A stretch of 64,000 nt of DNA from Devosia sp. XK-2 (GTDB taxonomy: Bacteria > Pseudomonadota > Alphaproteobacteria > Rhizobiales > Devosiaceae), in contig NZ_CP146608.1 of the NCBI RefSeq assembly GCF_037113415.1, positions 950,501 to 1,014,500 of the forward strand, in the 5' to 3' direction. This document shows, piece by piece, positions 1 through 64,000 of the stretch. How positions within the stretch are numbered: position 1 is the stretch's first letter; every line of letters begins with the position of its first letter. The notes beneath the pieces are model-generated. The model saw only the letters and a list, made by a program, of their open reading frames with translations. It was not told the DNA's origin and searched no databases. The position numbers and the translations under genes were made by a program.

Positions 1-1225
1 TATCGGCACTGCCGAGGGTCGAAAGGGGCACCCCGCCAAGCCGGATCGACCCGGACTGGGACGTCGCCAGGCGCAGCAGGAGGCGCAATAGCGTGGTCTT
101 GCCGCCGCCGCTCGGCCCGACAATGGCAAGGCGCTCGCCGGGCGCGACGACCAGGGAAATGTCTTCGAGAACGGGCGGCAGGCCGGGATAGGCAAAGCTC
201 ACAGCGTCAAGAACGATATCGCCCATTTCGGGCATGGCCGCGGGCGCTGCCGGTTCGACGACCGGTGGCGGCAGCTCGGCCAGGGCGACCAGGCGCTCGG
301 CGGCGGCCATGGCCTGGCTGGCCTTGCCGGTGCTGCGCACGATCAGGCTGGTGACCTCGAAGCTGCCCAGCACCGCCAGTAGCAGCCCGGCCATGAGCGG
401 GCCATCGATCGCTTGCGCCTCGAGGGCGACCAGGCCCGCCCATAGCGTGCCCATCAGTGCAAAGGCGGCCAGCAATTGCACCGCCAGCCCGCCAAGGCTG
501 GTCAGGCCCCCCAGACGCAGGTTCAAACGCGAGGCTTTGGTGCTGGTATCGGCAAACCGGCCCGCCGTGGTGCCCAGAACCCCCAGCACGGTCAGATCGG
601 CATGGCCCTTGACGCCATCGAGCACGTCCATGCGCAGATCGGCGCGGGCCGAGACGCTGTCACGCCCAGCCTTGCGCCCGAGCAGCACCATGGTGGCGGG
701 CACGGCGAATGTAGCGAGCGCCAGCGCCAGCCCATAGGGCAGGGCGGCGTTGGGCAGAAACAGGGCGAGCGTAATCGTCATGACGCCGCCCACCACCACC
801 GCCGCGATCAGCGGGCCGATGGCGACAAGAAAGGCGGTGTCGAGCGCATCGACATCGGCCGTCAGGCGCGAGACCAGGTCGCCATGCCGGAGCGAGCGTT
901 CCGGCAGGGGCAGGCGCGGAAAGAGGCGCGCGAAGAGCCAGCCGCGGAGATCGGACAGCAGCTTGAGCGTGGCATTGTGCCCGACCAGCCGCTCGCCATA
1001 GCGCGCCAGGATGCGTACGAAGGAGAGACCCCTGACCATGGCCGAGGGGACGAAGAGGTTAAAGCCCAGCCCCGCCGTCGTCAGCGCCGTTGCGGTGATG
1101 AACCAGCCGGAGGTGCCCAGGAGTGAGACCCCTGCCACGAGCGTGAGCAGCGACAGCGCCAGGGCGAGCAGCAAAGCCCGGCTGCGGCGACGGAACAGGG
1201 GCAGGAAGGTTAGGAGCGCCTTCAT
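1..1225 (-). CDS. cydC: Thiol reductant ABC exporter subunit CydC (3' end beyond window)
   Basis: Translating the minus strand from the ATG at 1225 gives about 408 residues that remain open to the window edge. The N-terminal half is an ABC-exporter transmembrane region starting MKALLTFLPLFRRR, with the CydC-like stretch SGWFITATAL. The nucleotide-binding domain begins near residue 330, and the Walker A motif GPSGGGKTT lies near residue 367. The signature motif and Walker B lie outside the window. CydC pairs with CydD to move cysteine or glutathione to the periplasm, which is needed for cytochrome bd assembly. Its ATG overlaps the cydD stop by four bases (ATGA), so the two are translationally coupled. 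Confidence 0.93.
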   Translation of the reverse strand, partial: MKALLTFLPLFRRRSRALLLALALSLLTLVAGVSLLGTSGWFITATALTTAGLGFNLFVPSAMVRGLSFVRILARYGERLVGHNATLKLLSDLRGWLFARLFPRLPLPERSLRHGDLVSRLTADVDALDTAFLVAIGPLIAAVVVGGVMTITLALFLPNAALPYGLALALATFAVPATMVLLGRKAGRDSVSARADLRMDVLDGVKGHADLTVLGVLGTTAGRFADTSTKASRLNLRLGGLTSLGGLAVQLLAAFALMGTLWAGLVALEAQAIDGPLMAGLLLAVLGSFEVTSLIVRSTGKASQAMAAAERLVALAELPPPVVEPAAPAAMPEMGDIVLDAVSFAYPGLPPVLEDISLVVAPGERLAIVGPSGGGKTTLLRLLLRLATSQSGSIRLGGVPLSTLGSAD

Positions 1226-2946
1226 GCGATATCTCGCTTCAAGGCTGGCAATGGCGTGCTGAGCAGGACGCCGCCGGCCATGCGATAGGCCTTGTCCATC
1301 CGGGCGGTCAGGGCCTGGGAATGGGTGGCGACGATCAGCGTGCGGCCCTTGGCATAGTTCAGCAGGGCCGTCGCGATCTCCTGTTCGAGCGCGCCATCGA
1401 GATGGGCGGTGGGTTCGTCGAGCAGGATGAGGCTCGCGTCCCGCAGGAACAGCCGCGCCAGGGCGACACGCTGGGCCTGGCCGCCCGAAAGACCAATACC
1501 ATCCTCGCCGATGATCGTATCGAGCCCCTCGGGGAAGGCGGCAGCGAAATGGCTGACAGAGGCAAGCGCGGCGGCCCGCTCCACTTCCTGACGTGAAGCG
1601 CCGGGGCGGGCCATGGCTATATTGTCGGCAATGCTGGCGTGAACGATGCGCGCCTTCTGCGGCAACAGAAAGATGCGGCCGCGTAGTTCGGGTTCGGTCC
1701 ACTGGCCCAATTCGCGGCCATCGAGCAGGATGTCGCCGGTATAAGCCCGTAGCCCGGCAATGGCTTCGAGCAGGGTGGATTTGCCCGTGCCGCTGGGGCC
1801 GAGCAGGGCAATATGCTGCCCGGCCGGCACGGCGAGCGACAGATCGAGCGCCACGCTGGCCATGCCATCGGGCGTCCGCAAGGTGACGCCGGAGAGGTTG
1901 AGCGCCATGGCCGGGCCGGGCCGGGGAGCAATATCGGCCAGCGGCGCCGGCGCTTGGGCGGTGACACCCAATTGCTCGGTGATCTCGGCCATGGCCGAGC
2001 GCGCGGTGGCCCGGTCGTGATAATGGGAAGCGAAAAGCCGGAGCGGATTATAGACCTCGGGCGCCATGAGCAGCAGGAACATGCCCAATTGCAGACTGAG
2101 CGGGCTCGCGCGCAATTGCAGGTAATCGATAAAGGTCAGGCCCACATAAAGAGCAATGCCGGCCACGCCGAGCGCGGCGAAGAATTCGAGCACCGCCGAG
2201 GACAGAAAGGCAATGCGCAGGACCTTGAGCGTGCGCCGCCGCAGGGCCTCGCTGGCCTCGACAATGCTGGCGGTCTCCGCCGCCTCGCGACCAAAGAGCT
2301 TCAAGGTGAGCAGCCCGCGCAAGCGGTCGGCGAAGCGGCCCGAAAGATGGCTAAGCGCGCGCGCCTGCCGGTCCGTCGCGATCTGCGCACCCCAGCCGAC
2401 AAGGGCCATGAAGACAGGAATGAGCGGCGCCGTTACCAGAAACAGCAGCCCGGCCAGCCAGTCGAGCGGCAGGATGATCGCGCCAAAGATCAGGGGCAGC
2501 AAAGCCGCCTGCGTGGCGGCGGGCAAATAATGCGCAAAATATCCTTCAAGCGCGTCCACCTGGTCGACAATGGCTGCGCCGGCTACGCCCGAAGGCGCAT
2601 TGTCGACGGCGCGGGGCGAACGGGACAGAAGCTGGGTAAAAAGCGCCTGCCGCACCTGGCGTTTGATCGCCTCGGCACCGGCCAATCCCGCCTGTTCACC
2701 AAGGGCATTGAGCAGCGCCCGCACGACCAATAGGCCGATGACCAGACCAAGTGCGGGAATCAGGGCGGCAACCGGCTCGCCATCTTCTATCGCCCGGCCC
2801 AATATGTCGGATAGGGTCCATGCCTGCCAGACCAGCAGCAGACCCGCAATCAGCGGCGCGGCCATGGCCGCCAGCACCAGGCCACCACCCTTGCGGGCCA
2901 GGCGATCCAGCGCCTTGGCGCTCGTCTTGTCGGGTTTGCTTGTCAC
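1222..2946 (-). CDS. cydD: Thiol reductant ABC exporter subunit CydD
   Basis: 574-residue ABC exporter half-transporter. The N-terminal part has about six membrane segments. The C-terminal ATPase has Walker A GPSGTGKST, signature LSGGQAQRVALARLF and Walker B LILLDEPTAHLD. Length and order fit CydD, the partner of CydC in the heterodimeric inner-membrane exporter of glutathione and cysteine. It runs divergently from cydABX, the oxidase that depends on it, and the 174 bp between them contain an FNR-type box. cydC follows with a four-base overlap. Confidence 0.95.
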   Translation of the reverse strand: MTSKPDKTSAKALDRLARKGGGLVLAAMAAPLIAGLLLVWQAWTLSDILGRAIEDGEPVAALIPALGLVIGLLVVRALLNALGEQAGLAGAEAIKRQVRQALFTQLLSRSPRAVDNAPSGVAGAAIVDQVDALEGYFAHYLPAATQAALLPLIFGAIILPLDWLAGLLFLVTAPLIPVFMALVGWGAQIATDRQARALSHLSGRFADRLRGLLTLKLFGREAAETASIVEASEALRRRTLKVLRIAFLSSAVLEFFAALGVAGIALYVGLTFIDYLQLRASPLSLQLGMFLLLMAPEVYNPLRLFASHYHDRATARSAMAEITEQLGVTAQAPAPLADIAPRPGPAMALNLSGVTLRTPDGMASVALDLSLAVPAGQHIALLGPSGTGKSTLLEAIAGLRAYTGDILLDGRELGQWTEPELRGRIFLLPQKARIVHASIADNIAMARPGASRQEVERAAALASVSHFAAAFPEGLDTIIGEDGIGLSGGQAQRVALARLFLRDASLILLDEPTAHLDGALEQEIATALLNYAKGRTLIVATHSQALTARMDKAYRMAGGVLLSTPLPALKRDIA

Positions 2947-3021
2947 TGGCCGGGTGTGGTCGCGCGCGAAAAAGAACGAATGCGGTATTGTGCACTTATA
3001 AAGTGTGCCAGACCAAGCGCC

Positions 3022-3035
3022 TTGATCTGGATCAA
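3022..3035. promoter_or_regulatory. FNR/FixK-type box between cydDC and cydABX
   Basis: TTGATCTGGATCAA is a perfect match to the FNR/FixK/Anr palindrome (TTGAT, four bases, ATCAA). Its centre is about 92 bp upstream of the cydA start and about 82 bp upstream of the divergent cydD start. Induction of a high-affinity bd oxidase at low oxygen by such a regulator is well known. Which operon the box serves is inferred. Confidence 0.8.
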
Positions 3036-3120
3036 GGCCAAGGTCAATCTAAATGCGCTAGGCTGAACATAAAAGACGGCCCACGTTCCGGCCGCCGCAA
3101 ACAGAGAGCAAGAACGTGCC

Positions 3121-4716
3121 ATGACCGACATGCTCGTCGTCGACCTCTCGCGATGGCAATTTGCCGCTACCGCGATGTACCACTTCATCTTCGTGCCCCT
3201 GACCTTGGGGCTCAGCTTCATGATGGCCATCATGGAGAGCGTCTATGTGATGACCGGGCGCGATATCTGGCGCAAGGCGACCCTGTTCTGGGGCACGCTA
3301 TTCGGCGTCAATTTCGCCATGGGTGTCGCCACCGGCATCGTCATGGAATTCCAGTTCGGCATGAACTGGAGTTATTACAGCCATTATGTCGGCGACGTAT
3401 TCGGCGCGCCCCTGGCCATTGAAGGCCTGATGGCCTTCTTCCTCGAAGCCACTTTCGTGGGTCTGTTTTTCTTCGGCTGGGACCGCTTGAGCAAGGTGGG
3501 GCACCTGGTCGTGACCTGGCTGGTGGCCTTCGGTGCCAATTTCTCCGCGCTGTGGATCCTGATCGCCAATGGCTGGATGCAAAACCCGGTTGGCGCCAAA
3601 TTCAATCCCGACACCATGCGCATGGAAATCACCGATTTCATGGCGGTGATTTTCAACTCGGTCGCCCAGGCCAAATTCGTCCATACGGTGAGCGCCGGCT
3701 ATGTGACCGGCGCGGTTTTTGTTCTGGCGATTTCGGCGCTGTTCCTGGTCAAGGGCAAGCATGTGGAACTGGCCAAGCGCTCGGCCGTGGTGGCCGCCAG
3801 CTTCGGCCTCGCCTCGGCCCTGTCGGTCGTCGTGCTGGGTGACGAAAGCGGCTATGTCGCCACCGAACACCAGAAGATGAAGATCGCGGCCATCGAGGCC
3901 TCGTTCCACACCGAACCGGCGCCGGCGCCCTGGACGGTCGTCGCCATTCCCGGCGCCGATGGGGAAACCGCCTGGTCGATCTCGGTGCCCTGGATGGGTG
4001 GCCTGATCACCACACGGTCCTTCGATGAAGAGCTCGAAGGCATCAATGAATTGGTGGAACATGCCAAAGAGCGCATCCGTTCGGGCATGATCGCCTATGA
4101 CGCGCTCGAACAGATCCGCGCCGACGGCGATAATGCCGACGCGCGTGCGGTCTTTGATGAACACTGGGCCGATCTCGGCTATGGCCTGCTGCTCAAGCGC
4201 TATCGCGACGATGTGCAGAACGCCACGGACGAACAAATCGCCATGGCGGCAGAAGATACCGTGCCGGCCGTGTGGCCGCTGTTCTGGACCTTCCGCATCA
4301 TGATGGGGCTGGGCTTCTTCTTCATCGCCTTTTTCGGGCTGTGGTTCTACCGCGCCTCGCGCGGCTGGATCGATACCAATAAGCCGCTGCTATGGTTCAC
4401 GGTGTTCCTGCTGCCCACCCCATGGATCGCCATTGAATCGGGCTGGTTCATTGCCGAATTCGGGCGCCAGCCCTGGGTGGTCGAAGGGGTCTTGCCCACC
4501 TTCTATGCGGCTTCGGGCCTCAGCGTGCTCGACCTTGTGCTGTCGCTGAGTTTCTTCGTGCTGGTCTATACGACGCTGCTGATCATCATGGTCATGCTCA
4601 TGATCCGGATCATCAAGGCGGGGCCAAAGGAGAAGCTGTTTACGCCCGACGATGAGGACGATTTCGTCATCACCACCCTGCCTGCCAATGCCGCAACCAA
4701 GGAGCTTGGATCGTGA
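3121..4716 (+). CDS. cydA: Cytochrome bd ubiquinol oxidase subunit I
   Basis: 531-residue polytopic membrane protein. It has the CydA N-terminus with the haem-ligand histidine at residue 21 (MYHFIFVPLTLGLS), the GRQPW motif (AEFGRQPWVVEG) and a long periplasmic Q-loop of roughly 130 residues between about 250 and 385, so it is the long-Q-loop type as in E. coli (522 residues). It carries haems b558, b595 and d and oxidises quinol while reducing O2. First gene of cydABX, preceded by an FNR-type box. The cydB GTG overlaps its stop by four bases. Confidence 0.97.
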   Translation: MTDMLVVDLSRWQFAATAMYHFIFVPLTLGLSFMMAIMESVYVMTGRDIWRKATLFWGTLFGVNFAMGVATGIVMEFQFGMNWSYYSHYVGDVFGAPLAIEGLMAFFLEATFVGLFFFGWDRLSKVGHLVVTWLVAFGANFSALWILIANGWMQNPVGAKFNPDTMRMEITDFMAVIFNSVAQAKFVHTVSAGYVTGAVFVLAISALFLVKGKHVELAKRSAVVAASFGLASALSVVVLGDESGYVATEHQKMKIAAIEASFHTEPAPAPWTVVAIPGADGETAWSISVPWMGGLITTRSFDEELEGINELVEHAKERIRSGMIAYDALEQIRADGDNADARAVFDEHWADLGYGLLLKRYRDDVQNATDEQIAMAAEDTVPAVWPLFWTFRIMMGLGFFFIAFFGLWFYRASRGWIDTNKPLLWFTVFLLPTPWIAIESGWFIAEFGRQPWVVEGVLPTFYAASGLSVLDLVLSLSFFVLVYTTLLIIMVMLMIRIIKAGPKEKLFTPDDEDDFVITTLPANAATKELGS

Positions 4717-5858
4717 GCACCATTCCTCTCGACTATGAAACGCTGCGGCTTATCTGGTGGCTTTTGCTGGGCGTGCTGCTGATCGGCTTTGCCATTATGG
4801 GCGGGCGCGACCTGGGCGTCGGGGCCCTGCTGCCCTTCGTCGCCAAAACCGACGAGGAGCGGCGCATTCTGCTCAATCTCATCGGCCCGACCTGGGAAGG
4901 CAATCAGGTCTGGCTGATCCTGGGCGGTGGTGCCATCTTCGCCGCTTTCCCGCCCCTTTATGCCGTGAGTTTTTCCGGCTTCTACCTGGCCATGCTTGTC
5001 ATCCTGCTGGCGCTGATCCTGCGTCCGGTGGGTTTCAAGTTCCGTGGCAAGATCGAAGACACCCGCTGGCGCGCCGTATGGGATTGGGGTCTGTTCGTCG
5101 GTGGCTTTGTGCCGTCGCTGATCATGGGCGTTGCCGTGGGCAATGTGCTGCTGGGGGCGCCGTTCCACTTCGACGACAGCATGCGCATCTTCTATACGGG
5201 CAATTTCTTCCAGCTCCTGATGCCCTTTGCCCTGCTGGCCGGCCTTGTCAGCCTGGGCATGATCGTGACCCATGGTGCTGCCCTGATCATCGGCCGCACC
5301 GCCGGCCCGATTGCCGACAGGGCCCGGACCTATGGCCTGTGGTCGGGAGTAGCCACCATCGTGCTCTTTGCACTGGGCGGTCTCTGGGTGGCCGCCATGA
5401 ACGGCCATGTGGTCACCAGCGCGATCGATCCCAATGGACCGATCAATCCGCTGGGCAAGAGCGTGGAGCTGGTGCCGGGCGGCTGGCTGCGCAATTACGG
5501 CCTCTATCCCTGGATGATCTCTGCCCCCGTCATCGGCCTTGCCGGCATGGCCATATCGGTGCTCGGGCTTATGGTCCGCAATCGCTGGCTGGCTTATCTG
5601 GGGAGCAGCGCCGGGATTTTCGGCATTATTGCCACGGCAGGCGTGTCGATCTTCCCGTTCTTCCTGCCATCCTCGACCATGCCCAATGCCGGGCTGACAT
5701 TGTGGGACGCCTCTTCGAGCCACATGACCCTGTTCATCATGCTGCTGGTGACGCTGTTCTTCCTGCCCATCGTGCTGCTCTACACCGCCTGGGTCTTCCG
5801 GGTGATGCGCGGCACGGTGACCGGCGACAATCTCTCCAAGAACCCCAACGCCTATTAG
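4713..5858 (+). CDS. cydB: Cytochrome bd ubiquinol oxidase subunit II
   Basis: 381-residue integral membrane protein with the CydB features GGRDLGVGALLPF near residue 30, GPTWEGNQVWLILGGGAIFAAFP and a GxRPVGFKFRGK-like stretch. The start is GTG inside the cydA stop (GTGA), so it is translationally coupled. Forms the bd oxidase with CydA and CydX in the cytoplasmic membrane. Length agrees with E. coli CydB (379). Confidence 0.97.
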   Translation: MSTIPLDYETLRLIWWLLLGVLLIGFAIMGGRDLGVGALLPFVAKTDEERRILLNLIGPTWEGNQVWLILGGGAIFAAFPPLYAVSFSGFYLAMLVILLALILRPVGFKFRGKIEDTRWRAVWDWGLFVGGFVPSLIMGVAVGNVLLGAPFHFDDSMRIFYTGNFFQLLMPFALLAGLVSLGMIVTHGAALIIGRTAGPIADRARTYGLWSGVATIVLFALGGLWVAAMNGHVVTSAIDPNGPINPLGKSVELVPGGWLRNYGLYPWMISAPVIGLAGMAISVLGLMVRNRWLAYLGSSAGIFGIIATAGVSIFPFFLPSSTMPNAGLTLWDASSSHMTLFIMLLVTLFFLPIVLLYTAWVFRVMRGTVTGDNLSKNPNAY

Positions 5859-5867
5859 GAGAAGCTC

Positions 5868-5999
5868 ATGTGGTATTTTTCCTGGATATTGGGTCTGAGC
5901 CTGGCCTGCAGCTTCGGCATTCTCAACGCCATGTGGTTTGAAATGCGCGAAGACCGCCGTGTGGCGCGCGAGCAGAAGCGGCAAACCGCTACCCGCTGA
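5868..5999 (+). CDS. cydX: Cytochrome bd oxidase small subunit CydX
   Basis: 43-codon ORF starting 10 bases after the cydB stop with a good Shine-Dalgarno (AGGAGAAGCTC before ATG). It encodes MWYFSWILGLSLACSFGILN, then AMWFE and a basic tail. This is one membrane helix with the W-Y-F-x-W-x-L-G pattern typical of CydX, the single-helix subunit that stabilises the haems of bd-I oxidase. Its place directly after cydB and before a terminator makes the call firm despite its size. Confidence 0.92.
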   Translation: MWYFSWILGLSLACSFGILNAMWFEMREDRRVAREQKRQTATR

Positions 6000-6009
6000 C
6001 GCATAGCTG

Positions 6010-6025
6010 TTGACCAATTGGTCAA
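6010..6025. promoter_or_regulatory. Perfect 16-bp palindrome after cydX
   Basis: TTGACCAATTGGTCAA is fully self-complementary and starts 10 bases after the cydX stop, just before the terminator. It resembles dyad operators of GntR-family repressors in general form, but no regulator gene is adjacent. Function unknown. Confidence 0.4.
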
Positions 6026-6032
6026 AACACCA

Positions 6033-6068
6033 AAAACCGGTCCCGACATAGTTCGGGATCGGTTTTTT
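6033..6068 (+). terminator. Intrinsic terminator of cydABX
   Basis: AAACCGGTCCCGA pairs with TCGGGATCGGTTT around a 6-base loop (one wobble pair) and is followed by six T. It lies 33 bases after the cydX stop. Confidence 0.88.
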
Positions 6069-6261
6069 GCTGCAGTTTCAATGAATTGAGATTTCCGGCG
6101 CGGTTGAAGCCTCGCCGTAATTCCGCCATGGCCATGCCGGGATTGCGGCAAGATTGCCTCTTTCATTTGCATCCAGTGCATAACGGATGTGCAGAATGGC
6201 CATCTACTAATCACGACCGGAGTGATCTAGATAAGGGTCATCAAACGAAGGGGAAACCGAA

Positions 6262-6408
6262 ATGAACATCGCCAAGAAGATCGCCGATTACGCCAAGTAC
6301 CAGCGCACCCTGCGCGAGCTGAACAACCTCGACGCTCGTCAGCTGCACGACCTCGGCATCACCAAGGGTGACATCCGCGCCATCGCTCGCGGCACCTACG
6401 TCGCCTAA
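6262..6408 (+). CDS. DUF1127 small protein (48 aa)
   Basis: 48-codon ORF preceded by GGGGAAACCGA. It reads MNIAKKIADYAKYQRTLREL, then NNLDARQLHDLGITKGDIRA and a short tail. The L-x-x-L-D-x-R-x-L-x-D-L-G-I-x-x-x-D-I pattern is the DUF1127 (YjiS-like) signature. Such arginine-rich proteins are common in Hyphomicrobiales and have been tied to RNA binding and nutrient homeostasis; the role of this one is not known. It is monocistronic, ending in a terminator. Confidence 0.85.
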   Translation: MNIAKKIADYAKYQRTLRELNNLDARQLHDLGITKGDIRAIARGTYVA

Positions 6409-6458
6409 CCAGCGACCGTCGCCGCAAGGCGGCACTTGACCCTCCAAGTCATCCGATG

Positions 6459-6484
6459 AAGGCGTCCACAAGGGCGCCTTTTGT
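6459..6484 (+). terminator. Terminator after the DUF1127 gene
   Basis: AAGGCG and CGCCTT form a 6-bp stem around a 10-base loop, followed by TTTTG, 51 bases after the stop codon. Confidence 0.7.
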
Positions 6485-6519
6485 CGTTTTGGATGGTTGG
6501 GACACGCGGTGTCGTTGAA

Positions 6520-6765
6520 GGTCATCCCACCCTCGTTCCCTCCCCATCAAGGGGAGGGAAGGCGAAGGAGCCGATATCCTTCCTATCTGACCGGGTGCGC
6601 GCAAGCTAAACACACCCCAAAGGGAGAGGTGTGCGGCGAAGCCGGTAGGTATCGCAGGGCCGCATTCGGGCCAGACCCGAGTGCCGCTCGCCGCTCCTTG
6701 GCCGTTACGACTGGTCCTCGGATCAAGTCCGAGGGCGGCTCGGTGGTTGTGTGAACGTGCGGCGT
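6520..6765. repeat. Gene-free stretch with GC-rich palindromic repeat
   Basis: No gene is evident between 6485 and 6780. At about 6521-6560 it holds CCCACCCTCGTTCCCTCCCC followed by ATCAAGGGGAGGG, the core of the C/G-rich palindromic family also found at 14.6, 36.4, 39.9 and 40.1 kb. Further on, CCTCGGA and TCCGAGG flank five bases (about 6717-6735), a second small dyad. Confidence 0.6.
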
Positions 6766-6780
6766 TTGGCCGGCGTGACT

Positions 6781-7254
6781 TTACCTCACCAGATCGGCCA
6801 CGACGCAATCGAGCGCCTTGATGAGGTCGTCCGGCCGGATGCGGATCTGCAGCCCGCGTTGCCCGCCATTGAGGAAAATCTCGTCGTAAAGCGTGGCCAA
6901 TTCGTCGAGCGCGGTGGGCACGTGCTTGCGCTGGCCCAGGGGGCTAATGCCGCCCACCTTGTAGCCCGTCAATCGCTCGGCGTCGGCCGGTTTCATCATA
7001 TTGGCCGACTTGCCGCCCAGGCTGGCGGCGAGCTTTTTCATATTCACCTCTTCGTCCGACGGGACGATGGCGCAAACGGGCTTGCCGTCGAGCTCGGCCA
7101 TGAGCGTCTTGAAGACCTCGGCAGGCGAGACACCCATGGCTTCGGCTGCCTGCAGCCCGACACGCTCCGCGTGTGGATCGTAATCGTAGTGGGCCAGGGT
7201 GAAGGAAATGCCGGCCTTGGTCAGGGCCTGCGTTGCGGGCGTGGTCTTGGACAT
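6781..7254 (-). CDS. ybaK: YbaK/EbsC-family Cys-tRNA(Pro) deacylase
   Basis: 157 residues from the ATG at 7254 (MSKTTPATQALTKAGI). It matches the YbaK/ProX-type editing domain: GLQAAEAMGVSPAEVFKTLM, an invariant-type lysine in the FKTL region, SDEEVNMKKLAASLGGKSAN, and VGGISPLGQRKHVPTALDE near the C-terminus. The family hydrolyses Cys-tRNA(Pro) made in error by prolyl-tRNA synthetase. The frame is open further upstream, but the upstream part has no family similarity. A small DUF1127-like gene precedes it on the same strand. Confidence 0.9.
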   Translation of the reverse strand: MSKTTPATQALTKAGISFTLAHYDYDPHAERVGLQAAEAMGVSPAEVFKTLMAELDGKPVCAIVPSDEEVNMKKLAASLGGKSANMMKPADAERLTGYKVGGISPLGQRKHVPTALDELATLYDEIFLNGGQRGLQIRIRPDDLIKALDCVVADLVR

Positions 7255-7292
7255 GGGCCTTGTTTTAGGCCAATGCCCGCAAACGGCAAGCC

Positions 7293-7502
7293 TCAGCGCT
7301 CCCACAGGCTCCGATCTACCCAGCGAGGGTCGGTCGGTGGAGGAAGCGGCTCGTCAAAGCCGATATCCCGCAGCAGATGGGGCGCCCAGCGCAAGCGCGC
7401 GATCACCTCTCGCTTCTGGTGCCGCTTTGCGAGCTTTTGGGACGCATCGCGCACGGCAGGAACGGGGACGAGAAGGGCGAGAATAGCTGAAAGAGACATC
7501 AT
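7293..7502 (-). CDS. Small DUF1127-like protein
   Basis: 69 residues from tandem ATGs at 7502/7499. A hydrophobic start (MMSLSAILALLVPVPAV) precedes a basic segment ending REVIARLRWAPHLLRDIGFD, which resembles the C-terminal R-x-L-R-D-I-G core of DUF1127. The tail is proline-rich. The frame extends further upstream to other possible starts (ATG at 7571, TTG at 7586) and no start has an ideal Shine-Dalgarno. It is divergent from the LysR gene at 7624 and lies upstream of ybaK. A LysR-DUF1127 divergent pair hints at regulation of this gene by that LysR (inference). Confidence 0.6.
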   Translation of the reverse strand: MMSLSAILALLVPVPAVRDASQKLAKRHQKREVIARLRWAPHLLRDIGFDEPLPPPTDPRWVDRSLWER

Positions 7503-7623
7503 TTTAGCATTCACTGACCTTATGGTCAGCGCCTCGATCTGATTGACTTCCTCATGACAATGCCTCTTCATTTGGCGATATTCCAACTAAACCTCAGTCA
7601 TCACGCATAAGGAGGTTTTATCT

Positions 7624-8520
7624 ATGTCGTTACCGCCCATGACCGCCTTGCGGGCCTTCGAGGCCGTTGCCCGGCATCTGAGTTTCACCAGGGCCGCGGA
7701 CGAATTGGGGATGACCCAGGCAGCGGTGAGCTACCAGATCAAGGTGCTTGAGGAACGTGTCGGCACGCCGCTATTCGTGCGCAAAGCCCGGCGTATAGAA
7801 TTGACCGAAACCGGCGCTCGGCTGGCTCCCGATATTGAACAGGCGTTCGACCTGATCCGCGGTGCCTTTGCCAATGCGCGAGGGGCGCTGGACAACCAGC
7901 TTTCCATTACCGCCGTGCCCACGCTTGCCGTGCAGTGGCTGGCGCCCAATCTGGGGCTGTTTCAACTGGCCCATCCCGATATTGCCGTGCGGCTCGATAG
8001 CGGCTCGACCATGGTCGATCTTATTCATGGCGATTTCGATATCGGCATTCGCACCCTGCAAGGTCCGCCGGGCAATGGCCTGGTGGCCCATCTGCTGGTC
8101 AAGGCGGACTTTACCCCCTTGCTGAGCCCGGAGCTGGCGCAGAGCATTGGCGGCATCAAGACGCCGGCCGATCTGCTCAAACTGCCTATTCTCGACCCGC
8201 AGGACGATTGGCTCGATACCTGGTTCGCTGCGGCGGGCGTGCCGGGATATTCAGCCGAAGGGCGGCCCTTGAGCCTTCTGGGGTGGCAGAGCCTGTTGGG
8301 TTCGGCCGCCATGGCGGGGCGCGGCGTGGCCATGCTGACGCCGATCCTGTTTCGAGACGAGATTGCTTCGGGGCGATTGATCCAGCCGTTCACGCTGCTG
8401 GCGCCGGCCGACCGCGCCTACTACCTCGTCTATCCCGAAAGCCGCCGCAACGTGCCCAAAATCCGCAAGTTCCGCGACTGGATATTGGAGGCTACCGCCT
8501 ATATGCGCGAGGCGTCCTGA
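7624..8520 (+). CDS. LysR-family regulator, GcvA-like
   Basis: 298 residues, preceded by a very strong Shine-Dalgarno (AAGGAGG). The N-terminal winged helix-turn-helix (MTALRAFEAVARHLSFTRAA, then ELGMTQAAVSYQIKVLEERV) is characteristic of the GcvA/AmpR subgroup. A LysR substrate-binding domain spans about 95-295. The effector and targets cannot be told from sequence. The divergent DUF1127-like gene at 7293 is the usual kind of target. Confidence 0.9.
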   Translation: MSLPPMTALRAFEAVARHLSFTRAADELGMTQAAVSYQIKVLEERVGTPLFVRKARRIELTETGARLAPDIEQAFDLIRGAFANARGALDNQLSITAVPTLAVQWLAPNLGLFQLAHPDIAVRLDSGSTMVDLIHGDFDIGIRTLQGPPGNGLVAHLLVKADFTPLLSPELAQSIGGIKTPADLLKLPILDPQDDWLDTWFAAAGVPGYSAEGRPLSLLGWQSLLGSAAMAGRGVAMLTPILFRDEIASGRLIQPFTLLAPADRAYYLVYPESRRNVPKIRKFRDWILEATAYMREAS

Positions 8521-8575
8521 CATTGTCTGTCTCTTGGCGGCGCCAGGTTCCTCCCCGGAAACAGGGAGAACCCCA

Positions 8576-9037
8576 ATGGATATCCATGAACTGAACACAG
8601 CGGTCGTCAGGGCCAAGGCTGCGACCTATGTCGGCGGCGGCGCCAAAATGCCGTCCTGCCGGCGCGGATCGCATGACCTGAGCTGGTCCGATGGCGACTG
8701 GCACTACCTCGACAGCTATTTCGGCGGCACCGATTTTCTGGGCCAGGAAGTGCTCTGGCGGGCCGGGGAGCCGGTCTGGTCCATGAACTATTATGGCCAT
8801 GTGTCGCGCCCCGATCTCATCGACGCCGCGCGGGCCGGGGAAACCATCAAGGCAGCATTGTCGGCCATGTATGCCGAGGGGCGCTTCCTCGGCGGCTTCG
8901 ATTGGACCGGGCCGCATGGCCGCTATCGCGACCGCAGCGAGGGCAATGCGGCTTGCTTTCGCGGGCAGGAGGTGATCGAGGTCGGCGGCGTACGGGCCTA
9001 TGCGCTCGACTATTTCGGTGGGCTGGTAAAACCTTAG
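8576..9037 (+). CDS. DUF5680 domain protein
   Basis: 153 residues from the ATG at 8576 with GGGAGAACCCCA before it. Segments VRAKAATYVGGGAKMP, YLDSYFGGTDFLGQEVLWRA and PVWSMNYYGHVSRPDLID match the DUF5680 pattern (AKKATY, YFG, GQEVV, MNYYG). Soluble, no signal peptide. Biochemical role unknown. Ends at a strong terminator shared with the convergent rhaI. Confidence 0.85.
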   Translation: MDIHELNTAVVRAKAATYVGGGAKMPSCRRGSHDLSWSDGDWHYLDSYFGGTDFLGQEVLWRAGEPVWSMNYYGHVSRPDLIDAARAGETIKAALSAMYAEGRFLGGFDWTGPHGRYRDRSEGNAACFRGQEVIEVGGVRAYALDYFGGLVKP

Positions 9038-9049
9038 TTCGTTGAAAGG

Positions 9050-9087
9050 AAGGGCCCGGCGAAATGCTCACCGGGCCCTTGTTTTTC
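9050..9087. terminator. Bidirectional terminator between the DUF5680 gene and rhaI
   Basis: AAGGGCCCGG and CCGGGCCCTT form a perfect 10-bp stem with an 11-base loop and a GTTTTT tail on the plus strand. It lies between two convergent genes. Confidence 0.88.
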
Positions 9088-9112
9088 CTTGGCGGGGAGG
9101 TGCCTCGGAAAA

Positions 9113-10402
9113 CTAGACGATGCCGCTCGACCCCGCCGCGATTTCGGGACGGATTTCGGCGACCTTGGCGCGATAGCCCGAGGCGCGATACGTGGCCAAC
9201 AGGTCGATGGCGCCGCCCTGTTCCATGCGGGCCATAGCCAGGATCGGCTCGACATCAGTGCGATAGGCAAGGCGCAGTGCCTGTGTGGCCGCCAGGGCGT
9301 CATTGCCCTGCTGTGCGGCCTTGAGACCCATGCGATCAACCAGCAGGGCCTGAGCATAGGCGCGCTGGACATCGGCCGCCGAGAGCATCAGGGATTCGAT
9401 CGGATCGGTGACATTGTGGCTCTGGTCGAGCATGTGCGCCGGATGGAAATCGTCATAGCGATTTTCCGCATCGACCAGCTCGTTGAACACCAGGAACAGG
9501 CGGTAAGGATCGATGGCGCCAGCGTCGAGGTCGTCGTCGCCATATTTGCTGTCGTTGAAATGGAAGCCGCCAAGCTTGCCGAATTGAGCCAGGCGCGAAA
9601 CGATCATCTCGATATTGACGTTGGGCGCGTGGTGCCCGAGATCGACCAGGCAATAGGCCTTGTCGCCCAGTTCCTTGGCGATCAGGTAATTGGTGCCCCA
9701 ATCCTGGACGACCGTCGAATAGAAGGCCGGTTCATACATCTTGTGTTCGGTGTAGAGGCGCCAGTCGTCGGGCAGGGCGGCATAGATGGACTTCATGGCG
9801 TCCAGATAATGGCCGAACTGATCGGCAAAATTGGTCTGGCCGGGGAAGTTCGAACCGTCGCCGATCCACACGGTCAAAGCTTTCGAGCCAATGGTCTTGC
9901 CGATTTCAATGCATTCGAGATTGTGCTCGATGGCTTGTTCGCGCGTGGCCCTGTCTGACGCCGAGAGCGAACCGAATTTATAGCTCTGCATCTGCCCTGC
10001 GGCATCGGCAAAGGTGTTCGAATTCATCGCGTCGAAGCCCAAGTTGAAGCGGCTGGCGGCCTGCTTCAACCGGTTCGGATCGGCTTTGTCCCATGGAATG
10101 TGGAGCGACACGGTTTTCGTCGCTTGGGTCAGCTGCGCGATGACGGCGCAGTCCTCGATCTTGTCGAAGATATCGCGCGGCTCGCCTTTGCCCGGGAAGC
10201 GGGCAAAGCGGGTGCCGCCGGTGCCGACGCCCCAGGAGGGCACAGCGACGGAGAAGGCCGCGACCTTGTCCTTGATTGCGTCAATTGAAATGCCCCGGCG
10301 GTCCAGGCGTTCGCCCAGCGTGTCGTAATCGACATGGAGGTCGGCGGCACGACGGGCGTTCTCGGCTTCGATCGTGGATGGGTCGATAATGTGTTCGGTC
10401 AT
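9113..10402 (-). CDS. rhaI: L-rhamnose isomerase, rhizobial RhaI type
   Basis: 429-residue protein of the xylose-isomerase-like TIM-barrel superfamily. Metal and substrate motifs include WIGDGSNFPGQ, YTEHKMYEPAFYSTVVQDWG, LVDLGHHAPNVNIE and GGFHFNDSKYGDDDLDAGAI. It matches the L-rhamnose isomerase of Rhizobium-type rhamnose loci, which interconverts L-rhamnose and L-rhamnulose. It is transcribed with rhaD just upstream (10 bases apart). Confidence 0.93.
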   Translation of the reverse strand: MTEHIIDPSTIEAENARRAADLHVDYDTLGERLDRRGISIDAIKDKVAAFSVAVPSWGVGTGGTRFARFPGKGEPRDIFDKIEDCAVIAQLTQATKTVSLHIPWDKADPNRLKQAASRFNLGFDAMNSNTFADAAGQMQSYKFGSLSASDRATREQAIEHNLECIEIGKTIGSKALTVWIGDGSNFPGQTNFADQFGHYLDAMKSIYAALPDDWRLYTEHKMYEPAFYSTVVQDWGTNYLIAKELGDKAYCLVDLGHHAPNVNIEMIVSRLAQFGKLGGFHFNDSKYGDDDLDAGAIDPYRLFLVFNELVDAENRYDDFHPAHMLDQSHNVTDPIESLMLSAADVQRAYAQALLVDRMGLKAAQQGNDALAATQALRLAYRTDVEPILAMARMEQGGAIDLLATYRASGYRAKVAEIRPEIAAGSSGIV

Positions 10403-10412
10403 CTCTCAATCC

Positions 10413-12509
10413 TCAGCGCGGGAACGACTGGGCGTTGCCCGCATCGACATTGATGATGTTGCCGGTGGACTTGGCCGAGGCGTCTGAGGCGAAGAAATAG
10501 ATGGCTTCGGCAATGTCCTCGGGGAACACGGAGCGCTTGAGCATCGAGCGCTGGCGATACATTTCCTCAAGCCCGTCCTTATCGGTCTTGTAGGTCGAGG
10601 CACGCTGTTCCAGCCATTCGCCAGCCCAGATCTTGGAGCCGCGCAGCACGGCGTCGGGATTGACGACATTGACGCGGATTTGCGCTTCCGCGCCTTCCAG
10701 CGCCAGGCAGCGGGCGAGATGGATTTCGGCCGCCTTGGCGGTGCAATAGGCCGCGGCATTGGGCGAGGCGGCGAGCCCGTTCTTGGAGGCGACGAAAACG
10801 ACATTGCCGCCGATCTTCTGGGCGCGGAAGATTTTGAAGGCCTCGCGACTGACCAGGAAGTAGCCCGTGGACAGGATGTCCATATTCTTGTTCCAGAGCT
10901 CGAGCGAGGTTTCCTCGATCGGGGCCGAAGAGGCGAGGCCAGCGTTCGATACCAGAATGTCGAGGCCACCGAACTCAACCACGGCATGGGCGAAGCCGGA
11001 AATGACCTGCTCTTCGCGGGTGACATTAATATTCACCGGCCGGACAAAGTCCTTGCCGAACACGCCGCTCAGCTCTTCTGTTGCCGCATCGAGCGCGGTC
11101 TGGTCGATATCGGCCAGCACCACGCAGGCCCCTTCGCGCAAGAGGCGAGCGGCCGTGGCCTTGCCAATGCCTCCCGCGCCACCGGTGACCAGCGCGATCT
11201 TGCCGGCAAGGGATTTGGGCTTGGGCATGCGCTGGAGCTTGGCCTCTTCAAGCAGCCAATATTCGATGTCGAAGGCCTCCTGCTCGGGCAGGCCCTGATA
11301 TTCTGAAACGGTCGAGGCGCCGCGCATCACGTTGATGGCGTTGACATAGAACTCGCCCGAAATGCGGGCTGTGGCCTTGTCCTTGGCAAAGGTGATCATG
11401 CCCACGCCCGGGATCAGATAGACCACGGCATTCGGGTCGCGCACGGCGGGCGAATTGTCGTGCTTGCAGCGGTCGTAATAGGCCTGGTAGTCGACGCGAT
11501 AGGCGGCGATCTGGTCGGCCAGACCTGCGATGACGGCATCGACATCCGGACTGGCCGGATCAAAATCCACGACCAGCGGGCGGATTTTGGTACGCAGGAA
11601 GTGGTCGGGGCAGGAGGTGCCCAGGGCCGCCAGCGGCCGCAAATTGTTGGAATTGACGAATTCGAGCACGGCATCGCTATCGTCGAAATGCCCCAGCTTG
11701 TGGCTATCTTCGGAGATGAAGCCGCGAATTTTCGGCATCAGCCGGGCGGCAATTGCGCGACGCTCGTCCGCAGGCAGAGACTGCTTGGCAGCGCCACCGA
11801 AAATCGTCTTGCCGGCCGCTTCTGTTTCAAACCACTCAATGGCCTGATTGATAATGGCAATGGTGGTTTCGTAGCACTCTTTGGGGGTGTCGCCCCAGGT
11901 GAAGAGGCCATGGCTTTCGAGCACCACGCCCTTGGCCTCGGGGTTCTCGATGCAGAATTTTTCCAGCCACAGACCCAGCTCGAAGCCCGGCTTTTTCCAG
12001 GGCAGCCAGCCGATGGTGTCGCCGAAAATCTTCTGGGTCAGTTCCTTGCTGTTCTTTGAAGCGGCAATGGCGATGATCGCATCGGGGTGCATGTGGTCGA
12101 CAAAAGGCCGGTTCACATAGGCATGGAGCGGGGTGTCGATGGAGGATGCGCGCGGATTGAGATTGAAGGTGGCATGGGGCAGGTAGCCCACCATTTCGTC
12201 TTCGAATTCCACGCCGCGATAGAGCCCCTTCAGCGCGCGCAGCTTGTCCATATAGAGCGTGGCAAAGCCATCGAGCTTGATCGAGGCATTGTCGCCGCCG
12301 GAGCCTTTGACCCATAGAACCTCGACCTCTTCGCCGGTCAGCGGGTCCTTCTGCATGATCTTGGAGGAGGTATTGCCGCCACCATAATTGGTAACGCGCT
12401 TGTCCGAGCCGAGCAGGTTCGAGCGGTAGACGAGACGCTCCGGCTCGGACATGGACGCGGCCTTGGCGTCGTCCCACAGGTTTTGGAGGCGCTTGGGCGC
12501 GGTGGACAT
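10413..12509 (-). CDS. rhaD: Bifunctional rhamnulose-1-phosphate aldolase / lactaldehyde dehydrogenase
   Basis: 698 residues from the ATG at 12509, with Shine-Dalgarno GGGAGGAATCTG. Residues 1 to about 430 are a class II aldolase domain (NYGGGNTSSKI, HPDAIIAIAASKN, LESHGLFTWGD with metal-type histidines). Residues about 437-698 are a short-chain dehydrogenase with TGGAGGIG at about 442 and the YCTAK motif at about 588. The aldolase cleaves rhamnulose-1-phosphate to dihydroxyacetone phosphate and L-lactaldehyde, and the SDR half oxidises the latter. This fusion is standard in Rhizobium. The locus lacks the kinase that makes its substrate. Confidence 0.93.
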   Translation of the reverse strand: MSTAPKRLQNLWDDAKAASMSEPERLVYRSNLLGSDKRVTNYGGGNTSSKIMQKDPLTGEEVEVLWVKGSGGDNASIKLDGFATLYMDKLRALKGLYRGVEFEDEMVGYLPHATFNLNPRASSIDTPLHAYVNRPFVDHMHPDAIIAIAASKNSKELTQKIFGDTIGWLPWKKPGFELGLWLEKFCIENPEAKGVVLESHGLFTWGDTPKECYETTIAIINQAIEWFETEAAGKTIFGGAAKQSLPADERRAIAARLMPKIRGFISEDSHKLGHFDDSDAVLEFVNSNNLRPLAALGTSCPDHFLRTKIRPLVVDFDPASPDVDAVIAGLADQIAAYRVDYQAYYDRCKHDNSPAVRDPNAVVYLIPGVGMITFAKDKATARISGEFYVNAINVMRGASTVSEYQGLPEQEAFDIEYWLLEEAKLQRMPKPKSLAGKIALVTGGAGGIGKATAARLLREGACVVLADIDQTALDAATEELSGVFGKDFVRPVNINVTREEQVISGFAHAVVEFGGLDILVSNAGLASSAPIEETSLELWNKNMDILSTGYFLVSREAFKIFRAQKIGGNVVFVASKNGLAASPNAAAYCTAKAAEIHLARCLALEGAEAQIRVNVVNPDAVLRGSKIWAGEWLEQRASTYKTDKDGLEEMYRQRSMLKRSVFPEDIAEAIYFFASDASAKSTGNIINVDAGNAQSFPR

Positions 12510-12564
12510 CAGATTCCTCCCGGATATAGGGGCAGCATATTGATTGGCCGGAAATGGGCATAGA

Positions 12565-12605
12565 ATGACGAACACTGTCAATCAGAAACAATCATGTTTC
12601 GTCAT
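12565..12605. promoter_or_regulatory. Nested inverted repeats, candidate RhaR operator
   Basis: In the rhaD/rhaR divergent region, ATGACGAA (12565-12572) is complementary to TTCGTCAT (12598-12605). Inside it, GAAACA (12585-12590) pairs with TGTTTC (12595-12600). It lies 56 bp before the rhaD start and about 90 bp before the rhaR start, where a DeoR-type repressor would be expected to bind. Binding is inferred. Confidence 0.5.
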
Positions 12606-12693
12606 ATTTGCGCGAATGTGACGGTTTGGTGCGGATTTGTGATTGACTCTGCCCGGAATTGATGGAAGCAAATGCGCTTGAGGAGTATCAGCT

Positions 12694-13494
12694 TTGCACG
12701 AAACGGAACGCCACCGCGTCATTCTCGCCGCCGCGCAGTCCCATCCCGTGGTGACTGTGGCGGAGCTTTGCGAAGTGACAGGCTCGTCCGAAGCCACCAT
12801 TCGCCGCGATATTGCGGCCCTGGACGAGCAGGGCAAGCTGCGCCGCGTACGGGGTGGCGCTGAATCGATCAATCCCCCATCACAGGGTGGACTGGTCGGC
12901 AGGCCCTTTTCGGTCAACGAAACGATCAATATCGCGCAGAAACGCGCAATTGCCCGGGTGGCGGCAGAAATGTGCCGCGATGGCGAGCCGATCATCATCA
13001 ATGGCGGCACCACCACCTATCAGATGGTGCACCACCTGACGGCGCGGCGCATGAGCGTCTTCACCAACAGCTTCGCCATCGCCGAATTCCTCATTCACAA
13101 TTCGCGCAATTCCGTCGTCATTCCCGGCGGCACGGTCTATCGCGAGCAAAACGTCATCCTCTCGCCTTTTGGCGGCGTGGTGGCGAGCCATTTCTACGCC
13201 AAGCGCATGTTCATCGGCTGCCAGGGCATCGGCGCCCATGGCCTGATGGAAGCCGACCCTATGGTCGTGCAGTCCGAACTGGCGCTGATCGGGCAGGCCG
13301 ACGAGCTGATCGTGCTGGCCGATTCCTCGAAATTTTCGGGACATTCGAGCCTCATTCTGTGCGGGCTCGGCCGAATTTCCGCTGTCATTACCGATAGCGG
13401 CATCCGCGATGATGACCGTCAGATGCTGGAAACAGCAGGGGTCAGGCTCATCGTGGCGGACACTACGGATCAGGCCGAAGCAAACGTGGCCTGA
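12694..13494 (+). CDS. rhaR: DeoR-family repressor of rhamnose genes
   Basis: 266 residues from a TTG start at 12694, preceded by GAGGAG at suitable spacing. The N-terminus (ETERHRVILAAAQSHPVVTV, then AELCEVTGSSEATIRRDIAA) is a DeoR winged helix-turn-helix. Residues about 80-250 form the sugar-phosphate-sensing domain with GGTTTYQM and GGTVYREQN. It lies between divergent rhaDI and the transporter genes, as RhaR does in Rhizobium leguminosarum. Confidence 0.9.
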   Translation: MHETERHRVILAAAQSHPVVTVAELCEVTGSSEATIRRDIAALDEQGKLRRVRGGAESINPPSQGGLVGRPFSVNETINIAQKRAIARVAAEMCRDGEPIIINGGTTTYQMVHHLTARRMSVFTNSFAIAEFLIHNSRNSVVIPGGTVYREQNVILSPFGGVVASHFYAKRMFIGCQGIGAHGLMEADPMVVQSELALIGQADELIVLADSSKFSGHSSLILCGLGRISAVITDSGIRDDDRQMLETAGVRLIVADTTDQAEANVA

Positions 13495-13541
13495 TCTGAA
13501 ACAACGACTAGTTCCAAGACGTGAACCCTGGGAGGGACGAA

Positions 13542-14528
13542 ATGAAACTCTGGAAATTGCTGGCTGCCACCGCAGCCGCCGCCGTGTTGATAGCGACACC
13601 GGCCATGGCCGAAACCCGCATTGCGCTGGTGGTAAAGTCGCTCGGCAACGGCTTCTTCGATGCTGCCAACAAGGGCGCGCAGGAAGCTGCCGCCGAATTG
13701 GGTGACGTTGAGGTTATCTATACCGGCCCGACCTCGGCAACGGCCGAAGCCCAGATTGAAGTGGTCAATTCGCTCATTGCCCAGCAGGTCGACGCCATTG
13801 CCATTTCGGCCAACGACCCGGACGCGCTGGTGCCGGTGCTCCAGCGCGCCATGCAGCGCGGCATCAAGGTGGTGAGCTTCGACTCCGGCGTTGCCCCCGA
13901 AGGCCGCCAGATCCACCTCAACCCCTCCGATATCGACCTGATCGGCGAAACCATCATCAAGCTGGCCGCCGATTACCTGCCCGAGGGTGGCGATGTGGCG
14001 ATCCTGTCGGCTGCCTCCACTGCGACCAATCAGAATGCCTGGATCGAAGCCGCCAAGGCCGCCATTCCCGAGAAGTTCCCCGATATCAATCTGGTCGCCA
14101 CCGTTTATGGCGATGATGACTCGGTGAAGTCGACCGAAGAGGCTCGCGGCCTGATCGCTGCCTATCCTGACCTGAAGGCCATCATTGCGCCGACCACGGT
14201 CGGCGTCGTGGCTGCGGCCCAGGTGGTGACCGACCAGGACCTGATCGGCAAGATCAATGTCACTGGTCTCGCTCTGCCAAGCGAATTCAAGCAGTTCATC
14301 GACAATGGTGCTTCGCAGGCCGTGGCCCTGTGGAACCCGATCGACCTGGGTTATTCGGCAGTCTATCTGGCCAATGCCCTGGTTGAAGGCGAAGAAGCCG
14401 CTCCCGGCGCAACCTTCTCCATCGGCAAGGTTGGTGAAGTGACGCTGGACGACACCAACTCTGCCGCCATGGCTGCACCCTTCCAGTTCGACGCTTCAAA
14501 CATCGAAGAGTTCTCCAAGATCTACTGA
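13542..14528 (+). CDS. rhaS: Rhamnose ABC transporter substrate-binding protein
   Basis: 328 residues starting MKLWKLLAATAAAAVLIATP, a Sec signal peptide cleaved after AMAE-type residues near 24. The mature part is a periplasmic-binding-protein type 1 sugar-binding fold (IALVVKSLGNGFFDAANKGA, ISANDPDALVPVLQRAMQRG, VVSFDSG). The strong GGGAGGG Shine-Dalgarno sets the ATG at 13542. It delivers rhamnose to RhaPQ-RhaT. A GC-rich palindromic repeat, not a gene, fills the 177 bp to rhaT. Confidence 0.93.
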   Translation: MKLWKLLAATAAAAVLIATPAMAETRIALVVKSLGNGFFDAANKGAQEAAAELGDVEVIYTGPTSATAEAQIEVVNSLIAQQVDAIAISANDPDALVPVLQRAMQRGIKVVSFDSGVAPEGRQIHLNPSDIDLIGETIIKLAADYLPEGGDVAILSAASTATNQNAWIEAAKAAIPEKFPDINLVATVYGDDDSVKSTEEARGLIAAYPDLKAIIAPTTVGVVAAAQVVTDQDLIGKINVTGLALPSEFKQFIDNGASQAVALWNPIDLGYSAVYLANALVEGEEAAPGATFSIGKVGEVTLDDTNSAAMAAPFQFDASNIEEFSKIY

Positions 14529-14584
14529 TCTGAACATTCCCTGCGCGGCCCGGACCGCGCAGGGTACCCGCTCGCGCGGCCCAC

Positions 14585-14683
14585 CCCACCCTCAATCCCT
14601 CCCCATCGAGGGGAGGGATGCGCAAGACCGAAGCGTTTTGCCCATCGCCTCCCTCCCCCTTGTGGGGAGGGATTGAGGGTGGG
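14585..14683. repeat. Large inverted palindromic repeat between rhaS and rhaT
   Basis: A 20-base arm at 14585-14604 (CCCACCCTCAATCCCTCCCC) is the exact reverse complement of 14664-14683. Each arm itself continues into a short palindrome of CCCTCCCC-type bases. In mRNA this would fold into a long stable hairpin after the rhaS stop. Same family as at 36.4, 39.9 and 40.1 kb. Confidence 0.85.
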
Positions 14684-14705
14684 GGTATTTGGTAAAGTGA
14701 AATCC

Positions 14706-16207
<1,502 letters not shown>

Positions 16208-16211
<4 letters not shown>

Positions 16212-17188
16212 ACCGGCTTCTGAAATCCCGCGAACTCTGGCTGGCGCTGGCCATTCTCGCCGTGATTGCGCTGGTGACCTGGCGCTTCCCGCGCTTTGCC
16301 CAGCCCAGCAATCTGCTGACGATTTTCAACGACACGTCGATCCTGATGATGCTGGCGCTCGGCCAGATGGCGGTGATCCTCACGCGGTCCATCGATCTCT
16401 CGGTCGCCTCCAATCTGGCCCTGACCGGCATGCTGGTGGCGCTGACCAATGCGGCCTTTCCGTTCATTCCAGTGCCGCTGCTGATCGCGGGCTGTGTCGT
16501 GGTCGGAGCGGGTCTGGGCGCTTTTAATGGTCTTCTGGTCTGGAAGCTCAATATTCCGCCCATCGTGGTGACGCTGGGCACGCTGACCATTTTCCGGGGC
16601 CTTGCCTTCGTGGCTTCTGGCGGCACCTGGGTGAATGCGGCGCAGATGAGCCAGGATTTCATCCAGCTGCAGCGTGGCACCTTGCTGGGCCTGCCGGTCT
16701 TGAGCTGGTTCGCCATTGTCGTGGCGGCGCTGGTCTATCTCCTGATGACCCGCACGCCATGGGGGCGGGCCTTCTACGCCATCGGCGTCAACCCGGTCGC
16801 GGCGGTCTATACCGGCATCAATGTGGGACGCACCAAGTTCCTGGCCTTCGTGTTGTCGGGTGCTTTGTCGGGGCTCGCTGGCTATCTCTATGTGTCCAAA
16901 TATGTGATCGCCTCGACAGAGAGCGCGGGGGGCTATGAACTGACCGTTGTCGCAGCCTGCGTGATCGGTGGCGTGTCGATTGCCGGCGGGATCGGCACTG
17001 TCGGTGGCGCCATTCTGGGCGCGCTGTTCCTCGGCGTGGTCAATAATGCCCTGCCGGTCATCGGCGTTTCGCCCTTCTGGCAGATGGCCATTTCGGGCCT
17101 CGCTATTCTGCTCGCTGTGGTGCTCAACGCCACCAGCGAACGCAGCAAGGGGCGTATCATTCTCAAAAAGGCCGAGGTGGCCGCATGA
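16208..17188 (+). CDS. rhaP: Rhamnose ABC transporter permease
   Basis: 326-residue BPD_transp_2 (RbsC-type) permease with about eight to ten membrane segments. The conserved loop with GLGAFNGLLVWKLNIPPIVVTLGT and the GGVSIAGGIGTVGGA segment are typical. It overlaps rhaT and rhaQ by four bases each. Inner-membrane channel with RhaQ. Confidence 0.92.
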
Positions 17189-18186
17189 CCGACATGACTG
17201 CAACCGGCCGGCGCTTGCCTGATCGGCTCGACAATCCGATCAAATCCGCCGTGATGAGTTGGGAGAGCCTGCTGGTTCTGGTGGCGCTGGGCATTTTCAT
17301 CGCCAACAGCTTTGCCTCTCCCTACTTCCTCAATGAATGGAGCCTTTCTGACCTCACCTTCAATTTCACCGAGAAGGGCCTGATTGCCCTGGCCATGGCG
17401 CTGGTGATCATAACCGGTGAGATCGATCTGTCCGTCGCCTCCATCATTGCTCTGGCTTCAACGCTGATGGGGCTGGCCCTGCAATATGGTGCCGATACGC
17501 CAACATTGGTCGCTGTGGGCGTGGGTGTCGGGGTGCTGTGTGGCGCCTTCAACGGCTTTCTCGTGACCGGGCTGAAACTGCCCTCGATTGTGGTCACCAT
17601 CGGCACGATGAGCCTCTTTCGGGGTATCGCCTTCATCATTCTGGGCGACCAGAGCTTCAAGGGCTATCCGAAAGACTTTTCCTGGTTCGGCCAGGGCTAT
17701 GTAGTGTGGGTCATTTCGTTCGAGCTGGTGCTGTTCCTTGTCGCGGCCATGGTTTTCTACGTGCTGCTGCACCACACCAATTTTGGTCGCCGGGTCTTCG
17801 CCATCGGCAACAACGCGACCGCCGCCCGCTTTTCGGGGGTGCGCGTCGACCGCATAAAATTCGTCCTCTTTTGCCTGACCGGCCTGATGAGTGGCATTGC
17901 CGCGGTGCTGCTAACGGCACGGCTTGGCTCCACGCGGCCTTCAATCGCCGAAGGCTTCGAGCTTGATGTGGTGACCATGGTGGTGCTGGGTGGCGTCTCG
18001 ATCTTGGGCGGGGCCGGGTCGATCATCGGCGTCGTGCTGGCAGCGCTGATCATTGGGCTGGTGACCTTCGGCCTCGGCCTGCTCAATGTGCCCGGCATCG
18101 TCATGACCATCTTTACCGGAACGCTGCTGATCGTGGTGATCGCACTGCCAATCCTCTGGAAGATGTTCAAGGAACGTCGCGCATGA
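17185..18186 (+). CDS. rhaQ: Rhamnose ABC transporter permease
   Basis: 333-residue second RbsC-type permease, with [20 protein letters not shown]-like and [15 protein letters not shown] motifs. Four-base overlaps with rhaP upstream and rhaU downstream show a tightly coupled operon. Confidence 0.92.
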
Positions 18187-18515
18187 TCCTCGAAAATGGT
18201 TATGAGAAGCACGCCTTCAAGATGCATCTCAATCCCGGAATGGCCGCCGAATACAAAAGGCGCCACGACGAGATTTTTCCTGAACTGGTGGACCTGCTGC
18301 ACGAGGCGGGCGTGAAGGACTATTCCATCCACCTTGACGAAGAGACCAATACGCTTTTCGGCGTCCTCTGGCGGCGAGTGGACCACACCATGGCCGACCT
18401 GCCGAATACCGAAGTGATGCAGCGCTGGTGGGCCCATATGGCCGACATCATGGCCACCAATGACAAGAACGAGCCCATCTCGACCGATTTAACGCCAGTC
18501 TTCTGGATGAAGTGA
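18183..18515 (+). CDS. rhaU: L-rhamnose mutarotase
   Basis: 110 residues of the RhaM/RhaU family: [57 protein letters not shown]. The family interconverts alpha and beta anomers of L-rhamnose. Here it is the last gene of the operon. In R. leguminosarum rhaU is followed by rhaK, but here a terminator and an outer-membrane gene follow. Confidence 0.93.
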
Positions 18516-18532
18516 TCGGTCTTACGGACATG

Positions 18533-18564
18533 AAAAAGGGCGGCTCTCGGGCCGCCCTTTTCGT
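18533..18564 (+). terminator. Terminator of the rha operon
   Basis: AAAAGGGCGGC and GCCGCCCTTTT form a long stem around TCTCGG, ending in T residues, 18 bases after the rhaU stop. Serves plus-strand rha genes and probably the convergent outer-membrane gene. Confidence 0.88.
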
Positions 18565-18580
18565 TGGATTTCCGCCGGCA

Positions 18581-19264
18581 TCAGAACCGGTAATTGACGC
18601 CCAGCTTGGCGACATGGGCGTGCGCGTCGATATTTGTGGTACCAACAGTGGTGAGCGTGTTGACCGGTGCGGTGACCGTGGCGAAGTCGTAATAGCTATA
18701 TTCGGCCTTGACGCTGACATTCTCGCTGACGGCATATTCGGCGCCGGCGCCAAGGGTCCAGCCCCAGACGGTGGAGGAGAAGCTGCCGCTTGCGCCACCG
18801 GGGATCGGATCGACCGAGGCGGTGATGCCGCCGGCCGCAATACCGGCAGTGCCGAACAAAAGCAGATTGTCCAGGGCCACGCCGCCGCGCAGCTTGCCGG
18901 AGCTCAGCCAGTCCAGCTTGCCACTGCAATCGAAAGTCGGGTTGCCGACACAGGTCGCGCTACCCTTGACGTTGCTCCAGGCCAGGTCGCCTTCAACGCC
19001 GAGGACGAAGGAGCCATACTGCGCATTGGCGCCGATCGTGCCACCCAGGAGCGCGCCCTCGACATTGATCGGTGTCACGTCGCTGGTGGGACGCCCTGCG
19101 CCATATCCGGCGAACACGCCGGCATAAAAGCCGTTCCAGTCCATGGCCTGGCTGGGGATGTCATAGAGGGGCGGAAAATCCTGAATGAGGTCGGCGGCGT
19201 GGGCCGCCGAGGAACAGGCTGCGGTGGCAATTATTGCCGTGAGTATCTTGCTGAATTTATGCAT
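18581..19264 (-). CDS. Omp25/Omp31-like outer-membrane beta-barrel protein
   Basis: 227 residues from the ATG at 19264 with GGGGG before it. The signal peptide MHKFSKILTAIIATAACSSA is cleaved near AAHAAD. WNGFYAGVFAGYGAG and a final LGVNYRF (terminal aromatic) are hallmarks of small outer-membrane porin-like barrels (OmpA beta-barrel / Omp25-Omp31) of Hyphomicrobiales. Probably an eight-stranded structural protein. Two cysteines in the middle (CVGNPTFDC) could form a disulfide. Confidence 0.88.
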   Translation of the reverse strand: MHKFSKILTAIIATAACSSAAHAADLIQDFPPLYDIPSQAMDWNGFYAGVFAGYGAGRPTSDVTPINVEGALLGGTIGANAQYGSFVLGVEGDLAWSNVKGSATCVGNPTFDCSGKLDWLSSGKLRGGVALDNLLLFGTAGIAAGGITASVDPIPGGASGSFSSTVWGWTLGAGAEYAVSENVSVKAEYSYYDFATVTAPVNTLTTVGTTNIDAHAHVAKLGVNYRF

Positions 19265-19345
19265 TTTAACCCCCAATTATGGTGAAGGCAAAGTGCATAA
19301 GCTTGGTTAATCAAATGCTTATCGCGCCGATCTTTCAGTAAAAAG

Positions 19346-20926
19346 TCACATATTCGCTGCAGAGCTTACGGACATTTCACAGGGTTCAGGCGACAGGTGG
19401 CGCTGCAGAGCCCGGTGCTGAAGCGCGTCGCCCACCGCAAAGATGGTCGGCGCGGATAGTGGAAAATCCTCGACGGCTGCAATGGCGTCGCCGATCGTGC
19501 CCCGCCAGATTTGCTCTTCCGGACGCCCCAGGCTTCCAGCGATGATGGCGGGCGTTGAAAGGCTCATGCCTTTGGCAGAAAGTTCTTCGACGATGCCGGG
19601 CAAGGTGCGGCGGGACATGTAATAGACCGAGGTGGTGGCCGGATCGGCCAGCGCGGCCCAGTTGAGGGTGGTCGGTAGTGCGCCTTTGCGCGAGTGACCG
19701 GTGACGAAACGCACAGACTGGGCGTGATCGCGATGGGTGAGTGACACACCAAGACGGCTGGCCAAGGCTAGGCCGGCCGAAATGCCCGGCACCACCGAAA
19801 CAGCAATGCCATGGCTTTCCAGCATCTCGATTTCTTCGCCAGCGCGGCCAAAGATCATCGGGTCGCCCGATTTGAGCCGAACCACATGCTTGCCCTGGCG
19901 CGCCAGGGTCAGCATCATCTGGTTGATGTCGCGCTGGTCGCAACTTTCGCGCTGGGCTCTTTTGCCCACCAGCATGCGCTTGGCTTCACGGCGGGCCAGT
20001 TCCAGAACCTCGGATGACACCAGATCGTCAAAGAGAATGACATCGGCCGACTGCAGGGCCCGCACGGCCTTGATGGTCAGAAGATCGGCATCGCCCGGCC
20101 CGGCGCCAACCAGCGTGACGCGACCACCGGCCGGCTGGGCGGCAAAGGTGACGTCTTCGTCCATGGCCTCGGGCGCCCGATTGCCGAAGGCGTTTTCAGC
20201 CAATCGTTCCCAGAAGGTCCGGCGCTGCGGTCCGGCGCTGAGCTTGCCCATGACCGTTTCGCGGAGTTTTGCAGCCAATTGGGCCCATAGCGTCAGCGTC
20301 TGCGGCAACAGTGTTTCGATACGCCGCCGCACGGCTTGACCGAGAATGGGAGCGGCGCCGGCGGTGGAAATGCCCACCACAACGGGCGAACGATTGACGA
20401 TGGCGCCGAATTGGAATTGGCAGAATTCCGGGCGGTCGATGACATTATAGGGGACGGCGGCCACCTTGGCGGCAGCGGCAAAAGCCTGGGTCTCGGCGTC
20501 GTCCTCGATATCGGCAATGGCGAGGGCGGCGTTTTCGAGGTCGGCGGGCGTCCAGAGGCGGGGGTGGAGGATGACAGACCCCTCACCCAGACCCTCTCCC
20601 CGGAGGGGCGAGGGGACGATGGAGCCGCTGGGCTGCGGCTTGCAGGATGCCTCCTCACCTCGCCCCTCTGGGGAGAGGTCGGCCCGAAGGGCCGGGTGAG
20701 GGGTGCGATGCTGCAAAAGACTGCGGAGTTCCTCACAAACCGCCTCGGCAAACACATCCACTTGCGCTCCGGCGGCGGCCAAAAGCTCAATCTTCCAGGC
20801 GGCCGGCTCACCGCCGCCGATGACGACGACGCGTTTACCGCGCAGATCGAAAAAGACCGGGAGGACCGCCAGGGGCGTTATGCGGCCCGGATTATTCTGC
20901 GGCTTCGGCGACGAAACGGTTTGCAT
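19346..20926 (-). CDS. cysG: Siroheme synthase CysG with in-frame repeat insert
   Basis: 526 residues from the ATG at 20926 (MQTVSSPKPQ). Residues about 20-230 are precorrin-2 dehydrogenase/ferrochelatase (LRGKRVVVIGGGEPAAWKIE). Residues about 265-510 are uroporphyrinogen-III methyltransferase (VTLVGAGPGDADLLTIKA, RLKSGDPMIFGRAGEE, VVPGISAG, MSRRTLPGIVEEL). It makes siroheme, the cofactor of NirB, and is the last gene of nirBD-nasA-cysG, overlapping nasA by 35 bases. Residues about 73-117 (RTPHPALRADLSPEGRG and following) are encoded by a palindromic repeat and are foreign to the family, making it longer than E. coli CysG (457). All catalytic blocks downstream stay in frame. Confidence 0.92.
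   Translation of the reverse strand: MQTVSSPKPQNNPGRITPLAVLPVFFDLRGKRVVVIGGGEPAAWKIELLAAAGAQVDVFAEAVCEELRSLLQHRTPHPALRADLSPEGRGEEASCKPQPSGSIVPSPLRGEGLGEGSVILHPRLWTPADLENAALAIADIEDDAETQAFAAAAKVAAVPYNVIDRPEFCQFQFGAIVNRSPVVVGISTAGAAPILGQAVRRRIETLLPQTLTLWAQLAAKLRETVMGKLSAGPQRRTFWERLAENAFGNRAPEAMDEDVTFAAQPAGGRVTLVGAGPGDADLLTIKAVRALQSADVILFDDLVSSEVLELARREAKRMLVGKRAQRESCDQRDINQMMLTLARQGKHVVRLKSGDPMIFGRAGEEIEMLESHGIAVSVVPGISAGLALASRLGVSLTHRDHAQSVRFVTGHSRKGALPTTLNWAALADPATTSVYYMSRRTLPGIVEELSAKGMSLSTPAIIAGSLGRPEEQIWRGTIGDAIAAVEDFPLSAPTIFAVGDALQHRALQRHLSPEPCEMSVSSAANM
20578..20704. repeat. Palindromic repeat inserted in cysG
   Basis: ACCCCTCACCC at 20578-20588 is the exact reverse complement of GGGTGAGGGGT at 20694-20704. 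Between them two inverted copies of a CCTCTCCCC/GGGGCGAGG motif flank a unique centre. The CCTCACCC...CTCTCCCC...GGGGCGAGG pattern is typical of interspersed repeats of Hyphomicrobiales. It lies wholly inside the cysG frame. Confidence 0.8.
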
Positions 20927-23522
20927 CGACAATTCCCCTGATTTCGGCGCGGCAGGAGCCGCAATTGGTGCCGGCGCGGGTGAGGGCACCGACGGCTTCC
21001 ACACTGGTGCAGCCGTGGCGGGTCACGGCTTCGGTAATGGTATTGATGCCCACGCCCATGCAGGAACAGACAATGGCCCCGCCATCGGGCCGGTCGGCGC
21101 CGGGCCGCCCCGCCAGTGCGATAGATGCGGTGATATCGCGCTCGCCGAGCATGTCGACGGCCCATTGCCGGGACACCAGAACCGGATCGGGCGAGGTGTA
21201 GAGCGCGGCGACAAGCTGGCCGTCTTCGACCAGAACAAAGGCGCGGCGACCGGAGCGCTCGTCGCGAATGGACTGGAAAGGCGTCGTGGTGCCAAAAGTA
21301 TCGGCCAGAAAATCATCCCAATTGGCCGGCTCGTCGAAAAGGGCTATTTCTGCGCGCCAGCCTTTGGGGGCAGGGGCGGCGGCCCAGTAATCGGTGTCGA
21401 GAGCTGGCTTTCCTGCAGCGACGAGAAAGCCATAGAGGCGCACCCCGACCGGCTCGGCGTGAACCTGCGCCATTTTCAAGGCCGGCTGGTTCGATACCGG
21501 ATCGACCTTGCCCGTAACCAGGACGTCCACGCGACCATTGCTGGCAAATTGATCGGTCCAGTGCATGGGCACGAATAGATGGCCGCGCTGTTGGCGGTCG
21601 GTGACGAGGGCCCGGACCAGGGCCGTTCCGTGCGTGTTGGAAAGGCACACCAGACTGGCGCGACGAATGCCCAATCTGTTGGCGTCGTCCGGATGAATTT
21701 CGACAAAGGGCTCGGCCATATGCGCCGATAGACGCGCCGCTTTGCCGGTGCGCGTCATGGTGTGCCAATGGTCACGTACGCGGCCGGTATTGAGAATGAA
21801 ACTGCCCGGCGCCGGGGCAAAAGGCGGCGGCGGCTGGATCGGCAGGAAGCGCGCCTTGCCATCGGGCGTGAAGAATTTGCCATCGCCAAACATGCGGGCA
21901 GCTGGCCGTTTGCGGACAGGCCATTGCACGGGCGCCATGGTCTCGTAGTCTACGCCGGACAGGCCATTGAGATCAAAGTCGCGACTGCCGTCATTTTCGA
22001 AGGCGGAGAGGGCGGCATGCTCGGCAAAAATCTGACCCGGGCTGAAATAGGCAAAGGCCTTGCCATGGCCCAGGCGCCGGGCGACTTCCTTGACGATCCA
22101 CCAATCGGGGCGCGCCTCTCCCGGCAGGGCCAGGAACGGGCGTTGGCGAGAAATTCGTCGTTCCGAATTGGTGACGGTGCCGTTCTTTTCGCCCCAGCCG
22201 GCGGCGGGCAGCCGCACATGGGCCAGTTCCATCGTGTCGGTATTCCGGTTCATGTCGGACACGACGACAAAGGGGCAGGCCTTGAGCGCTGCGCGCACCG
22301 CATCGGCCTCGGGCATGGAATCCACCGGATTGGTTGCCATGATCCAGACGGCCTTAATCTCGCCCCGCGCTATGGCGGCGAAGAGATCGACGGCCTTGAG
22401 CCCGGGCTCGGTGGCGATGTTTGTGCTGCCCCAGAACCGCGACACTCGGTCAATCGCATCGGGGGTGAAATCCATATGGGCAGCCAGCATATTGGCCAGC
22501 CCGCCAACTTCTCGTCCGCCCATGGCATTGGGCTGCCCGGTGACCGAGAAGGGGCCCATGCCGGGCTTGCCGATCCGGCCCGTGGCAAGATGGCAATTGA
22601 TGATGGCATTGACCTTGTCGCTGCCCGCTGCCGACTGGTTGACGCCCTGGGAATAGACGGTGACGACCTTCTTGGTGCGGGCAAACAGGTCGTAGAAGCG
22701 GGTAATGGAAAGCGGGGAAAGGCCGGTGGCCTCAGCGACCCGCTCGACGGTCCAGTCCTCGGCGGTCAGGAGCGCGGCCTCGAAGCCAGACGTATAGGCG
22801 GCGATATAGTCGCTATCGGTGACCCCGACTTGGTCGAGATGGGCGAGCAATCCGACGAAAAGCGCGCTGTCGCCATCGGGCGCTACCGGCAGGTGCATTT
22901 CGGCAATGTCGGCAGAGACTGTGCGGCGCGGATCGATCAGCACAACCTTCATCTCGGGGCGTGCAGTGCGGGCCGCGACGATGCGTTGATAGAGTACCGG
23001 GTGGCACCAGCCGAGATTTGAACCGACCAGCACAATGAGGTCCGCTTCTTCAAGGTCCTCATAATTGCCTGGCACCGTGTCCGACCCAAAAGCGCGCTTG
23101 TGGCCGGCCACCGAGGAGGCCATGCAAAGACGCGAATTGGTGTCGATATTTCCCGTGCCGACAAAGCCCTTCATCAGTTTGTTGGCGACGTAATAGTCTT
23201 CGGTCAGCAGCTGGCCGGAGCCATAAATGGCAACGGAATTGGGGCCAAATTCGCTAATAGTCTGCTTGAAGTTTTTGGCAACCTCGTCGAGCGCTTCGTC
23301 CCAAGTAACTCTTTTGTCAGCGATTTGCGGATGCAGCAGGCGCCCGTCGAGCGAAAGCGTTTCGCCAAGGGCCGAGCCCTTGGAGCACAGGCGGCCGAAA
23401 TTGGCCGGGTGGTCTGGATCGCCGGCAATTTTCACCGTGCCGTCGGCTTGCGGGGTGGCGAGCACGCCGCAGCCGACGCCGCAATAGGGGCAGGTGGTGC
23501 GAACCGTCGACTGCTCCACCAT
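20892..23522 (-). CDS. nasA: Assimilatory nitrate reductase, catalytic subunit with C-terminal [2Fe-2S] domain
   Basis: 876-residue molybdopterin oxidoreductase. The N-terminal [4Fe-4S] site has Cys11, Cys14, Cys18 and Cys46 (CPYCGVGC...LCSKG). Then come MGD-binding domains (YGSGQLLTEDYYVANKLMKG, NPVDSMPEADAV, TNSERRISRQRPFL) and a molydopterin dinucleotide-binding domain (about 590-700, LNTGRVRDHWHTMTRTGKA). The C-terminus (about 810-870) adds a BFD-type [2Fe-2S] domain, CSCMGVGINTITEAV...CGSCRAEI. No Tat signal, as expected for a cytoplasmic assimilatory enzyme. Two bases separate it from nirD. Confidence 0.95.
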   Translation of the reverse strand: MVEQSTVRTTCPYCGVGCGVLATPQADGTVKIAGDPDHPANFGRLCSKGSALGETLSLDGRLLHPQIADKRVTWDEALDEVAKNFKQTISEFGPNSVAIYGSGQLLTEDYYVANKLMKGFVGTGNIDTNSRLCMASSVAGHKRAFGSDTVPGNYEDLEEADLIVLVGSNLGWCHPVLYQRIVAARTARPEMKVVLIDPRRTVSADIAEMHLPVAPDGDSALFVGLLAHLDQVGVTDSDYIAAYTSGFEAALLTAEDWTVERVAEATGLSPLSITRFYDLFARTKKVVTVYSQGVNQSAAGSDKVNAIINCHLATGRIGKPGMGPFSVTGQPNAMGGREVGGLANMLAAHMDFTPDAIDRVSRFWGSTNIATEPGLKAVDLFAAIARGEIKAVWIMATNPVDSMPEADAVRAALKACPFVVVSDMNRNTDTMELAHVRLPAAGWGEKNGTVTNSERRISRQRPFLALPGEARPDWWIVKEVARRLGHGKAFAYFSPGQIFAEHAALSAFENDGSRDFDLNGLSGVDYETMAPVQWPVRKRPAARMFGDGKFFTPDGKARFLPIQPPPPFAPAPGSFILNTGRVRDHWHTMTRTGKAARLSAHMAEPFVEIHPDDANRLGIRRASLVCLSNTHGTALVRALVTDRQQRGHLFVPMHWTDQFASNGRVDVLVTGKVDPVSNQPALKMAQVHAEPVGVRLYGFLVAAGKPALDTDYWAAAPAPKGWRAEIALFDEPANWDDFLADTFGTTTPFQSIRDERSGRRAFVLVEDGQLVAALYTSPDPVLVSRQWAVDMLGERDITASIALAGRPGADRPDGGAIVCSCMGVGINTITEAVTRHGCTSVEAVGALTRAGTNCGSCRAEIRGIVDANRFVAEAAE

Positions 23523-23524
23523 GC

Positions 23525-23860
23525 TTACTCCGCTGCCATCTGCATCAGGACATCGGGGGCGATATAGATAGTGCCGTGCTCAACCTTGACGGGATAGGTG
23601 CGCACCGATCCCTCATCGGCGCCCTGGGCCTCACCGGTGGCAAGATCGAAGACCCAATTGTGCAAGGGGCAGGTGACAGAGGCACCGTGGACAATGCCCT
23701 CCGAGAGCGGGCCACCCTTATGCGGGCAGCGGTTCTCGACGGCAAAGACCTGGTCTTCGGCGGTGCGGAAAACGGCAATCTTGCCCGAAGGGGTGTTGAC
23801 GCAGCGGGCGCCGCGCACGGGGATGGCAGTGACGCTGCCCAGTTCGATCCATTCGGTCAT
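23525..23860 (-). CDS. nirD: Nitrite reductase small subunit
   Basis: 111 residues, Rieske-like fold with CPHKGGPLSEG and CPLHNWVFDLATGEA. Unlike many NirD proteins, which lack the ligands, both C-x-H pairs are present, so it may bind a [2Fe-2S] cluster. Partner of NirB in NAD(P)H nitrite reduction; five bases after nirB. Confidence 0.93.
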   Translation of the reverse strand: MTEWIELGSVTAIPVRGARCVNTPSGKIAVFRTAEDQVFAVENRCPHKGGPLSEGIVHGASVTCPLHNWVFDLATGEAQGADEGSVRTYPVKVEHGTIYIAPDVLMQMAAE

Positions 23861-23865
23861 GCGCT

Positions 23866-26310
23866 TTACTCCGCTGCCACTGGAAGCCCGAATTCGGCCA
23901 TGGCGGCGAATTCGTGGGCATCCTTGCCATTGACGCGTTCCTCCCAGGGGTCGACCTGGGCAAATTGCTGGGAATAGACGAAGCGGTCGTAATAGTGCCG
24001 GCGCTTGTCGAGGTCGTCGATAATGGCGGCCTTGATGCTGTCATTGCCGACGCGCTTGGCCCATTTGTAGATGCGTTCGAGATAGTGCCCCTGCTCGCGA
24101 TAGAGTTGGGTGAGGGCGACGATGATCTCGAGTGCCTCGTCTTCGCTATTGGCGTGGCCGAGGAGTTCGGTGCCCTTGATGTCGAGGCCGGCGGCGCCGG
24201 CAAAATGGATATCGTAGCCAGAGTCGACGCAGACAACGCCGATATCCTTGCAGGTGGCTTCGGCACAATTGCGCGGGCAACCGGAGACGGCGAGCTTGAC
24301 CTTGGCCGGGGTCCAGGCACCCCACATGAACTTTTCAAGGCGTACGCCAAGGCCGGTCGAGTCCTGGGTACCGAAGCGGCACCAGTCCGAGCCGACACAG
24401 GTTTTCACGGTCCTGAGGCCTTTGGCATAGGCGGCGCCAGACACCATGCCCGCGGCATTGAGATCGGCCCAGACTGCGGGCAGGTCTTCCTTTTTGACGC
24501 CAAGCAGGTCGATGCGCTGCCCGCCTGTCACCTTGACGGTCGGGATGTGGAATTTGTCGGCGACATCGGCGATGGCGCGCAATTCTCGTGGGTTGGTAAG
24601 GCCACCCCACATGCGCGGCACGACGGAATAGGTGCCGTCCTTCTGGATATTGGCGTGGACGCGTTCGTTGATGAAGCGCGACTGACCATCATCCTCATAT
24701 TCGCCGGGCCATTCGGCCACGAGGTAATAATTGAGAGCCGGACGACACTTGGCGCAGCCGCAGGAGGTCTTCCACTCCAATTCCTGCATGATTTCAGGAA
24801 TGGACTTCAGTTCCTTGGCCACGATCAGGCGGCGAACGGTGCCGTGATCGTGCTCTGTGCAGGGACACATGGGCTTGACGGCAGCCGGGTTGTAGCTGTC
24901 GCCCAGGGTGATGGCCATGAGCTTTTCGACCAGATGCGTGCATGAACCACACGAGGCCGAGGCCTTGGTATGGGCGCGCACGCCATCGAGGTCAGTCAGG
25001 CCCTTGGAAACGATCGTGCCGGTGATCGTGGATTTGCATACGCCGTTGCAGCCGCAGATTTCTGCATCATCCGGCAAGGCTGCAACGGCCGCCATAGGGT
25101 CCAGCGCGGCTCCCCCCTGATAGGCTTGGCCAAAGATTAGAGTGTCCCGCATGTCCCGCGTGTCGGTGCCCTTGCGGATCATGTCGAAGAACCATGGGCC
25201 ATCGGCGGTTTCGCCGTAGAGCACGGCACCAATAACCTTGTCTTCCTTGAGCACGAGGCGCTTGTAGATGCCCGAAGTGGCATCGCGCAGCACGATTTCC
25301 TCGCGGTCCTCGGCATCGGCGAAATCACCGGCCGAATAGACCGACACGCCGGTCACCTTGAGCTGGGTCGCGGTCTGCACCGGGCGGAAGGCGGCATCGA
25401 CCTTGGCGAGGGTTTTCGCCAGGATCTTGGCCTGGTCATAGAGCGGAGCGACGAGACCATAGACGATCTTTTCGTGTTCGACGCATTCGCCTAGGGCGAG
25501 CACGTCGGGGTCGGAGGTGACCATCTGGTCATTGACGACAATGCCACGCTCGACATGAATGCCGGCGTCGACGGCCAAGCGGGTTTCGGGACGGATGCCG
25601 ACGGCCATGACCACGATATCGGCGCCATAGACGGTGCCGTCTTCAAGCGCCACCGCCTCGACGCGATCCTCACCGAGAATGGCCTTGGTCTGGGCCTTGC
25701 AATGCACCTTGATGCCGCGTGCTTCGAGATCGCGCTGCAGGAGATAGCCGGCAGCCGGGTCGAGCTGGCGCTCCATCACATGGCCCATCAGGTGCAGCAC
25801 CACCACTTCCATGCCACGGGCATTGAGCGCGGCGGCCGCTTCGAGACCAAGCAGCCCACCGCCGATCACCACGGCCTTGGCGCCGGGGCGCTTGGAGACA
25901 TCGACCATGCGGTTGACGTCGTCGAGGTCACGGAAGGCCATGACGCCGGGCAGGTCCTTGCCGGGCAGGGGGATGATGAAGGGCGCCGAGCCGGTCGCAA
26001 TGATCAGCTTGTCATAAGGGGTTTCGCCAAGCTTGCTGACCACCACCTTGCGCTCGCGATCAATCAGTGTGACCGTCTCGCCGAAGCGCGTATGCACGCC
26101 ATTGGCCTCATACCAGGCGCTGTCATGGGTGATGATCTGCTCATATTCCTTCTCGCCGGCCAGGACCGGTGAGAGCATCAGGCGGTTGTAATTGCCGCGC
26201 GGTTCTGCGCCGAACAGCGTGACGTCGAACCGGCCCGGGGCTTCTTCGAAGATGTGTTCCAGGGCGCGGCCCGAAGCCATCCCTGCACCTACGACGACCA
26301 GTTTTTCCAT
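23866..26310 (-). CDS. nirB: NAD(P)H nitrite reductase large subunit
   Basis: 814 residues. Domains in order: FAD/NAD-binding pyridine nucleotide-disulfide reductase (about 1-390, VVVGAGMASGRALE, VVIGGGLLGLEAA), a BFD-type [2Fe-2S] domain (about 415-470, ICGCNGVCKS...CGSC), then nitrite/sulfite reductase ferredoxin-like and siroheme-[4Fe-4S] domains. The siroheme signature is CVGSDWCRFG...SGCPRNCAEATCKD. Reduces nitrite to ammonium. First gene of nirBD-nasA-cysG. Its 155-base leader contains a terminator and hairpins (see separate entries). The Shine-Dalgarno is CTGGAGCACGA. Confidence 0.95.
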   Translation of the reverse strand: MEKLVVVGAGMASGRALEHIFEEAPGRFDVTLFGAEPRGNYNRLMLSPVLAGEKEYEQIITHDSAWYEANGVHTRFGETVTLIDRERKVVVSKLGETPYDKLIIATGSAPFIIPLPGKDLPGVMAFRDLDDVNRMVDVSKRPGAKAVVIGGGLLGLEAAAALNARGMEVVVLHLMGHVMERQLDPAAGYLLQRDLEARGIKVHCKAQTKAILGEDRVEAVALEDGTVYGADIVVMAVGIRPETRLAVDAGIHVERGIVVNDQMVTSDPDVLALGECVEHEKIVYGLVAPLYDQAKILAKTLAKVDAAFRPVQTATQLKVTGVSVYSAGDFADAEDREEIVLRDATSGIYKRLVLKEDKVIGAVLYGETADGPWFFDMIRKGTDTRDMRDTLIFGQAYQGGAALDPMAAVAALPDDAEICGCNGVCKSTITGTIVSKGLTDLDGVRAHTKASASCGSCTHLVEKLMAITLGDSYNPAAVKPMCPCTEHDHGTVRRLIVAKELKSIPEIMQELEWKTSCGCAKCRPALNYYLVAEWPGEYEDDGQSRFINERVHANIQKDGTYSVVPRMWGGLTNPRELRAIADVADKFHIPTVKVTGGQRIDLLGVKKEDLPAVWADLNAAGMVSGAAYAKGLRTVKTCVGSDWCRFGTQDSTGLGVRLEKFMWGAWTPAKVKLAVSGCPRNCAEATCKDIGVVCVDSGYDIHFAGAAGLDIKGTELLGHANSEDEALEIIVALTQLYREQGHYLERIYKWAKRVGNDSIKAAIIDDLDKRRHYYDRFVYSQQFAQVDPWEERVNGKDAHEFAAMAEFGLPVAAE

Positions 26311-26340
26311 TTCGTGCTCCAGAAATCAGGTCTGAAAAAC

Positions 26341-26402
26341 AAAAAGGCCGCCAACCGACACGTCTCTGGTCCATTGACCAGTTCGTATCCGTTGGCGACC
26401 TT
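26341..26402 (-). terminator. Intrinsic terminator in the nirB leader
   Basis: On the minus strand AAGGTCGCCAAC (26402-26391) pairs with GTTGGCGGCCTT (26355 downwards) around a 35-base loop, followed by TTTTTG and more T. It lies 31 bases before the nirB start, so read-through is needed for expression. Confidence 0.85.
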
Positions 26403-26465
26403 GCCTCTAAACGCCCAACCTTGGACGTCACTTGTGTCGAAGGCGTCTTGGGAGGAGCCCCTTCA
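26403..26465 (-). ncRNA. nirB leader RNA, candidate NasT (ANTAR) binding element
   Basis: From the start site predicted by the sigma-54 box (about 26465), the RNA opens with a hairpin GAAGG/CCTTC holding the loop with TCCTCCCAAGACG. About 13 bases later ACGTCC and GGGCGT (26411-26428) form a 6-bp stem with hexaloop AAGGTT. A1 and G4 of the hexaloop match the consensus of ANTAR-bound hairpins. The terminator follows directly. The same elements occur before nrtA. Confidence 0.7.
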
Positions 26466-26475
26466 CGCCTTTCGT

Positions 26476-26491
26476 TGCAGGAACCGTGCCA
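26476..26491 (-). promoter_or_regulatory. Sigma-54 promoter of nirB
   Basis: TGGCACGGTTCCTGCA on the minus strand. GG and GC are spaced exactly as in the -24/-12 consensus TGGCACG, four bases, TTGC. An identical spacing is seen before nrtA. Confidence 0.75.
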
Positions 26492-26635
26492 GAATGGTCC
26501 GGCACGATTTTATTGTGCTCTATCCGATGGTTAGACCCATCGTCTCGGGCCGGGATGCCGAATTCCCACGGGTCCGCCGCCGCAATCGCCACCTTTGTGT
26601 TCAAAAATTGTGCAGTTCTAAAATTTCTTCGGAGC

Positions 26636-26652
26636 TGCACTATTATTGTGCG
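26636..26652. promoter_or_regulatory. NtrC-like enhancer site upstream of nirB
   Basis: TGCACTATTATTGTGCG matches the NtrC dyad (TGCAC, seven A/T-rich bases, GTGCA) in nine of ten half-site positions. It lies about 150 bp upstream of the sigma-54 box, a normal enhancer distance, in the gap between nrtCD and nirB. Confidence 0.65.
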
Positions 26653-26662
26653 GTGTCGTCCC

Positions 26663-28405
26663 TTACTCCGCCGCTACCGACTGACCGCGCGACAGACGCT
26701 TGGACTTGATATGGTCAAGGGTGGCCTGATCGGGATTGGCGCCGCCTTCATAGGCTTCGAGGAAGTCGAGCAGTTCCTCGCGATAGGCGTAGTAATCCTT
26801 GTGGGCCAGCAATGCCTTGCGCGAGCGCGGCCGGGGCAGGTCGACCTCCATGATATTGCCGATGCGTGCATTGGGGCCGTTGGACATCATGACCACGCGG
26901 TCGGCGAGCAGGATAGCCTCGTCCACATCATGGGTGACGCAGATGGCGGTGACCTGGGTTCGTGCCCAGACATCCATAAGCACGTCCTGCAATTCCCAAC
27001 GGGTAATACTGTCGAGCATGCCGAACGGTTCGTCGAGCAGCAGGAGTTTGGGTGAAAGCGCAAAGGCGCGGGCAATGCCGACACGCTGCTTCATGCCATT
27101 GGACAGTTCGGAGGCCGGACGGTGCATGGCATCGCCCAGGCCCACGCGGTTGAGGTAATATTCAACCACGTCCCGGCGCTCGGCAGGGCTGGCCTTGGGA
27201 TAGACCCGATCCACGCCCAGCGCCACATTTTCCCGAGCGGTCAGCCAGGGCATGAGCGAAGGCGCCTGGAACACCACGGCGCGCTCGGGCCCGGCACCGA
27301 CCACCGGCTTGCCATCGAGCGCAATCGTGCCGCCCGAAATGTCGTTGAGCCCGGCAACCATCGACAGAACGGTGGATTTACCGCAGCCCGAATGACCGAT
27401 GAGGGTGACGAATTCGCCCTTCTTCATCTGGAAATCGAAGCGGTCCACCACGGTCAGCGGACCCTTGGGCGTTGGATAGACCTTCGAGACTTCATCGAAG
27501 CGGACATAATCGTCCTGGGTTTCGGAGGCCGCCGCCGCGGAATAGGCGCTAGGCAGGCGGGCCGACTTGCCACGGGCAATGGGCAGGACATTGGGCAGGG
27601 TCAGATCGGCATCACCGGACTGATTGCGGGCTGCACCCACATCCATGAGATATTCGGTAATCTCGCGACGGAGCCTGATGAACCGGTCATCGCCATTAAG
27701 GGCGGCGCGATCGCGCGGCCGCTCGATGCCGACATGAAAATCGGGGCCGAGCGTAGCCGCGGGGCCGGGTGTCAACGGGATCACGCGGTCGGCCAAAAGG
27801 ATGGCTTCGTCCACGTCATTGGTAATGAGTACAATGGTCTTTTTCTCGGCTTCCGAGATCTGGGCGAACTCATCCTGAAGCTTGGAGCGGGTGAGCGCAT
27901 CGAGCGCCGAAAGCGGTTCGTCGAGCAGCAGCACTTCTGGCTGCATGGCCAGTGCCCGGGCCACAGCAACGCGCTGCCGCATGCCACCGGACAGTTCGGC
28001 GGGCCGGCGGTCGGTGGCATGGCCGAGGCCGACCATTTCCACATAGCGCTGGCGTAGCTCCAGCTTTTCGGTGCGCGACTTGGACTTGTGCACGGCATTG
28101 ACTGCCAGGTCGACATTGCCCGCAACAGAGAGCCAGGGCATGAGCGAATAGGACTGGAACACCACGCCACGCTCCGGCCCCGGACCATCGATCTCCTTGC
28201 CGCGATAGATGACGCCGCCCAAATCCGGCTCGGACAGTCCGGCCATCAGCGAGATCAGCGTGGTCTTGCCCGCGCCCGAGAAACCGAGAATGGCGACGAA
28301 TTCGCCATCCTCGACGTCCAGATTGATGTTATCGAGAATATCCACGCGCTTGGCGCCTTCGCCAAAGTGCTTGGAAATGCCGGAGAGCTGGAGAATGGGG
28401 GCCAT
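26663..28405 (-). CDS. nrtCD: Nitrate ABC transporter ATPase, two fused ABC domains
   Basis: 580 residues with two complete ABC domains of the NrtC/NrtD (SsuB/TauB-like) family. Domain 1 has Walker A GFSGAGKTT (about residue 41), signature LSGGMRQR and LLLDEPLSALD. Domain 2, from about residue 305, has GHSGCGKST, signature LSNGMKQR and LLLDEPFGMLD. Unlike cyanobacterial NrtC, there is no fused solute-binding domain; the two ATPases are joined into one chain, so a single gene supplies the ATP-hydrolysing dimer. Ten bases after nrtB. Ends 10 bp before the NtrC-like site of nirB. Confidence 0.9.
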   Translation of the reverse strand: MAPILQLSGISKHFGEGAKRVDILDNINLDVEDGEFVAILGFSGAGKTTLISLMAGLSEPDLGGVIYRGKEIDGPGPERGVVFQSYSLMPWLSVAGNVDLAVNAVHKSKSRTEKLELRQRYVEMVGLGHATDRRPAELSGGMRQRVAVARALAMQPEVLLLDEPLSALDALTRSKLQDEFAQISEAEKKTIVLITNDVDEAILLADRVIPLTPGPAATLGPDFHVGIERPRDRAALNGDDRFIRLRREITEYLMDVGAARNQSGDADLTLPNVLPIARGKSARLPSAYSAAAASETQDDYVRFDEVSKVYPTPKGPLTVVDRFDFQMKKGEFVTLIGHSGCGKSTVLSMVAGLNDISGGTIALDGKPVVGAGPERAVVFQAPSLMPWLTARENVALGVDRVYPKASPAERRDVVEYYLNRVGLGDAMHRPASELSNGMKQRVGIARAFALSPKLLLLDEPFGMLDSITRWELQDVLMDVWARTQVTAICVTHDVDEAILLADRVVMMSNGPNARIGNIMEVDLPRPRSRKALLAHKDYYAYREELLDFLEAYEGGANPDQATLDHIKSKRLSRGQSVAAE

Positions 28406-28414
28406 GATCTGGTC

Positions 28415-29488
28415 CTATCGCTTGCCGGAGAAGGTAAAGGCGGTCTGCAGGGTGAACATCACCCGGTCGAGCAGGAAGCCGATAATGCCGATAGTGAGCA
28501 CGGCCACGATGATGCGGGCCAGCGAGGTGGACGACCCGTTCTGGAATTCGTCCCAGACGAATTTGCCTAGGCCAGGATTCTGCGCCAGCATTTCGGCGGC
28601 GATCAGCACCATCCAGCCAACACCGAGCGACAGCCGCAGGCCAGTGAAGATCAACGGCAGGGCCGAAGGCAGAACCAGCTTGGTTATGGTTGTGGGCGTC
28701 GAGAGCTGCAGCACCTTGCCCACATTGACCAGATCCTTGTCGATAGAGGCCACGCCAAGCGCGGTATTGATCAGGGTCGGCCAGAGCGAGCAGAGCGTTA
28801 CCGTGACGGCTGAGATGACCAGAGCCTTGGGAAAGGCGTCGCTGGCATCGACATAGAGCGCCGAGACCACCATGGTCACGATAGGCAGCCAGGCCAATGG
28901 CGAGACCGGTTTGAAGAGTTGAACCAGAGGATTAAGCGCACCATTGAAGGGGCGGCTGAGGCCCGAGGCAATGCCGAGCGGCACGGCGATAATCGTGGCA
29001 ATCAGGAAGCCGAGGCCGACAGTTTTCAATGAAGTCACGATCTGGTCGAGATAAGTCGGCTTGCCGGTATAAGCACGCCACTTGACATCGTCGGCGCGGT
29101 CATCGGCGATCAATTCGGCATTCCGCTCGTCCTGACGGACGTAGAAGTCAGCCTCTTTCTGCCGCTCGGCCACATGATCCTGCCAAAGGCTGCCGGCCTG
29201 TTCCCAGACCTGCGCCGGGCCGGGAATGGCGCCAAGCGAGGTCTGCACCTGAGGGGCGAAGATCGCCCAGGCCAAAAGAAAAGCCGCTATGCCCATAAGC
29301 GGGAAGAGCAGGCTGTCGCGCAACTCGCCCATCTGCTCGCGCGGATCGTCGCCGGCGGCAATTCTGAGCAGCGGAACAAGCCAGCCAAAGCCAAGTGCAC
29401 TGAGCCAGGCGGCAGATCGATTGATGGCGGTAAACAGCTTCTGCCGGCGCTCGGTGGCCGGGGCAGGGGCTTCGCTTGCAAGGGTCAT
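28415..29488 (-). CDS. nrtB: Nitrate ABC transporter permease
   Basis: 357-residue inner-membrane permease of the BPD_transp_1 / NrtB family. After an N-terminal hydrophobic region and a long soluble stretch (about 85-150), the core spans about 155-350, with the ATPase-contact loop near LINTALGVASIDKDLVNVGK. This family transports nitrate with NrtA and NrtCD. Second gene of nrtA-nrtB-nrtCD. Confidence 0.92.
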   Translation of the reverse strand: MTLASEAPAPATERRQKLFTAINRSAAWLSALGFGWLVPLLRIAAGDDPREQMGELRDSLLFPLMGIAAFLLAWAIFAPQVQTSLGAIPGPAQVWEQAGSLWQDHVAERQKEADFYVRQDERNAELIADDRADDVKWRAYTGKPTYLDQIVTSLKTVGLGFLIATIIAVPLGIASGLSRPFNGALNPLVQLFKPVSPLAWLPIVTMVVSALYVDASDAFPKALVISAVTVTLCSLWPTLINTALGVASIDKDLVNVGKVLQLSTPTTITKLVLPSALPLIFTGLRLSLGVGWMVLIAAEMLAQNPGLGKFVWDEFQNGSSTSLARIIVAVLTIGIIGFLLDRVMFTLQTAFTFSGKR

Positions 29489-29538
29489 AATGCGGTCCTC
29501 AGGGATGAGGGTGGCCGGAGACCGGCCACCCGAGGATG

Positions 29539-30948
29539 TCAGTTGGCGGCAACCACTTCGGCCCCGACGACGCTGTCGCCGGTCTTGAGGCCGATTTCGA
29601 GGCTGTCAATATAGGCGTTGGGCTTGGTGCCATCATAGGTGACGCCGTCGATGAACTCGGCGGTCGGCTCGCGATAGCCGGCGCTGTCCCAGGGGAAATC
29701 GGCCTCGTCGACCAGCCCTTCCTCGACCAGCAGGCGTGCGGCTTCGAGATAGATTTCGGGCTTGTAGACGGACTTGGCGACCTCGTCATACCAGCTATCG
29801 GGCTGGTCCTCAGCGATCTGCCCCCACCGGCGCATCTGGGTGAGATACCAGACGGCGTCCGAATAATAGGGATAGGTGGCAAAGTAGCGGTAGAAAACGT
29901 TGAAATCGGGAACGTCACGGACGTCGCCGGCTTCGAATTCGAACGTGCCGGTCATCGAGGCGGCGATCACTTCGGCATCGGCGCCCACATATTCGGAGCG
30001 GGAGAGGATTTCCACCGCCTCCTGGCGATTGGCATTGTCATTCTCGTCCAGCCACTTGGCCGCGCGGATCAATGCCTTGGTGATGGCCAGCGTGGTATTG
30101 GGATTGGCCTCGGTGAATTCGGCGGTCATGCCGAACACTTTCTCCGGGTTATTCTTCCAGATGTCGTAATCGGTGATGACCGGCACGCCGATCTTTTTGA
30201 ACACCGCGGCCTGGTTCCAGGGCTCGCCCACTGCATAGCCGTCAATCGTGCCCGCTTCGAGCGTGGCCGGCATTTGTGGCGGCGGGGTCACCGAGAGATA
30301 GGCATCGGCCGCTATCTGCCCCGAAACATCTTCCGGCGAGTAATAGCCTGGATTGACGCCGCCGGCCGCGAGCCAATAGCGCAGCTCGTAATTGTGGGTG
30401 GAGACGGGAAAGACCATGCCCAGATTGAAGGGGCGGCCTTCGGCGTCGAATTCATCGATCACAGGTTTCAGCGCGGCGGCGGAAATCGGATGCACCGGCT
30501 TGCCCTCGGCATCCATTTCCAGATGCGGCTTCATCAGCTCCCACACGGCATTGGAGACGGTAATGCCATTGCCATTGAGATCCATGGAGAAGGGAGTGAC
30601 GATATGCGCCTTGGTGCCATAGCCGATCGTGGCGGCCAACGGCTGGCCGGCCAGCATATGAGCACCATCCAGGGTTCCGGTGATGACACCGTCCAGCAGC
30701 ACCTTCCAATTGGCCTGCGGTTCCAGCGTCACATAGAGGCCTTCGTCCTCGAAATAGCCAAGCTCATAGGCAATGGCGAGCGGGGCCATGTCGGTGAGCT
30801 TGATAAAGCCAAACTTCAGCTCGTCCTTTTCGACGTCGAGCATGGCCGCATTGCTGGCGGTGCTGGCCAGGAGGCCCAGTGCAAGTCCGGCCAGCAACGG
30901 CTTGAGGCGGCGGCGTGGCGGCGTGGGGCGGGTAGTCGCAGTCATCAT
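29539..30948 (-). CDS. nrtA: Nitrate ABC transporter substrate-binding protein
   Basis: About 469 residues from tandem ATGs at 30948/30945; GGAG lies 6 bases before the second. A basic n-region ([20 protein letters not shown]) and hydrophobic core form an export signal that could be Sec or Tat. The mature part is a CmpA/NrtA-type binding protein ([50 protein letters not shown]). NasS downstream of nasT is its cytoplasmic paralogue. A 180-base leader with its own sigma-54 box and terminator precedes it. Confidence 0.92.
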
Positions 30949-30998
30949 CGTCTCCGTGTTGTGTCGACAACCGGCAGCCAAGCCGTGCTCCAAACGAC

Positions 30999-31063
30999 AA
31001 AAAGGTCGCCAACTGATCCGCGCGCCGATCCATCCGATCGAACGCTAGCCAGTTGGCGACCTT
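30999..31063 (-). terminator. Intrinsic terminator in the nrtA leader
   Basis: AAGGTCGCCAACT and AGTTGGCGACCTT (13 bp, perfect) enclose about 37 bases and end in TTTTTG on the minus strand, about 50 bases before the nrtA start. The stem is nearly identical to that before nirB, while the loop sequence differs. Confidence 0.87.
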
Positions 31064-31128
31064 GCCATTGGAGCGCCCGTCATCGGACGCCGATAGTGTG
31101 TGAGCCGTCTTGGGAGGAGCTCATTCGC
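31064..31128 (-). ncRNA. nrtA leader RNA, candidate NasT (ANTAR) binding element
   Basis: From the predicted start (about 31127) the RNA forms TGAGC/GCTCA around loop TCCTCCCAAGACG, identical to the loop before nirB. Then GCGTCC and GGGCGC (31073-31090) form a stem with hexaloop GATGAC (G at position 4). Relative to nirB, the outer base pair changes from A-T to G-C on both sides, a compensatory change. A terminator follows. Confidence 0.7.
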
Positions 31129-31137
31129 CCTTCACAT

Positions 31138-31153
31138 TGCACGAAGCGTGCCA
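31138..31153 (-). promoter_or_regulatory. Sigma-54 promoter of nrtA
   Basis: TGGCACGCTTCGTGCA on the minus strand; GG and GC at the -24/-12 spacing, one base from the consensus -12 block. Ten bases upstream of the predicted leader start. Confidence 0.72.
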
Positions 31154-31230
31154 AATGGCCGTGTTTTGCGAAAATTGTGCAATCCCAATGCATTGGCCGG
31201 AATGACGATTGCCGGGCTGTGGCAGCGGGT

Positions 31231-31247
31231 TGCACGTTGCAGTGGCA
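31231..31247. promoter_or_regulatory. Weak NtrC-like site upstream of nrtA
   Basis: TGCACGTTGCAGTGGCA has one perfect NtrC half-site and three of five bases of the other, about 85 bp upstream of the sigma-54 box. Plausible only because of its place. Confidence 0.35.
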
Positions 31248-31308
31248 GATCGGTCAGGTCATGTGATCAAATTTTGAGCAAACAAGGGTTTTGCGCACGG
31301 ATTGATCG

Positions 31309-32517
31309 TTACTTGGTCGCCTGGGACTGAATATAGCTGTCGACCGCGTCAGGATCGAAAACTTTACCGTCGAAAAAGCGGTTGGGGCCGGCCTGCATGG
31401 TGCCGGTCACGGCGGCAATGGTGTGGCTCTGGGCCTGGTCGCCATCACGACGATAATCGTCGGCGGGCAAGGATGCGCCAAGAGGGGCGAGTGCCGCGCG
31501 GTAGAGATCGGGCCGGAAGGTGGCGGCGGCTATTTCCGCGCGAGCCTGATTAGGCGTGACCTCGCCCCAGCGTACCATCTGGCTGTAATACCAGAGCGCG
31601 TGGCTCTTCCATGGGAAATTGGCGGCGCCCTCATGCGGCACATAAAAGTCGGGAATGGTGACCTGATGAACGCCGCCGTCAATCTGCCCGGTCAGGGCGC
31701 GTGAAACGATATCGACGGGCTGATTGAGATAGGCGGGCCTGGCCATGATCTCGGCGGCCTGCAAGCGGTTTTCCGGCCTTTGACACCATTCGCCGGCGCG
31801 GTAGATGGCGCGAATTGTTGCAGCAACCAGATCGGGGTTCTGCTTGGCCCAATCGCTGCGCATGCCGACCGCCTTGTCGGGGCTGCGCTGCCAGATGGAT
31901 GACTTGGTCGTGGCGATCCGCGCGCCGAACTGGGCAACCCCGACACTGTTCCAGGGTTCGCCGACGCAATAGCCATCCAGCCCATCCGTGCCCAGCGCCT
32001 CTGGCAGCAAGGGCGGCGGAAGGACAACGATCTCGACATCGCGATCCGGATGAATGCCACTGGCCGCCAGCCAATAGCGCAACTCGTAATTGTGCGAGGA
32101 GGTCTGGTGCACCACGCCAAAGCGCAGCTTGCGGGTGCTGGACTGGACGACTTTTGCCAGCGCCCGGCCAGCGGGGCCGGCGGCAAGATCGCCAGGCGCC
32201 CCGGCATCGGCCATGGCCGACCAGATTGCGGCGCTGACGGTAATGGCATTATTGCCCAGGCCGGTCATGACTGGCGCGATCATTGGCTTTGCTATGGGCG
32301 TCAGCCCGAGATTGGCGGCAATCGGCATCGGCGCCAGCACCAGGGCAATGTCGAAATGTCCGAGCGCAGTACGGTCACGGATATTGGCCCAGGAGGATTC
32401 GCGCGTCAGGCCAAGCGTAAAGCCTTCCTCCTCGGCAATGCCCAGTTCGCGGGCCAGCACCAGCAGGGCGCTGTCCAAAAGGGGAAGAAAACCGGCGGTG
32501 AGGTGAGGAAGGGACAT
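31309..32517 (-). CDS. nasS: NasS nitrate/nitrite sensor (cytoplasmic NrtA-like protein)
   Basis: 402 residues of the CmpA/NrtA binding-protein family but with no signal peptide (MSLPHLTAGFLPLLDSALLV), as expected for NasS. Family motifs: [50 protein letters not shown]. In other proteobacteria NasS holds NasT inactive until nitrate or nitrite binds. Nine bases after nasT. Confidence 0.92.
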   Translation of the reverse strand: MSLPHLTAGFLPLLDSALLVLARELGIAEEEGFTLGLTRESSWANIRDRTALGHFDIALVLAPMPIAANLGLTPIAKPMIAPVMTGLGNNAITVSAAIWSAMADAGAPGDLAAGPAGRALAKVVQSSTRKLRFGVVHQTSSHNYELRYWLAASGIHPDRDVEIVVLPPPLLPEALGTDGLDGYCVGEPWNSVGVAQFGARIATTKSSIWQRSPDKAVGMRSDWAKQNPDLVAATIRAIYRAGEWCQRPENRLQAAEIMARPAYLNQPVDIVSRALTGQIDGGVHQVTIPDFYVPHEGAANFPWKSHALWYYSQMVRWGEVTPNQARAEIAAATFRPDLYRAALAPLGASLPADDYRRDGDQAQSHTIAAVTGTMQAGPNRFFDGKVFDPDAVDSYIQSQATK

Positions 32518-32526
32518 GGCGATTTC

Positions 32527-33126
32527 CTATGGCCCAAGCAGATTGGCGGCTGTGATGAGACTCTGGGCAATGTCGATCAGCCGCCGGTTCTGGTTCATGG
32601 CCGTCTTGCGCAAAAGCGCATAAGCGTCCGGTTCGCTCAGGCCCTTGGTCTTCATCAGAATGCCCTTGGCCTGGTCGATGATCTTGCGTTCCTCGAGCGC
32701 GCTGCGGGCCTCTTCCAACTCCCGCGTGAGGCGCGAAAAGGCGTTGAAGCGCGAAATGGCCATGTCCAGGATGGGCTTAACCCGCTCCTTTTTGAGGCCG
32801 TCCACCACATAGGCCGAGACGCCGGCTTCGACGGCCTTTTCGATCATGGTGCCATCAGAGCGGTCGACGAACATGGCGATCGGACGCTGAATGGCGCGCG
32901 TCAGGGAAAAGAAGTGCTCGAGCGTGTCGCGCTTGGGATTTTCCAGGTCGATGAAAATGACATCGGGCATGGTCAGGGCAATAGTGCGTCCGACCTCGTT
33001 GACGTCGTGGATGACGGCAACGCGTGCATAGCCCGCCTCCCGCAGACCCTCCTCGATGATCGAGGCGCGGATGCGGTTCTCGTCGATGATCAAGATGGAC
33101 AGGTCGGGGCTCGGCATCAGTGGCAC
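32527..33126 (-). CDS. nasT: NasT, ANTAR-domain antiterminator
   Basis: 199 residues. Residues about 8-125 form a receiver-like domain (LSILIIDENRIRASIIEEGL, VIFIDLENPKRDTLEHFFSL). The C-terminal ANTAR domain (about 135-195) has ALEERKIIDQAKGILMKTKG and the following alanine/aromatic pattern. NasT binds two-hairpin leader RNAs and prevents termination in nitrate-assimilation operons; the leaders before nirB and nrtA are obvious targets. GTG at 33126 has AAGG at 5-base spacing; ATG at 33117 has no Shine-Dalgarno. Confidence 0.93.
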   Translation of the reverse strand: MPLMPSPDLSILIIDENRIRASIIEEGLREAGYARVAVIHDVNEVGRTIALTMPDVIFIDLENPKRDTLEHFFSLTRAIQRPIAMFVDRSDGTMIEKAVEAGVSAYVVDGLKKERVKPILDMAISRFNAFSRLTRELEEARSALEERKIIDQAKGILMKTKGLSEPDAYALLRKTAMNQNRRLIDIAQSLITAANLLGP

Positions 33127-33159
33127 TTATGCCTTTGCTTACAAAAAGCACAAGTGCCA
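33121..33159 (-). promoter_or_regulatory. Hairpin covering the nasT start codon
   Basis: TGGCACTT (33121-33128) is complementary to AAGTGCCA (33152-33159). In the nasT mRNA the 3' arm contains the GTG start and the Shine-Dalgarno AAGG lies in the loop next to it. An inner GCTT/AAGC stem lengthens the structure. May limit nasT translation (inference). Confidence 0.5.
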
Positions 33160-33163
33160 TTCA

Positions 33164-33180
33164 TGCACATTTTCGATGCA
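33164..33180. promoter_or_regulatory. NtrC-like site upstream of nasT
   Basis: TGCACATTTTCGATGCA matches the NtrC dyad in nine of ten half-site positions with an A/T-rich centre. It is 38-54 bases from the nasT start, closer than a typical enhancer, and no sigma-54 box follows. Confidence 0.5.
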
Positions 33181-33220
33181 AAAATGCTTGCCGCGCCGCC
33201 GGGCCTGCCGGATTGGCTCG

Positions 33221-34081
33221 TTATTTTATCTCGTTGCGCCAGCTGAACTGGGGTGAATAGCCCAGCATGCGTTTGGCTTTCTCGATGGAGAGCAGGGTGC
33301 CATTGGTGGAGATATTGCCCTTCTGCTCGACCCCGGGAAAGACCTCGGCAAGCAGGGAGACATTGGACCGGGACATGACCGAATCTGCATTGGCGATGAT
33401 GAAGGCCTCAAAGCCCTTGAACTCCGCCTGGATGGCCCGGCGTACCGCCTGCGCCCCGTCGCGCGCGTCGATATAGGCCCACAGGTTCCATTTGCGTTTG
33501 CGCGGATCGCTGTCGAAGCTTGGGAAGGCCTTGTAGTCTTCCGGATACATCACATTGGAAAATCTCAGGCCCACCATGCGTAGCTCCGGATCCCAGCGGC
33601 AGAACTGGGCTGCCATGGTCTCGTCGAGCAGTTTGCCCAGCGAATAGGCGCTTTCGGGGCGCGGGAAATAGTCTTCGTCCACCGGCGCGTAGGGCGGCGG
33701 ATTGTCGAAGGGCAGGCCCAGTACGGTTTCGCTGGAGGCAAAGACCACGTTCTTGATGCCGGCCAGGCGGCAGGCTTCAAAGACATTGTAGCTCGCCGTA
33801 ACATTATTGGTCAGCGTGCGCGAATTGGCGGACAGTCCCGGCGCGGGAATGGCGGCCAGATGCACCACGGCATCGAAGGGCCCGCCGCGTTCATCAACGC
33901 CCCCCAGGATGGCGCCGGCGACCTCTCCGAAATTGCTCAGATCGATGCGTACGCTGGGGCAGATGGGTTCGCTGAGGGCCTGCTGATCGAGGTTGAGAAC
34001 GTCATAGCCGTGCTCCACGAGGTCTCGCAAAACAGCCCGACCCAGCTTGCCGCTTCCCCCGGTCACCAACACCTTGGCCAT
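33221..34081 (-). CDS. NAD(P)-dependent epimerase/dehydratase (extended SDR)
   Basis: 286 residues. Rossmann motif VTGGSGKLG at about 6-14, active-site YSLGK at about 144-148, and a substrate region with LRFSNVMYPEDYKAF, as in UDP-hexose or uronate epimerase-like SDRs. Substrate cannot be named. It ends about 95 bp before nasT on the same strand but is unlikely to be part of nitrate assimilation. 230 bp of non-coding DNA separate it from the divergent gene at 34311. Confidence 0.82.
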   Translation of the reverse strand: MAKVLVTGGSGKLGRAVLRDLVEHGYDVLNLDQQALSEPICPSVRIDLSNFGEVAGAILGGVDERGGPFDAVVHLAAIPAPGLSANSRTLTNNVTASYNVFEACRLAGIKNVVFASSETVLGLPFDNPPPYAPVDEDYFPRPESAYSLGKLLDETMAAQFCRWDPELRMVGLRFSNVMYPEDYKAFPSFDSDPRKRKWNLWAYIDARDGAQAVRRAIQAEFKGFEAFIIANADSVMSRSNVSLLAEVFPGVEQKGNISTNGTLLSIEKAKRMLGYSPQFSWRNEIK

Positions 34082-34310
34082 TCGAACCTCCTCTTATTCC
34101 ACGCAAATTTTCTGCGTCTCTCTGGCGTCAAGCCTATTGCGGAACGCGAGACCTGCCAACCGTCTTGGCCGCATTCATGCACGTTAACAAATGATGAATA
34201 GGGGCCTCAGCGCCGGTTCAAGCTGGCGGCAGCATAACCCTGGGCAGGGTTGATGTTCGACATCAACAGGCGGCTCGGACAATGAGCCGCTCCAACAGCA
34301 CCAAGGAGTT

Positions 34311-34748
34311 ATGAAAATGATGAAACTCACCACTTTGGCCTTGGTCGCGGGCTTTGTTTCCGTCGCGACCGTTTTGCCCAGCAGCGCACAATTCGCTGCG
34401 GCGAATTTTCCCGGCGGCCCGAACTATCCCACCTCGCACAATGAGCACAATTGTGCCGACGAAATGGGCCATATGCGCCGCGTAAATGTCTTTGATATTG
34501 ACGGTATTCGCGACCGCAGCGTCTGGCTGCACCCGGTCTGTGAGGACCTGACGGTTCCGGGCAAGAACAATTATGGCACGCTGTTCATCAACGGCAATGT
34601 CAATGTTCTGCGCGAGCCCATTGCCCGCAATCGCCTGCTGATGAACGCGCTCGAGGCCAAGGGTTACGACGAATATGACGTCGTCTCGCTGCGCTTCGGC
34701 GCCCGCAACAGCGTCATCCTTTACGTCCATCAGCGGGACATGAACTGA
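34311..34748 (+). CDS. Small secreted protein of unknown function
   Basis: 145 residues with a Sec signal peptide (MMKLTTLALVAGFVSVATVL, cleavage near SSA-Q). AAGGAG directly precedes; ATG at 34317 has better spacing than 34311. The mature part has two cysteines (HNCADEM, HPVCEDL), consistent with a periplasmic disulfide, and a middle section (GTLFINGNVNVLREPIARNR) of beta character. I recognise no family. It is followed 120 bases later by another small secreted gene on the same strand. Confidence 0.75.
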   Translation: MKMMKLTTLALVAGFVSVATVLPSSAQFAAANFPGGPNYPTSHNEHNCADEMGHMRRVNVFDIDGIRDRSVWLHPVCEDLTVPGKNNYGTLFINGNVNVLREPIARNRLLMNALEAKGYDEYDVVSLRFGARNSVILYVHQRDMN

Positions 34749-34867
34749 CCCGATGAGGAGGCCCTGGCTCCCGTTCATGAACGCTAGCTGAACATCGAGA
34801 TCAGCATGGGTTCAAAGGCGGGGTGCCAGGGTGGTGCCAACAACGAGATTTTTGGAGGGCTCTTCAA

Positions 34868-35206
34868 ATGAACAAGGCGCAGGAAAAGGTTCTGGTCGCG
34901 ACCCTGTGCGGCCTGATCATCACCACCGCAGCCGGTTTTGCCGTGCAACCCGCAATGGCCGCCGGCTACCAGGTCGATACGCTCGGTCAGGTGACCGGTG
35001 TGGCCGAATGGGATCGGCTCAATGTGCGCAAATGGCCCGCCAGCTATTCCCAGAAAGTGGGCAGCTTCGCCCCCGGACTGCATGTCTGGGTCGAGCGCTG
35101 CATCGAAGTCGAAAACAGCTCGGATTGGTGCCTGGTCGAACGCGGCGGCACCAAGGGTTGGGTCAATTCCCGCTTTCTCGTTCCGGTTCAGGACTGGGAT
35201 ATCTGA
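34868..35206 (+). CDS. Secreted SH3-domain protein
   Basis: 112 residues from the ATG at 34868, preceded by GGAGG. A signal peptide ends near AMAAGY (residue 31). The mature part is a single bacterial SH3-like domain (GVAEWDRLNVRKWPASYSQK, WCLVERGGTKGWVNSRFLVP), a fold often binding peptidoglycan or periplasmic partners. Two cysteines (CIEVENSSDWC) may be oxidised. Terminates in a hairpin that overlaps the ribosome site of the next gene. Confidence 0.82.
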   Translation: MNKAQEKVLVATLCGLIITTAAGFAVQPAMAAGYQVDTLGQVTGVAEWDRLNVRKWPASYSQKVGSFAPGLHVWVERCIEVENSSDWCLVERGGTKGWVNSRFLVPVQDWDI

Positions 35207-35246
35207 ATTTAGTACTGCGTACCTCCTACCCATGCATGTTGACTTT

Positions 35247-35296
35247 CTCCGGTGCTCTTGCTGTTCGTGTTGGACAGCAGAGACCGGAGTTTTCTT
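35247..35296 (+). terminator. Terminator-like hairpin overlapping the asparaginase ribosome site
   Basis: CTCCGGT...CTCT...GCTG (35247-35263) is complementary to CAGCAGAGACCGGAG (35275-35289) with two single-base bulges, followed by TTTTCTT. The GGAG Shine-Dalgarno of the next gene is inside the 3' arm and its ATG follows at once. Confidence 0.6.
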
Positions 35297-36298
35297 ATGG
35301 ACGCCAATCCCATTCTCGCCGAGGCCGTGCGCGGCAATTGGGTGGAGAACCGCCATCGCGGCGCTTTTGTCATCGTCGATGCCGATGGCCAGGTGATCGC
35401 CTCTGGCGGCGATATCGAGCGCCCGATCTTTCCGCGTTCCGCCATCAAATCCATGCAGGCCCTGGCGATTTTCGACCGCCACGCCGCCGAGCGCTTCCAC
35501 CATAGCGGGGAAGAACTGGCCCTGGCCTGCGCCTCCCATCACGGCGAGGACGGGCATGTGAGCAATGTGGCCCATTTCCTCGATCGCATGGGCCTGTCGG
35601 TCGACGATCTCGAATGCGGCGCCCATATGCCCACCAATGACAAGGCGCGCCAGGCGCTGCGCGCGGCCGGGCTGGAACCGAGCGCGCTGCACAATAATTG
35701 CTCGGGCAAACATTCGGGCATGCTGAGCGTAGCCCTGGCCATGGGCGTGCCGACCACCGGCTATGTCGAGCGGGAGCACGATGTGCAAAAGGCAGTGCGC
35801 GCGGCCGTGGAATATGTGATCGGTGAGGACCTGACCGAGGATCGCTGCGGCACCGACGGGTGTTCAATTCCCACTTGGGCTGCGCCCTTGCGGGCCTGGG
35901 CCCGCGGCTTTGCGCGCATGGCAACGGGAAGGGGACTCGATAGCGGCCACGCGGACGGGGCGCAGAAACTGTTCGATGCGGCAACCAGCCACCCCCATCT
36001 GGTGGCCGGAACCGGGCATCTCGACACCCTGGTCATGGAAGCCTTCAAGGGCCGAGTGATGCAGAAGGGTGGCGCCGAGGGCGTGCAATGCGGCGCCATT
36101 CGCGACATGGGCTGGGGCTATGCGCTTAAATGCGATGACGGCAATATGGTCGCCAGCCACACCATGGTGGCCGCGCTGCTCTTGAAATATGCGGATCCCG
36201 ACGCGGCGCAAAAGGCTGTTCTGGAGCAATTCGCGCGTCAGCCGATCAGGAATGTGCGGGGCACCGTGGTCGGCGAAATGCGGACGGTGGGGATTTAA
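35297..36298 (+). CDS. L-asparaginase, Rhizobium etli type II family
   Basis: 333 residues from the ATG at 35297 (CGGAG seven bases before). It matches the PF06089-type asparaginases, unrelated to E. coli AnsA/AnsB: SAIKSMQALAIFD, ALACASHHGEDGHVSNVAHF, NNCSGKHSGMLSVA, GTDGCSIPTWAAPL, VAGTGHLDT. The cysteines in NCSGKH and TDGC correspond to the zinc-binding pair of R. etli ReAV. No signal peptide, so cytoplasmic. Converts asparagine to aspartate and ammonia. A hairpin covers its ribosome site. Confidence 0.9.
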   Translation: MDANPILAEAVRGNWVENRHRGAFVIVDADGQVIASGGDIERPIFPRSAIKSMQALAIFDRHAAERFHHSGEELALACASHHGEDGHVSNVAHFLDRMGLSVDDLECGAHMPTNDKARQALRAAGLEPSALHNNCSGKHSGMLSVALAMGVPTTGYVEREHDVQKAVRAAVEYVIGEDLTEDRCGTDGCSIPTWAAPLRAWARGFARMATGRGLDSGHADGAQKLFDAATSHPHLVAGTGHLDTLVMEAFKGRVMQKGGAEGVQCGAIRDMGWGYALKCDDGNMVASHTMVAALLLKYADPDAAQKAVLEQFARQPIRNVRGTVVGEMRTVGI

Positions 36299-36355
36299 GG
36301 CGGCGTATTGGTTCGGCCTATGCGCCAATGATCTACCGAGCCGATGGCTCTTTCG

Positions 36356-36492
36356 CGTCCCTCCCCCTTGAGGGGAGGGATTGAGGGAGGGGGTCGCTTT
36401 GGTGATGCACAATCCCACCCCCACCCCAGCTCTGCCAGGGCCCTTGCAGGACCCGGCGGCGCTACCCTCCCCTCAAGGGGGAGGGGGCGATG
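36356..36492. repeat. GC-rich palindromic repeat after the asparaginase gene
   Basis: CCCTCCCCCTTGAGGGGAGG followed by GATTGAGGG on the left, and CCCTCCCCTCAAGGGGGAGG on the right, in inverted orientation about 100 bp apart. Same family as at 14.6 and 39.9 kb. It lies between convergent genes and may act as a terminator. Confidence 0.8.
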
Positions 36493-36518
36493 GAGGCGAG
36501 GCGCCCGGCGCAAATGCC

Positions 36519-37211
36519 TCAAAGCCCAAAAATCGCGCCCGTCGCGCAATTGCGGATGCGGTCGACCCTTTTGCCGTCCCAGTGATAGTCGAAATGGTCG
36601 GCTTGCACCGGTGCGGGCATGAGGTCGGGCCAGAAGATGGCGGCGCATTCTCCGCCGGGGCTGCGCACGCTGCGATAGACAAGGCCATTGCTGCCATTTT
36701 GCCGAAGCTGCCGGCCCAGCGCCTGCGAGGCGCGATAATCGTCGGGGACATGGATGGCGTCGATCCCCCTTACATCGTGCAGGTCGAGATCAAGCCGGTT
36801 GACCAGCATGCGGAATTGCGAGGTCCAGCCCGGCTCCTCATCGCTGGCCGCCATGGCACGCCCATGGTGATGGGCGACTTCGCGAATGGCGACTTCTTCG
36901 GCATTACCGGCGCTATAGACGCCATAGCTGCCATCGGTGAACCGGCCGGGGCGGTCGCGGCTGACATGGACAAAAGGAGCCATGAGATAGCTGGCGCCGG
37001 GACCATTGACCCGCCGCTCGGGCGGCACGAGATCGAGATGGCCCAGATGTTCCCAGAGCCGCGGATTGGTCTTGGACTCGGCCGAGGCCAGGGCCTCCCA
37101 ATCGCGGGGATCGGCAATGTCTTCAAACAGGTCGATAGGCGGGTGGATCGAGCGGATCAGGCGATAGGCCTTGGGCCAGACGACCCGCGCCAGCGGCGGT
37201 GCATCAGTCAC
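36519..37211 (-). CDS. RES-domain toxin
   Basis: 230 residues from a GTG at 37211 that overlaps the antitoxin stop (GTGA). The RES domain is seen with the conserved Arg (AYRLIRS), Tyr/Glu region (GVYSAGNAEEVAIREVAHH) and Ser (YRSVRSPGGECAAIF). RES toxins of the MbcT/ParT/RES-Xre group consume NAD+. Coupled translation after the Xre-type antitoxin is the classical order for this module. Confidence 0.87.
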   Translation of the reverse strand: MTDAPPLARVVWPKAYRLIRSIHPPIDLFEDIADPRDWEALASAESKTNPRLWEHLGHLDLVPPERRVNGPGASYLMAPFVHVSRDRPGRFTDGSYGVYSAGNAEEVAIREVAHHHGRAMAASDEEPGWTSQFRMLVNRLDLDLHDVRGIDAIHVPDDYRASQALGRQLRQNGSNGLVYRSVRSPGGECAAIFWPDLMPAPVQADHFDYHWDGKRVDRIRNCATGAIFGL

Positions 37212-37618
37212 CAGCCACCACGCTCGGCATCGAGATAGCTCCGGACCCGGGCCAGCGCGAAAATGCTGCCTTCGGCCATGATATCCGCCGGTGTGCGGCC
37301 GTCGAAATGCTGGTTCGGCTTTTTGACCCAGGCATAGCCGCGTGTCCGATCCGCGAAGAGATAACGCAGACCCTTGTGAATGCCCATGAGCAGGGACAGG
37401 CGCGTCGCCAGATCGCGATCGATGCGGCCCGGCTCTCCCGCCTTCCAGCGCGCAAAGGTCCGCGCGGCCAGGCCCCCCAGAATATCGCGGGCCTCCGCAT
37501 CGGTCAGACCCCAATTTTCAAACAGGCGCACCACGGCGCGGGCCATGGCCGACACTTCCGCCTGCGTGAGCATGGCATTGTCGGGTAGCGCCTCGGTACG
37601 CGGTAGCTCTTGCAGCAT
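37208..37618 (-). CDS. Xre/MbcA/ParS-type antitoxin (DUF2384)
   Basis: 136 residues from the ATG at 37618 (AGGAGA eight bases before). A helix-turn-helix region (LTDAEARDILGGLAARTFAR) precedes a C-terminal DUF2384 toxin-binding domain: DLATRLSLLMGIHKGLRYLF, WVKKPNQHFDGRTPADIMAE. It neutralises the RES toxin and probably represses the operon. A dyad lies just upstream. Confidence 0.87.
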   Translation of the reverse strand: MLQELPRTEALPDNAMLTQAEVSAMARAVVRLFENWGLTDAEARDILGGLAARTFARWKAGEPGRIDRDLATRLSLLMGIHKGLRYLFADRTRGYAWVKKPNQHFDGRTPADIMAEGSIFALARVRSYLDAERGGW

Positions 37619-37631
37619 TACAACTCTCCTA

Positions 37632-37660
37632 TTGGCAATAATTAGGACAATTTGTGCCAA
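37632..37660. promoter_or_regulatory. Inverted repeat upstream of the RES-Xre operon
   Basis: TTGGCA (37632-37637) and TGCCAA (37655-37660) flank an A/T-rich centre 14 bases upstream of the antitoxin start. Suited to autorepression by the Xre antitoxin (inference). Confidence 0.45.
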
Positions 37661-37776
37661 ATGGCAAGATCGACATGCGCGGGCGCCGCAAAGCACAGGC
37701 AAGTGGGCCACTTCGCTTGTTCCGGCGCCGCGCACCCGGCTATAACCGGAAGCGACAACAGCAAAGGTGACGCTAT

Positions 37777-39285
37777 ATGCTCGTGGACGGCAGCATTTTT
37801 CTGGGCGTGAGCGACAAGCCGGAATATCTCAAGCTCAAATATGCCAATCGCCATGGGCTGATTACCGGGGCCACGGGCACCGGCAAGACAGTGAGCCTGC
37901 AAGTGCTGGCGGAAGGTTTTTCCGCCGCAGGCGTGCCGGTCTTTGCGGCCGATATCAAGGGTGACCTGTCCGGCGTGTCCAAAATGGGCCGGGCGCAGGG
38001 CTGGCAGACCAAACGCGCCGAGGATATCGGCTTTACCGACTTTGCCGACGATGTTTTTCCGGTGATCTTCTGGGACCTGTTCGGCCGCCAGGGCCATCCG
38101 GTACGGGCCACGATTTCGGAAATGGGGCCGGTGCTGCTGAGCCGCATTCTCGATCTCAACGACACCCAGGAAGGCGTGCTCAACATCGCCTTCCGCGTCG
38201 CTGACGAGGAAGGGCTGCTGCTGCTCGACCTTAAGGATTTGCGCGCCCTGCTGGTGGATATCCAGGAGCGGGCCAGGGAAGTCTCGGCGCGCTTTGGCAA
38301 TGTGACCACGGCCTCGATCGGCGCTATCCAGCGCGCGCTGCTGGTGCTGGAACAGCAGGGCGCCGACAATTTCTTCGGCGAACGGGCCCTGGCCATTGCC
38401 GATCTGATGCGCACCGATGCCGATGGGCGCGGTGTGGTCTCGATCCTGGCGGCAGACCAACTGATGCAGGCGCCGCGGCTTTACGCGACGTTTCTGCTCT
38501 GGCTGCTCTCGGAGCTGTTCGAGGAACTGCCCGAAGTGGGCGACCCGGACAAACCCAGGCTGGTGTTCTTTTTCGACGAGGCGCATCTGCTGTTCGACGA
38601 CGCACCAAAGGCGCTGATCGACAAGGTGGAACAGGTGGTCAAGCTGATCCGGTCCAAAGGCGTCGGCGTCTATTTCGTCACCCAGAACCCGGTCGATATT
38701 CCCGAAAGTGTGTTGTCCCAGCTCGCCAATCGTGTGCAGCACGCCTTGCGCGCCTATACGCCGCGCGAGCAGAAGGCGGTGCGGGTGGCGGCCGAGACCT
38801 TCCGGCCCAATCCGGCCTTTTCCACCGAAGAGGTGATCACCCAGCTCGGGATCGGCGAGGCGCTGGTGTCGGTGCTGGAGGAGAAGGGCGTACCCTCCAT
38901 GGTGGGGCGCACCTTTATCCGGCCACCCTCGGCCCAGGTGGGGCCAATCTCCCCAGCCGAGCGGGATGCGACCTTGGCCAATTCGCCCGTTGGCGGACTT
39001 TACGACACGGTGCTGGACCGCGAATCGGCCTTTGAAGTGCTGCACAAGCGGGCACGGGACAAACAATTGGCCGAAGAGCGCGCCGCTTTCGAAGAGCAGA
39101 AGCGCGAGGAGGCTGAAAAACTGGCCCGGGAACAGGCGCGTGCCGAAAAGGCCAGCACGCCGCGCCGCAGTACCCGCCAATCGCCCACAGAGGCGGCGAT
39201 GACCTCCTTTGCCCGCACCGTGGCCAATACGCTGGGGCGTGAACTGGTGCGCGGTATTCTGGGCGGCCTGAAGGGGCGGCGCTGA
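37777..39285 (+). CDS. YjgR/HerA-like ATPase (DUF853)
   Basis: 502 residues. P-loop GATGTGKT at 31-38, [16 protein letters not shown], Walker [18 protein letters not shown] near 262, arginine-type motif region [21 protein letters not shown] charged coiled coil (about 415-450) precedes a basic tail. It matches the DUF853 / E. coli YjgR family, HerA-FtsK relatives of unknown job. Its stop overlaps the start of the next gene (TGATG). Confidence 0.88.
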
Positions 39286-39836
39286 TGGCGGTTCCGAGCA
39301 AGACCGGCCTGACCATTGCCATTTTCGCCTCCGACAAGGGGCATGGCGATCCCGAACGCGCCAGCCTGATGGGTGAGGCCGGCCGCATGTTCGCCCGCAA
39401 AGGCGCGCGCATGCTGTGCCTGGCGGAAGGTGGCGCGCTGCCCGTGCCGCTGATCACCGCGGCGCGGACCGCCGGGGGCAGCGTGGACGTGGTGGCCGAT
39501 GCGAGTATCGTGCTGCCGCAGGCGCTCGATGGCCTGCCCATCACCGTGCTGCCCGAACGCGCGGAGCGTCTGGCCTATCTGGCCAATGCCGCCTCGGTCT
39601 TTGTGGCGCTGCCCGGATCGCTGGCCTCGATATCGGCATTGTTCGGCACTTGGGCATCGGGCCCGGTGCGGCCGGTCGTCATGCTCAACCGCCACCGGGC
39701 TTTCGAGGTGCTGCGCGGCTTTGCCACCGATGTGCTGGCCGCCTCGGTTTCGGGCTATGACAAGAATGTCCAGTTTACCGACAATGTCGAGGATCTCTGG
39801 AACAAGGTGGCCTGGGTGAGCGAACAGGCGCGCTAG
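39285..39836 (+). CDS. LOG-like Rossmann-fold protein with degenerate motif
   Basis: 183 residues. The layout (GLTIAIFASDKGHGDPERAS, GRMFARKGARMLCLAEGGAL, a late ALPGSLASISALFGTWASG) resembles LOG/lysine-decarboxylase-like Rossmann proteins, but the usual PGGxGTxxE nucleotide-binding motif reads LPGSLASISALF, so cytokinin-nucleotide phosphoribohydrolase activity is doubtful. Overlaps the stop of the YjgR gene by one base, suggesting a joint function. Confidence 0.6.
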   Translation: MAVPSKTGLTIAIFASDKGHGDPERASLMGEAGRMFARKGARMLCLAEGGALPVPLITAARTAGGSVDVVADASIVLPQALDGLPITVLPERAERLAYLANAASVFVALPGSLASISALFGTWASGPVRPVVMLNRHRAFEVLRGFATDVLAASVSGYDKNVQFTDNVEDLWNKVAWVSEQAR

Positions 39837-39873
39837 CGGCGTTCCGGATTGGGTCGGAATCGGCGGTTCCTGC

Positions 39874-39985
39874 GCCTCCCTCCCCCTTGAGGGGAGGGAT
39901 CGAGGGTGGGGGTGGTTTTGTGGGTCACCGATGGACCCCCACCCCCCTCCCCTCCCCTCAAGGGGGAGGGGAGGGGCCCCGTCAG
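39874..39985. repeat. GC-rich palindromic repeat
   Basis: CCCTCCCCCTTGAGGGGAGG on the left faces an inverted CCCTCCCCTCAAGGGGGAGG on the right, with GGGTGGGGGT and ACCCCCACCC flanking the centre. Belongs to the family seen at 14.6 and 36.4 kb. No gene from 39837 to 40166. Confidence 0.82.
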
Positions 39986-40018
39986 AGATTGATGGAGTCC
40001 AGGGGATAGGCCGCCATT

Positions 40019-40163
40019 TCCCCCACCCTAGCTTCGCTAAAGCCTGCGGCCAGCTTCGCTACCCTCCCCACAAGGGGGAGGGAGATCGATGAACACTGGC
40101 CCCTTTCCCTGCGCCGCCCTCCCCTTGATAGGGGGGAATGAGGGTGGGGGTGGTCTGTGTCGG
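40019..40163. repeat. GC-rich palindromic repeat, second unit
   Basis: Begins CCCCCACCCTAGC and ends GAATGAGGGTGGGGG, with CCCTCCCCACAAGGGGGAGG and CCCTCCCCTTGATAGGGGGG inside. A second, diverged copy in tandem with the unit at 39874, convergent on the receiver-protein gene. Confidence 0.75.
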
Positions 40164-40166
40164 GGC

Positions 40167-40718
40167 TTAGTTCGACGGGCCCTGATCGGGGCGCGCGGCG
40201 CGGCGATCGGGAAAGAGCGGCACGACATTGTCGGTATAACGGCGCGCGGGATGCGGCTCAGGCGTCCGCATGGGCACGCGATTGCGCCGCTCGGGACCGC
40301 GATAACCAAAGCCAAGGGCGCCCACCACACTGCGGTTGAGCAGGCGCGCCTGCACCCGCTGCAGCAAATGGCGTGGGGACATGGGCTTGATCAGCACTTC
40401 GTCGATACCCGCACTGATGGCCTGCTGGCGCATGGGCGGGGTGATGGCGCGGGTCATGGCGACGACCGGCAGGTCGCGCGAGACGAAGGCGGGATCGAGG
40501 CGAATGGCCTCGACCATTTCATAGGCCGGGCGGCCCTCGCGGTCGAAATCGACCACCAGCATGTCGAGCGGGGCAATGCGCATATAGGCAAACAGGCCCG
40601 CTTCGCTGTCGAAGGGCCGGACGCGCAGGCGTGAGTCGCCCGCCAGCACCATGGTCAGAACGGCGCTGAGAGCCGGATTTGCGGCCAGAATGGCAATGGT
40701 CTTGCCCGTTGTGGTCAC
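40167..40718 (-). CDS. Receiver-domain protein with incomplete acidic pocket
   Basis: 183 residues. Residues about 5-125 have a CheY-like fold: IAILAANPALSAVLTMVLAG, DMLVVDFDREGRPAYEMVEA, VAMTRAIT, GIDEVLIKPMSPRHLLQRVQ. The phospho-acceptor position (VVDFD), Thr and Lys are present, but the usual Asp-Asp/Glu-Asp pair after the first strand is replaced by AANP. The C-terminal 55 residues are basic and proline-rich with no DNA-binding fold. A perfect CtrA box lies 19 bases upstream. Confidence 0.78.
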   Translation of the reverse strand: MTTTGKTIAILAANPALSAVLTMVLAGDSRLRVRPFDSEAGLFAYMRIAPLDMLVVDFDREGRPAYEMVEAIRLDPAFVSRDLPVVAMTRAITPPMRQQAISAGIDEVLIKPMSPRHLLQRVQARLLNRSVVGALGFGYRGPERRNRVPMRTPEPHPARRYTDNVVPLFPDRRAARPDQGPSN

Positions 40719-40736
40719 GACGCCCCCTTCTTATCG

Positions 40737-40751
40737 TTAAAGCTTCGTTAA
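40737..40751. promoter_or_regulatory. Perfect CtrA box upstream of the receiver-domain gene
   Basis: TTAAAGCTTCGTTAA fits the CtrA site TTAA, seven bases, TTAA exactly. It is centred about 26 bp before the start at 40718 (minus strand). Confidence 0.65.
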
Positions 40752-40921
40752 CATGGCTCAATGGCGGATTGAAGGGTGTGGTTCCACTTCTCAAAAAGAG
40801 ATCGTGAGCAGGGTGAACGGGGACGGGCCGTGCCGGAGGGCTGCGGCAGTGTGCCGGTTGCCCGGGCGGGCTGGGTCTGGTTGATAGCGGTGACCGTTTT
40901 GGGCAGGGCCGGGGACCGGGC

Positions 40922-41290
40922 ATGAGACATATCTATCTGGTATTTGGGCTGGCCTCGGCGGCGCTCGGCATTGCCGGCGCCTTCCTGCCGCTGGTGCCGA
41001 CAACACCTCTGTTGATCCTGGCTGCCTGGTTCTTCGCCCGCTCCTCGCCGCGCCTGGAAAGCTGGCTGCTCGACCACCCCAGATTCGGCCCCTTGCTCCG
41101 GGCCTGGCGGACGAATGGCGCCATTCCGCGCCGCGCCAAGCTGCTGGCCTGCTGCGGCATTGCGGTGGGCGTGGTGTTTTTCTGGATCGGCGCCAGGCCC
41201 GGCTATTGGCTATGGCTTACCGGAGCCGCCATTCTGGGCGGGAGCGCGGGCTATATTATTTCGCGTCCGGAGACGAAACGGGGCAAGTGA
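40922..41290 (+). CDS. DUF454 (YbaN-like) membrane protein
   Basis: 122 residues with three to four membrane helices: MRHIYLVFGLASAALGIAGA, FLPLVPTTPLLILAAWFFAR, then SSPRLESWLLDHPRFGPLLR and two C-terminal helices. The PLVPTTPFLLLA...SSPR pattern is characteristic of DUF454/YbaN. Function unknown, inner membrane. Convergent with sod, sharing a terminator. Confidence 0.87.
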   Translation: MRHIYLVFGLASAALGIAGAFLPLVPTTPLLILAAWFFARSSPRLESWLLDHPRFGPLLRAWRTNGAIPRRAKLLACCGIAVGVVFFWIGARPGYWLWLTGAAILGGSAGYIISRPETKRGK

Positions 41291-41302
41291 CCCGACAAAA
41301 GA

Positions 41303-41329
41303 AAAACGGCGGGATCGCTCCCGCCGTTT
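41303..41329. terminator. Bidirectional terminator between the DUF454 gene and sod
   Basis: AAACGGCGGGA and TCCCGCCGTTT form an 11-bp perfect stem with a four-base loop, with A residues before and T residues after. Confidence 0.88.
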
Positions 41330-41351
41330 GTCGCAAAAGGGCAATGCCGGA

Positions 41352-41966
41352 TCAGGCAGTTGCCTCTTCGAACAGCTTTTCGACATGCTCCCAGTTCACC
41401 AGACTGTCGAACCAGGCTTCGAGATATTTCGGGCGCGCATTGCGGTAGTCGATGTAATAGGAGTGTTCCCACACATCCACGCCCAGAAGCGGAATGCCGC
41501 CATGGACCAGCGGCGATTCGCCATTGGGGGTCTTGGTGACTTCGAGCTTGCCGGCCTTGTGATTGAAGCTCAGCCAGGCCCAGCCCGAGCCGAACTGGGT
41601 GGTGCCGGCGGCGATGAAATCGGCGCGGAACTTGTCAAAGCCACCCAGATCTTCCTCGATCTTGGCCGCCAGCTTGCCGGGCAGGGCCGAGCCGCCGCCA
41701 CTGGGCTTCATCCAGTTCCAGAAATGCACATGGTTGTAATGCTGGCCGGCATTGTTGAACAGGCCCGCATTCTTGCCATAGCTCTCCTTGACGATGTCTT
41801 CCAGCGGCAGGATTTCCAGCCCCGAGCCTTCCAGCAGCTTTTCGCCGTTGGTGACATAGGCCTGGTGGTGCTTGTCGTGGTGGAACTCTAGGGTTTCGGC
41901 TGACATATAGGGTGCCAGGGCATCGTAGGCATAGGGCAGCTCGGGCAGTGTGAACTTGGTGGTCAT
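41352..41966 (-). CDS. sodB: Superoxide dismutase (Fe/Mn family)
   Basis: 204 residues from the ATG at 41966 (GGAGG at 9 bases). Metal ligands lie in FHHDKHHQAYV (His), NHVHFWNWMKP (His) and GVDVWEHSYYIDYRNARPKY (Asp and His). AGTTQFGSGWAWLSF resembles the iron type, though metal choice cannot be settled by eye. Cytoplasmic; converts superoxide to H2O2 and O2. Confidence 0.94.
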   Translation of the reverse strand: MTTKFTLPELPYAYDALAPYMSAETLEFHHDKHHQAYVTNGEKLLEGSGLEILPLEDIVKESYGKNAGLFNNAGQHYNHVHFWNWMKPSGGGSALPGKLAAKIEEDLGGFDKFRADFIAAGTTQFGSGWAWLSFNHKAGKLEVTKTPNGESPLVHGGIPLLGVDVWEHSYYIDYRNARPKYLEAWFDSLVNWEHVEKLFEEATA

Positions 41967-42108
41967 TATGGCCTCCATCTGGAATAGACGCTGGAAAAGT
42001 TCGGCCACTGGTATAGGCCGAACGCGATGACACAACAATCACTTGCTTGGGATTGTTCCGACGCGCCCGCACCTGCCCGGACCCGGCCGGCAGGAGCGGG
42101 CCAAAGCG

Positions 42109-43323
42109 TCAGGCCTTGCGCGGCATCAGTGCGAGAGCCGCCACCAGGGCTGCCAGTACGGCCGTCACCATGAGATTGGTCAGGGCCGAATAATTGTCCA
42201 CGATGAAGCCGCCGAGGATGGCGCCGCTCATAATGGCCGCCTGGAAGGACACCACCATCAGGCTGCCCGAAGTCTCCAGCGCGTCGGGCGCCGAACGCGA
42301 GAGATTGGCCTGAAGCGCCACCGGCGCCATGCCGAAGGCAAAGCCCCAAAGCGCGGAGAAGGCAAAGGCCGCAACCATGCCCGAGCCGAGAAGCACCAGC
42401 GCCAGGGCGGACAATGCCAGGATGGCGCCCGTGACCGCCACGGCCCAGGACGCATTCACATCGGCCAGCCGTCCGCCCGCCACAGTGCCGAAGACCGCCG
42501 CGACGCCGAACCCGCCCAGCACCATGGCAATCTCGTTGGTCGTGAGACCCGTGATCTGTTCGAGGAAGGGCCGCACATAGACCGAGCCGGTCATATGCCC
42601 GCCAACGAGCAGGATGATGGCCAGCATACCCATGCGGATGCCGGGGCGCTTGAGCAGGCGGAACACGTCGGCCACGCTGTTTCCCTGCGCTGAGGGCAGG
42701 TTGGGCAGGCTGGCCAGTTGCAGCAGCAGGGCCAGGCCGGAGAGAGCGGCGGTAATGACCATGGCAAAGCGCCAGCCGAACCAGTCACCCACCAAGGCGC
42801 CCATGGAAGGGGCGGCGATGGTCGCCAGGGATACACCGAGGCTGACCATGGCCATGCCCCGGCCGATGGCGCCGGTGCCGACAAGACGCGCCACCACGGC
42901 CACCGAAAGCGCCCAGAATGCGCTAAGCGCAATGCCCAGGCCCGCCCGCGCCACGAGCAGCAGCCAGAAATCGGTGGCGAAAGCCGCCAGCAGATTGGAG
43001 GCAATGGCCAGGGCGCTGAGGCCAACCATCACCAGCTTCCGGTCAAGCCGGCCGATCAACACATTGCTGAACAGCGCAGAAAAGGCGCCAACCAGCGCAG
43101 TGGCGGTGACGACCTGGCCCGCCGTGCCTTCGGTGATACCCAGATCGCGCGCCATCGGGGTCAACAGGCCGGCAGGCAGAAACTCCGCCGAAACCAGCGA
43201 GAAGCTGGTGACCAGCATGGCCAGCATGGCCATCCAGGTCCTGGCCGCCCAACTGGACTGCTTTACGCCCTGGCCCAGGGCGGAATTGGTCTCATCCTCA
43301 AAGGGAAGGGAAGTATCGCTCAT
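42109..43323 (-). CDS. MFS transporter (DHA1 / AraJ-like)
   Basis: 404 residues from the ATG at 43323 (GGAGA upstream), twelve predicted membrane helices. MFS loop 2-3 motif GRLDRKLVMVGLSALAIASN, motif C-like GVSLATIAAPSMGALVGDWF. Sugar-efflux or drug-efflux type (12-TMS). It follows the AraC regulator by 60 bp on the same strand, so AraC probably controls it. Confidence 0.88.
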   Translation of the reverse strand: MSDTSLPFEDETNSALGQGVKQSSWAARTWMAMLAMLVTSFSLVSAEFLPAGLLTPMARDLGITEGTAGQVVTATALVGAFSALFSNVLIGRLDRKLVMVGLSALAIASNLLAAFATDFWLLLVARAGLGIALSAFWALSVAVVARLVGTGAIGRGMAMVSLGVSLATIAAPSMGALVGDWFGWRFAMVITAALSGLALLLQLASLPNLPSAQGNSVADVFRLLKRPGIRMGMLAIILLVGGHMTGSVYVRPFLEQITGLTTNEIAMVLGGFGVAAVFGTVAGGRLADVNASWAVAVTGAILALSALALVLLGSGMVAAFAFSALWGFAFGMAPVALQANLSRSAPDALETSGSLMVVSFQAAIMSGAILGGFIVDNYSALTNLMVTAVLAALVAALALMPRKA

Positions 43324-43383
43324 CAATGAGTCTCCATGAATGGGGAGACATTCATAACGATGTGCGTCTGGACGATATGTGGC

Positions 43384-44352
43384 CTAAAATCCAAATTCCA
43401 TATCAATTCGTCCAGGCTTAGCCCGCCGGACCGCACCGGGCGAATGATTGGTTATGCGCTTGAAGGCCCTCGAAAAACTGGCCTCGGATTCGTAGCCCAG
43501 CCTGTCGGCGACATCGGCAACCGCCATGCCATGCTGGGCAAGCCATTCCTGCGCCAATTGCATGCGCAATCGTGCCAGGTAACGCGCCGCGCCTTCGCCC
43601 AGAATGGTGCTGAACCTTTCGGCGAAAGCGGATCGCGACTGGCCCGCCAGCTCGGCGAGCGTGTCGAGGGTCCAATGCTGGCCGGGATCGCGGTGCATGG
43701 CAGCCAGGACGCGGCCAATTTGCGGATCGCGTATGGCTGCCAGCCAACCCGATGTCGCATTCTCGTTCTTGTTGACCCAGCATCTGATCAGCCGGGCGGT
43801 CAATAGATCGGCCATGCGCGAGAGCATGGTGGCACTGCCCATTTTCGCCTCGCTGGCCTCGCTGGCCATGGCTTCGATGAGCGGGGTGACTACCGGATCG
43901 TTGGCCGCCACGTCGCAGCCCCTGATGACAGCAGGCATGAGGCGGATGAGTGGATGCAACGCGTAGGCGCCAAGCGCCATCGAGCCGCTGAAGATGACAC
44001 TTTGCTCACCCTCACCCGGCTGCACAACCTCGCACACATTGCCGCCGTGACGGATGACCTGGCACTTGGCCACACTGTCCTCGCAGGGGCCGGGCGCGCC
44101 GGCCAGAATATGCTCGATCCCCTGCGGGAGCAGGATCAGATCGCCCATGCCCAGCGACCGCCAGCCTTCGGCCTCTGCCCACATCCAGCAAGGGCCTTTG
44201 CTGATGAAGTGGAAGCGCAGCAAATCCTGCCGCGGAAAGCTGATGCTCCAGGGATGGCGCAATTCGCACCGCCCATAACTGACCCCGGCCAGGCGAAAAT
44301 CCTGCAGGACATCACTCAGCGCATCATCGGATCTGGACGAATTGTCGGTCAT
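43384..44352 (-). CDS. AraC-family regulator (cupin_6 type)
   Basis: 322 residues. The N-terminal AraC-binding domain of the cupin_6 group (about 15-200, LAGVSYGRCELRHPWSISFP) precedes two helix-turn-helix motifs (about 220-310: TLDTLAELAGQSRSAFAERF, AVADVADRLGYESEASFSRA). Upstream of the MFS gene on the same strand. Such pairs often respond to a small exporter substrate; the inducer is unknown. Confidence 0.9.
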   Translation of the reverse strand: MTDNSSRSDDALSDVLQDFRLAGVSYGRCELRHPWSISFPRQDLLRFHFISKGPCWMWAEAEGWRSLGMGDLILLPQGIEHILAGAPGPCEDSVAKCQVIRHGGNVCEVVQPGEGEQSVIFSGSMALGAYALHPLIRLMPAVIRGCDVAANDPVVTPLIEAMASEASEAKMGSATMLSRMADLLTARLIRCWVNKNENATSGWLAAIRDPQIGRVLAAMHRDPGQHWTLDTLAELAGQSRSAFAERFSTILGEGAARYLARLRMQLAQEWLAQHGMAVADVADRLGYESEASFSRAFKRITNHSPGAVRRAKPGRIDMEFGF

Positions 44353-44396
44353 TCGCGAGAATTATCAACAATTCGTCCGAGCGGCAAGGTGGCGGA

Positions 44397-46478
44397 TTAG
44401 TCTTTCATGCCCAGCATCTCAAGCGCGAAGGCATAGCATTGCGCGGTTTCCTTGAGCCGGTCGAAGCGGCCCGAAGCGCCGGCATGGCCTGCGCCCATAT
44501 TGGTCTTGAGATAGAGCGGCGCATCGCCGGTCTTGGTTGCCCTGAGCTTGGCCACCCATTTGGCCGGCTCCCAATAGGTGACGCGCGGGTCGGTGAGGCC
44601 GGCTAGGGCGAAGATGGGCGGATAGGCCTGGGCCGAGACCGCTTCATAGGGCGCATAGGCGGCAATGCGATTATAGTCCTCAGCCGAGGTGATCGGGTTG
44701 CCCCATTCAGGCCATTCGGGCGGGGTGAGGGGTAATGTGTCGTCGAGCATGGTGTTGAGCACATCCACGAACGGAACCTGGGCGATAATGCCACCCCAGA
44801 GGTCGGGCCTGAGATTGGCGATGGCGCCCATCAGCATGCCACCGGCCGAACCGCCATTGGCAATGATCCGGCCCTTCTGCGTATAGCCGGCCTCGATTAG
44901 CATTTCGGCGGCGGCGATGAAATCGGTGAAGGTATTGGTCTTGTGCTCGCGCCGGCCCTGCTTGTACCAGCGATAGCCCTTGTCCATCCCGCCCCGAATA
45001 TGGGCAATGGCATAGACAAAGCCGCGATCCACCAGCGAGAGCACCGAGACGGAAAAGGCCGCCGGCATGCTCATGCCATAGGCGCCATAGCCATAAAGCA
45101 GGGTCGGGTTTGCACCATCGAGCGTGATCCCCTTGCGGTAGAGCAGGGTCACCGGCACCTGTTCGCCATCGGGGGCGGTGGCAAACAGACGCCGCGTTTC
45201 ATAATCGGCCGGATCGTGGCCCGAGGGCACTTCCTGGGTCTTGAGCAGCGTGCGCTTGCCGGTTTCGAGATCGACGTCGAAAACCTGGCTGGGCGTGGTG
45301 GGCGAGGAATAGGTCAGGCGGAAAACCGAGGTGTCGAACTCATAGCCGGTCGACATGCCCAGTGAATAGGCCTCTTCCTTGAACCCGACAATCTCTTCCT
45401 TGCCGCTGCGCAGGTCACGGGAAACGATGCGCGGCAGCCCGTCTTCCCGTTCAAGCCGCAGCATGTGGTTGGTGAGGATCGCCAGATCAAGGATCAATAC
45501 GCCCTCACGATGCGGAACAAGGTCGGTCCAGTTCTCTGCAGCGGGATTGTCCGCCGGTGCGGTGACAATCTTGTAATCCTCGGCGCCGTCTGCATTGGTG
45601 CGGATATAGAGCAGGCCGCCACGCTCCTCGATTTCATATTCGCGATCGACAAGGCGCGGCGCCACCAAGCGCGGTTCGCCCCCGGCCGCGGCGTCGATCA
45701 GCCAGACTTCGCTGGTCTGGTGGTCGTGAGCGTCGATGACGATGAATTTGTCCGACTGCGTCTTGCCTACGCCGACAAAGAAGCCGGGGTCCTTTTCTTC
45801 GTAGATGATCGGGTCGGACGCCTGATCGGTGCCGATATCGTGGCGGCGGATGCGGAAGGGGCGGTGATTGTCGTCATATTCGGTGTAGTAAATGGCGCGG
45901 CTGTCATTGGACCAGACATAAGAACCGGCCGTGTTGGCAATGACTTCCGCACTGTCCTTGCCGGTGGACAGGTCGCGCAGCACAATATCGTAATATTCCG
46001 AGCCGGCCCGGTCTGCGGCCCAGGCCAGCAGACGGTGCGAAGGGTCGTGGCTGGCGCCCGCAAAGCCGAAATAGCCATCGCCCGCCTCGACATTGCAGTC
46101 GAGCAGCACGGTCTCCTCGCCCCCTTCGCGCGGCGTGCGCACGATCAAGGGGTACTGCTTGCCCTCGAGCATGCGCGTATTATAGGCCCAGGGGCCATGA
46201 GGGGAGGGGACGCCGCTATCGTCTTCCTTGATCCGGCCGCGTATCTCTTTGTAGATCTTGTCCTGAAGGGCGGCGGTGGGCTGGCCGAACCGGGTCTCAT
46301 AATAGGTGTTTTCCGCTTCGAGATAGGCGCGGATGTCCTTGTCGAGCGTGTCGGGCTTCTGCATGACCTCCTGCCAATTATCGGCGCGCAGCCACGCATA
46401 AGGGTCGTCACGGGTAATATTGTGATGCGTGTGGCTGTGGGCGATGCGCTTGGCAACAGGCGGGTTGGCCTTGGTCAT
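44397..46478 (-). CDS. ptrB: Oligopeptidase B (S9A serine peptidase)
   Basis: 693 residues from the ATG at 46478 (GGAG). The N-terminal seven-bladed propeller (about 70-400) precedes the alpha/beta hydrolase, with catalytic Ser in GGSAGG, Asp in LTDPRV and His in GAGHAG. The family cuts after Lys/Arg in small peptides, in the cytosol. Confidence 0.94.
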   Translation of the reverse strand: MTKANPPVAKRIAHSHTHHNITRDDPYAWLRADNWQEVMQKPDTLDKDIRAYLEAENTYYETRFGQPTAALQDKIYKEIRGRIKEDDSGVPSPHGPWAYNTRMLEGKQYPLIVRTPREGGEETVLLDCNVEAGDGYFGFAGASHDPSHRLLAWAADRAGSEYYDIVLRDLSTGKDSAEVIANTAGSYVWSNDSRAIYYTEYDDNHRPFRIRRHDIGTDQASDPIIYEEKDPGFFVGVGKTQSDKFIVIDAHDHQTSEVWLIDAAAGGEPRLVAPRLVDREYEIEERGGLLYIRTNADGAEDYKIVTAPADNPAAENWTDLVPHREGVLILDLAILTNHMLRLEREDGLPRIVSRDLRSGKEEIVGFKEEAYSLGMSTGYEFDTSVFRLTYSSPTTPSQVFDVDLETGKRTLLKTQEVPSGHDPADYETRRLFATAPDGEQVPVTLLYRKGITLDGANPTLLYGYGAYGMSMPAAFSVSVLSLVDRGFVYAIAHIRGGMDKGYRWYKQGRREHKTNTFTDFIAAAEMLIEAGYTQKGRIIANGGSAGGMLMGAIANLRPDLWGGIIAQVPFVDVLNTMLDDTLPLTPPEWPEWGNPITSAEDYNRIAAYAPYEAVSAQAYPPIFALAGLTDPRVTYWEPAKWVAKLRATKTGDAPLYLKTNMGAGHAGASGRFDRLKETAQCYAFALEMLGMKD

Positions 46479-46837
46479 GATGTCTCCGGACAGATCGGCG
46501 GGCAGGCCGCCACGGGAAAGCTGAGAGAGGACATAGGCCGCCTGCAACGGCATTGCCAGCCCCTCAGAGCCTGCCCGGAAATTCTACTGGGACGGCCAAC
46601 TGACGGCATTTTCTGCGCTTCCCGTGCTCACGTACCCAATGTACGCTGCGCTCCGGTTCTGGAAAATTCCGCCATTTGTCTCGCCCCAGCGAATTTCCAA
46701 TCAGGCTCTCAATTGGTTGAAAAGCCGTGGCACTATGGTCGCACCCGGGCCGATTCCGCTTGTTCCATGGGTCCTAATCGGTAAGGTCGCAAACCAAATC
46801 CAGTTGAATCGCCTTTGGCGTGAAAGGAGTGGCAGCA
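46479..46837. other. Gene-free stretch upstream of ptrB and the mrp operon
   Basis: 358 bases between divergent genes with no convincing coding frame. It contains the dyad CGTACCCAATGTACG (about 46631-46645), surrounded by GCGCTTCCCGTGCTCA and CTGCGCTCCGG. No sharp promoter boxes were found by eye. Confidence 0.5.
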
Positions 46838-49267
46838 TTGGGGTCGTCTCTTGAGGCAGGCATTGGGCTTGCTGCCGTTGCGCCCTTCGTGGCTGCCCTT
46901 CTGGCACCCTATATCCACCGCTTCGCAGGCGCCTATGCCGGCTGGATATTGGCCATCGTTCCTGCCAGCATCTTCATCTACCTGCTTGGCTTTGCCGACA
47001 CGGTCATTCACGGCCACACCGTTGCAACGGCGATGGAATGGATTCCGGCCTATGGCATCAATCTCTCCTTTCTGGTGGATGGCCTGAGCCTGATCTTCGC
47101 GCTGACCATTTCGGGCGTCGGCACGCTGATCATCCTTTATTCCGGAGCCTATCTTGCCGGACACCACCATCAGGGGCGGTTTCTGGGCTATATGCTGGCC
47201 TTTATGGGCGCCATGCTGGGGCTGGTGCTGGCCGACAGCCTGCTCGCGCTGTTCCTGTTCTGGGAGCTGACCTCGGTCACCTCCTTCCTGCTGATCGGCT
47301 TTGATCATTCACGCCAGGCAGCGCGGCGCGGCGCCATTCAGGCGCTGGTCATCACCAATATTGGCGGCATGTTCCTGCTGGCGGGGGCGATCCTGGTCTA
47401 CCAGATGGCCGGCGCCTGGGACATGAGCGCGGTTCGCGCCATGGGCGAGGTGTTGCGCGGCAGCGATCTCTATGTGCTGGTGCTGATCTGTTTCCTGGGC
47501 GCGGCCTTCACCAAATCGGCGCAGTTTCCGCTGCATTTCTGGCTGCCCAATGCCATGGAAGCGCCCACGCCGGTTTCGGCATTCCTGCATTCCGCCACCA
47601 TGGTGCAGGCCGGTGTCTATCTATTGGCGCGCATGACCCCCTCACTGGGCGGCACCGATATCTGGACCAATGTGCTGGTGATTTTTGGCGGTGTCACATT
47701 GATCTGGGGATCGCTGGGGGCGCTCAAACAGACCGATCTCAAGCAAATCCTGGCGCAGACCACCATTGCCTCGCTGGGGCTTCTGGTGCTGCTGATCGGC
47801 CTGGGCAGCACCTACGCTATTGCCGCCATGGTGGTCTATTTCGTCGCCCACGCTTTTTACAAGGCCGGGCTCTTCATGGTGGCGGGCGCCATCGACCACG
47901 AGGCGGGCACGCGCGAAATCACGGCGCTGAGCGGCCTGGCCGAGAAGATGCCGGCGACCTTCATCGGCGCGGCGCTGGCGGCGCTGTCCATGGTCGGCCT
48001 GCCCCTGACCATTGGCTATTTCGCCAAGGAAGAGATGTATCTGGGCCTGATGAGTGGTGAATGGACTGCCATTGCGGTGATCATCGTGCTGGTGGCAGGC
48101 AATGCCATGCTGGCCGGTATCGCCATGCTGGTCATGATCCGGCCATTCCTGGGCGAAGCGGTTGCGACGCCGAAAAAGCCGCATGAAGCGCCCATCGCCA
48201 TGCTGGCCGGCCCACTCGTTCTGGGCGCCTGCGGGATTATTGCCGGCATTTTGCCTGACTGGCTGGGCCATGATGTGCTGGTGCCGGGATCGACGGCCAT
48301 ATTGGGGCGCGAGGTGGAAAGCCATTTGACGCTGGCGCTCGACGTAACAAGCCTGCTGTTCTGGCTGTCGGCTGCGACCTGGGGCCTGGGCGTGCTGGTC
48401 TATCGGCAGGCCGATATGATCCGCACCGTGCTGCGCCGGTTCGACAAGGCGCTGGGCTGGACGGCCGACACTGTCTTCGATCACGTCATGTTTGGCCTGA
48501 TCCGCTTCTCTGGAGCGGTGACGCGGTTCCTGCATCACGGGCAGCTCGAATTCTACCTGGTGGTGGTGTTCGGTGCGCTGGCGGTGGCGCTTTTCGGCCC
48601 CATGCTGATCTGGGGCGGTCTCGACTGGCTCGTGCCCACGGCCGAACTGGGCGACTGGAGCCAGCGGCTGATCGTGCCGGCGCTCCAGCCCTATGAATGG
48701 GGCGTGCTGGCGCTGGCAGTGCTGGGCCTGATCGCGGTGGTGATTGCGCCTTCGCGGCTGATCGCCATTCTCTCGCTGGGAGTGCAGGGAACGGCCGTCG
48801 CCCTGATCTTCCTGCTGTTCGGCGCGCCGGACCTGGCCTTCACCCAGCTCATGGTGGAAATTCTTTCCGTGGTCATCCTGACCTTTGTGATGACGCGGCT
48901 GCGGCTCGACCAGCGTGACCATAGGCCGTTTGAAGACTGGGCCCGCGACGGTACGCTGGCCATCGTCTGCGGGCTGGGCGTGAGCCTGCTGCTCATGCTG
49001 GTGCTCAATGGCACGCTCGACACGCGTCTTTCGGACTTCTTCACCGCCACCAGCGTGCCCATTGCCCACGGGCACAACATCGTCAATGTGATCCTGGTGG
49101 ACTATCGCGGCTTCGATACATTGGGCGAAATCGCCGTGGTCATGGGGGCGGGAATGGCCGTTCTGGCGCTGCTGCGGCGCCAGAGAAAACTGACAGCGCA
49201 GGTGCCGCCATCCGCCGAGCCGGCCAAGCCCAAGCGGGTCCGCAAATCGCGAAAGGCTGCGTCATGA
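46838..49267 (+). CDS. mrpA: Na+/H+ antiporter subunit A (MrpA/MnhA)
   Basis: 809 residues from a TTG at 46838, chosen because AGGAG lies eight bases before it; GTG at 46820 has no Shine-Dalgarno. The N-terminal part is an NuoL-like proton pump domain (ITNIGGMFLLAGAILVYQMA, AFTKSAQFPLHFWLPNAMEA, PTPVSAFLHSATMVQAGVYL). The C-terminal third carries the MbhD/MnhB-like segment (LIFLLFGAPDLAFTQLMVEI). Largest inner-membrane subunit of the Mrp Na+/H+ antiporter. Overlaps mrpB by four bases. Confidence 0.93.
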   Translation: MGSSLEAGIGLAAVAPFVAALLAPYIHRFAGAYAGWILAIVPASIFIYLLGFADTVIHGHTVATAMEWIPAYGINLSFLVDGLSLIFALTISGVGTLIILYSGAYLAGHHHQGRFLGYMLAFMGAMLGLVLADSLLALFLFWELTSVTSFLLIGFDHSRQAARRGAIQALVITNIGGMFLLAGAILVYQMAGAWDMSAVRAMGEVLRGSDLYVLVLICFLGAAFTKSAQFPLHFWLPNAMEAPTPVSAFLHSATMVQAGVYLLARMTPSLGGTDIWTNVLVIFGGVTLIWGSLGALKQTDLKQILAQTTIASLGLLVLLIGLGSTYAIAAMVVYFVAHAFYKAGLFMVAGAIDHEAGTREITALSGLAEKMPATFIGAALAALSMVGLPLTIGYFAKEEMYLGLMSGEWTAIAVIIVLVAGNAMLAGIAMLVMIRPFLGEAVATPKKPHEAPIAMLAGPLVLGACGIIAGILPDWLGHDVLVPGSTAILGREVESHLTLALDVTSLLFWLSAATWGLGVLVYRQADMIRTVLRRFDKALGWTADTVFDHVMFGLIRFSGAVTRFLHHGQLEFYLVVVFGALAVALFGPMLIWGGLDWLVPTAELGDWSQRLIVPALQPYEWGVLALAVLGLIAVVIAPSRLIAILSLGVQGTAVALIFLLFGAPDLAFTQLMVEILSVVILTFVMTRLRLDQRDHRPFEDWARDGTLAIVCGLGVSLLLMLVLNGTLDTRLSDFFTATSVPIAHGHNIVNVILVDYRGFDTLGEIAVVMGAGMAVLALLRRQRKLTAQVPPSAEPAKPKRVRKSRKAAS

Positions 49268-49689
49268 ACACGGTCATTTTCCGCACATTGGCGCCGCTGA
49301 TCGTCGCCATCATGCTGGTCTTTTCGGTCTATGTGACGCTGCGCGGCCATAACGAACCGGGCGGCGGCTTTATCGGCGGACTGATCGCGGCCGCATCCAT
49401 TGCTGTATTCGGCATGGCCGCCGGCGTGCGGGCGGTGCGCCGCTCGCTTTATTTCGATCCCATGGCTATTGCCGGCTTTGGCGTGGTGCTGGCCGGGCTG
49501 TCGGGCCTGATGAGCCTGTTCACCCAATCCCCGTTCATGACCAGCATCTGGCTCTATGTCGAGTTCGGTAACAGCATCATTCCGCTCTCGACCCCCATGT
49601 TCTTCGATATCGGCGTCTATTGCGTCGTCTTCGGTACCCTGTCGGCTATTGCCCTGTCGCTGGAAAGCGACCGCGAGGAGGATCTCTAA
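49264..49689 (+). CDS. mrpB: Na+/H+ antiporter subunit B (MrpB/MnhB)
   Basis: 141 residues, four membrane helices, with RGHNEPGGGFIGGLIAAASI typical of MnhB. ATGA overlap with mrpA and two bases to mrpC. Confidence 0.93.
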   Translation: MNTVIFRTLAPLIVAIMLVFSVYVTLRGHNEPGGGFIGGLIAAASIAVFGMAAGVRAVRRSLYFDPMAIAGFGVVLAGLSGLMSLFTQSPFMTSIWLYVEFGNSIIPLSTPMFFDIGVYCVVFGTLSAIALSLESDREEDL

Positions 49690-49691
49690 CC

Positions 49692-50069
49692 ATGGATTAC
49701 ATCCTCGCCGCCCTTGTGGGCCTGTTCATTGCCGTGGGCACCTATCTGCTGCTGTCGCGCTCGGTGATCCGCATGCTGGTCGGGCTGACCATTTTCGGCA
49801 ATGGCGTGCTGCTGGTGATCTTCACGGCTGGACGCCTGACCCGGGAAGTAGCGCCCATCGTGCCCGATGGGCTTGAGGTTCCGGCCGGGCCGATTGCCAA
49901 TCCGGTGCCCCAGGCGCTGATCCTCACCGCCATCGTTATCGGCTTTTCCATGTTTGCATTTCTGCTGGTCCTGGCGTTCCGCGCCTATCAGAGCCTGGAT
50001 GCCGACAATACCGACACCATGCGCCTGGCCGAGCCGGACAATGCGCCCAACCCGCCGCTGAGCTACTGA
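49692..50069 (+). CDS. mrpC: Na+/H+ antiporter subunit C (MrpC/MnhC)
   Basis: 125 residues from the ATG at 49692, NuoK-like: IRMLVGLTIFGNGVLLVIFT, then DPVPQALILTAIVI-like segment (NPVPQALILTAIVIGFSMFA). Three membrane helices. Three bases before mrpD. Confidence 0.93.
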   Translation: MDYILAALVGLFIAVGTYLLLSRSVIRMLVGLTIFGNGVLLVIFTAGRLTREVAPIVPDGLEVPAGPIANPVPQALILTAIVIGFSMFAFLLVLAFRAYQSLDADNTDTMRLAEPDNAPNPPLSY

Positions 50070-50072
50070 CCC

Positions 50073-51680
50073 ATGGCCACTTCCGCACCCGCTACCGACC
50101 TGTCGCAGGCCATGCTCGAAACGGTCACGCCGGCCGCCGACTGGGTCATTGTGCTGCCCATCGCGCTGGCCCTGATGGGCGCCGCCGGGCTGATGATGTT
50201 CCGCCGCAGCAATGGCATTCCGCTTATTGGCGCGGTGATCGTCGTGCTGGGGATCATCGCCTGCGAAATCGTCCTGTTGAGCGAGATCGTCGCCAATGGT
50301 CCGGTCAGCATGACCATGGGGCGCTGGCTGCCGCCCTTCGGCATCAGCCTGACGGCCGATATTTTCGGGGCCAGTTTTGCCCTGGCCGCCGCCGTAGTGA
50401 CGCTGATCATTCTGCTCTATGCCGAAATGGACCGAGCCGATGCCGATGGCCGCGACGCCTTCCATCCCATGGTCCTGCTGCTGCTGGCCGGTGTGACGGG
50501 CGCGTTTCTCACCGGGGACCTGTTCAATCTCTATGTCTGGTTCGAGGTGATGCTGATCGCCTCGTTCGGCCTGATCGTGCAGGGCAGCAGGCCGCTGCAG
50601 CTCGATGGGGCGGTTAAATATGGCTTCCTCAATTTCCTGGCGACGACCTTTTTCCTGCTCGCGCTCGGCCTGCTCTATGGGCTTTTGGGCACGCTCAATA
50701 TGTCGGACATCATGCGCGTCGCGCCGGCCGCAAACCCGGCGGCCATGGCGGGCGTGGCGGCCCTGCTCTTGCTGGCATTCGGCATGAAGGCGGCAGCCTT
50801 TCCCGTTAATGCCTGGTTGCCGGCGTCCTATCATACCCCGCCCGCGGCCATTTCTGCTCTATTTGCGGGGCTGCTGACCAAGGTCGGCGCCTATGCCATG
50901 CTGCGGGCGCTGGTCGCCGTTCTGCCGGCCAGCCGTGAAATGCTCGAACCGGCCCTGGCGCTTATCGCCATCGGCACGCTGCTGATCGCGCCGCTGGGCG
51001 CCATTGCCGAAACCAATCTGCGCCGGGCCGTGGGCTTTGTCGTGATTGGCGGCATCGGCGCGATATTGGCCGGACTGGCCATGCCCAGCCTCAACGGCGT
51101 TGCCGGGGCGGGGCTTTATATCTTCCATGCCATCCTGACCATGACTGCTCTTTATATGGTCGCGGGCCTGGTGGAGAAAACGACCGGGGTAACCGACACG
51201 CGCAAGATGGGCGGCCTCTACGCGGCCAATGCGCCGGTTTCGATCCTGTTTCTGGTGCTGGTGCTCGCCGCTGCCGGCGTGCCGCCCTTCCTCGGTTTCT
51301 GGCCCAAATTGCTGCTGCTCGAAGCGGGCCTGGCCGAAGGGGTGACGGGAACCGCCCCGACATGGACCGGCTGGGCGCTGGTCCTGGCGCTGATGATCAA
51401 CGCGGTTCTGACGCTGATCGCCGGGACGCGCCTATGGGCGCATATATTCTGGCGGTCCGGCCCCGAGGGGAATGGATCGGAACATGGCGCGGTGACGCTG
51501 ACACCATTCGGGCGGCGCGGACAATTGGCCCTGGGGGCGACCGGACTATTGGTTGCCGGGATTGTCGTGGCCGGCTTGTGGCCGGGGCCGCTTTTGGAAA
51601 ATATTGCGGTGGGGGCAGGGGACATCCTTGATCCGGCCCGATATGTCGAGGCGACTGGCCTTGCAGGAGTGAACCCATGA
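50073..51680 (+). CDS. mrpD: Na+/H+ antiporter subunit D (MrpD/MnhD)
   Basis: 535 residues, NuoN/NuoM-like proton channel with about 14 helices: LTGDLFNLYVWFEVMLIASF, GMKAAAFPVNAWLPASYHTP, PAAISALFAGLLTKVGAYAM. Essential antiporter core subunit. Overlaps mrpE by four bases. Confidence 0.94.
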   Translation: MATSAPATDLSQAMLETVTPAADWVIVLPIALALMGAAGLMMFRRSNGIPLIGAVIVVLGIIACEIVLLSEIVANGPVSMTMGRWLPPFGISLTADIFGASFALAAAVVTLIILLYAEMDRADADGRDAFHPMVLLLLAGVTGAFLTGDLFNLYVWFEVMLIASFGLIVQGSRPLQLDGAVKYGFLNFLATTFFLLALGLLYGLLGTLNMSDIMRVAPAANPAAMAGVAALLLLAFGMKAAAFPVNAWLPASYHTPPAAISALFAGLLTKVGAYAMLRALVAVLPASREMLEPALALIAIGTLLIAPLGAIAETNLRRAVGFVVIGGIGAILAGLAMPSLNGVAGAGLYIFHAILTMTALYMVAGLVEKTTGVTDTRKMGGLYAANAPVSILFLVLVLAAAGVPPFLGFWPKLLLLEAGLAEGVTGTAPTWTGWALVLALMINAVLTLIAGTRLWAHIFWRSGPEGNGSEHGAVTLTPFGRRGQLALGATGLLVAGIVVAGLWPGPLLENIAVGAGDILDPARYVEATGLAGVNP

Positions 51681-52156
51681 ACGCGGCATTTCTGGTCGTC
51701 ATACTGGCCCTTGTCTGGGCCGGAATATCGGGCAGCTTTTCGGGGCTGAACCTGGTCCTTGGTGCTATTGTCGGCGGCGTGGCCGTGCTGGTTCTGCGCG
51801 AGGCTTTCGCCCGGCCCAGCGCGATGCGCCGCATTCGGCGGATCATCTCGCTCGCGTTCCTGTTTTTGTACGAATTGTTCGTCAGTGCGGTGCGTGTGGC
51901 CCTTGTCGTTCTGCGCCCCGACCTGTCCAATGCAGTGCGGCCGGCCATTATCGCCGTGCCGCTTACGGTCCAGTCCGACGCCGAAATCACCCTATTGGCC
52001 AATATGATCACGCTGACCCCGGGAACGCTCTCGGTCGACGTAGCGGCGGATAAATCGGTGCTTTACGTGCATGCGCTGCACATGGCCGGCAAGGACGCCA
52101 TGATCGCCGATATTGCCAACGGTTTCGAAAAGAAAATCCGGGAGGTGTTCGAATGA
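51677..52156 (+). CDS. mrpE: Na+/H+ antiporter subunit E (MrpE/MnhE)
   Basis: 159 residues. Two N-terminal helices, FLFLYELFVSAVRVALVVLR, then a cytoplasmic domain with TLLANMITLTPGTLSVDV-like motif. Four-base overlaps on both sides. Confidence 0.93.
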   Translation: MNAAFLVVILALVWAGISGSFSGLNLVLGAIVGGVAVLVLREAFARPSAMRRIRRIISLAFLFLYELFVSAVRVALVVLRPDLSNAVRPAIIAVPLTVQSDAEITLLANMITLTPGTLSVDVAADKSVLYVHALHMAGKDAMIADIANGFEKKIREVFE

Positions 52157-52461
52157 GCGCAGCCATTTTCATGGAATGGGCGACGCTGATCTCGCTCATC
52201 CTGCTCGGCGTGGCCCTATTGGTGTCGCTGGTCCGGATTGTCATCGGCCCATCCCTGTCCGACCGGGTGCTGGCGCTCGACCTGCTGGCCGTTGTGGCCA
52301 TGGGCTTCGTCGGCGCCATCGCCGTTCGCACCGGCCTCTGGCTCTATCTCGATATTGCCATTGCCCTGGCCTTGCTGGGCTTTCTCGCCACCGTTGCCCT
52401 GGCCCGCTACATTCTGCTGCGCGGCGCCAAGAACGAGATGGCCAAGGGGGAGGCGAAGTAA
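52153..52461 (+). CDS. mrpF: Na+/H+ antiporter subunit F (MrpF/MnhF)
   Basis: 102 residues, three helices, with VRIVIGPSLSDRVLALDLLA, the MnhF signature. Its stop overlaps the mrpG start (TAATG). Confidence 0.93.
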   Translation: MSAAIFMEWATLISLILLGVALLVSLVRIVIGPSLSDRVLALDLLAVVAMGFVGAIAVRTGLWLYLDIAIALALLGFLATVALARYILLRGAKNEMAKGEAK

Positions 52462-52814
52462 TGCTGAACGGATGGGAACTCTATCTTGGCGGCATACTGC
52501 TTCTGTTGGGCGCGACATTTACATTGCTCGCCACAATCGGTGTCGTCCGTCTGCCCGATCTCTATACGCGCATGCATGCCGCTTCCAAGGCAGGCGCAGT
52601 AGGCGGTGGGCTGGTACTGCTTGCAGTGGCCGTGCTGAGCCAAGATGCGGCAATTGCCATTCGCGCGATTATTGGATTTTTGTTCTTGCTGCTGACCACG
52701 CCTGTTTCCGCCCACCTTCTGGCGCGGGCGAGTTATCTTACCGGCTACCGGCCCTGTAATGAAACGACGGTCGATGAATTGGCCATAAGAAAAGAAAGTA
52801 GTGCTTCGCCTTAA
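52461..52814 (+). CDS. mrpG: Na+/H+ antiporter subunit G (MrpG/MnhG)
   Basis: 117 residues, three helices, with GVVRLPDLYTRMHAASKAG and LTTPVSAHLLARASY, both typical of MnhG. Last gene of the seven-gene mrpABCDEFG (group 1) operon; Na+ extrusion and alkaline-pH tolerance are the known roles of Mrp systems. Confidence 0.93.
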   Translation: MLNGWELYLGGILLLLGATFTLLATIGVVRLPDLYTRMHAASKAGAVGGGLVLLAVAVLSQDAAIAIRAIIGFLFLLLTTPVSAHLLARASYLTGYRPCNETTVDELAIRKESSASP

Positions 52815-52940
52815 TTCTATACCATATTACATGTTAAGTATCCTTTTCAGGGCTTGCGCAGGCCAGTAAAGGGCCATACCAAGCTGTAGTGGTTAGTGAC
52901 CGCCCTTGTTGCTACCCAGTAAAATATGGAAGGTTGAGAA

Positions 52941-53363
52941 ATGAACGACGATACCGGCGCGTTCGCAACGGCCGAGGCCGATCTTGTTGAGCTCAGCACG
53001 GAGATTGTCTCCGCCTATGTTAGCCACAATGCTGTTAGCCCGAGCGATCTGCCCAAGCTGATCGCCGAGGTTCATGGCGCACTACGTACACTGCAGGTCA
53101 ACGGGACTCCGGCGCCAGTCGAAGAACTCAAGCCCGCAGTGCCGATCCGCAAATCTGTAGCCAATGACTTCATTATCTGTCTGGAAGACGGCAAGAAGTT
53201 CAAATCGCTCAAGCGTCATCTGCGGACCCATTATAACCTGTCTCCAGAAGAATACCGTGAGAAGTGGGGCCTGCCCGCCGACTATCCCATGGTCGCCCCG
53301 AGCTACTCGGCGACGCGCTCCAAGCTCGCCAAGGACAATGGTCTGGGCCGCAAGGCCGGCTGA
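52941..53363 (+). CDS. mucR: MucR/Ros-family zinc-finger regulator
   Basis: 140 residues. The zinc finger has ligands Cys-Asp-His-His in ICLEDGKKFKSLKRHLRTHY, as in Ros/MucR, followed by NLSPEEYREKWGLPADYPMV. Global H-NS-like regulators of Hyphomicrobiales, binding AT-rich promoters and usually their own. The 126 bp upstream are AT-rich (TATACCATATTACATGTTAA around 52815), fitting autoregulation (inference). Confidence 0.93.
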   Translation: MNDDTGAFATAEADLVELSTEIVSAYVSHNAVSPSDLPKLIAEVHGALRTLQVNGTPAPVEELKPAVPIRKSVANDFIICLEDGKKFKSLKRHLRTHYNLSPEEYREKWGLPADYPMVAPSYSATRSKLAKDNGLGRKAG

Positions 53364-53395
53364 CCGGTCCTTTCAGACCGCTCTGCCCATATCTC

Positions 53396-53425
53396 ATGGC
53401 CGCCTTCGGGGCGGCCATTTTCTTT
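53396..53425 (+). terminator. Terminator of mucR
   Basis: ATGGCCGCC and GGCGGCCAT form a 9-bp stem with a short loop, followed by TTTTCTTTT. Confidence 0.88.
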
Positions 53426-53454
53426 TATCCGGCACGACAGCATTTCACCGATTC

Positions 53455-53542
53455 GTTGAAACGCTGAAATTGCTCTAGGTTCTTGTTTTATCGCGTTTCC
53501 GAACCGCAAAACCGTTGCCACTTTTGCTGGAAACGCTCCAGG
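53455..53542. repeat. Interspersed palindromic element (RIME-like)
   Basis: Contains GCTCTAGGTTCTTGTTTTAT, CGCGTTTCC and CCACTTTTGCTGGAAACGCT, close to the widespread rhizobial intergenic element with the same words. GAAACGCT occurs at both ends. Non-coding; likely a mosaic element. Confidence 0.55.
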
Positions 53543-53596
53543 CCACCAGTTCTTTCGCACTGACTTATCCCCGGGGTGGCTGGCTTCGATCAGAAT

Positions 53597-53614
53597 ATAG
53601 GAATATCATCCTAT
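53597..53614. promoter_or_regulatory. Dyad upstream of the DnaA-like gene
   Basis: ATAGGA and TCCTAT flank ATATCA, ending 20 bases before the start at 53634. Possible operator. Confidence 0.4.
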
Positions 53615-53633
53615 TATCTGGTGGAGCATCACG

Positions 53634-53993
53634 ATGGAACATTATCACACTGGCCAATCTTCTGCCCTCCTCCCAATCGGCATCGACAAGGGAGAGGTCG
53701 CCCTGGTGGTCAGCCTCGTCGCCCGCCACGCAAATGTCCATAGCAACCTGATTTTTCATGGCAGCCGTTGCCGGATCAAAACGGCCCGAGCCCGTCAACT
53801 GGCCATGTATCTGGCCCATGTGGTGCTCGGCGAAAGCCTGACCGCAGTCGGCCAGGCCTTTGGTCGTGATAGGACAACAGTCTCTTATGCCTGCGGCCTT
53901 ATCGAGGACATGCGCGACGATGTGAGGTTCGACACGGAAGTGAGCGACCTCGAACGGCAATTGCAGGCGCTGGTGGGGGCGGACCATGTCTGA
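53634..53993 (+). CDS. Stand-alone DnaA domain-IV-like DNA-binding protein
   Basis: 119 residues. Residues about 45-115 resemble the DNA-binding domain IV of DnaA: ARARQLAMYLAHVVLGESLT, then AFGRDRTTVSYACGLIED, matching the DnaA signature (GRDHTTVLHA...). There is no AAA+ part. Overlaps the next gene by eight bases. Similar pairs occur in many Hyphomicrobiales. It may bind DnaA-box-like sites. Confidence 0.8.
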   Translation: MEHYHTGQSSALLPIGIDKGEVALVVSLVARHANVHSNLIFHGSRCRIKTARARQLAMYLAHVVLGESLTAVGQAFGRDRTTVSYACGLIEDMRDDVRFDTEVSDLERQLQALVGADHV

Positions 53994-54471
53994 ACTGCCC
54001 GAGGCCGTGTCCCGCTTGCTCGGCGCTGCCGGAGAACCCGGCTTTCTGGGCCCGCACCATGCCGAGGCGGCGCGCCGGATTACACGCAGCTTCGCCCGCG
54101 CCAGGCTGCGCCAGCGCGTCACCATGTCCTATGACCCCACCCGGATCGGCGAGCGGGGATCGGGCAATGCGCAGGCCGATCTCGCGGCCGGCGCCGAAGG
54201 GGCAAGGCAATATCTGTCGCGCCTGGCCGCCCAGCTTCCGCGCGATTGCTGGGGCGTGCTCTGCGATGTCTGTATTTACGACAAGGGGTTGCAGCAGATC
54301 GAGGCAGAGCGCAATTGGCCGCGGCGCAGCGCCAAGCTGGTTCTGCGCATTGGGCTGGAGCAATTGGCGCGGGCATTTGGCCTGGACGCGGCAGCGGTAG
54401 GCAGGACCGCGGGGGACATGCGCACCTGGCTGCCCGAAAGGCCGGCAATGTTCGCCGAGCCGGAGCGTTAA
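53986..54471 (+). CDS. DUF6456 protein
   Basis: 161 residues. The C-terminal part (LPRDCWGVLCDVCIYDKGLQ, IEAERNWPRRSAKLVLRIGL, LEQLARAF) matches the DUF6456 family, helical and probably DNA-associated. Coupled to the DnaA-like gene by an 8-base overlap. Function unknown. Confidence 0.8.
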   Translation: MSELPEAVSRLLGAAGEPGFLGPHHAEAARRITRSFARARLRQRVTMSYDPTRIGERGSGNAQADLAAGAEGARQYLSRLAAQLPRDCWGVLCDVCIYDKGLQQIEAERNWPRRSAKLVLRIGLEQLARAFGLDAAAVGRTAGDMRTWLPERPAMFAEPER

Positions 54472-54544
54472 CGATGTAATCGTTGGTAATGTTGGCCGGC
54501 CCGCGCCTTGTGATATTTTACGATAGGTCCTTTGAGGCGCTTCC

Positions 54545-55573
54545 GTGAACAACAAGATCATGTCTATCCAATCGCTGCGGGCACTGGCGGCCATTCTGGT
54601 CCTGGCCTCGCATGCCTTGCTCTATCCGCTCGCCGAGCAGACGCTGGCCTATGGACGGTTGGGCTGGCTGGGTGTGATCATGTTCTTTGTCGTGTCCGGC
54701 TTCATCATGGTGGCCGTGACCGGACAGGGGCAGTTCGAGGCCGGGGCTTTCCTCAAGCGCCGCGTCCTGCGTGTCGTGCCGCTTTATTGGGGCTTTACCC
54801 TGCTCGCCGCTTTTTTGGCCCTGGTGGTGCCAAGCCTGTTCAAGACCACTGTGTTCGATGGCGAGCAACTACTGCTCTCGCTGGCCTTCATCCCCTTCTA
54901 TAACCCGGTGAGCCACGGCCTGCACCCGCTCTACAAGCTGGGTTGGACGCTCAATTATGAGATGTTCTTTTATGTCAGCTTCGCGCTGCTGGCGGCGCTG
55001 CGGGCCCGGCAACGCGTCATCACGTTGAGCCTGGCCTATATCGGGCTGTCACTGATCGGCTTCTGGCTGCAGCCGCAAGGTCCGATCCCGGCATTTTACA
55101 CCAGCTATATGCCGCTGGCCTTCGTTGCGGGGGCCTGGCTCGGCCTGGCCCATGTCGAGGGGCGGCTGGCCACCATGTCCAAGGCCATTGCCATTCCCCT
55201 GGCCGTCATTGCGCTGGCCGGGCTGATCGAAGGCTTCTGGTTCGATCGCGGGCATGTCGAGGACTCAACCGCCTTTCTTGGCTTCCTGACCTTCGCCACG
55301 GCAGCCACCGCGCTCTTTATCGGCACCGAATCGCATTTGCCCCGCCTGCACCTGCTCGAGCGCCTGGGGGATGCGTCCTATTCGATATATCTGGTTCATA
55401 TCTTCGCCGTCGGCGCCTTTGCGGGCCTCGTGCTCAAAATGCTCGAGCCCGGCGACGGCATTGCCGTGGTGGCTGCGGTCGCTTTGGCAATGGCCGGTGG
55501 ACTGGCGCTGGGCTGGGCCTGTTATGCGATGATCGAAAAGCCGCTGATGCAGCGGCTGCGGCGCTTTGCCTAG
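54545..55573 (+). CDS. Acyltransferase 3 family (OafA/YrhL-like)
   Basis: 342 residues from a GTG with GAGG before it; about ten membrane helices. Typical acyltransferase-3 features: SLRALAAILVLASHALLYPL (with His), FVVSGFIMV, LYKLGWTLNYEMFFYVSFAL, LGDASYSIYLVHIFAVGAFA. O-acylates an extracytoplasmic glycan or polysaccharide; target unknown. Confidence 0.9.
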   Translation: MNNKIMSIQSLRALAAILVLASHALLYPLAEQTLAYGRLGWLGVIMFFVVSGFIMVAVTGQGQFEAGAFLKRRVLRVVPLYWGFTLLAAFLALVVPSLFKTTVFDGEQLLLSLAFIPFYNPVSHGLHPLYKLGWTLNYEMFFYVSFALLAALRARQRVITLSLAYIGLSLIGFWLQPQGPIPAFYTSYMPLAFVAGAWLGLAHVEGRLATMSKAIAIPLAVIALAGLIEGFWFDRGHVEDSTAFLGFLTFATAATALFIGTESHLPRLHLLERLGDASYSIYLVHIFAVGAFAGLVLKMLEPGDGIAVVAAVALAMAGGLALGWACYAMIEKPLMQRLRRFA

Positions 55574-55591
55574 GCCTGAACGACCCCCGGT

Positions 55592-56020
55592 TTAGGCCTG
55601 GACGGCCTGGGCTTCCCCACGAATGCGATTGACCATGGCCACCAGGCCATTGGACCGCTGCGTGGTCAGGTGCTCGCGCAGGCCGAGCTCGTCGAACAGT
55701 GCGATTGCATCGGTTGTGGCTATTTCACTGGCAGGACGGTCGGAATAGAGCGCCAGCAGGACGGCCACGAGGCCCTGGACGATCATGGCGTCGCTCTCGC
55801 CGCGAAACCGCAGGCCGGGGGCGCCATCGACCATATGCGGTTCGGCGACCAGCCAGACCTGTGACACGCAGCCATTGACCTTATTGGCCGGGTTGCGCTC
55901 TGCCGCTTCAAGCTTGGGCAGGGCCTGGCCGAGCTCGATGAGATAGCGGTAGCGGTCTTCCCAATCGTCCAGAAAGGAAAGGTTTTCGGCGATGTCCTGA
56001 AAGGGCTGTGGCTGTGTCAT
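55592..56020 (-). CDS. sufE: SufE-family sulfur acceptor
   Basis: 142 residues. The catalytic cysteine is in VNGCVSQVWLV, and WEDRYRYLIELGQALP and GLVAVLLALYSDRPASEIAT match SufE. Takes sulfane sulfur from the SufS desulfurase for Fe-S cluster assembly. The rest of the suf system is not in the window. Confidence 0.93.
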   Translation of the reverse strand: MTQPQPFQDIAENLSFLDDWEDRYRYLIELGQALPKLEAAERNPANKVNGCVSQVWLVAEPHMVDGAPGLRFRGESDAMIVQGLVAVLLALYSDRPASEIATTDAIALFDELGLREHLTTQRSNGLVAMVNRIRGEAQAVQA

Positions 56021-56070
56021 GCGCTCTATCTAGGCGATGGCTGGCGCCATTGCCAGAGCCAAGAGCGGAC

Positions 56071-56112
56071 AAAGAAAAGGCCGCAGATGCGGGGCAGCGC
56101 ATCTGCGGCAGG
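56071..56112 (-). terminator. Terminator of the DUF5330 gene
   Basis: GCCGCAGATGCG and CGCATCTGCGGC form a 12-bp stem around a short loop, with CCTTTTCTTT following on the minus strand. Confidence 0.78.
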
Positions 56113-56190
56113 GGCCAGGGGCCTATGGAGTAGCGTCGCTTGGGGAAGTGACACGACCCCTGGGGTAGCTTTTTGGCGCCGGGGCGCCTG

Positions 56191-56484
56191 TTATCCCGCG
56201 CGGTCCGGCCTGGGTCGGGGCAGGGGAACCGCATGACCTGCCGGCGAGGCATGCATGGGGGCGCCGGCAAGCGGGGAGGATTGAAGGGCGGCACTGGCCA
56301 TGGCCTTGCCGCCCAGACACTGGATCTCCTGGCAATCGATGGCCTCGATCTGGGCCGCCACGAACTGGCTGCCGCGCGCCATGGCCTGGGTGGACAAAGA
56401 GGTTGCGGCCGCACCGACATCCACGCCGGGTCGTATGACCAGGAAGGCGAGAGTAAGCCAGAATGCCGAGCGCAGCAGGAACAT
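56191..56484 (-). CDS. DUF5330 small protein
   Basis: 97 residues. The N-terminal hydrophobic segment MFLLRSAFWLTLAFLVIRPG is typical of DUF5330, followed by a periplasmic part with two cysteines (AIDCQEIQCLGG) and a proline-rich tail. Function unknown; found across Hyphomicrobiales. Confidence 0.75.
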   Translation of the reverse strand: MFLLRSAFWLTLAFLVIRPGVDVGAAATSLSTQAMARGSQFVAAQIEAIDCQEIQCLGGKAMASAALQSSPLAGAPMHASPAGHAVPLPRPRPDRAG

Positions 56485-56824
56485 GGTCTACAAGTCCAAA
56501 ACGGGGCCAACAATGGCCGATAGGGGGCACTCTAGGGACCGCAGATTAAGCGGCGCTGGGACAAGTCGATAAAATTTGAGGCAAATGCAATCGGCGCCGG
56601 CAAGAAGGGAAAGACCTTGTTTACGCTAACTGCCGAAACACCCCTCCAATACCGATCAAACGGTCCGCGGACGGTGCCGGCTTAAGGTCGTCTTAGCGGT
56701 TGCTGACCGAGGCTTGCGATCAACAAAGACCCGATCTCAGTCGGGCATGAGCGGCTCGGGGAAGAGCCGTCAGGCGGTCCTGTCGGGCCGGTTAGTACAG
56801 GCGTCGGTTAGTGAGTTTTTGTTG
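56485..56824. other. Gene-free stretch upstream of the histidine kinase
   Basis: 340 bases between the divergent DUF5330 and kinase genes with no coding frame I can support. The frame of the kinase is open from 56714, but its first 37 residues look non-coding. It contains the CtrA-like site listed separately. Confidence 0.5.
56682..56696. promoter_or_regulatory. CtrA-like box upstream of the histidine kinase gene
   Basis: TTAAGGTCGTCTTAG matches TTAA, seven bases, TTAA in seven of eight positions, about 130 bp upstream of the kinase start. Confidence 0.4.
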
Positions 56825-58636
56825 ATGCGTAGCTTCACCTTCTTCGGAGCCAGCAAGCGAAGCGCCCCCATTTCGGCCAGCCTTGAAAACTGGTCCGAAA
56901 CGCTGCGTCGCGCCACCATCGCCCATACCGCAAAACTGCTGACCGCCGCGGCCCTCCTGGCCATGATCCCGGCCATCTATGCCCTGCTGACCAGCGTTTC
57001 GCTGCCGTTCCTGCTGGCGTCCATGGTTCTGGCGGGTGGCCTTGTCAGCCTGGCCCTGCATCAGCGCGGCCAGCACGAGGCGTCTGCCGGCATTCAGGTC
57101 GCCACCCTGATTGCCACCGGCCTGGTGCTGACACTTGCCGATCCCAGGCTGGGCGATGCGGGCCTTGCCATGGCTGTTATGGGGCCGGTGCTGGCAGCGC
57201 TGATCGCGCATAGGCCATTGCGACGGCTGAGCTGGTGCTCTTTGCCGCTCGTGGTCGCGCTGGGCCTTGCCGCCTCGCTGCTCGAGCTGCCGGCAACACC
57301 GGTCGATGCTCCGGTGCTGATGGCCAGCTCGGCCGCTGGCTTTCTGGTGGCCTTTATCGTGGTGGCCTTCAGTGCGCACCGCATCAATGGGGCCTTTGAA
57401 GTGCACGACAAGGCGCAGATCAGCGCTTACCGGCATCTGATCGAGCATGTTCAGGATACGGTCCTGCGGCTCTCGGTCGAGGGCAATATCCTTCTGGCCT
57501 CGCGCTCCTCCGAAACCCTGTTTGGCTGCCCGCGCTACCAGATTGTGGGCCACAAGCTCGGCGAGCGCCTGCATATCATGGATCGCCCCGCTTTTCTCAC
57601 GGGCCTGGCGGATGCCGCCCGGGACGGCCGCAGCCGCATGGTGGAACTGCGCCTGCGCCAGGATGACCCGCATGCGCGCACCAGCGTCCCCCGCTTTGTC
57701 TGGGTGGAAATGCAGCTCTCCCCGATCATCGATGACGCCGGGGCCGGCGAGCATTTCGACGTGATCGCGCTGGTACGCGACATCACCGCCCGAAAGGATG
57801 CGGAGGCCGCCATGGCCGAAGCGCGCCGCGTGGCCGAGGATGCTTCGCAGGCCAAATCCCGGTTCCTGGCCACGATCGGCCACGAATTGCGCACCCCGCT
57901 CAATGCCGTGGTCGGCTTTTCCGAGATGATGGCGGGCGGCATCGGCGGCGAGCTCTCGCCCACGCATAAGGAATATGCCGATCTCATCCAGCAAAGCGGC
58001 AAGCATCTGCTCGAAGTGGTGAGCATGTTGCTCGACATGTCGCGGATCGAGGCCGGCAAATTTGAGATCCGGGCCGAAGCCATGGAGGCTGGCGACATCA
58101 TTCCCGCCTGCTTCTCCATGGTCGAGCCCCTGGCTCAGGAACAGAATGTGCGCCTGGTCTCCGAGATCGAGGCGGGCCTGCCCACCATGATCGCCGACGA
58201 GCGCGTGTGCCGGCAGATCGTGATCAACCTGCTCTCCAATGCGATCAAGTTCAGCCACGAGGGTGGCCTGGTCACCGTCTCGGTCAAGCGGCAGGGGCAG
58301 TCGATCAATTTCTCGGTGCGCGACCGGGGCATTGGCATGGCGCCGGCAGCCATGGCGCGAATCGGCGAACCCTTCTTCCAGGTGCAGGACGGGTTGAGCC
58401 GCAAATATGAGGGGACGGGGCTGGGCCTCTCCATCGTCAAGGGACTGGTCGAGCTGCATGGCGGCACATTGCGGGCCATGTCCGAGATGGGGGCGGGGAC
58501 AACCATCACTGTTTTGCTGCCTATAAACGGTCCGGCAACCAAACCGGGCGAAACTGCCGATATTCTGCAACTCCATCGCGAGCCCGTGGCTGCGGCCCCC
58601 ACTTCATGGCCAGACGAAAAAAGAAAAGCACTATGA
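56825..58636 (+). CDS. PAS-domain sensor histidine kinase (DivJ/PleC-like)
   Basis: 603 residues from the ATG at 56825. About five to six N-terminal membrane helices (45-190), then a PAS domain (about 195-320), then DHp with FLATIGHELRTPLNAVVGFS. The ATPase has NLLSNAIKFSHEGG, DRGIGM and GTGLGLSIVKGL. The DHp region resembles cell-cycle kinases of the DivJ/PleC/PdhS group, but this is by eye only. No cognate regulator is adjacent. A peptidoglycan-binding gene overlaps its end. Confidence 0.87.
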   Translation: MRSFTFFGASKRSAPISASLENWSETLRRATIAHTAKLLTAAALLAMIPAIYALLTSVSLPFLLASMVLAGGLVSLALHQRGQHEASAGIQVATLIATGLVLTLADPRLGDAGLAMAVMGPVLAALIAHRPLRRLSWCSLPLVVALGLAASLLELPATPVDAPVLMASSAAGFLVAFIVVAFSAHRINGAFEVHDKAQISAYRHLIEHVQDTVLRLSVEGNILLASRSSETLFGCPRYQIVGHKLGERLHIMDRPAFLTGLADAARDGRSRMVELRLRQDDPHARTSVPRFVWVEMQLSPIIDDAGAGEHFDVIALVRDITARKDAEAAMAEARRVAEDASQAKSRFLATIGHELRTPLNAVVGFSEMMAGGIGGELSPTHKEYADLIQQSGKHLLEVVSMLLDMSRIEAGKFEIRAEAMEAGDIIPACFSMVEPLAQEQNVRLVSEIEAGLPTMIADERVCRQIVINLLSNAIKFSHEGGLVTVSVKRQGQSINFSVRDRGIGMAPAAMARIGEPFFQVQDGLSRKYEGTGLGLSIVKGLVELHGGTLRAMSEMGAGTTITVLLPINGPATKPGETADILQLHREPVAAAPTSWPDEKRKAL

Positions 58637-59820
58637 CGGCTTCGACCCTCACCCAACTGCCGCTTATGGCTGGCAGTGCCCTGTTCGGCACCCTGAGCCG
58701 CGCGGGGCATTGGACCTTTTCGCGCTATATGCGGGCGCCGCTGGCCTCGACCGGCATATTGGCCATGGTGACGATGACGGCACTGGCGGGTAGCAATGCG
58801 CTGTTTTTCCAGACGACCGAGCATCCCTCACCCTTCTTTGCGCCGGCGCGCAGCGAAGTGGCGCCGCTGCCCACGCCCGTGGTTGAGCGTCCAGTGGCCC
58901 AGACCGGCGCGGTCCAGCCATTGCCCCAAGTGCTTCCCACACCGGCCGTCGCGCCGGAAACGACCGGCAGCGTTAGCGCCCAGCCAGTCATTCCGGATGC
59001 GCCCGTGGGCAATGCGCAGATGTTTGCGGTGCAGAAAAAGCTTTTCGAGCTCAATCTGTTTACCGGCAAGATCGATGGCTATTACGGCCCCAAGACCGCC
59101 GAAGCGATCCGGGCTTTCGAAGCCAATAATGGCATGACGCCGACCGGCGCCAACGATCCGGCGGTGTTCGAGGTGATTCTGGGCGCTGACGCGAACGGTC
59201 GGGCGACCAAGACGGCTGCGCCCCAGCCTCAGGCCGCGGTGGCGGCGCCTGTGGTTCAGGCGCAGCCCATTCAGCAGGTGGCTGTGGCGCCGCAGCCGGT
59301 TGTGGTGCAAACGCCGGTTGTGCAGCAGCAGGATCAGGTCGTGGCGCGCCTGCCCGCGCTTTCGCCTGCCGAACAGGTGTTCGACGATGTGGCGCAGAGC
59401 GCCGCCAATACCATCGATTCGATCATTGCCGGCCTCGATGGCGGCTCCCGCGGTGCGGCGCCTGTTGCGGCCAACCCACCGACGCCTCGCGCAGCGCTGC
59501 CCAGCCTTAGTGCGCAGGTTCAGGCCCAGCCCCAGCCAGTCGCGGTGCAGCCCGCCGCCCAGGTGCCGGTGCAAGTCGCCAGCACCACGCCGGTGACCAC
59601 GCCCGCCAATGTGCCCCCGGCCACCGACGCGGCTCTGGTCACCCAGATTCAGACCGGGCTGGCCAGCCTCGGTTTCTTCCGCGGGCCGATCGACGGCAAG
59701 CCGGGGCCCGAGACGGCGCGCGCCATCCGCGAGTTCGAGAATTTCCACCGCTACAAGATGACCGGCCAGGTGCAGCCCGATCTGGTTGAGCTCCTGCTTC
59801 AGGCAGGCGCGACCATCTGA
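58606..59820 (+). CDS. Membrane-anchored protein with two peptidoglycan-binding domains
   Basis: 404 residues from the ATG at 58606, overlapping the kinase gene by 31 bases; ATG at 58633 is the alternative. One helix near 45-65, then Pro/Gln/Ala-rich linkers and two PG_binding_1 domains: about 140-190 (QKKLFELNLFTGKIDGYYGP) and 345-400 (IQTGLASLGFFRGPIDGKPG). Probably anchors to the wall from the inner membrane. Confidence 0.85.
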   Translation: MARRKKKSTMTASTLTQLPLMAGSALFGTLSRAGHWTFSRYMRAPLASTGILAMVTMTALAGSNALFFQTTEHPSPFFAPARSEVAPLPTPVVERPVAQTGAVQPLPQVLPTPAVAPETTGSVSAQPVIPDAPVGNAQMFAVQKKLFELNLFTGKIDGYYGPKTAEAIRAFEANNGMTPTGANDPAVFEVILGADANGRATKTAAPQPQAAVAAPVVQAQPIQQVAVAPQPVVVQTPVVQQQDQVVARLPALSPAEQVFDDVAQSAANTIDSIIAGLDGGSRGAAPVAANPPTPRAALPSLSAQVQAQPQPVAVQPAAQVPVQVASTTPVTTPANVPPATDAALVTQIQTGLASLGFFRGPIDGKPGPETARAIREFENFHRYKMTGQVQPDLVELLLQAGATI

Positions 59821-59821
59821 A

Positions 59822-60169
59822 GTGGCCTCGCTTCGGAGCGATCTCTGGTGCATGGCCTTTGTGCGGCGTCATAACGACATGGGCAATATGTGCGTTGTCG
59901 CGCGTCGGGGCGATCCGATCGCTGGCCAGATCTTCATCGAGGTGGACCATCTCGATGGCACACGTTCCCTTTATACGCCCGCTCCGACAGTAAGCCGGGG
60001 CGATAGCGCCGGGCAGATGTTCCAGCGCCGGTTCGAGCGGGTCGAGCCGGGCAAGGTGCGCGAGCGCATCGAGCAGGAAATTTCCTTCGACCCCGATCTC
60101 TGGGTGCTGAGCATCGATATGCGCGGCGACGATCTTGGCATAGATATGGTCAAGGATCTCGGCACATAG
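59822..60169 (+). CDS. DUF1491 protein
   Basis: 115 residues from a GTG at 59822, one base after the previous stop. Matches DUF1491: VARRGDPIAGQIFIEVDHLD, LYTPAP, FERVEP, SFDPDLWVLSIDMRG. Soluble, function unknown, widespread in alphaproteobacteria. Confidence 0.85.
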   Translation: MASLRSDLWCMAFVRRHNDMGNMCVVARRGDPIAGQIFIEVDHLDGTRSLYTPAPTVSRGDSAGQMFQRRFERVEPGKVRERIEQEISFDPDLWVLSIDMRGDDLGIDMVKDLGT

Positions 60170-60170
60170 C

Positions 60171-60207
60171 AAAAGCCCCCGAACGCTGTTCGGGGGCTTT
60201 TGATTTT
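60171..60207. terminator. Bidirectional terminator after the DUF1491 gene
   Basis: AAAAGCCCCCGAAC and GTTCGGGGGCTTTT form a 14-bp perfect stem with a three-base loop, T tail after and A tail before; shared with the convergent DUF2336 gene. Confidence 0.92.
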
Positions 60208-60217
60208 GACAATGTCG

Positions 60218-61375
60218 TTAGCTGGCGCGCCGCACGCCGATCTTTGCCAGCGCTTCGATGGCCTGTTCGACTACCGGATTGTGGGCCGGCGACATTGATG
60301 GCGTGCGCTTGCTGGGCTGGGTGAAGGGCTGGTGCTGAGGCTTGGAGAGCTCGAGCAGGTTCACCTCGCCGCGCCAGGCGCTCATCAGATAGGCCATGGA
60401 TTCGGAAGAAACGGCGCCAAAAAGCGTGGCAAAATCGGCCAATGCCCGCGAACGCTCGCTGTCATGGCTGGTGGCATGAATGAGAACCTTGAGCCCGTCA
60501 TAGGCGGTGGCGCCAAAGGCGCGCAGAATGACAAAGAGGGATGCGCCGGTCACGTCATGCGCGATCTGGCCGCAACGCACCTCGTCCAGGCCCGTGATTT
60601 GCGCGAGCAGGCGCGTGACTTCCGGGCGGCGATTTTCGGAGAACAGCTTCATCAACGCCTTGGTCAATTCGCCACTGGCAACCGAGAGTTGCTCGATGGT
60701 GCGGGAAATGGGCGCGACCGGCGTGGTACGATTGGCAAAGGCCTCGATGACCTTGACCCGATGCGTATCGGAAAGGTCGAAAAAGGCCGGTGCGAGAAGG
60801 GCGGCGTCGAAATCGTCGCGGCGGCCCAGGGCTTCGGCGACCAGATGATCCATTTGCGCGGAGCGTGCAAGCGCGCTGAGATAGGCCCCACGCGGCACGA
60901 TATGGGTATTGGCGGCAAGGGCGCGGTAGACCTTGCGCGAATTCATCTGGAAAAGCTTGGCCAGAACGACATTGCTGAGATCAGCTCGCGCGGCCAGCGT
61001 GGCGCAGGCCAGCACGTCATAGCGGGCGATAATATCCAGCATGGTCTGGTCGGAGAGCTCGACTGCGCTTTCAAGGAAGGCAATGAGGTCCTCGCCGATA
61101 TTTTCAACCACCAGCCGTTCCAGGGCAGGGGACAGCATCTCGGCGCGGCCCAGAATGGCGGCACCCTTGGCGCGCGCCTGCGGGCCGGCAGTTGGAAACA
61201 GCCTGGCGGCCAGCGCTTCGAATTGTTCCATTTCGGGAACCGTCGGCTTGCCGCGCCGCGCATAGGCGTCGCAAGCAGCGATCAAAAGGGTGTTGGTACG
61301 GTCCACGCCACCCGTCTCGATCAGAAGCTGAAAGGTCTCGTAGGGCTGAAATCCAAGCATTTCGGGCGGAACCAT
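60218..61375 (-). CDS. DUF2336 protein
   Basis: 385 residues, all-helical. The segment from about 40 to 290 (VVENIGEDLIAFLESAVELS, ARYDVLACATLAARADLSNV, VARYL-like VPRGAYLSALARSAQMDHLV) fits DUF2336, HEAT-like repeats found in alphaproteobacteria. Cytoplasmic, unknown role. Upstream are a perfect dyad and a CtrA-like site. Confidence 0.82.
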   Translation of the reverse strand: MVPPEMLGFQPYETFQLLIETGGVDRTNTLLIAACDAYARRGKPTVPEMEQFEALAARLFPTAGPQARAKGAAILGRAEMLSPALERLVVENIGEDLIAFLESAVELSDQTMLDIIARYDVLACATLAARADLSNVVLAKLFQMNSRKVYRALAANTHIVPRGAYLSALARSAQMDHLVAEALGRRDDFDAALLAPAFFDLSDTHRVKVIEAFANRTTPVAPISRTIEQLSVASGELTKALMKLFSENRRPEVTRLLAQITGLDEVRCGQIAHDVTGASLFVILRAFGATAYDGLKVLIHATSHDSERSRALADFATLFGAVSSESMAYLMSAWRGEVNLLELSKPQHQPFTQPSKRTPSMSPAHNPVVEQAIEALAKIGVRRAS

Positions 61376-61386
61376 CGACTCAACGT

Positions 61387-61406
61387 TTGCATCGAATTTG
61401 ATGCAA
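61387..61406. promoter_or_regulatory. Dyad before the DUF2336 gene
   Basis: TTGCATC and GATGCAA flank GAATTT, starting 12 bases upstream of the DUF2336 start, over the ribosome-binding region or 5' end of the message. Possible operator. Confidence 0.5.
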
Positions 61407-61429
61407 GTCAGACTCTTGCCGCCAATTCG

Positions 61430-61444
61430 TTAGCAGACTGTTAA
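61430..61444. promoter_or_regulatory. CtrA-like box upstream of the DUF2336 gene
   Basis: TTAGCAGACTGTTAA matches TTAA, seven bases, TTAA in seven of eight positions, about 60 bp from the start. Confidence 0.45.
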
Positions 61445-61540
61445 CCTTGACGATCTCTTAATGGCTCTCAGCGCGAGGGGCGTCGCGCCGGGACGAAACT
61501 GTTGAACTCGCTGCCCCCATTAGGGACGGGGGAGCGGCGC

Positions 61541-61723
61541 ATGATGGAGGCCAGCTTGGGTAAGCTGCTAAAGTTCGAGGGGCGGAAGAAGTCCGTCAGC
61601 GCTGGGAGGCAAGTTTCCGGCGACGCCCAGATCCTGATTTTCACCGGGGTGCGTTATGAACGCGGGACGCCGCCGCCACCGACTACTCACAGCAATAACG
61701 GGCGCAAGCGCAAACGTGTCTAA
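61541..61723 (+). CDS. Small conserved hypothetical protein (60 aa)
   Basis: 60 residues from the ATG at 61541, with GGGGAG six bases before. It contains AQILIFTGVRYERGTPP, a motif I believe recurs in tiny conserved proteins of Hyphomicrobiales, and a basic tail (NNGRKRKRV). Function unknown. Its last codons overlap the next gene in another frame. Confidence 0.6.
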   Translation: MMEASLGKLLKFEGRKKSVSAGRQVSGDAQILIFTGVRYERGTPPPPTTHSNNGRKRKRV

Positions 61724-62540
61724 TTCCTGCGGAGCCTGGCTCCGCATCTTTGCTTGCATTGGTATGGCGGTGCTTGCGGCCGGCTGCGTGGCGCGGCCGG
61801 TGGGTGATTTCGGACGCGCCCAGCCAGGTGTGCTGCACGACACGGTCATGCCCTATGCCGGCAAGCTGATTGCGACCAATCGCAAGGAACCGGTTTCAAA
61901 TTTCAACCAGACCGACCAGGAACGGGAGATGCACGACCGGACCTGGCGCTTCCTGATCGCGGCGCATAGTCGGGACTGGATGTTCGATTCTTCGGTGGAG
62001 CTGCAGCGCACCCGTATCGGGCCGGCCCGCGATTACCGCTATGGCATTGAGCGCTACTACAATTGGCTGCGGACGACGCAATACCAATCCTCGCCTACAC
62101 GATACAACACTGTGGGCCGCCACATCCTGGCCGATATCGACACGGTCCCGACCACGTTCCAATCGATCTGCGCGGTCCTGGAAGTGGATCGGCAAAGGCA
62201 GGTGGCACTGGCCGAACTGGGCGGCATAGAGCAAAGCGTGGCAGACAATGTCGCGGCGCGGCGCACCGAAAACCAATGGCATATCGATTGGTTCGTGCGG
62301 GCCCTCAACTACCGCTATCAGAGCTATGCCTATGCGCTCGACCATCTGCTGGTCGAAACGCCGCATGAGCAATCCATGAGTGTGGACGAACATTTGCGAC
62401 GCATGCGGCCATGGGTCGACCGAGCCAATCGCGGGGACTTCTGCTCGTCCAATTCGGGAAGCGGCAGCGGCCATGGCGTCACCATACCGTCACGCTTCCA
62501 GACGATGGTTTATGATCGGGAGGTCGTGCTACCCAAGTAG
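61716..62540 (+). CDS. Putative lipoprotein of unknown function
   Basis: 274 residues from a GTG at 61716, overlapping the preceding stop; ATG at 61656 is an alternative giving 294. The signal ends in a lipobox, IGMAVLAAGC, predicting a lipid-anchored protein. The mature part is rich in Arg/Tyr and helical (RYGIERYYNWLRTTQYQSSP, NVAARRTENQWHIDWFVRAL). No family recognised. The GTG start keeps a short, ordinary lipoprotein signal. Confidence 0.7.
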   Translation: MSNSCGAWLRIFACIGMAVLAAGCVARPVGDFGRAQPGVLHDTVMPYAGKLIATNRKEPVSNFNQTDQEREMHDRTWRFLIAAHSRDWMFDSSVELQRTRIGPARDYRYGIERYYNWLRTTQYQSSPTRYNTVGRHILADIDTVPTTFQSICAVLEVDRQRQVALAELGGIEQSVADNVAARRTENQWHIDWFVRALNYRYQSYAYALDHLLVETPHEQSMSVDEHLRRMRPWVDRANRGDFCSSNSGSGSGHGVTIPSRFQTMVYDREVVLPK

Positions 62541-62566
62541 GGCCAGCTGCCAGCCTATAGGGTACC

Positions 62567-63925
62567 ATGACGGTCGACACCAAGCCTGCCTATCCTTCAT
62601 TTTCGGAGGCACTCCGCGTCTGGGCCAAGATCGGCCTTCTGTCCTTTGGCGGACCGGCCGGACAGATCGCCTTGATGCACAAAGAACTGGTCGAGGAGCG
62701 CCGCTGGATATCGGAGTCCCGGTTTCTGCACGCCCTCAACTATTGCATGCTGTTGCCCGGACCCGAGGCCCAGCAATTGGCGACCTATGTGGGCTGGTTG
62801 CTGCATGGCTGGCGGGGCGGTGTGGCCGCGGGCGTGCTTTTCGTGCTGCCGGGATTCTTCGTGATACTGGCATTGGCCACCAGCTATTCGCTGTTTCAAC
62901 AGGTGGACTGGGTCAACGCGATCTTCTTTGGCCTCAAGGCCGCTGTGCTGGCAATCGTCGTCGAAGCCCTGATCCGGGTTGCGCACCGGGCGCTCAAAAA
63001 CAGCTTGTCCTATGGCCTGGCGGCATTCGCTTTCCTGGCGCTGTTTGCCTTTGCAGTGCCGTTTCCGCTCGTGGTTCTGGGGGCCGGTCTCGTCGGCTAT
63101 CTGGTGGCCAGGCAGCGGTCGGACCTTCTGACCGGAGGGGGGCACAAGTCCAACGCGAGCGCCCCGCAAATGGCCGCTGTAATCGACCAGAACGTGTCGG
63201 AGGTCGACCCGAGCTGGCGGCGCGCCCTGATGGTGACGGGTGTTTGGGGTGGCCTGTGGGTCGCCCCGCTGGTGCCGCTGACCCTGCTATGGGGCTGGGA
63301 CAATGCATTCGTCGCCATTATGGGGTTTTTCTCGCAGATGGCGGTGGTGACATTCGGCGGCGCCTATGCCGTGCTCGCCTATGTGGCGAGCGAGGCCGTG
63401 GGTACATTCGGCTGGCTGCAACCGGGCGAAATGCTGGACGGATTGGCCCTGGCGGAAACAACGCCGGGACCGTTGGTTCTAGTGCTCAGTTTTGTCGGCT
63501 ATGTGGCCGGCTTTCGCGACCCGGCGGGATTGCCGAATGTCTGGGGCGGAGTGCTGGGCGCGAGTCTTGCCACCTGGGTCACCTTTGTCCCCTGCTTCCT
63601 CTGGATCTTCCTTGGCGCCCCCTATATCGAGCGGCTGAGGTCCAATGTGGCGCTGGTGGGGGCATTGGCGGCGATCACCGCGGCGGTGGTCGGCGTTATC
63701 TTCAATCTGGCCCTGTGGTTCGCCCTGCATGTGCTGTTCCGCGAGGTCGGACGCATCGAGGCGGGGCCCCTATTCTTGGCCTGGCCCAATTGGACGACGC
63801 TGGACTGGACCGCTGTGGCGCTGACCATTGTCGCCGGCATGGCGCTGTTCGGCCTGCATTGGGGCGTGCTGCGCACCCTTGCCGTCTGCGCGCTCGGCGG
63901 GCTGGTGGTGCAGGCCTTGCTTTAG
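62567..63925 (+). CDS. chrA: Chromate transporter ChrA (two-domain, long-chain)
   Basis: 452 residues, two CHR halves. The first has LLSFGGPAGQIALMHKELVE and LPGPEAQQLATYVGWLLHG. The second has MAVVTFGGAYAVLAYVASEA and ALAETTPGPLVLVLSFVGYV. About ten to thirteen helices. Effluxes chromate (and relates to sulfate transport). No regulator or chrB beside it. Confidence 0.92.
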   Translation: MTVDTKPAYPSFSEALRVWAKIGLLSFGGPAGQIALMHKELVEERRWISESRFLHALNYCMLLPGPEAQQLATYVGWLLHGWRGGVAAGVLFVLPGFFVILALATSYSLFQQVDWVNAIFFGLKAAVLAIVVEALIRVAHRALKNSLSYGLAAFAFLALFAFAVPFPLVVLGAGLVGYLVARQRSDLLTGGGHKSNASAPQMAAVIDQNVSEVDPSWRRALMVTGVWGGLWVAPLVPLTLLWGWDNAFVAIMGFFSQMAVVTFGGAYAVLAYVASEAVGTFGWLQPGEMLDGLALAETTPGPLVLVLSFVGYVAGFRDPAGLPNVWGGVLGASLATWVTFVPCFLWIFLGAPYIERLRSNVALVGALAAITAAVVGVIFNLALWFALHVLFREVGRIEAGPLFLAWPNWTTLDWTAVALTIVAGMALFGLHWGVLRTLAVCALGGLVVQALL

Positions 63926-64000
63926 CGTGCCTGGCGCCTGAGATAGAGCCAGGCGGCATGGGCGACCAGAGCCCCGAAGAAAGCCAGCCCGCCGAACGAC
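63922..64000 (-). CDS. C-terminal end of an unidentified membrane protein
   Basis: Minus strand, open to the window edge, ending SFGGLAFFGALVAHAAWLYL and RRQAR, with a TAA that overlaps the chrA stop by two bases. A hydrophobic helix plus basic tail suggests a polytopic protein. Too short to name. Confidence 0.4.
   Translation of the reverse strand, partial: SFGGLAFFGALVAHAAWLYLRRQAR

Follow-up and report, generated by a model that had tools for sequence, protein, structure and literature searches.

Candidate NasT-controlled attenuators before nirB and nrtA of Devosia sp. XK-2, with a conserved hairpin at the predicted transcript end

Introduction

The nitrite reductase gene nirB of Devosia sp. 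XK-2 is preceded by a stretch in which a sigma-54 box, RNA hairpins and a predicted terminator follow one another, and the question that this arrangement raises is whether the leader is a switch, worked by the antiterminator NasT, that admits transcription into the gene when nitrate is present. As described in the accessible portions of the relevant reports, nitrate or nitrite causes the NasS-NasT complex of Paracoccus to come apart, and the nasA leader is bound by NasT (PMC3795266); a hairpin-I mutant of this leader behaved like a nasT mutant on nitrate (PMC5424462). NasR selects two hairpins with a closing C:G pair and hexaloops carrying A at position 1 and G at position 4 (A1/G4) (PMC7496416), and under one proposal an ANTAR dimer contacts the hexaloops one after the other (PMC8934654). 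In the eut leaders the second hairpin, P2, overlaps the terminator and lies behind a linker of 5-12 nt, lengths of 3 and 14 nt failing, and the same source mentions ANTAR-type matches near nitrite reductase genes in general terms (Ramesh et al.; PMC3369931).

The nirB leader and its gene neighbourhood

In the window analysed here, a stretch of 64,000 nucleotides of contig NZ_CP146608.1, nirB (nitrite reductase large subunit, assigned from the open reading frame list and Pfam) occupies positions 23866-26310 of the minus strand, with its ATG at 26310, and is followed on its 3' side and on the same strand by a nasC-type molybdopterin reductase gene (20892-23522) and by cysG (19346-21004; named by eye from its translation). 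On the other side of the leader lies an nrt ATP-binding gene (26663-28405, minus strand), and the leader sits inside the 352-nt gap between this gene and nirB. Also on the minus strand are the gene for an nrtA-type nitrate-binding protein (29539-30993; Pfam NMT1_2), whose start in the open reading frame list is perhaps placed too far upstream, nasS (31309-32517), encoding a nitrate-sensor-like partner with a Pfam NMT1_2 domain, and nasT (32527-33126), the product of which combines a receiver and an ANTAR domain (Pfam Response_reg and ANTAR). The original prediction had put nasT and nasS about 6 kb upstream of nirB; with their domains identified by Pfam they lie 5.0-6.8 kb away, and nasT, adjoining the nitrate-binding-protein-like nasS as expected of a NasS-NasT pair, is the sole ANTAR match in the genome. 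The genome further contains rpoN and one ntrC above the curated cut-off. Within the cysG frame, an in-frame palindromic stretch, CCTCACCCGGCCC.../...GGGTGAGGGG (20560-20710, minus strand), has the appearance of a palindromic repeat lying within a coding gene; a search of the window with one guessed pattern found no copy.

The box, hairpin, hexaloop hairpin and terminator from which the original prediction had composed the leader are all in place between 26311 and 26491 on the minus strand. The sigma-54 (-24/-12) box, TGGCACGGTTCCTGCA, lies at 26476-26491, and its spacing predicts a transcript start at about 26465. Downstream are a 5'-terminal hairpin (26439-26464), in which a conserved 15-nt motif, GCTCCTCCCAAGACG (26444-26458), is flanked by a short stem, and the ANTAR hexaloop hairpins P1, GACGTCC-AAGGTT-GGGCGTT (26410-26429), and P2, GGC-AAGGTC-GCC (26394-26405), each with A1, G4 and a closing C:G pair. 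The predicted intrinsic terminator, GGTCGCCAAC...GTTGGCGGCC, spans 26346-26400 (26335-26400 with its tail, TTTTTGTTTTT). Folding, which had been proposed as a check, gave -80.3 kcal/mol for positions 26311-26500 (190 nt; z -3.61), a value as good being reached by 3 of 200 shuffles, and the terminator folded alone gave -37.7 kcal/mol. The GC-rich stem and T tail attributed to the terminator are confirmed, but not the stem length of 12 bp: in the fold of 26311-26500 the lower stem has 11 bp and continues into two inner stems of 6 bp each. A simple terminator scan did not report this terminator, probably because the scan counts only loops of 3-8 nt. No Rfam family was matched in the nirB leader or in the nrtA leader described below (4227 models, window positions 15000-38000, with four matches at E<=1, all elsewhere).

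The original prediction overlooked P2, as it did a twin leader before nrtA. The last seven bases of P2 are the first seven of the terminator 5' arm (26394-26400), so that P2 and the terminator are mutually exclusive, and it is this overlap by which P2 completes a canonical ANTAR dual-hexaloop attenuator. The linker between P1 and P2 measures 4 nt if the outer G.T pair of P1 is counted, which is just under the eut range, and 5 nt if P1 is taken as 6 bp.

A twin leader before nrtA

The same order of elements recurs on the minus strand in the gap between nasS and nrtA (30996-31153), where a sigma-54 box (31138-31153) is followed by a 15-nt motif identical to that of the nirB leader (31106-31120), by P1 with the sequence GGCGTCC-GATGAC-GGGCGCT (31072-31091), by a P2 identical to that before nirB (31055-31066), and by a terminator with a TTTTTG tail (31004-31061; -37.8 kcal/mol). 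The P1-P2 linker is 5 nt. The P1 loop, GATGAC, conforms to the A1/G4 rule in part, keeping G4 and having G in place of A at position 1. This substitution (GATGAC, GACGAC and similar) was also seen in six further leaders of nrtA type (L011, L014, L024, L060, L061 and L083). A 14-nt form of the 5' motif, CTCCTCCCAAGACG, has exactly two copies in the 3.8 Mb genome, and both sit in these leaders, on which ground a chance origin was rejected; three copies with one mismatch (L004-L006) lie elsewhere in the genome, inside long open frames.

Conservation of the P1+P2 core and its co-occurrence with ANTAR genes

A set of 38 distinct leaders bearing the 5' loop was assembled from a pattern search of 136 genomes of the family, biased to TCCTCCCA, together with earlier loci and fetched stretches, and was also selected on (A/C)GACG. 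A sigma-54 box stands 18-21 nt before TCCTCCC in all 38. The original prediction depended on stems being conserved in homologous leaders, and those of P1 and P2 are indeed kept: RNAalifold, applied to the alignment of the 38, predicted P1 and P2 unprompted and nothing else. In P1, 99.7% of cells pair, as against 35-62% when the partner is slid, and 14 compensatory cells occur at one pair. Three of five measures in the P1/P2 structure count exceeded every shuffle, and two lay within the shuffles (a both-side change count of 1, reached by 463 of 500, and 6 further pair types, reached by 500 of 500). The stem of P2 is invariant, and P2 is consequently without covariation support.

So that the 5' loop would no longer bias the search, a covariance model, R1, was built from P1 and P2 alone (35 sequences). 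Such a search of relatives had been suggested at the outset, and R1 matched 74 of the 136 family genomes at E<=0.01, of which 69 had a strong match (1.3e-4 or better); misses are possible, since 48 first-look candidates per genome were scored under strict filters. In Devosia sp. XK-2 itself, R1 matched the nirB and nrtA leaders only (E<=0.01), both of which belong to its training set. An ANTAR domain is encoded in 75 of the 136 genomes, and its distribution follows that of the leader closely: among the 69 genomes with a strong R1 match, 68 have an ANTAR gene, and among the remaining 67 only 7 have one (Fisher p 2e-29, a value that overstates independence because the genomes are related). The exceptions are G371, which has a strong match and no ANTAR match, and G298, G389, G396 and G399-G402, which have ANTAR and no strong R1 match. 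In five genomes (G299, G330, G347, G355 and G360) weak matches (E 0.001-0.01) are the only ones, and none of these genomes has an ANTAR match. The strong match in G371, a genome of 2.0 Mb, is a P1+P2 core before a nirB-like gene (L116); the antiterminator of this genome may have been lost or may be unassembled.

Among 297 genomes of the order, R1 matched 33 at E<=0.001, nine of them family members and the other 24 spread over ten further families. The 38 loop-bearing leaders, 63 further family leaders and 21 of 25 places from other families (four were without a locus) gave 122 leaders for comparison, of which 121 could be parsed. Position 1 of the P1 loop is A in 113, G in 7 and C in 1, position 4 is G in 120 of 121, and P2 has A1 and G4 in all 121. 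These letter counts lean towards the motif, R1 itself favouring such letters, since its training set contains both window leaders and was drawn from leaders found with a pattern that fixed A1 and G4 of P2. A loose pattern found a sigma-54-like box in 114 of the 122. Judging from translated starts, we take the genes behind the R1-found leaders to be of nirB, nrtA and narK type, with nasC-type nitrate reductase genes behind L140, L143 and L146, cysG behind L115, L128 and L142, and a gene of apparent FocA/NirC type behind L093 and L094. The three leaders before presumed nasC-type genes have P1 and P2 and no sigma-54 box by the pattern used, so the attenuator may there sit behind another promoter type.

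A conserved loop at the predicted 5' end

In the nirB leader the 5' hairpin has a weak-sided stem of 5 pairs and a 12-nt loop, UCCUCCCAAGAC (TCCTCCCAAGAC), that starts at about +9 of the predicted RNA; with the start predicted at about 26465, the CTCCTCCC hairpin would lie at or next to the RNA 5' end. With at most one change the loop is present in 38 of the 101 family leaders, in 37 of them exactly and in one with a single change. This exactness is partly due to selection, as the searches favoured TCCTCCCA and (A/C)GACG, and the R1-based 38 of 101 is the less biased figure. Four more family leaders come within two edits of the loop, and the remaining 59 of the 101 are no closer to it than shuffled sequence.

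Within the 38 leaders, the six pairs of the stem form in 208 of 228 cells, compared with 84-121 when slid, and one pair occurs as U-A, A-U, G-C and G-U. The pairing score of 223 exceeds a mean of 203 and was reached by none of 2000 partner reshufflings, the leaders being related. RNAalifold did not predict the 5' hairpin on the 38-leader alignment, in which its two registers are not aligned; in 22 of the 38 the motif continues in another register after the loop.

The distribution of the loop was followed with several patterns. The exact motif pattern occurs at 21 places in 17 of the 297 order genomes (5 genomes with the backward control); 11 of these places, in seven family genomes, are leaders, and the other 10 have no P1 or P2 nearby by eye. 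A looser pattern matched 40 of the 136 family genomes (control, 4), some of the matches not being leaders. A gapped pattern drew 56 stretches from the genome collection. R1 matched 25 of them at E<=0.01 (28 matches) and left 31 unmatched; the 25 come from Devosia, Pelagibacterium, one Rhizobiales MAG and one Alphaproteobacteria MAG. Judged by these sequences, conservation of the CTCCTCCC loop is peculiar to Devosia and Pelagibacterium, apart from a single match in an Alphaproteobacteria MAG. It is found on leaders of nrtA, narK or nirB type, varying by genome, which argues against its pairing with one particular downstream gene.

The attenuator core exists without the CTCCTCCC hairpin. Family leaders that lack the loop carry different 5' segments, such as GCGC-TTCG-GCGC before nirB, some of them hairpins of UUCG type. 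Of the box-bearing leaders (114), nine begin directly with P1 at the predicted start, and in the other 105 a separate segment precedes P1. Taken together, these 105 segments are better folders than their shuffles (37 reach p<=0.05 and 78 reach p<=0.2), and a hairpin at the transcript end thus seems usual for sigma-54 NasT leaders. By group, p<=0.05 is reached by 4 of 38 loop-bearing segments, by 23 of 51 from other leaders of the family and by 10 of 16 from other families; folding is weakest in the loop-bearing hairpins, and fold strength was accordingly rejected as their hallmark.

The 5' hairpin was also considered as a third ANTAR hexaloop, and no such hexaloop was seen at this place in the family. 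By eye, four of the 21 leaders from other families (L161, L167, L173 and L175) have a C-closed A1/G4 hexaloop there, with the letters AAAGAT, AACGAT, AGGGTT and AAAGTC, respectively; some NasT leaders of other families may, on this evidence, hold three ANTAR sites in a row.

Discussion

With the parts, their conservation and covariation, the overlap of P2 with the terminator and the co-occurrence with an ANTAR gene all directly observed, the nirB leader and its nrtA twin are very probably NasT-controlled transcription attenuators of the ANTAR dual-hexaloop kind. In this scheme, NtrC and sigma-54 would start transcription at about 26465 under nitrogen limitation. As long as nitrate is absent, NasS would hold NasT, and the nascent RNA would fold the terminator and stop some 120-130 nt in. 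On nitrate or nitrite, NasS would release NasT, which would bind hexaloop P1 and then P2; P2, held folded, would use up the 5' arm of the terminator, and RNA polymerase would read into nirB (or nrtA). That the leader is a likely target of NasT antitermination, as originally proposed, gains support from the conserved stems, from the co-occurrence of R1 matches with ANTAR genes and from NasT being the only ANTAR match of the genome, so that on comparison of sequences NasT antitermination appears well supported. The binding of NasT to the nirB leader RNA and nitrate-dependent read-through we infer from relatives, and by the same analogy nitrate sensing by NasS-NasT, control by NtrC and the start site would hold in Devosia sp. 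XK-2. A consideration against a nitrate switch comes from Sinorhizobium meliloti, in which narB/nirB expression is reported, in the part of the paper available, to rise ~1000-fold once ammonium was removed, nitrate bringing only a slight increase (PMC6616083).

As far as its letters can tell, the nirB leader fits each published structural point, and the attenuator core is of a known kind and ordinary in principle. According to accessible descriptions, the NasT-controlled leaders of Paracoccus nasA and of Bradyrhizobium nosR and nirA (PMC3795266, PMC5424462, PMC6759348) share with it NasS-NasT, a terminator leader before nitrate/nitrite or denitrification genes, and hairpins of NasT type, and the Azotobacter nas leader, known through citation, has the same likeness. 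Compared with these nas/nos leaders by description rather than letter by letter, Devosia differs in that one cluster contains two leaders, each following a sigma-54 box, and in the extra 5'-terminal hairpin with its conserved loop. The Klebsiella nasF leader, read by NasR, likewise has two hairpins with closing C:G pairs and A1/G4 hexaloops (PMC7496416, as available), but NasR is one protein with a NIT sensor, whereas NasS and NasT are separate in Devosia. The EutV-dependent eut leaders of Enterococcus and Listeria share the P1/P2 hexaloops, the exclusion between P2 and terminator and the short linker (PMC3369931, PMC8934654, as available), and differ in signal, partner kinase and genes. The TCCTCCC hairpin does not figure in the accessible descriptions of dual-hexaloop motifs compared, those of the eut leaders included. 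At least in the accessible literature on NasT/NasS, on ANTAR proteins and on nitrate in Devosia, to which subscription papers mostly do not belong, no published account of the nirB leader or of the TCCTCCC hairpin was found.

The position of the leader, in a 352-nt gap behind the nrt ATP-binding gene, is where a terminator closing the upstream nrt transcript would be expected, and the structure might do only that, with nirB controlled elsewhere and the hexaloops incidental. This is very improbable, because box, hairpin, P1, P2 and terminator follow one another in the same way between nasS and nrtA, and do so again before narK-, nirB- and nrtA-type genes of relatives with A1/G4 loops and a co-occurring ANTAR gene. 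The 5' motif, for its part, could be read as a short leader peptide, ATG AGC TCC TCC CAA GAC GGC TCA, often then a stop, since ATG and stop frame the motif in, for example, L014 and L016. The register, however, differs between the two loop types, the 22 of 38 leaders in another register including one (L031) with an ATG there by eye, and no stop directly follows the motif in the nrtA leader of the window; the peptide is extremely improbable and was rejected.

For the extra 5' hairpin the most likely role is that of a cap protecting the leader where the transcript begins, and it is quite possible, at somewhat below even chances, that the hairpin is purely structural, its loop being kept only because the clade is recent or because recombination homogenises the leaders. 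A separate 5' segment is the rule in box-bearing leaders (105 of 114), such segments fold better than shuffles as a group and have unrelated loops outside the CTCCTCCC set, and the loop may sit on both the nirB and the nrtA leader of a genome or, in other genomes, on only one of the two. Against a plain cap, the loop stays constant in the 38 leaders amid variation in the stems, in the P1 loop and in the sequence following the hairpin (part of the loop having been selected by the searches), the loop is kept in both Devosia and Pelagibacterium, and the weak folding of its hairpins (4 of 38 at p<=0.05) would be odd. That the loop is read by some conserved partner is a conjecture. One form of it, compatible with the attenuator, would make the terminated leader a stable small RNA that, under nitrogen scarcity and without nitrate, binds mRNAs in trans through its anti-Shine-Dalgarno-like loop (UCCUCCC). 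In 37 of the 38 leaders that bear it, this loop is unaltered, above a covarying stem; it lies at the predicted 5' end of an RNA that a strong terminator would close on the 3' side, and it occurs before nrtA-, narK- or nirB-type genes without being tied to one. A paper on alpha-rhizobial AbcR sRNAs contains the words anti-Shine-Dalgarno and CUCCUCCC (PMC8844928), and EutX/Rli55 are a precedent for terminated RNAs with ANTAR sites that act in trans (PMC8934654). But 59 of 101 family leaders contain nothing within two edits of the loop, and some have UUCG-type hairpins in its place, and we regard the small RNA, argued from sequence, as improbable. A two-purpose RNA, serving as the NasT switch of nirB and nrtA and, in a terminated form of 120-130 nt accumulating under nitrogen limitation, acting through its loop in trans on ribosome-binding sites or capturing a protein, is likewise unlikely; if it existed, the leader would tie general nitrogen starvation to other mRNAs.

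For the nirB and nrtA leaders as NasT-controlled attenuators, the present analysis adds the second hexaloop, P2, the twin nrtA leader, a working family model and the conserved 5' hairpin, the loop of which is a concrete element and the less ordinary part of the leader. In 2019, the regulation of S. meliloti narB/nirB was called not yet known (PMC6616083, in the part available). Nitrate assimilation in Devosia would, on the reading preferred here, stand under a likely double gate, with nitrogen limitation acting through sigma-54 and nitrate through NasT, at two parallel leaders, and R1 finds like leaders before what appear to be nrtA-, narK-, nirB-, nasC- and cysG-type genes in its relatives.
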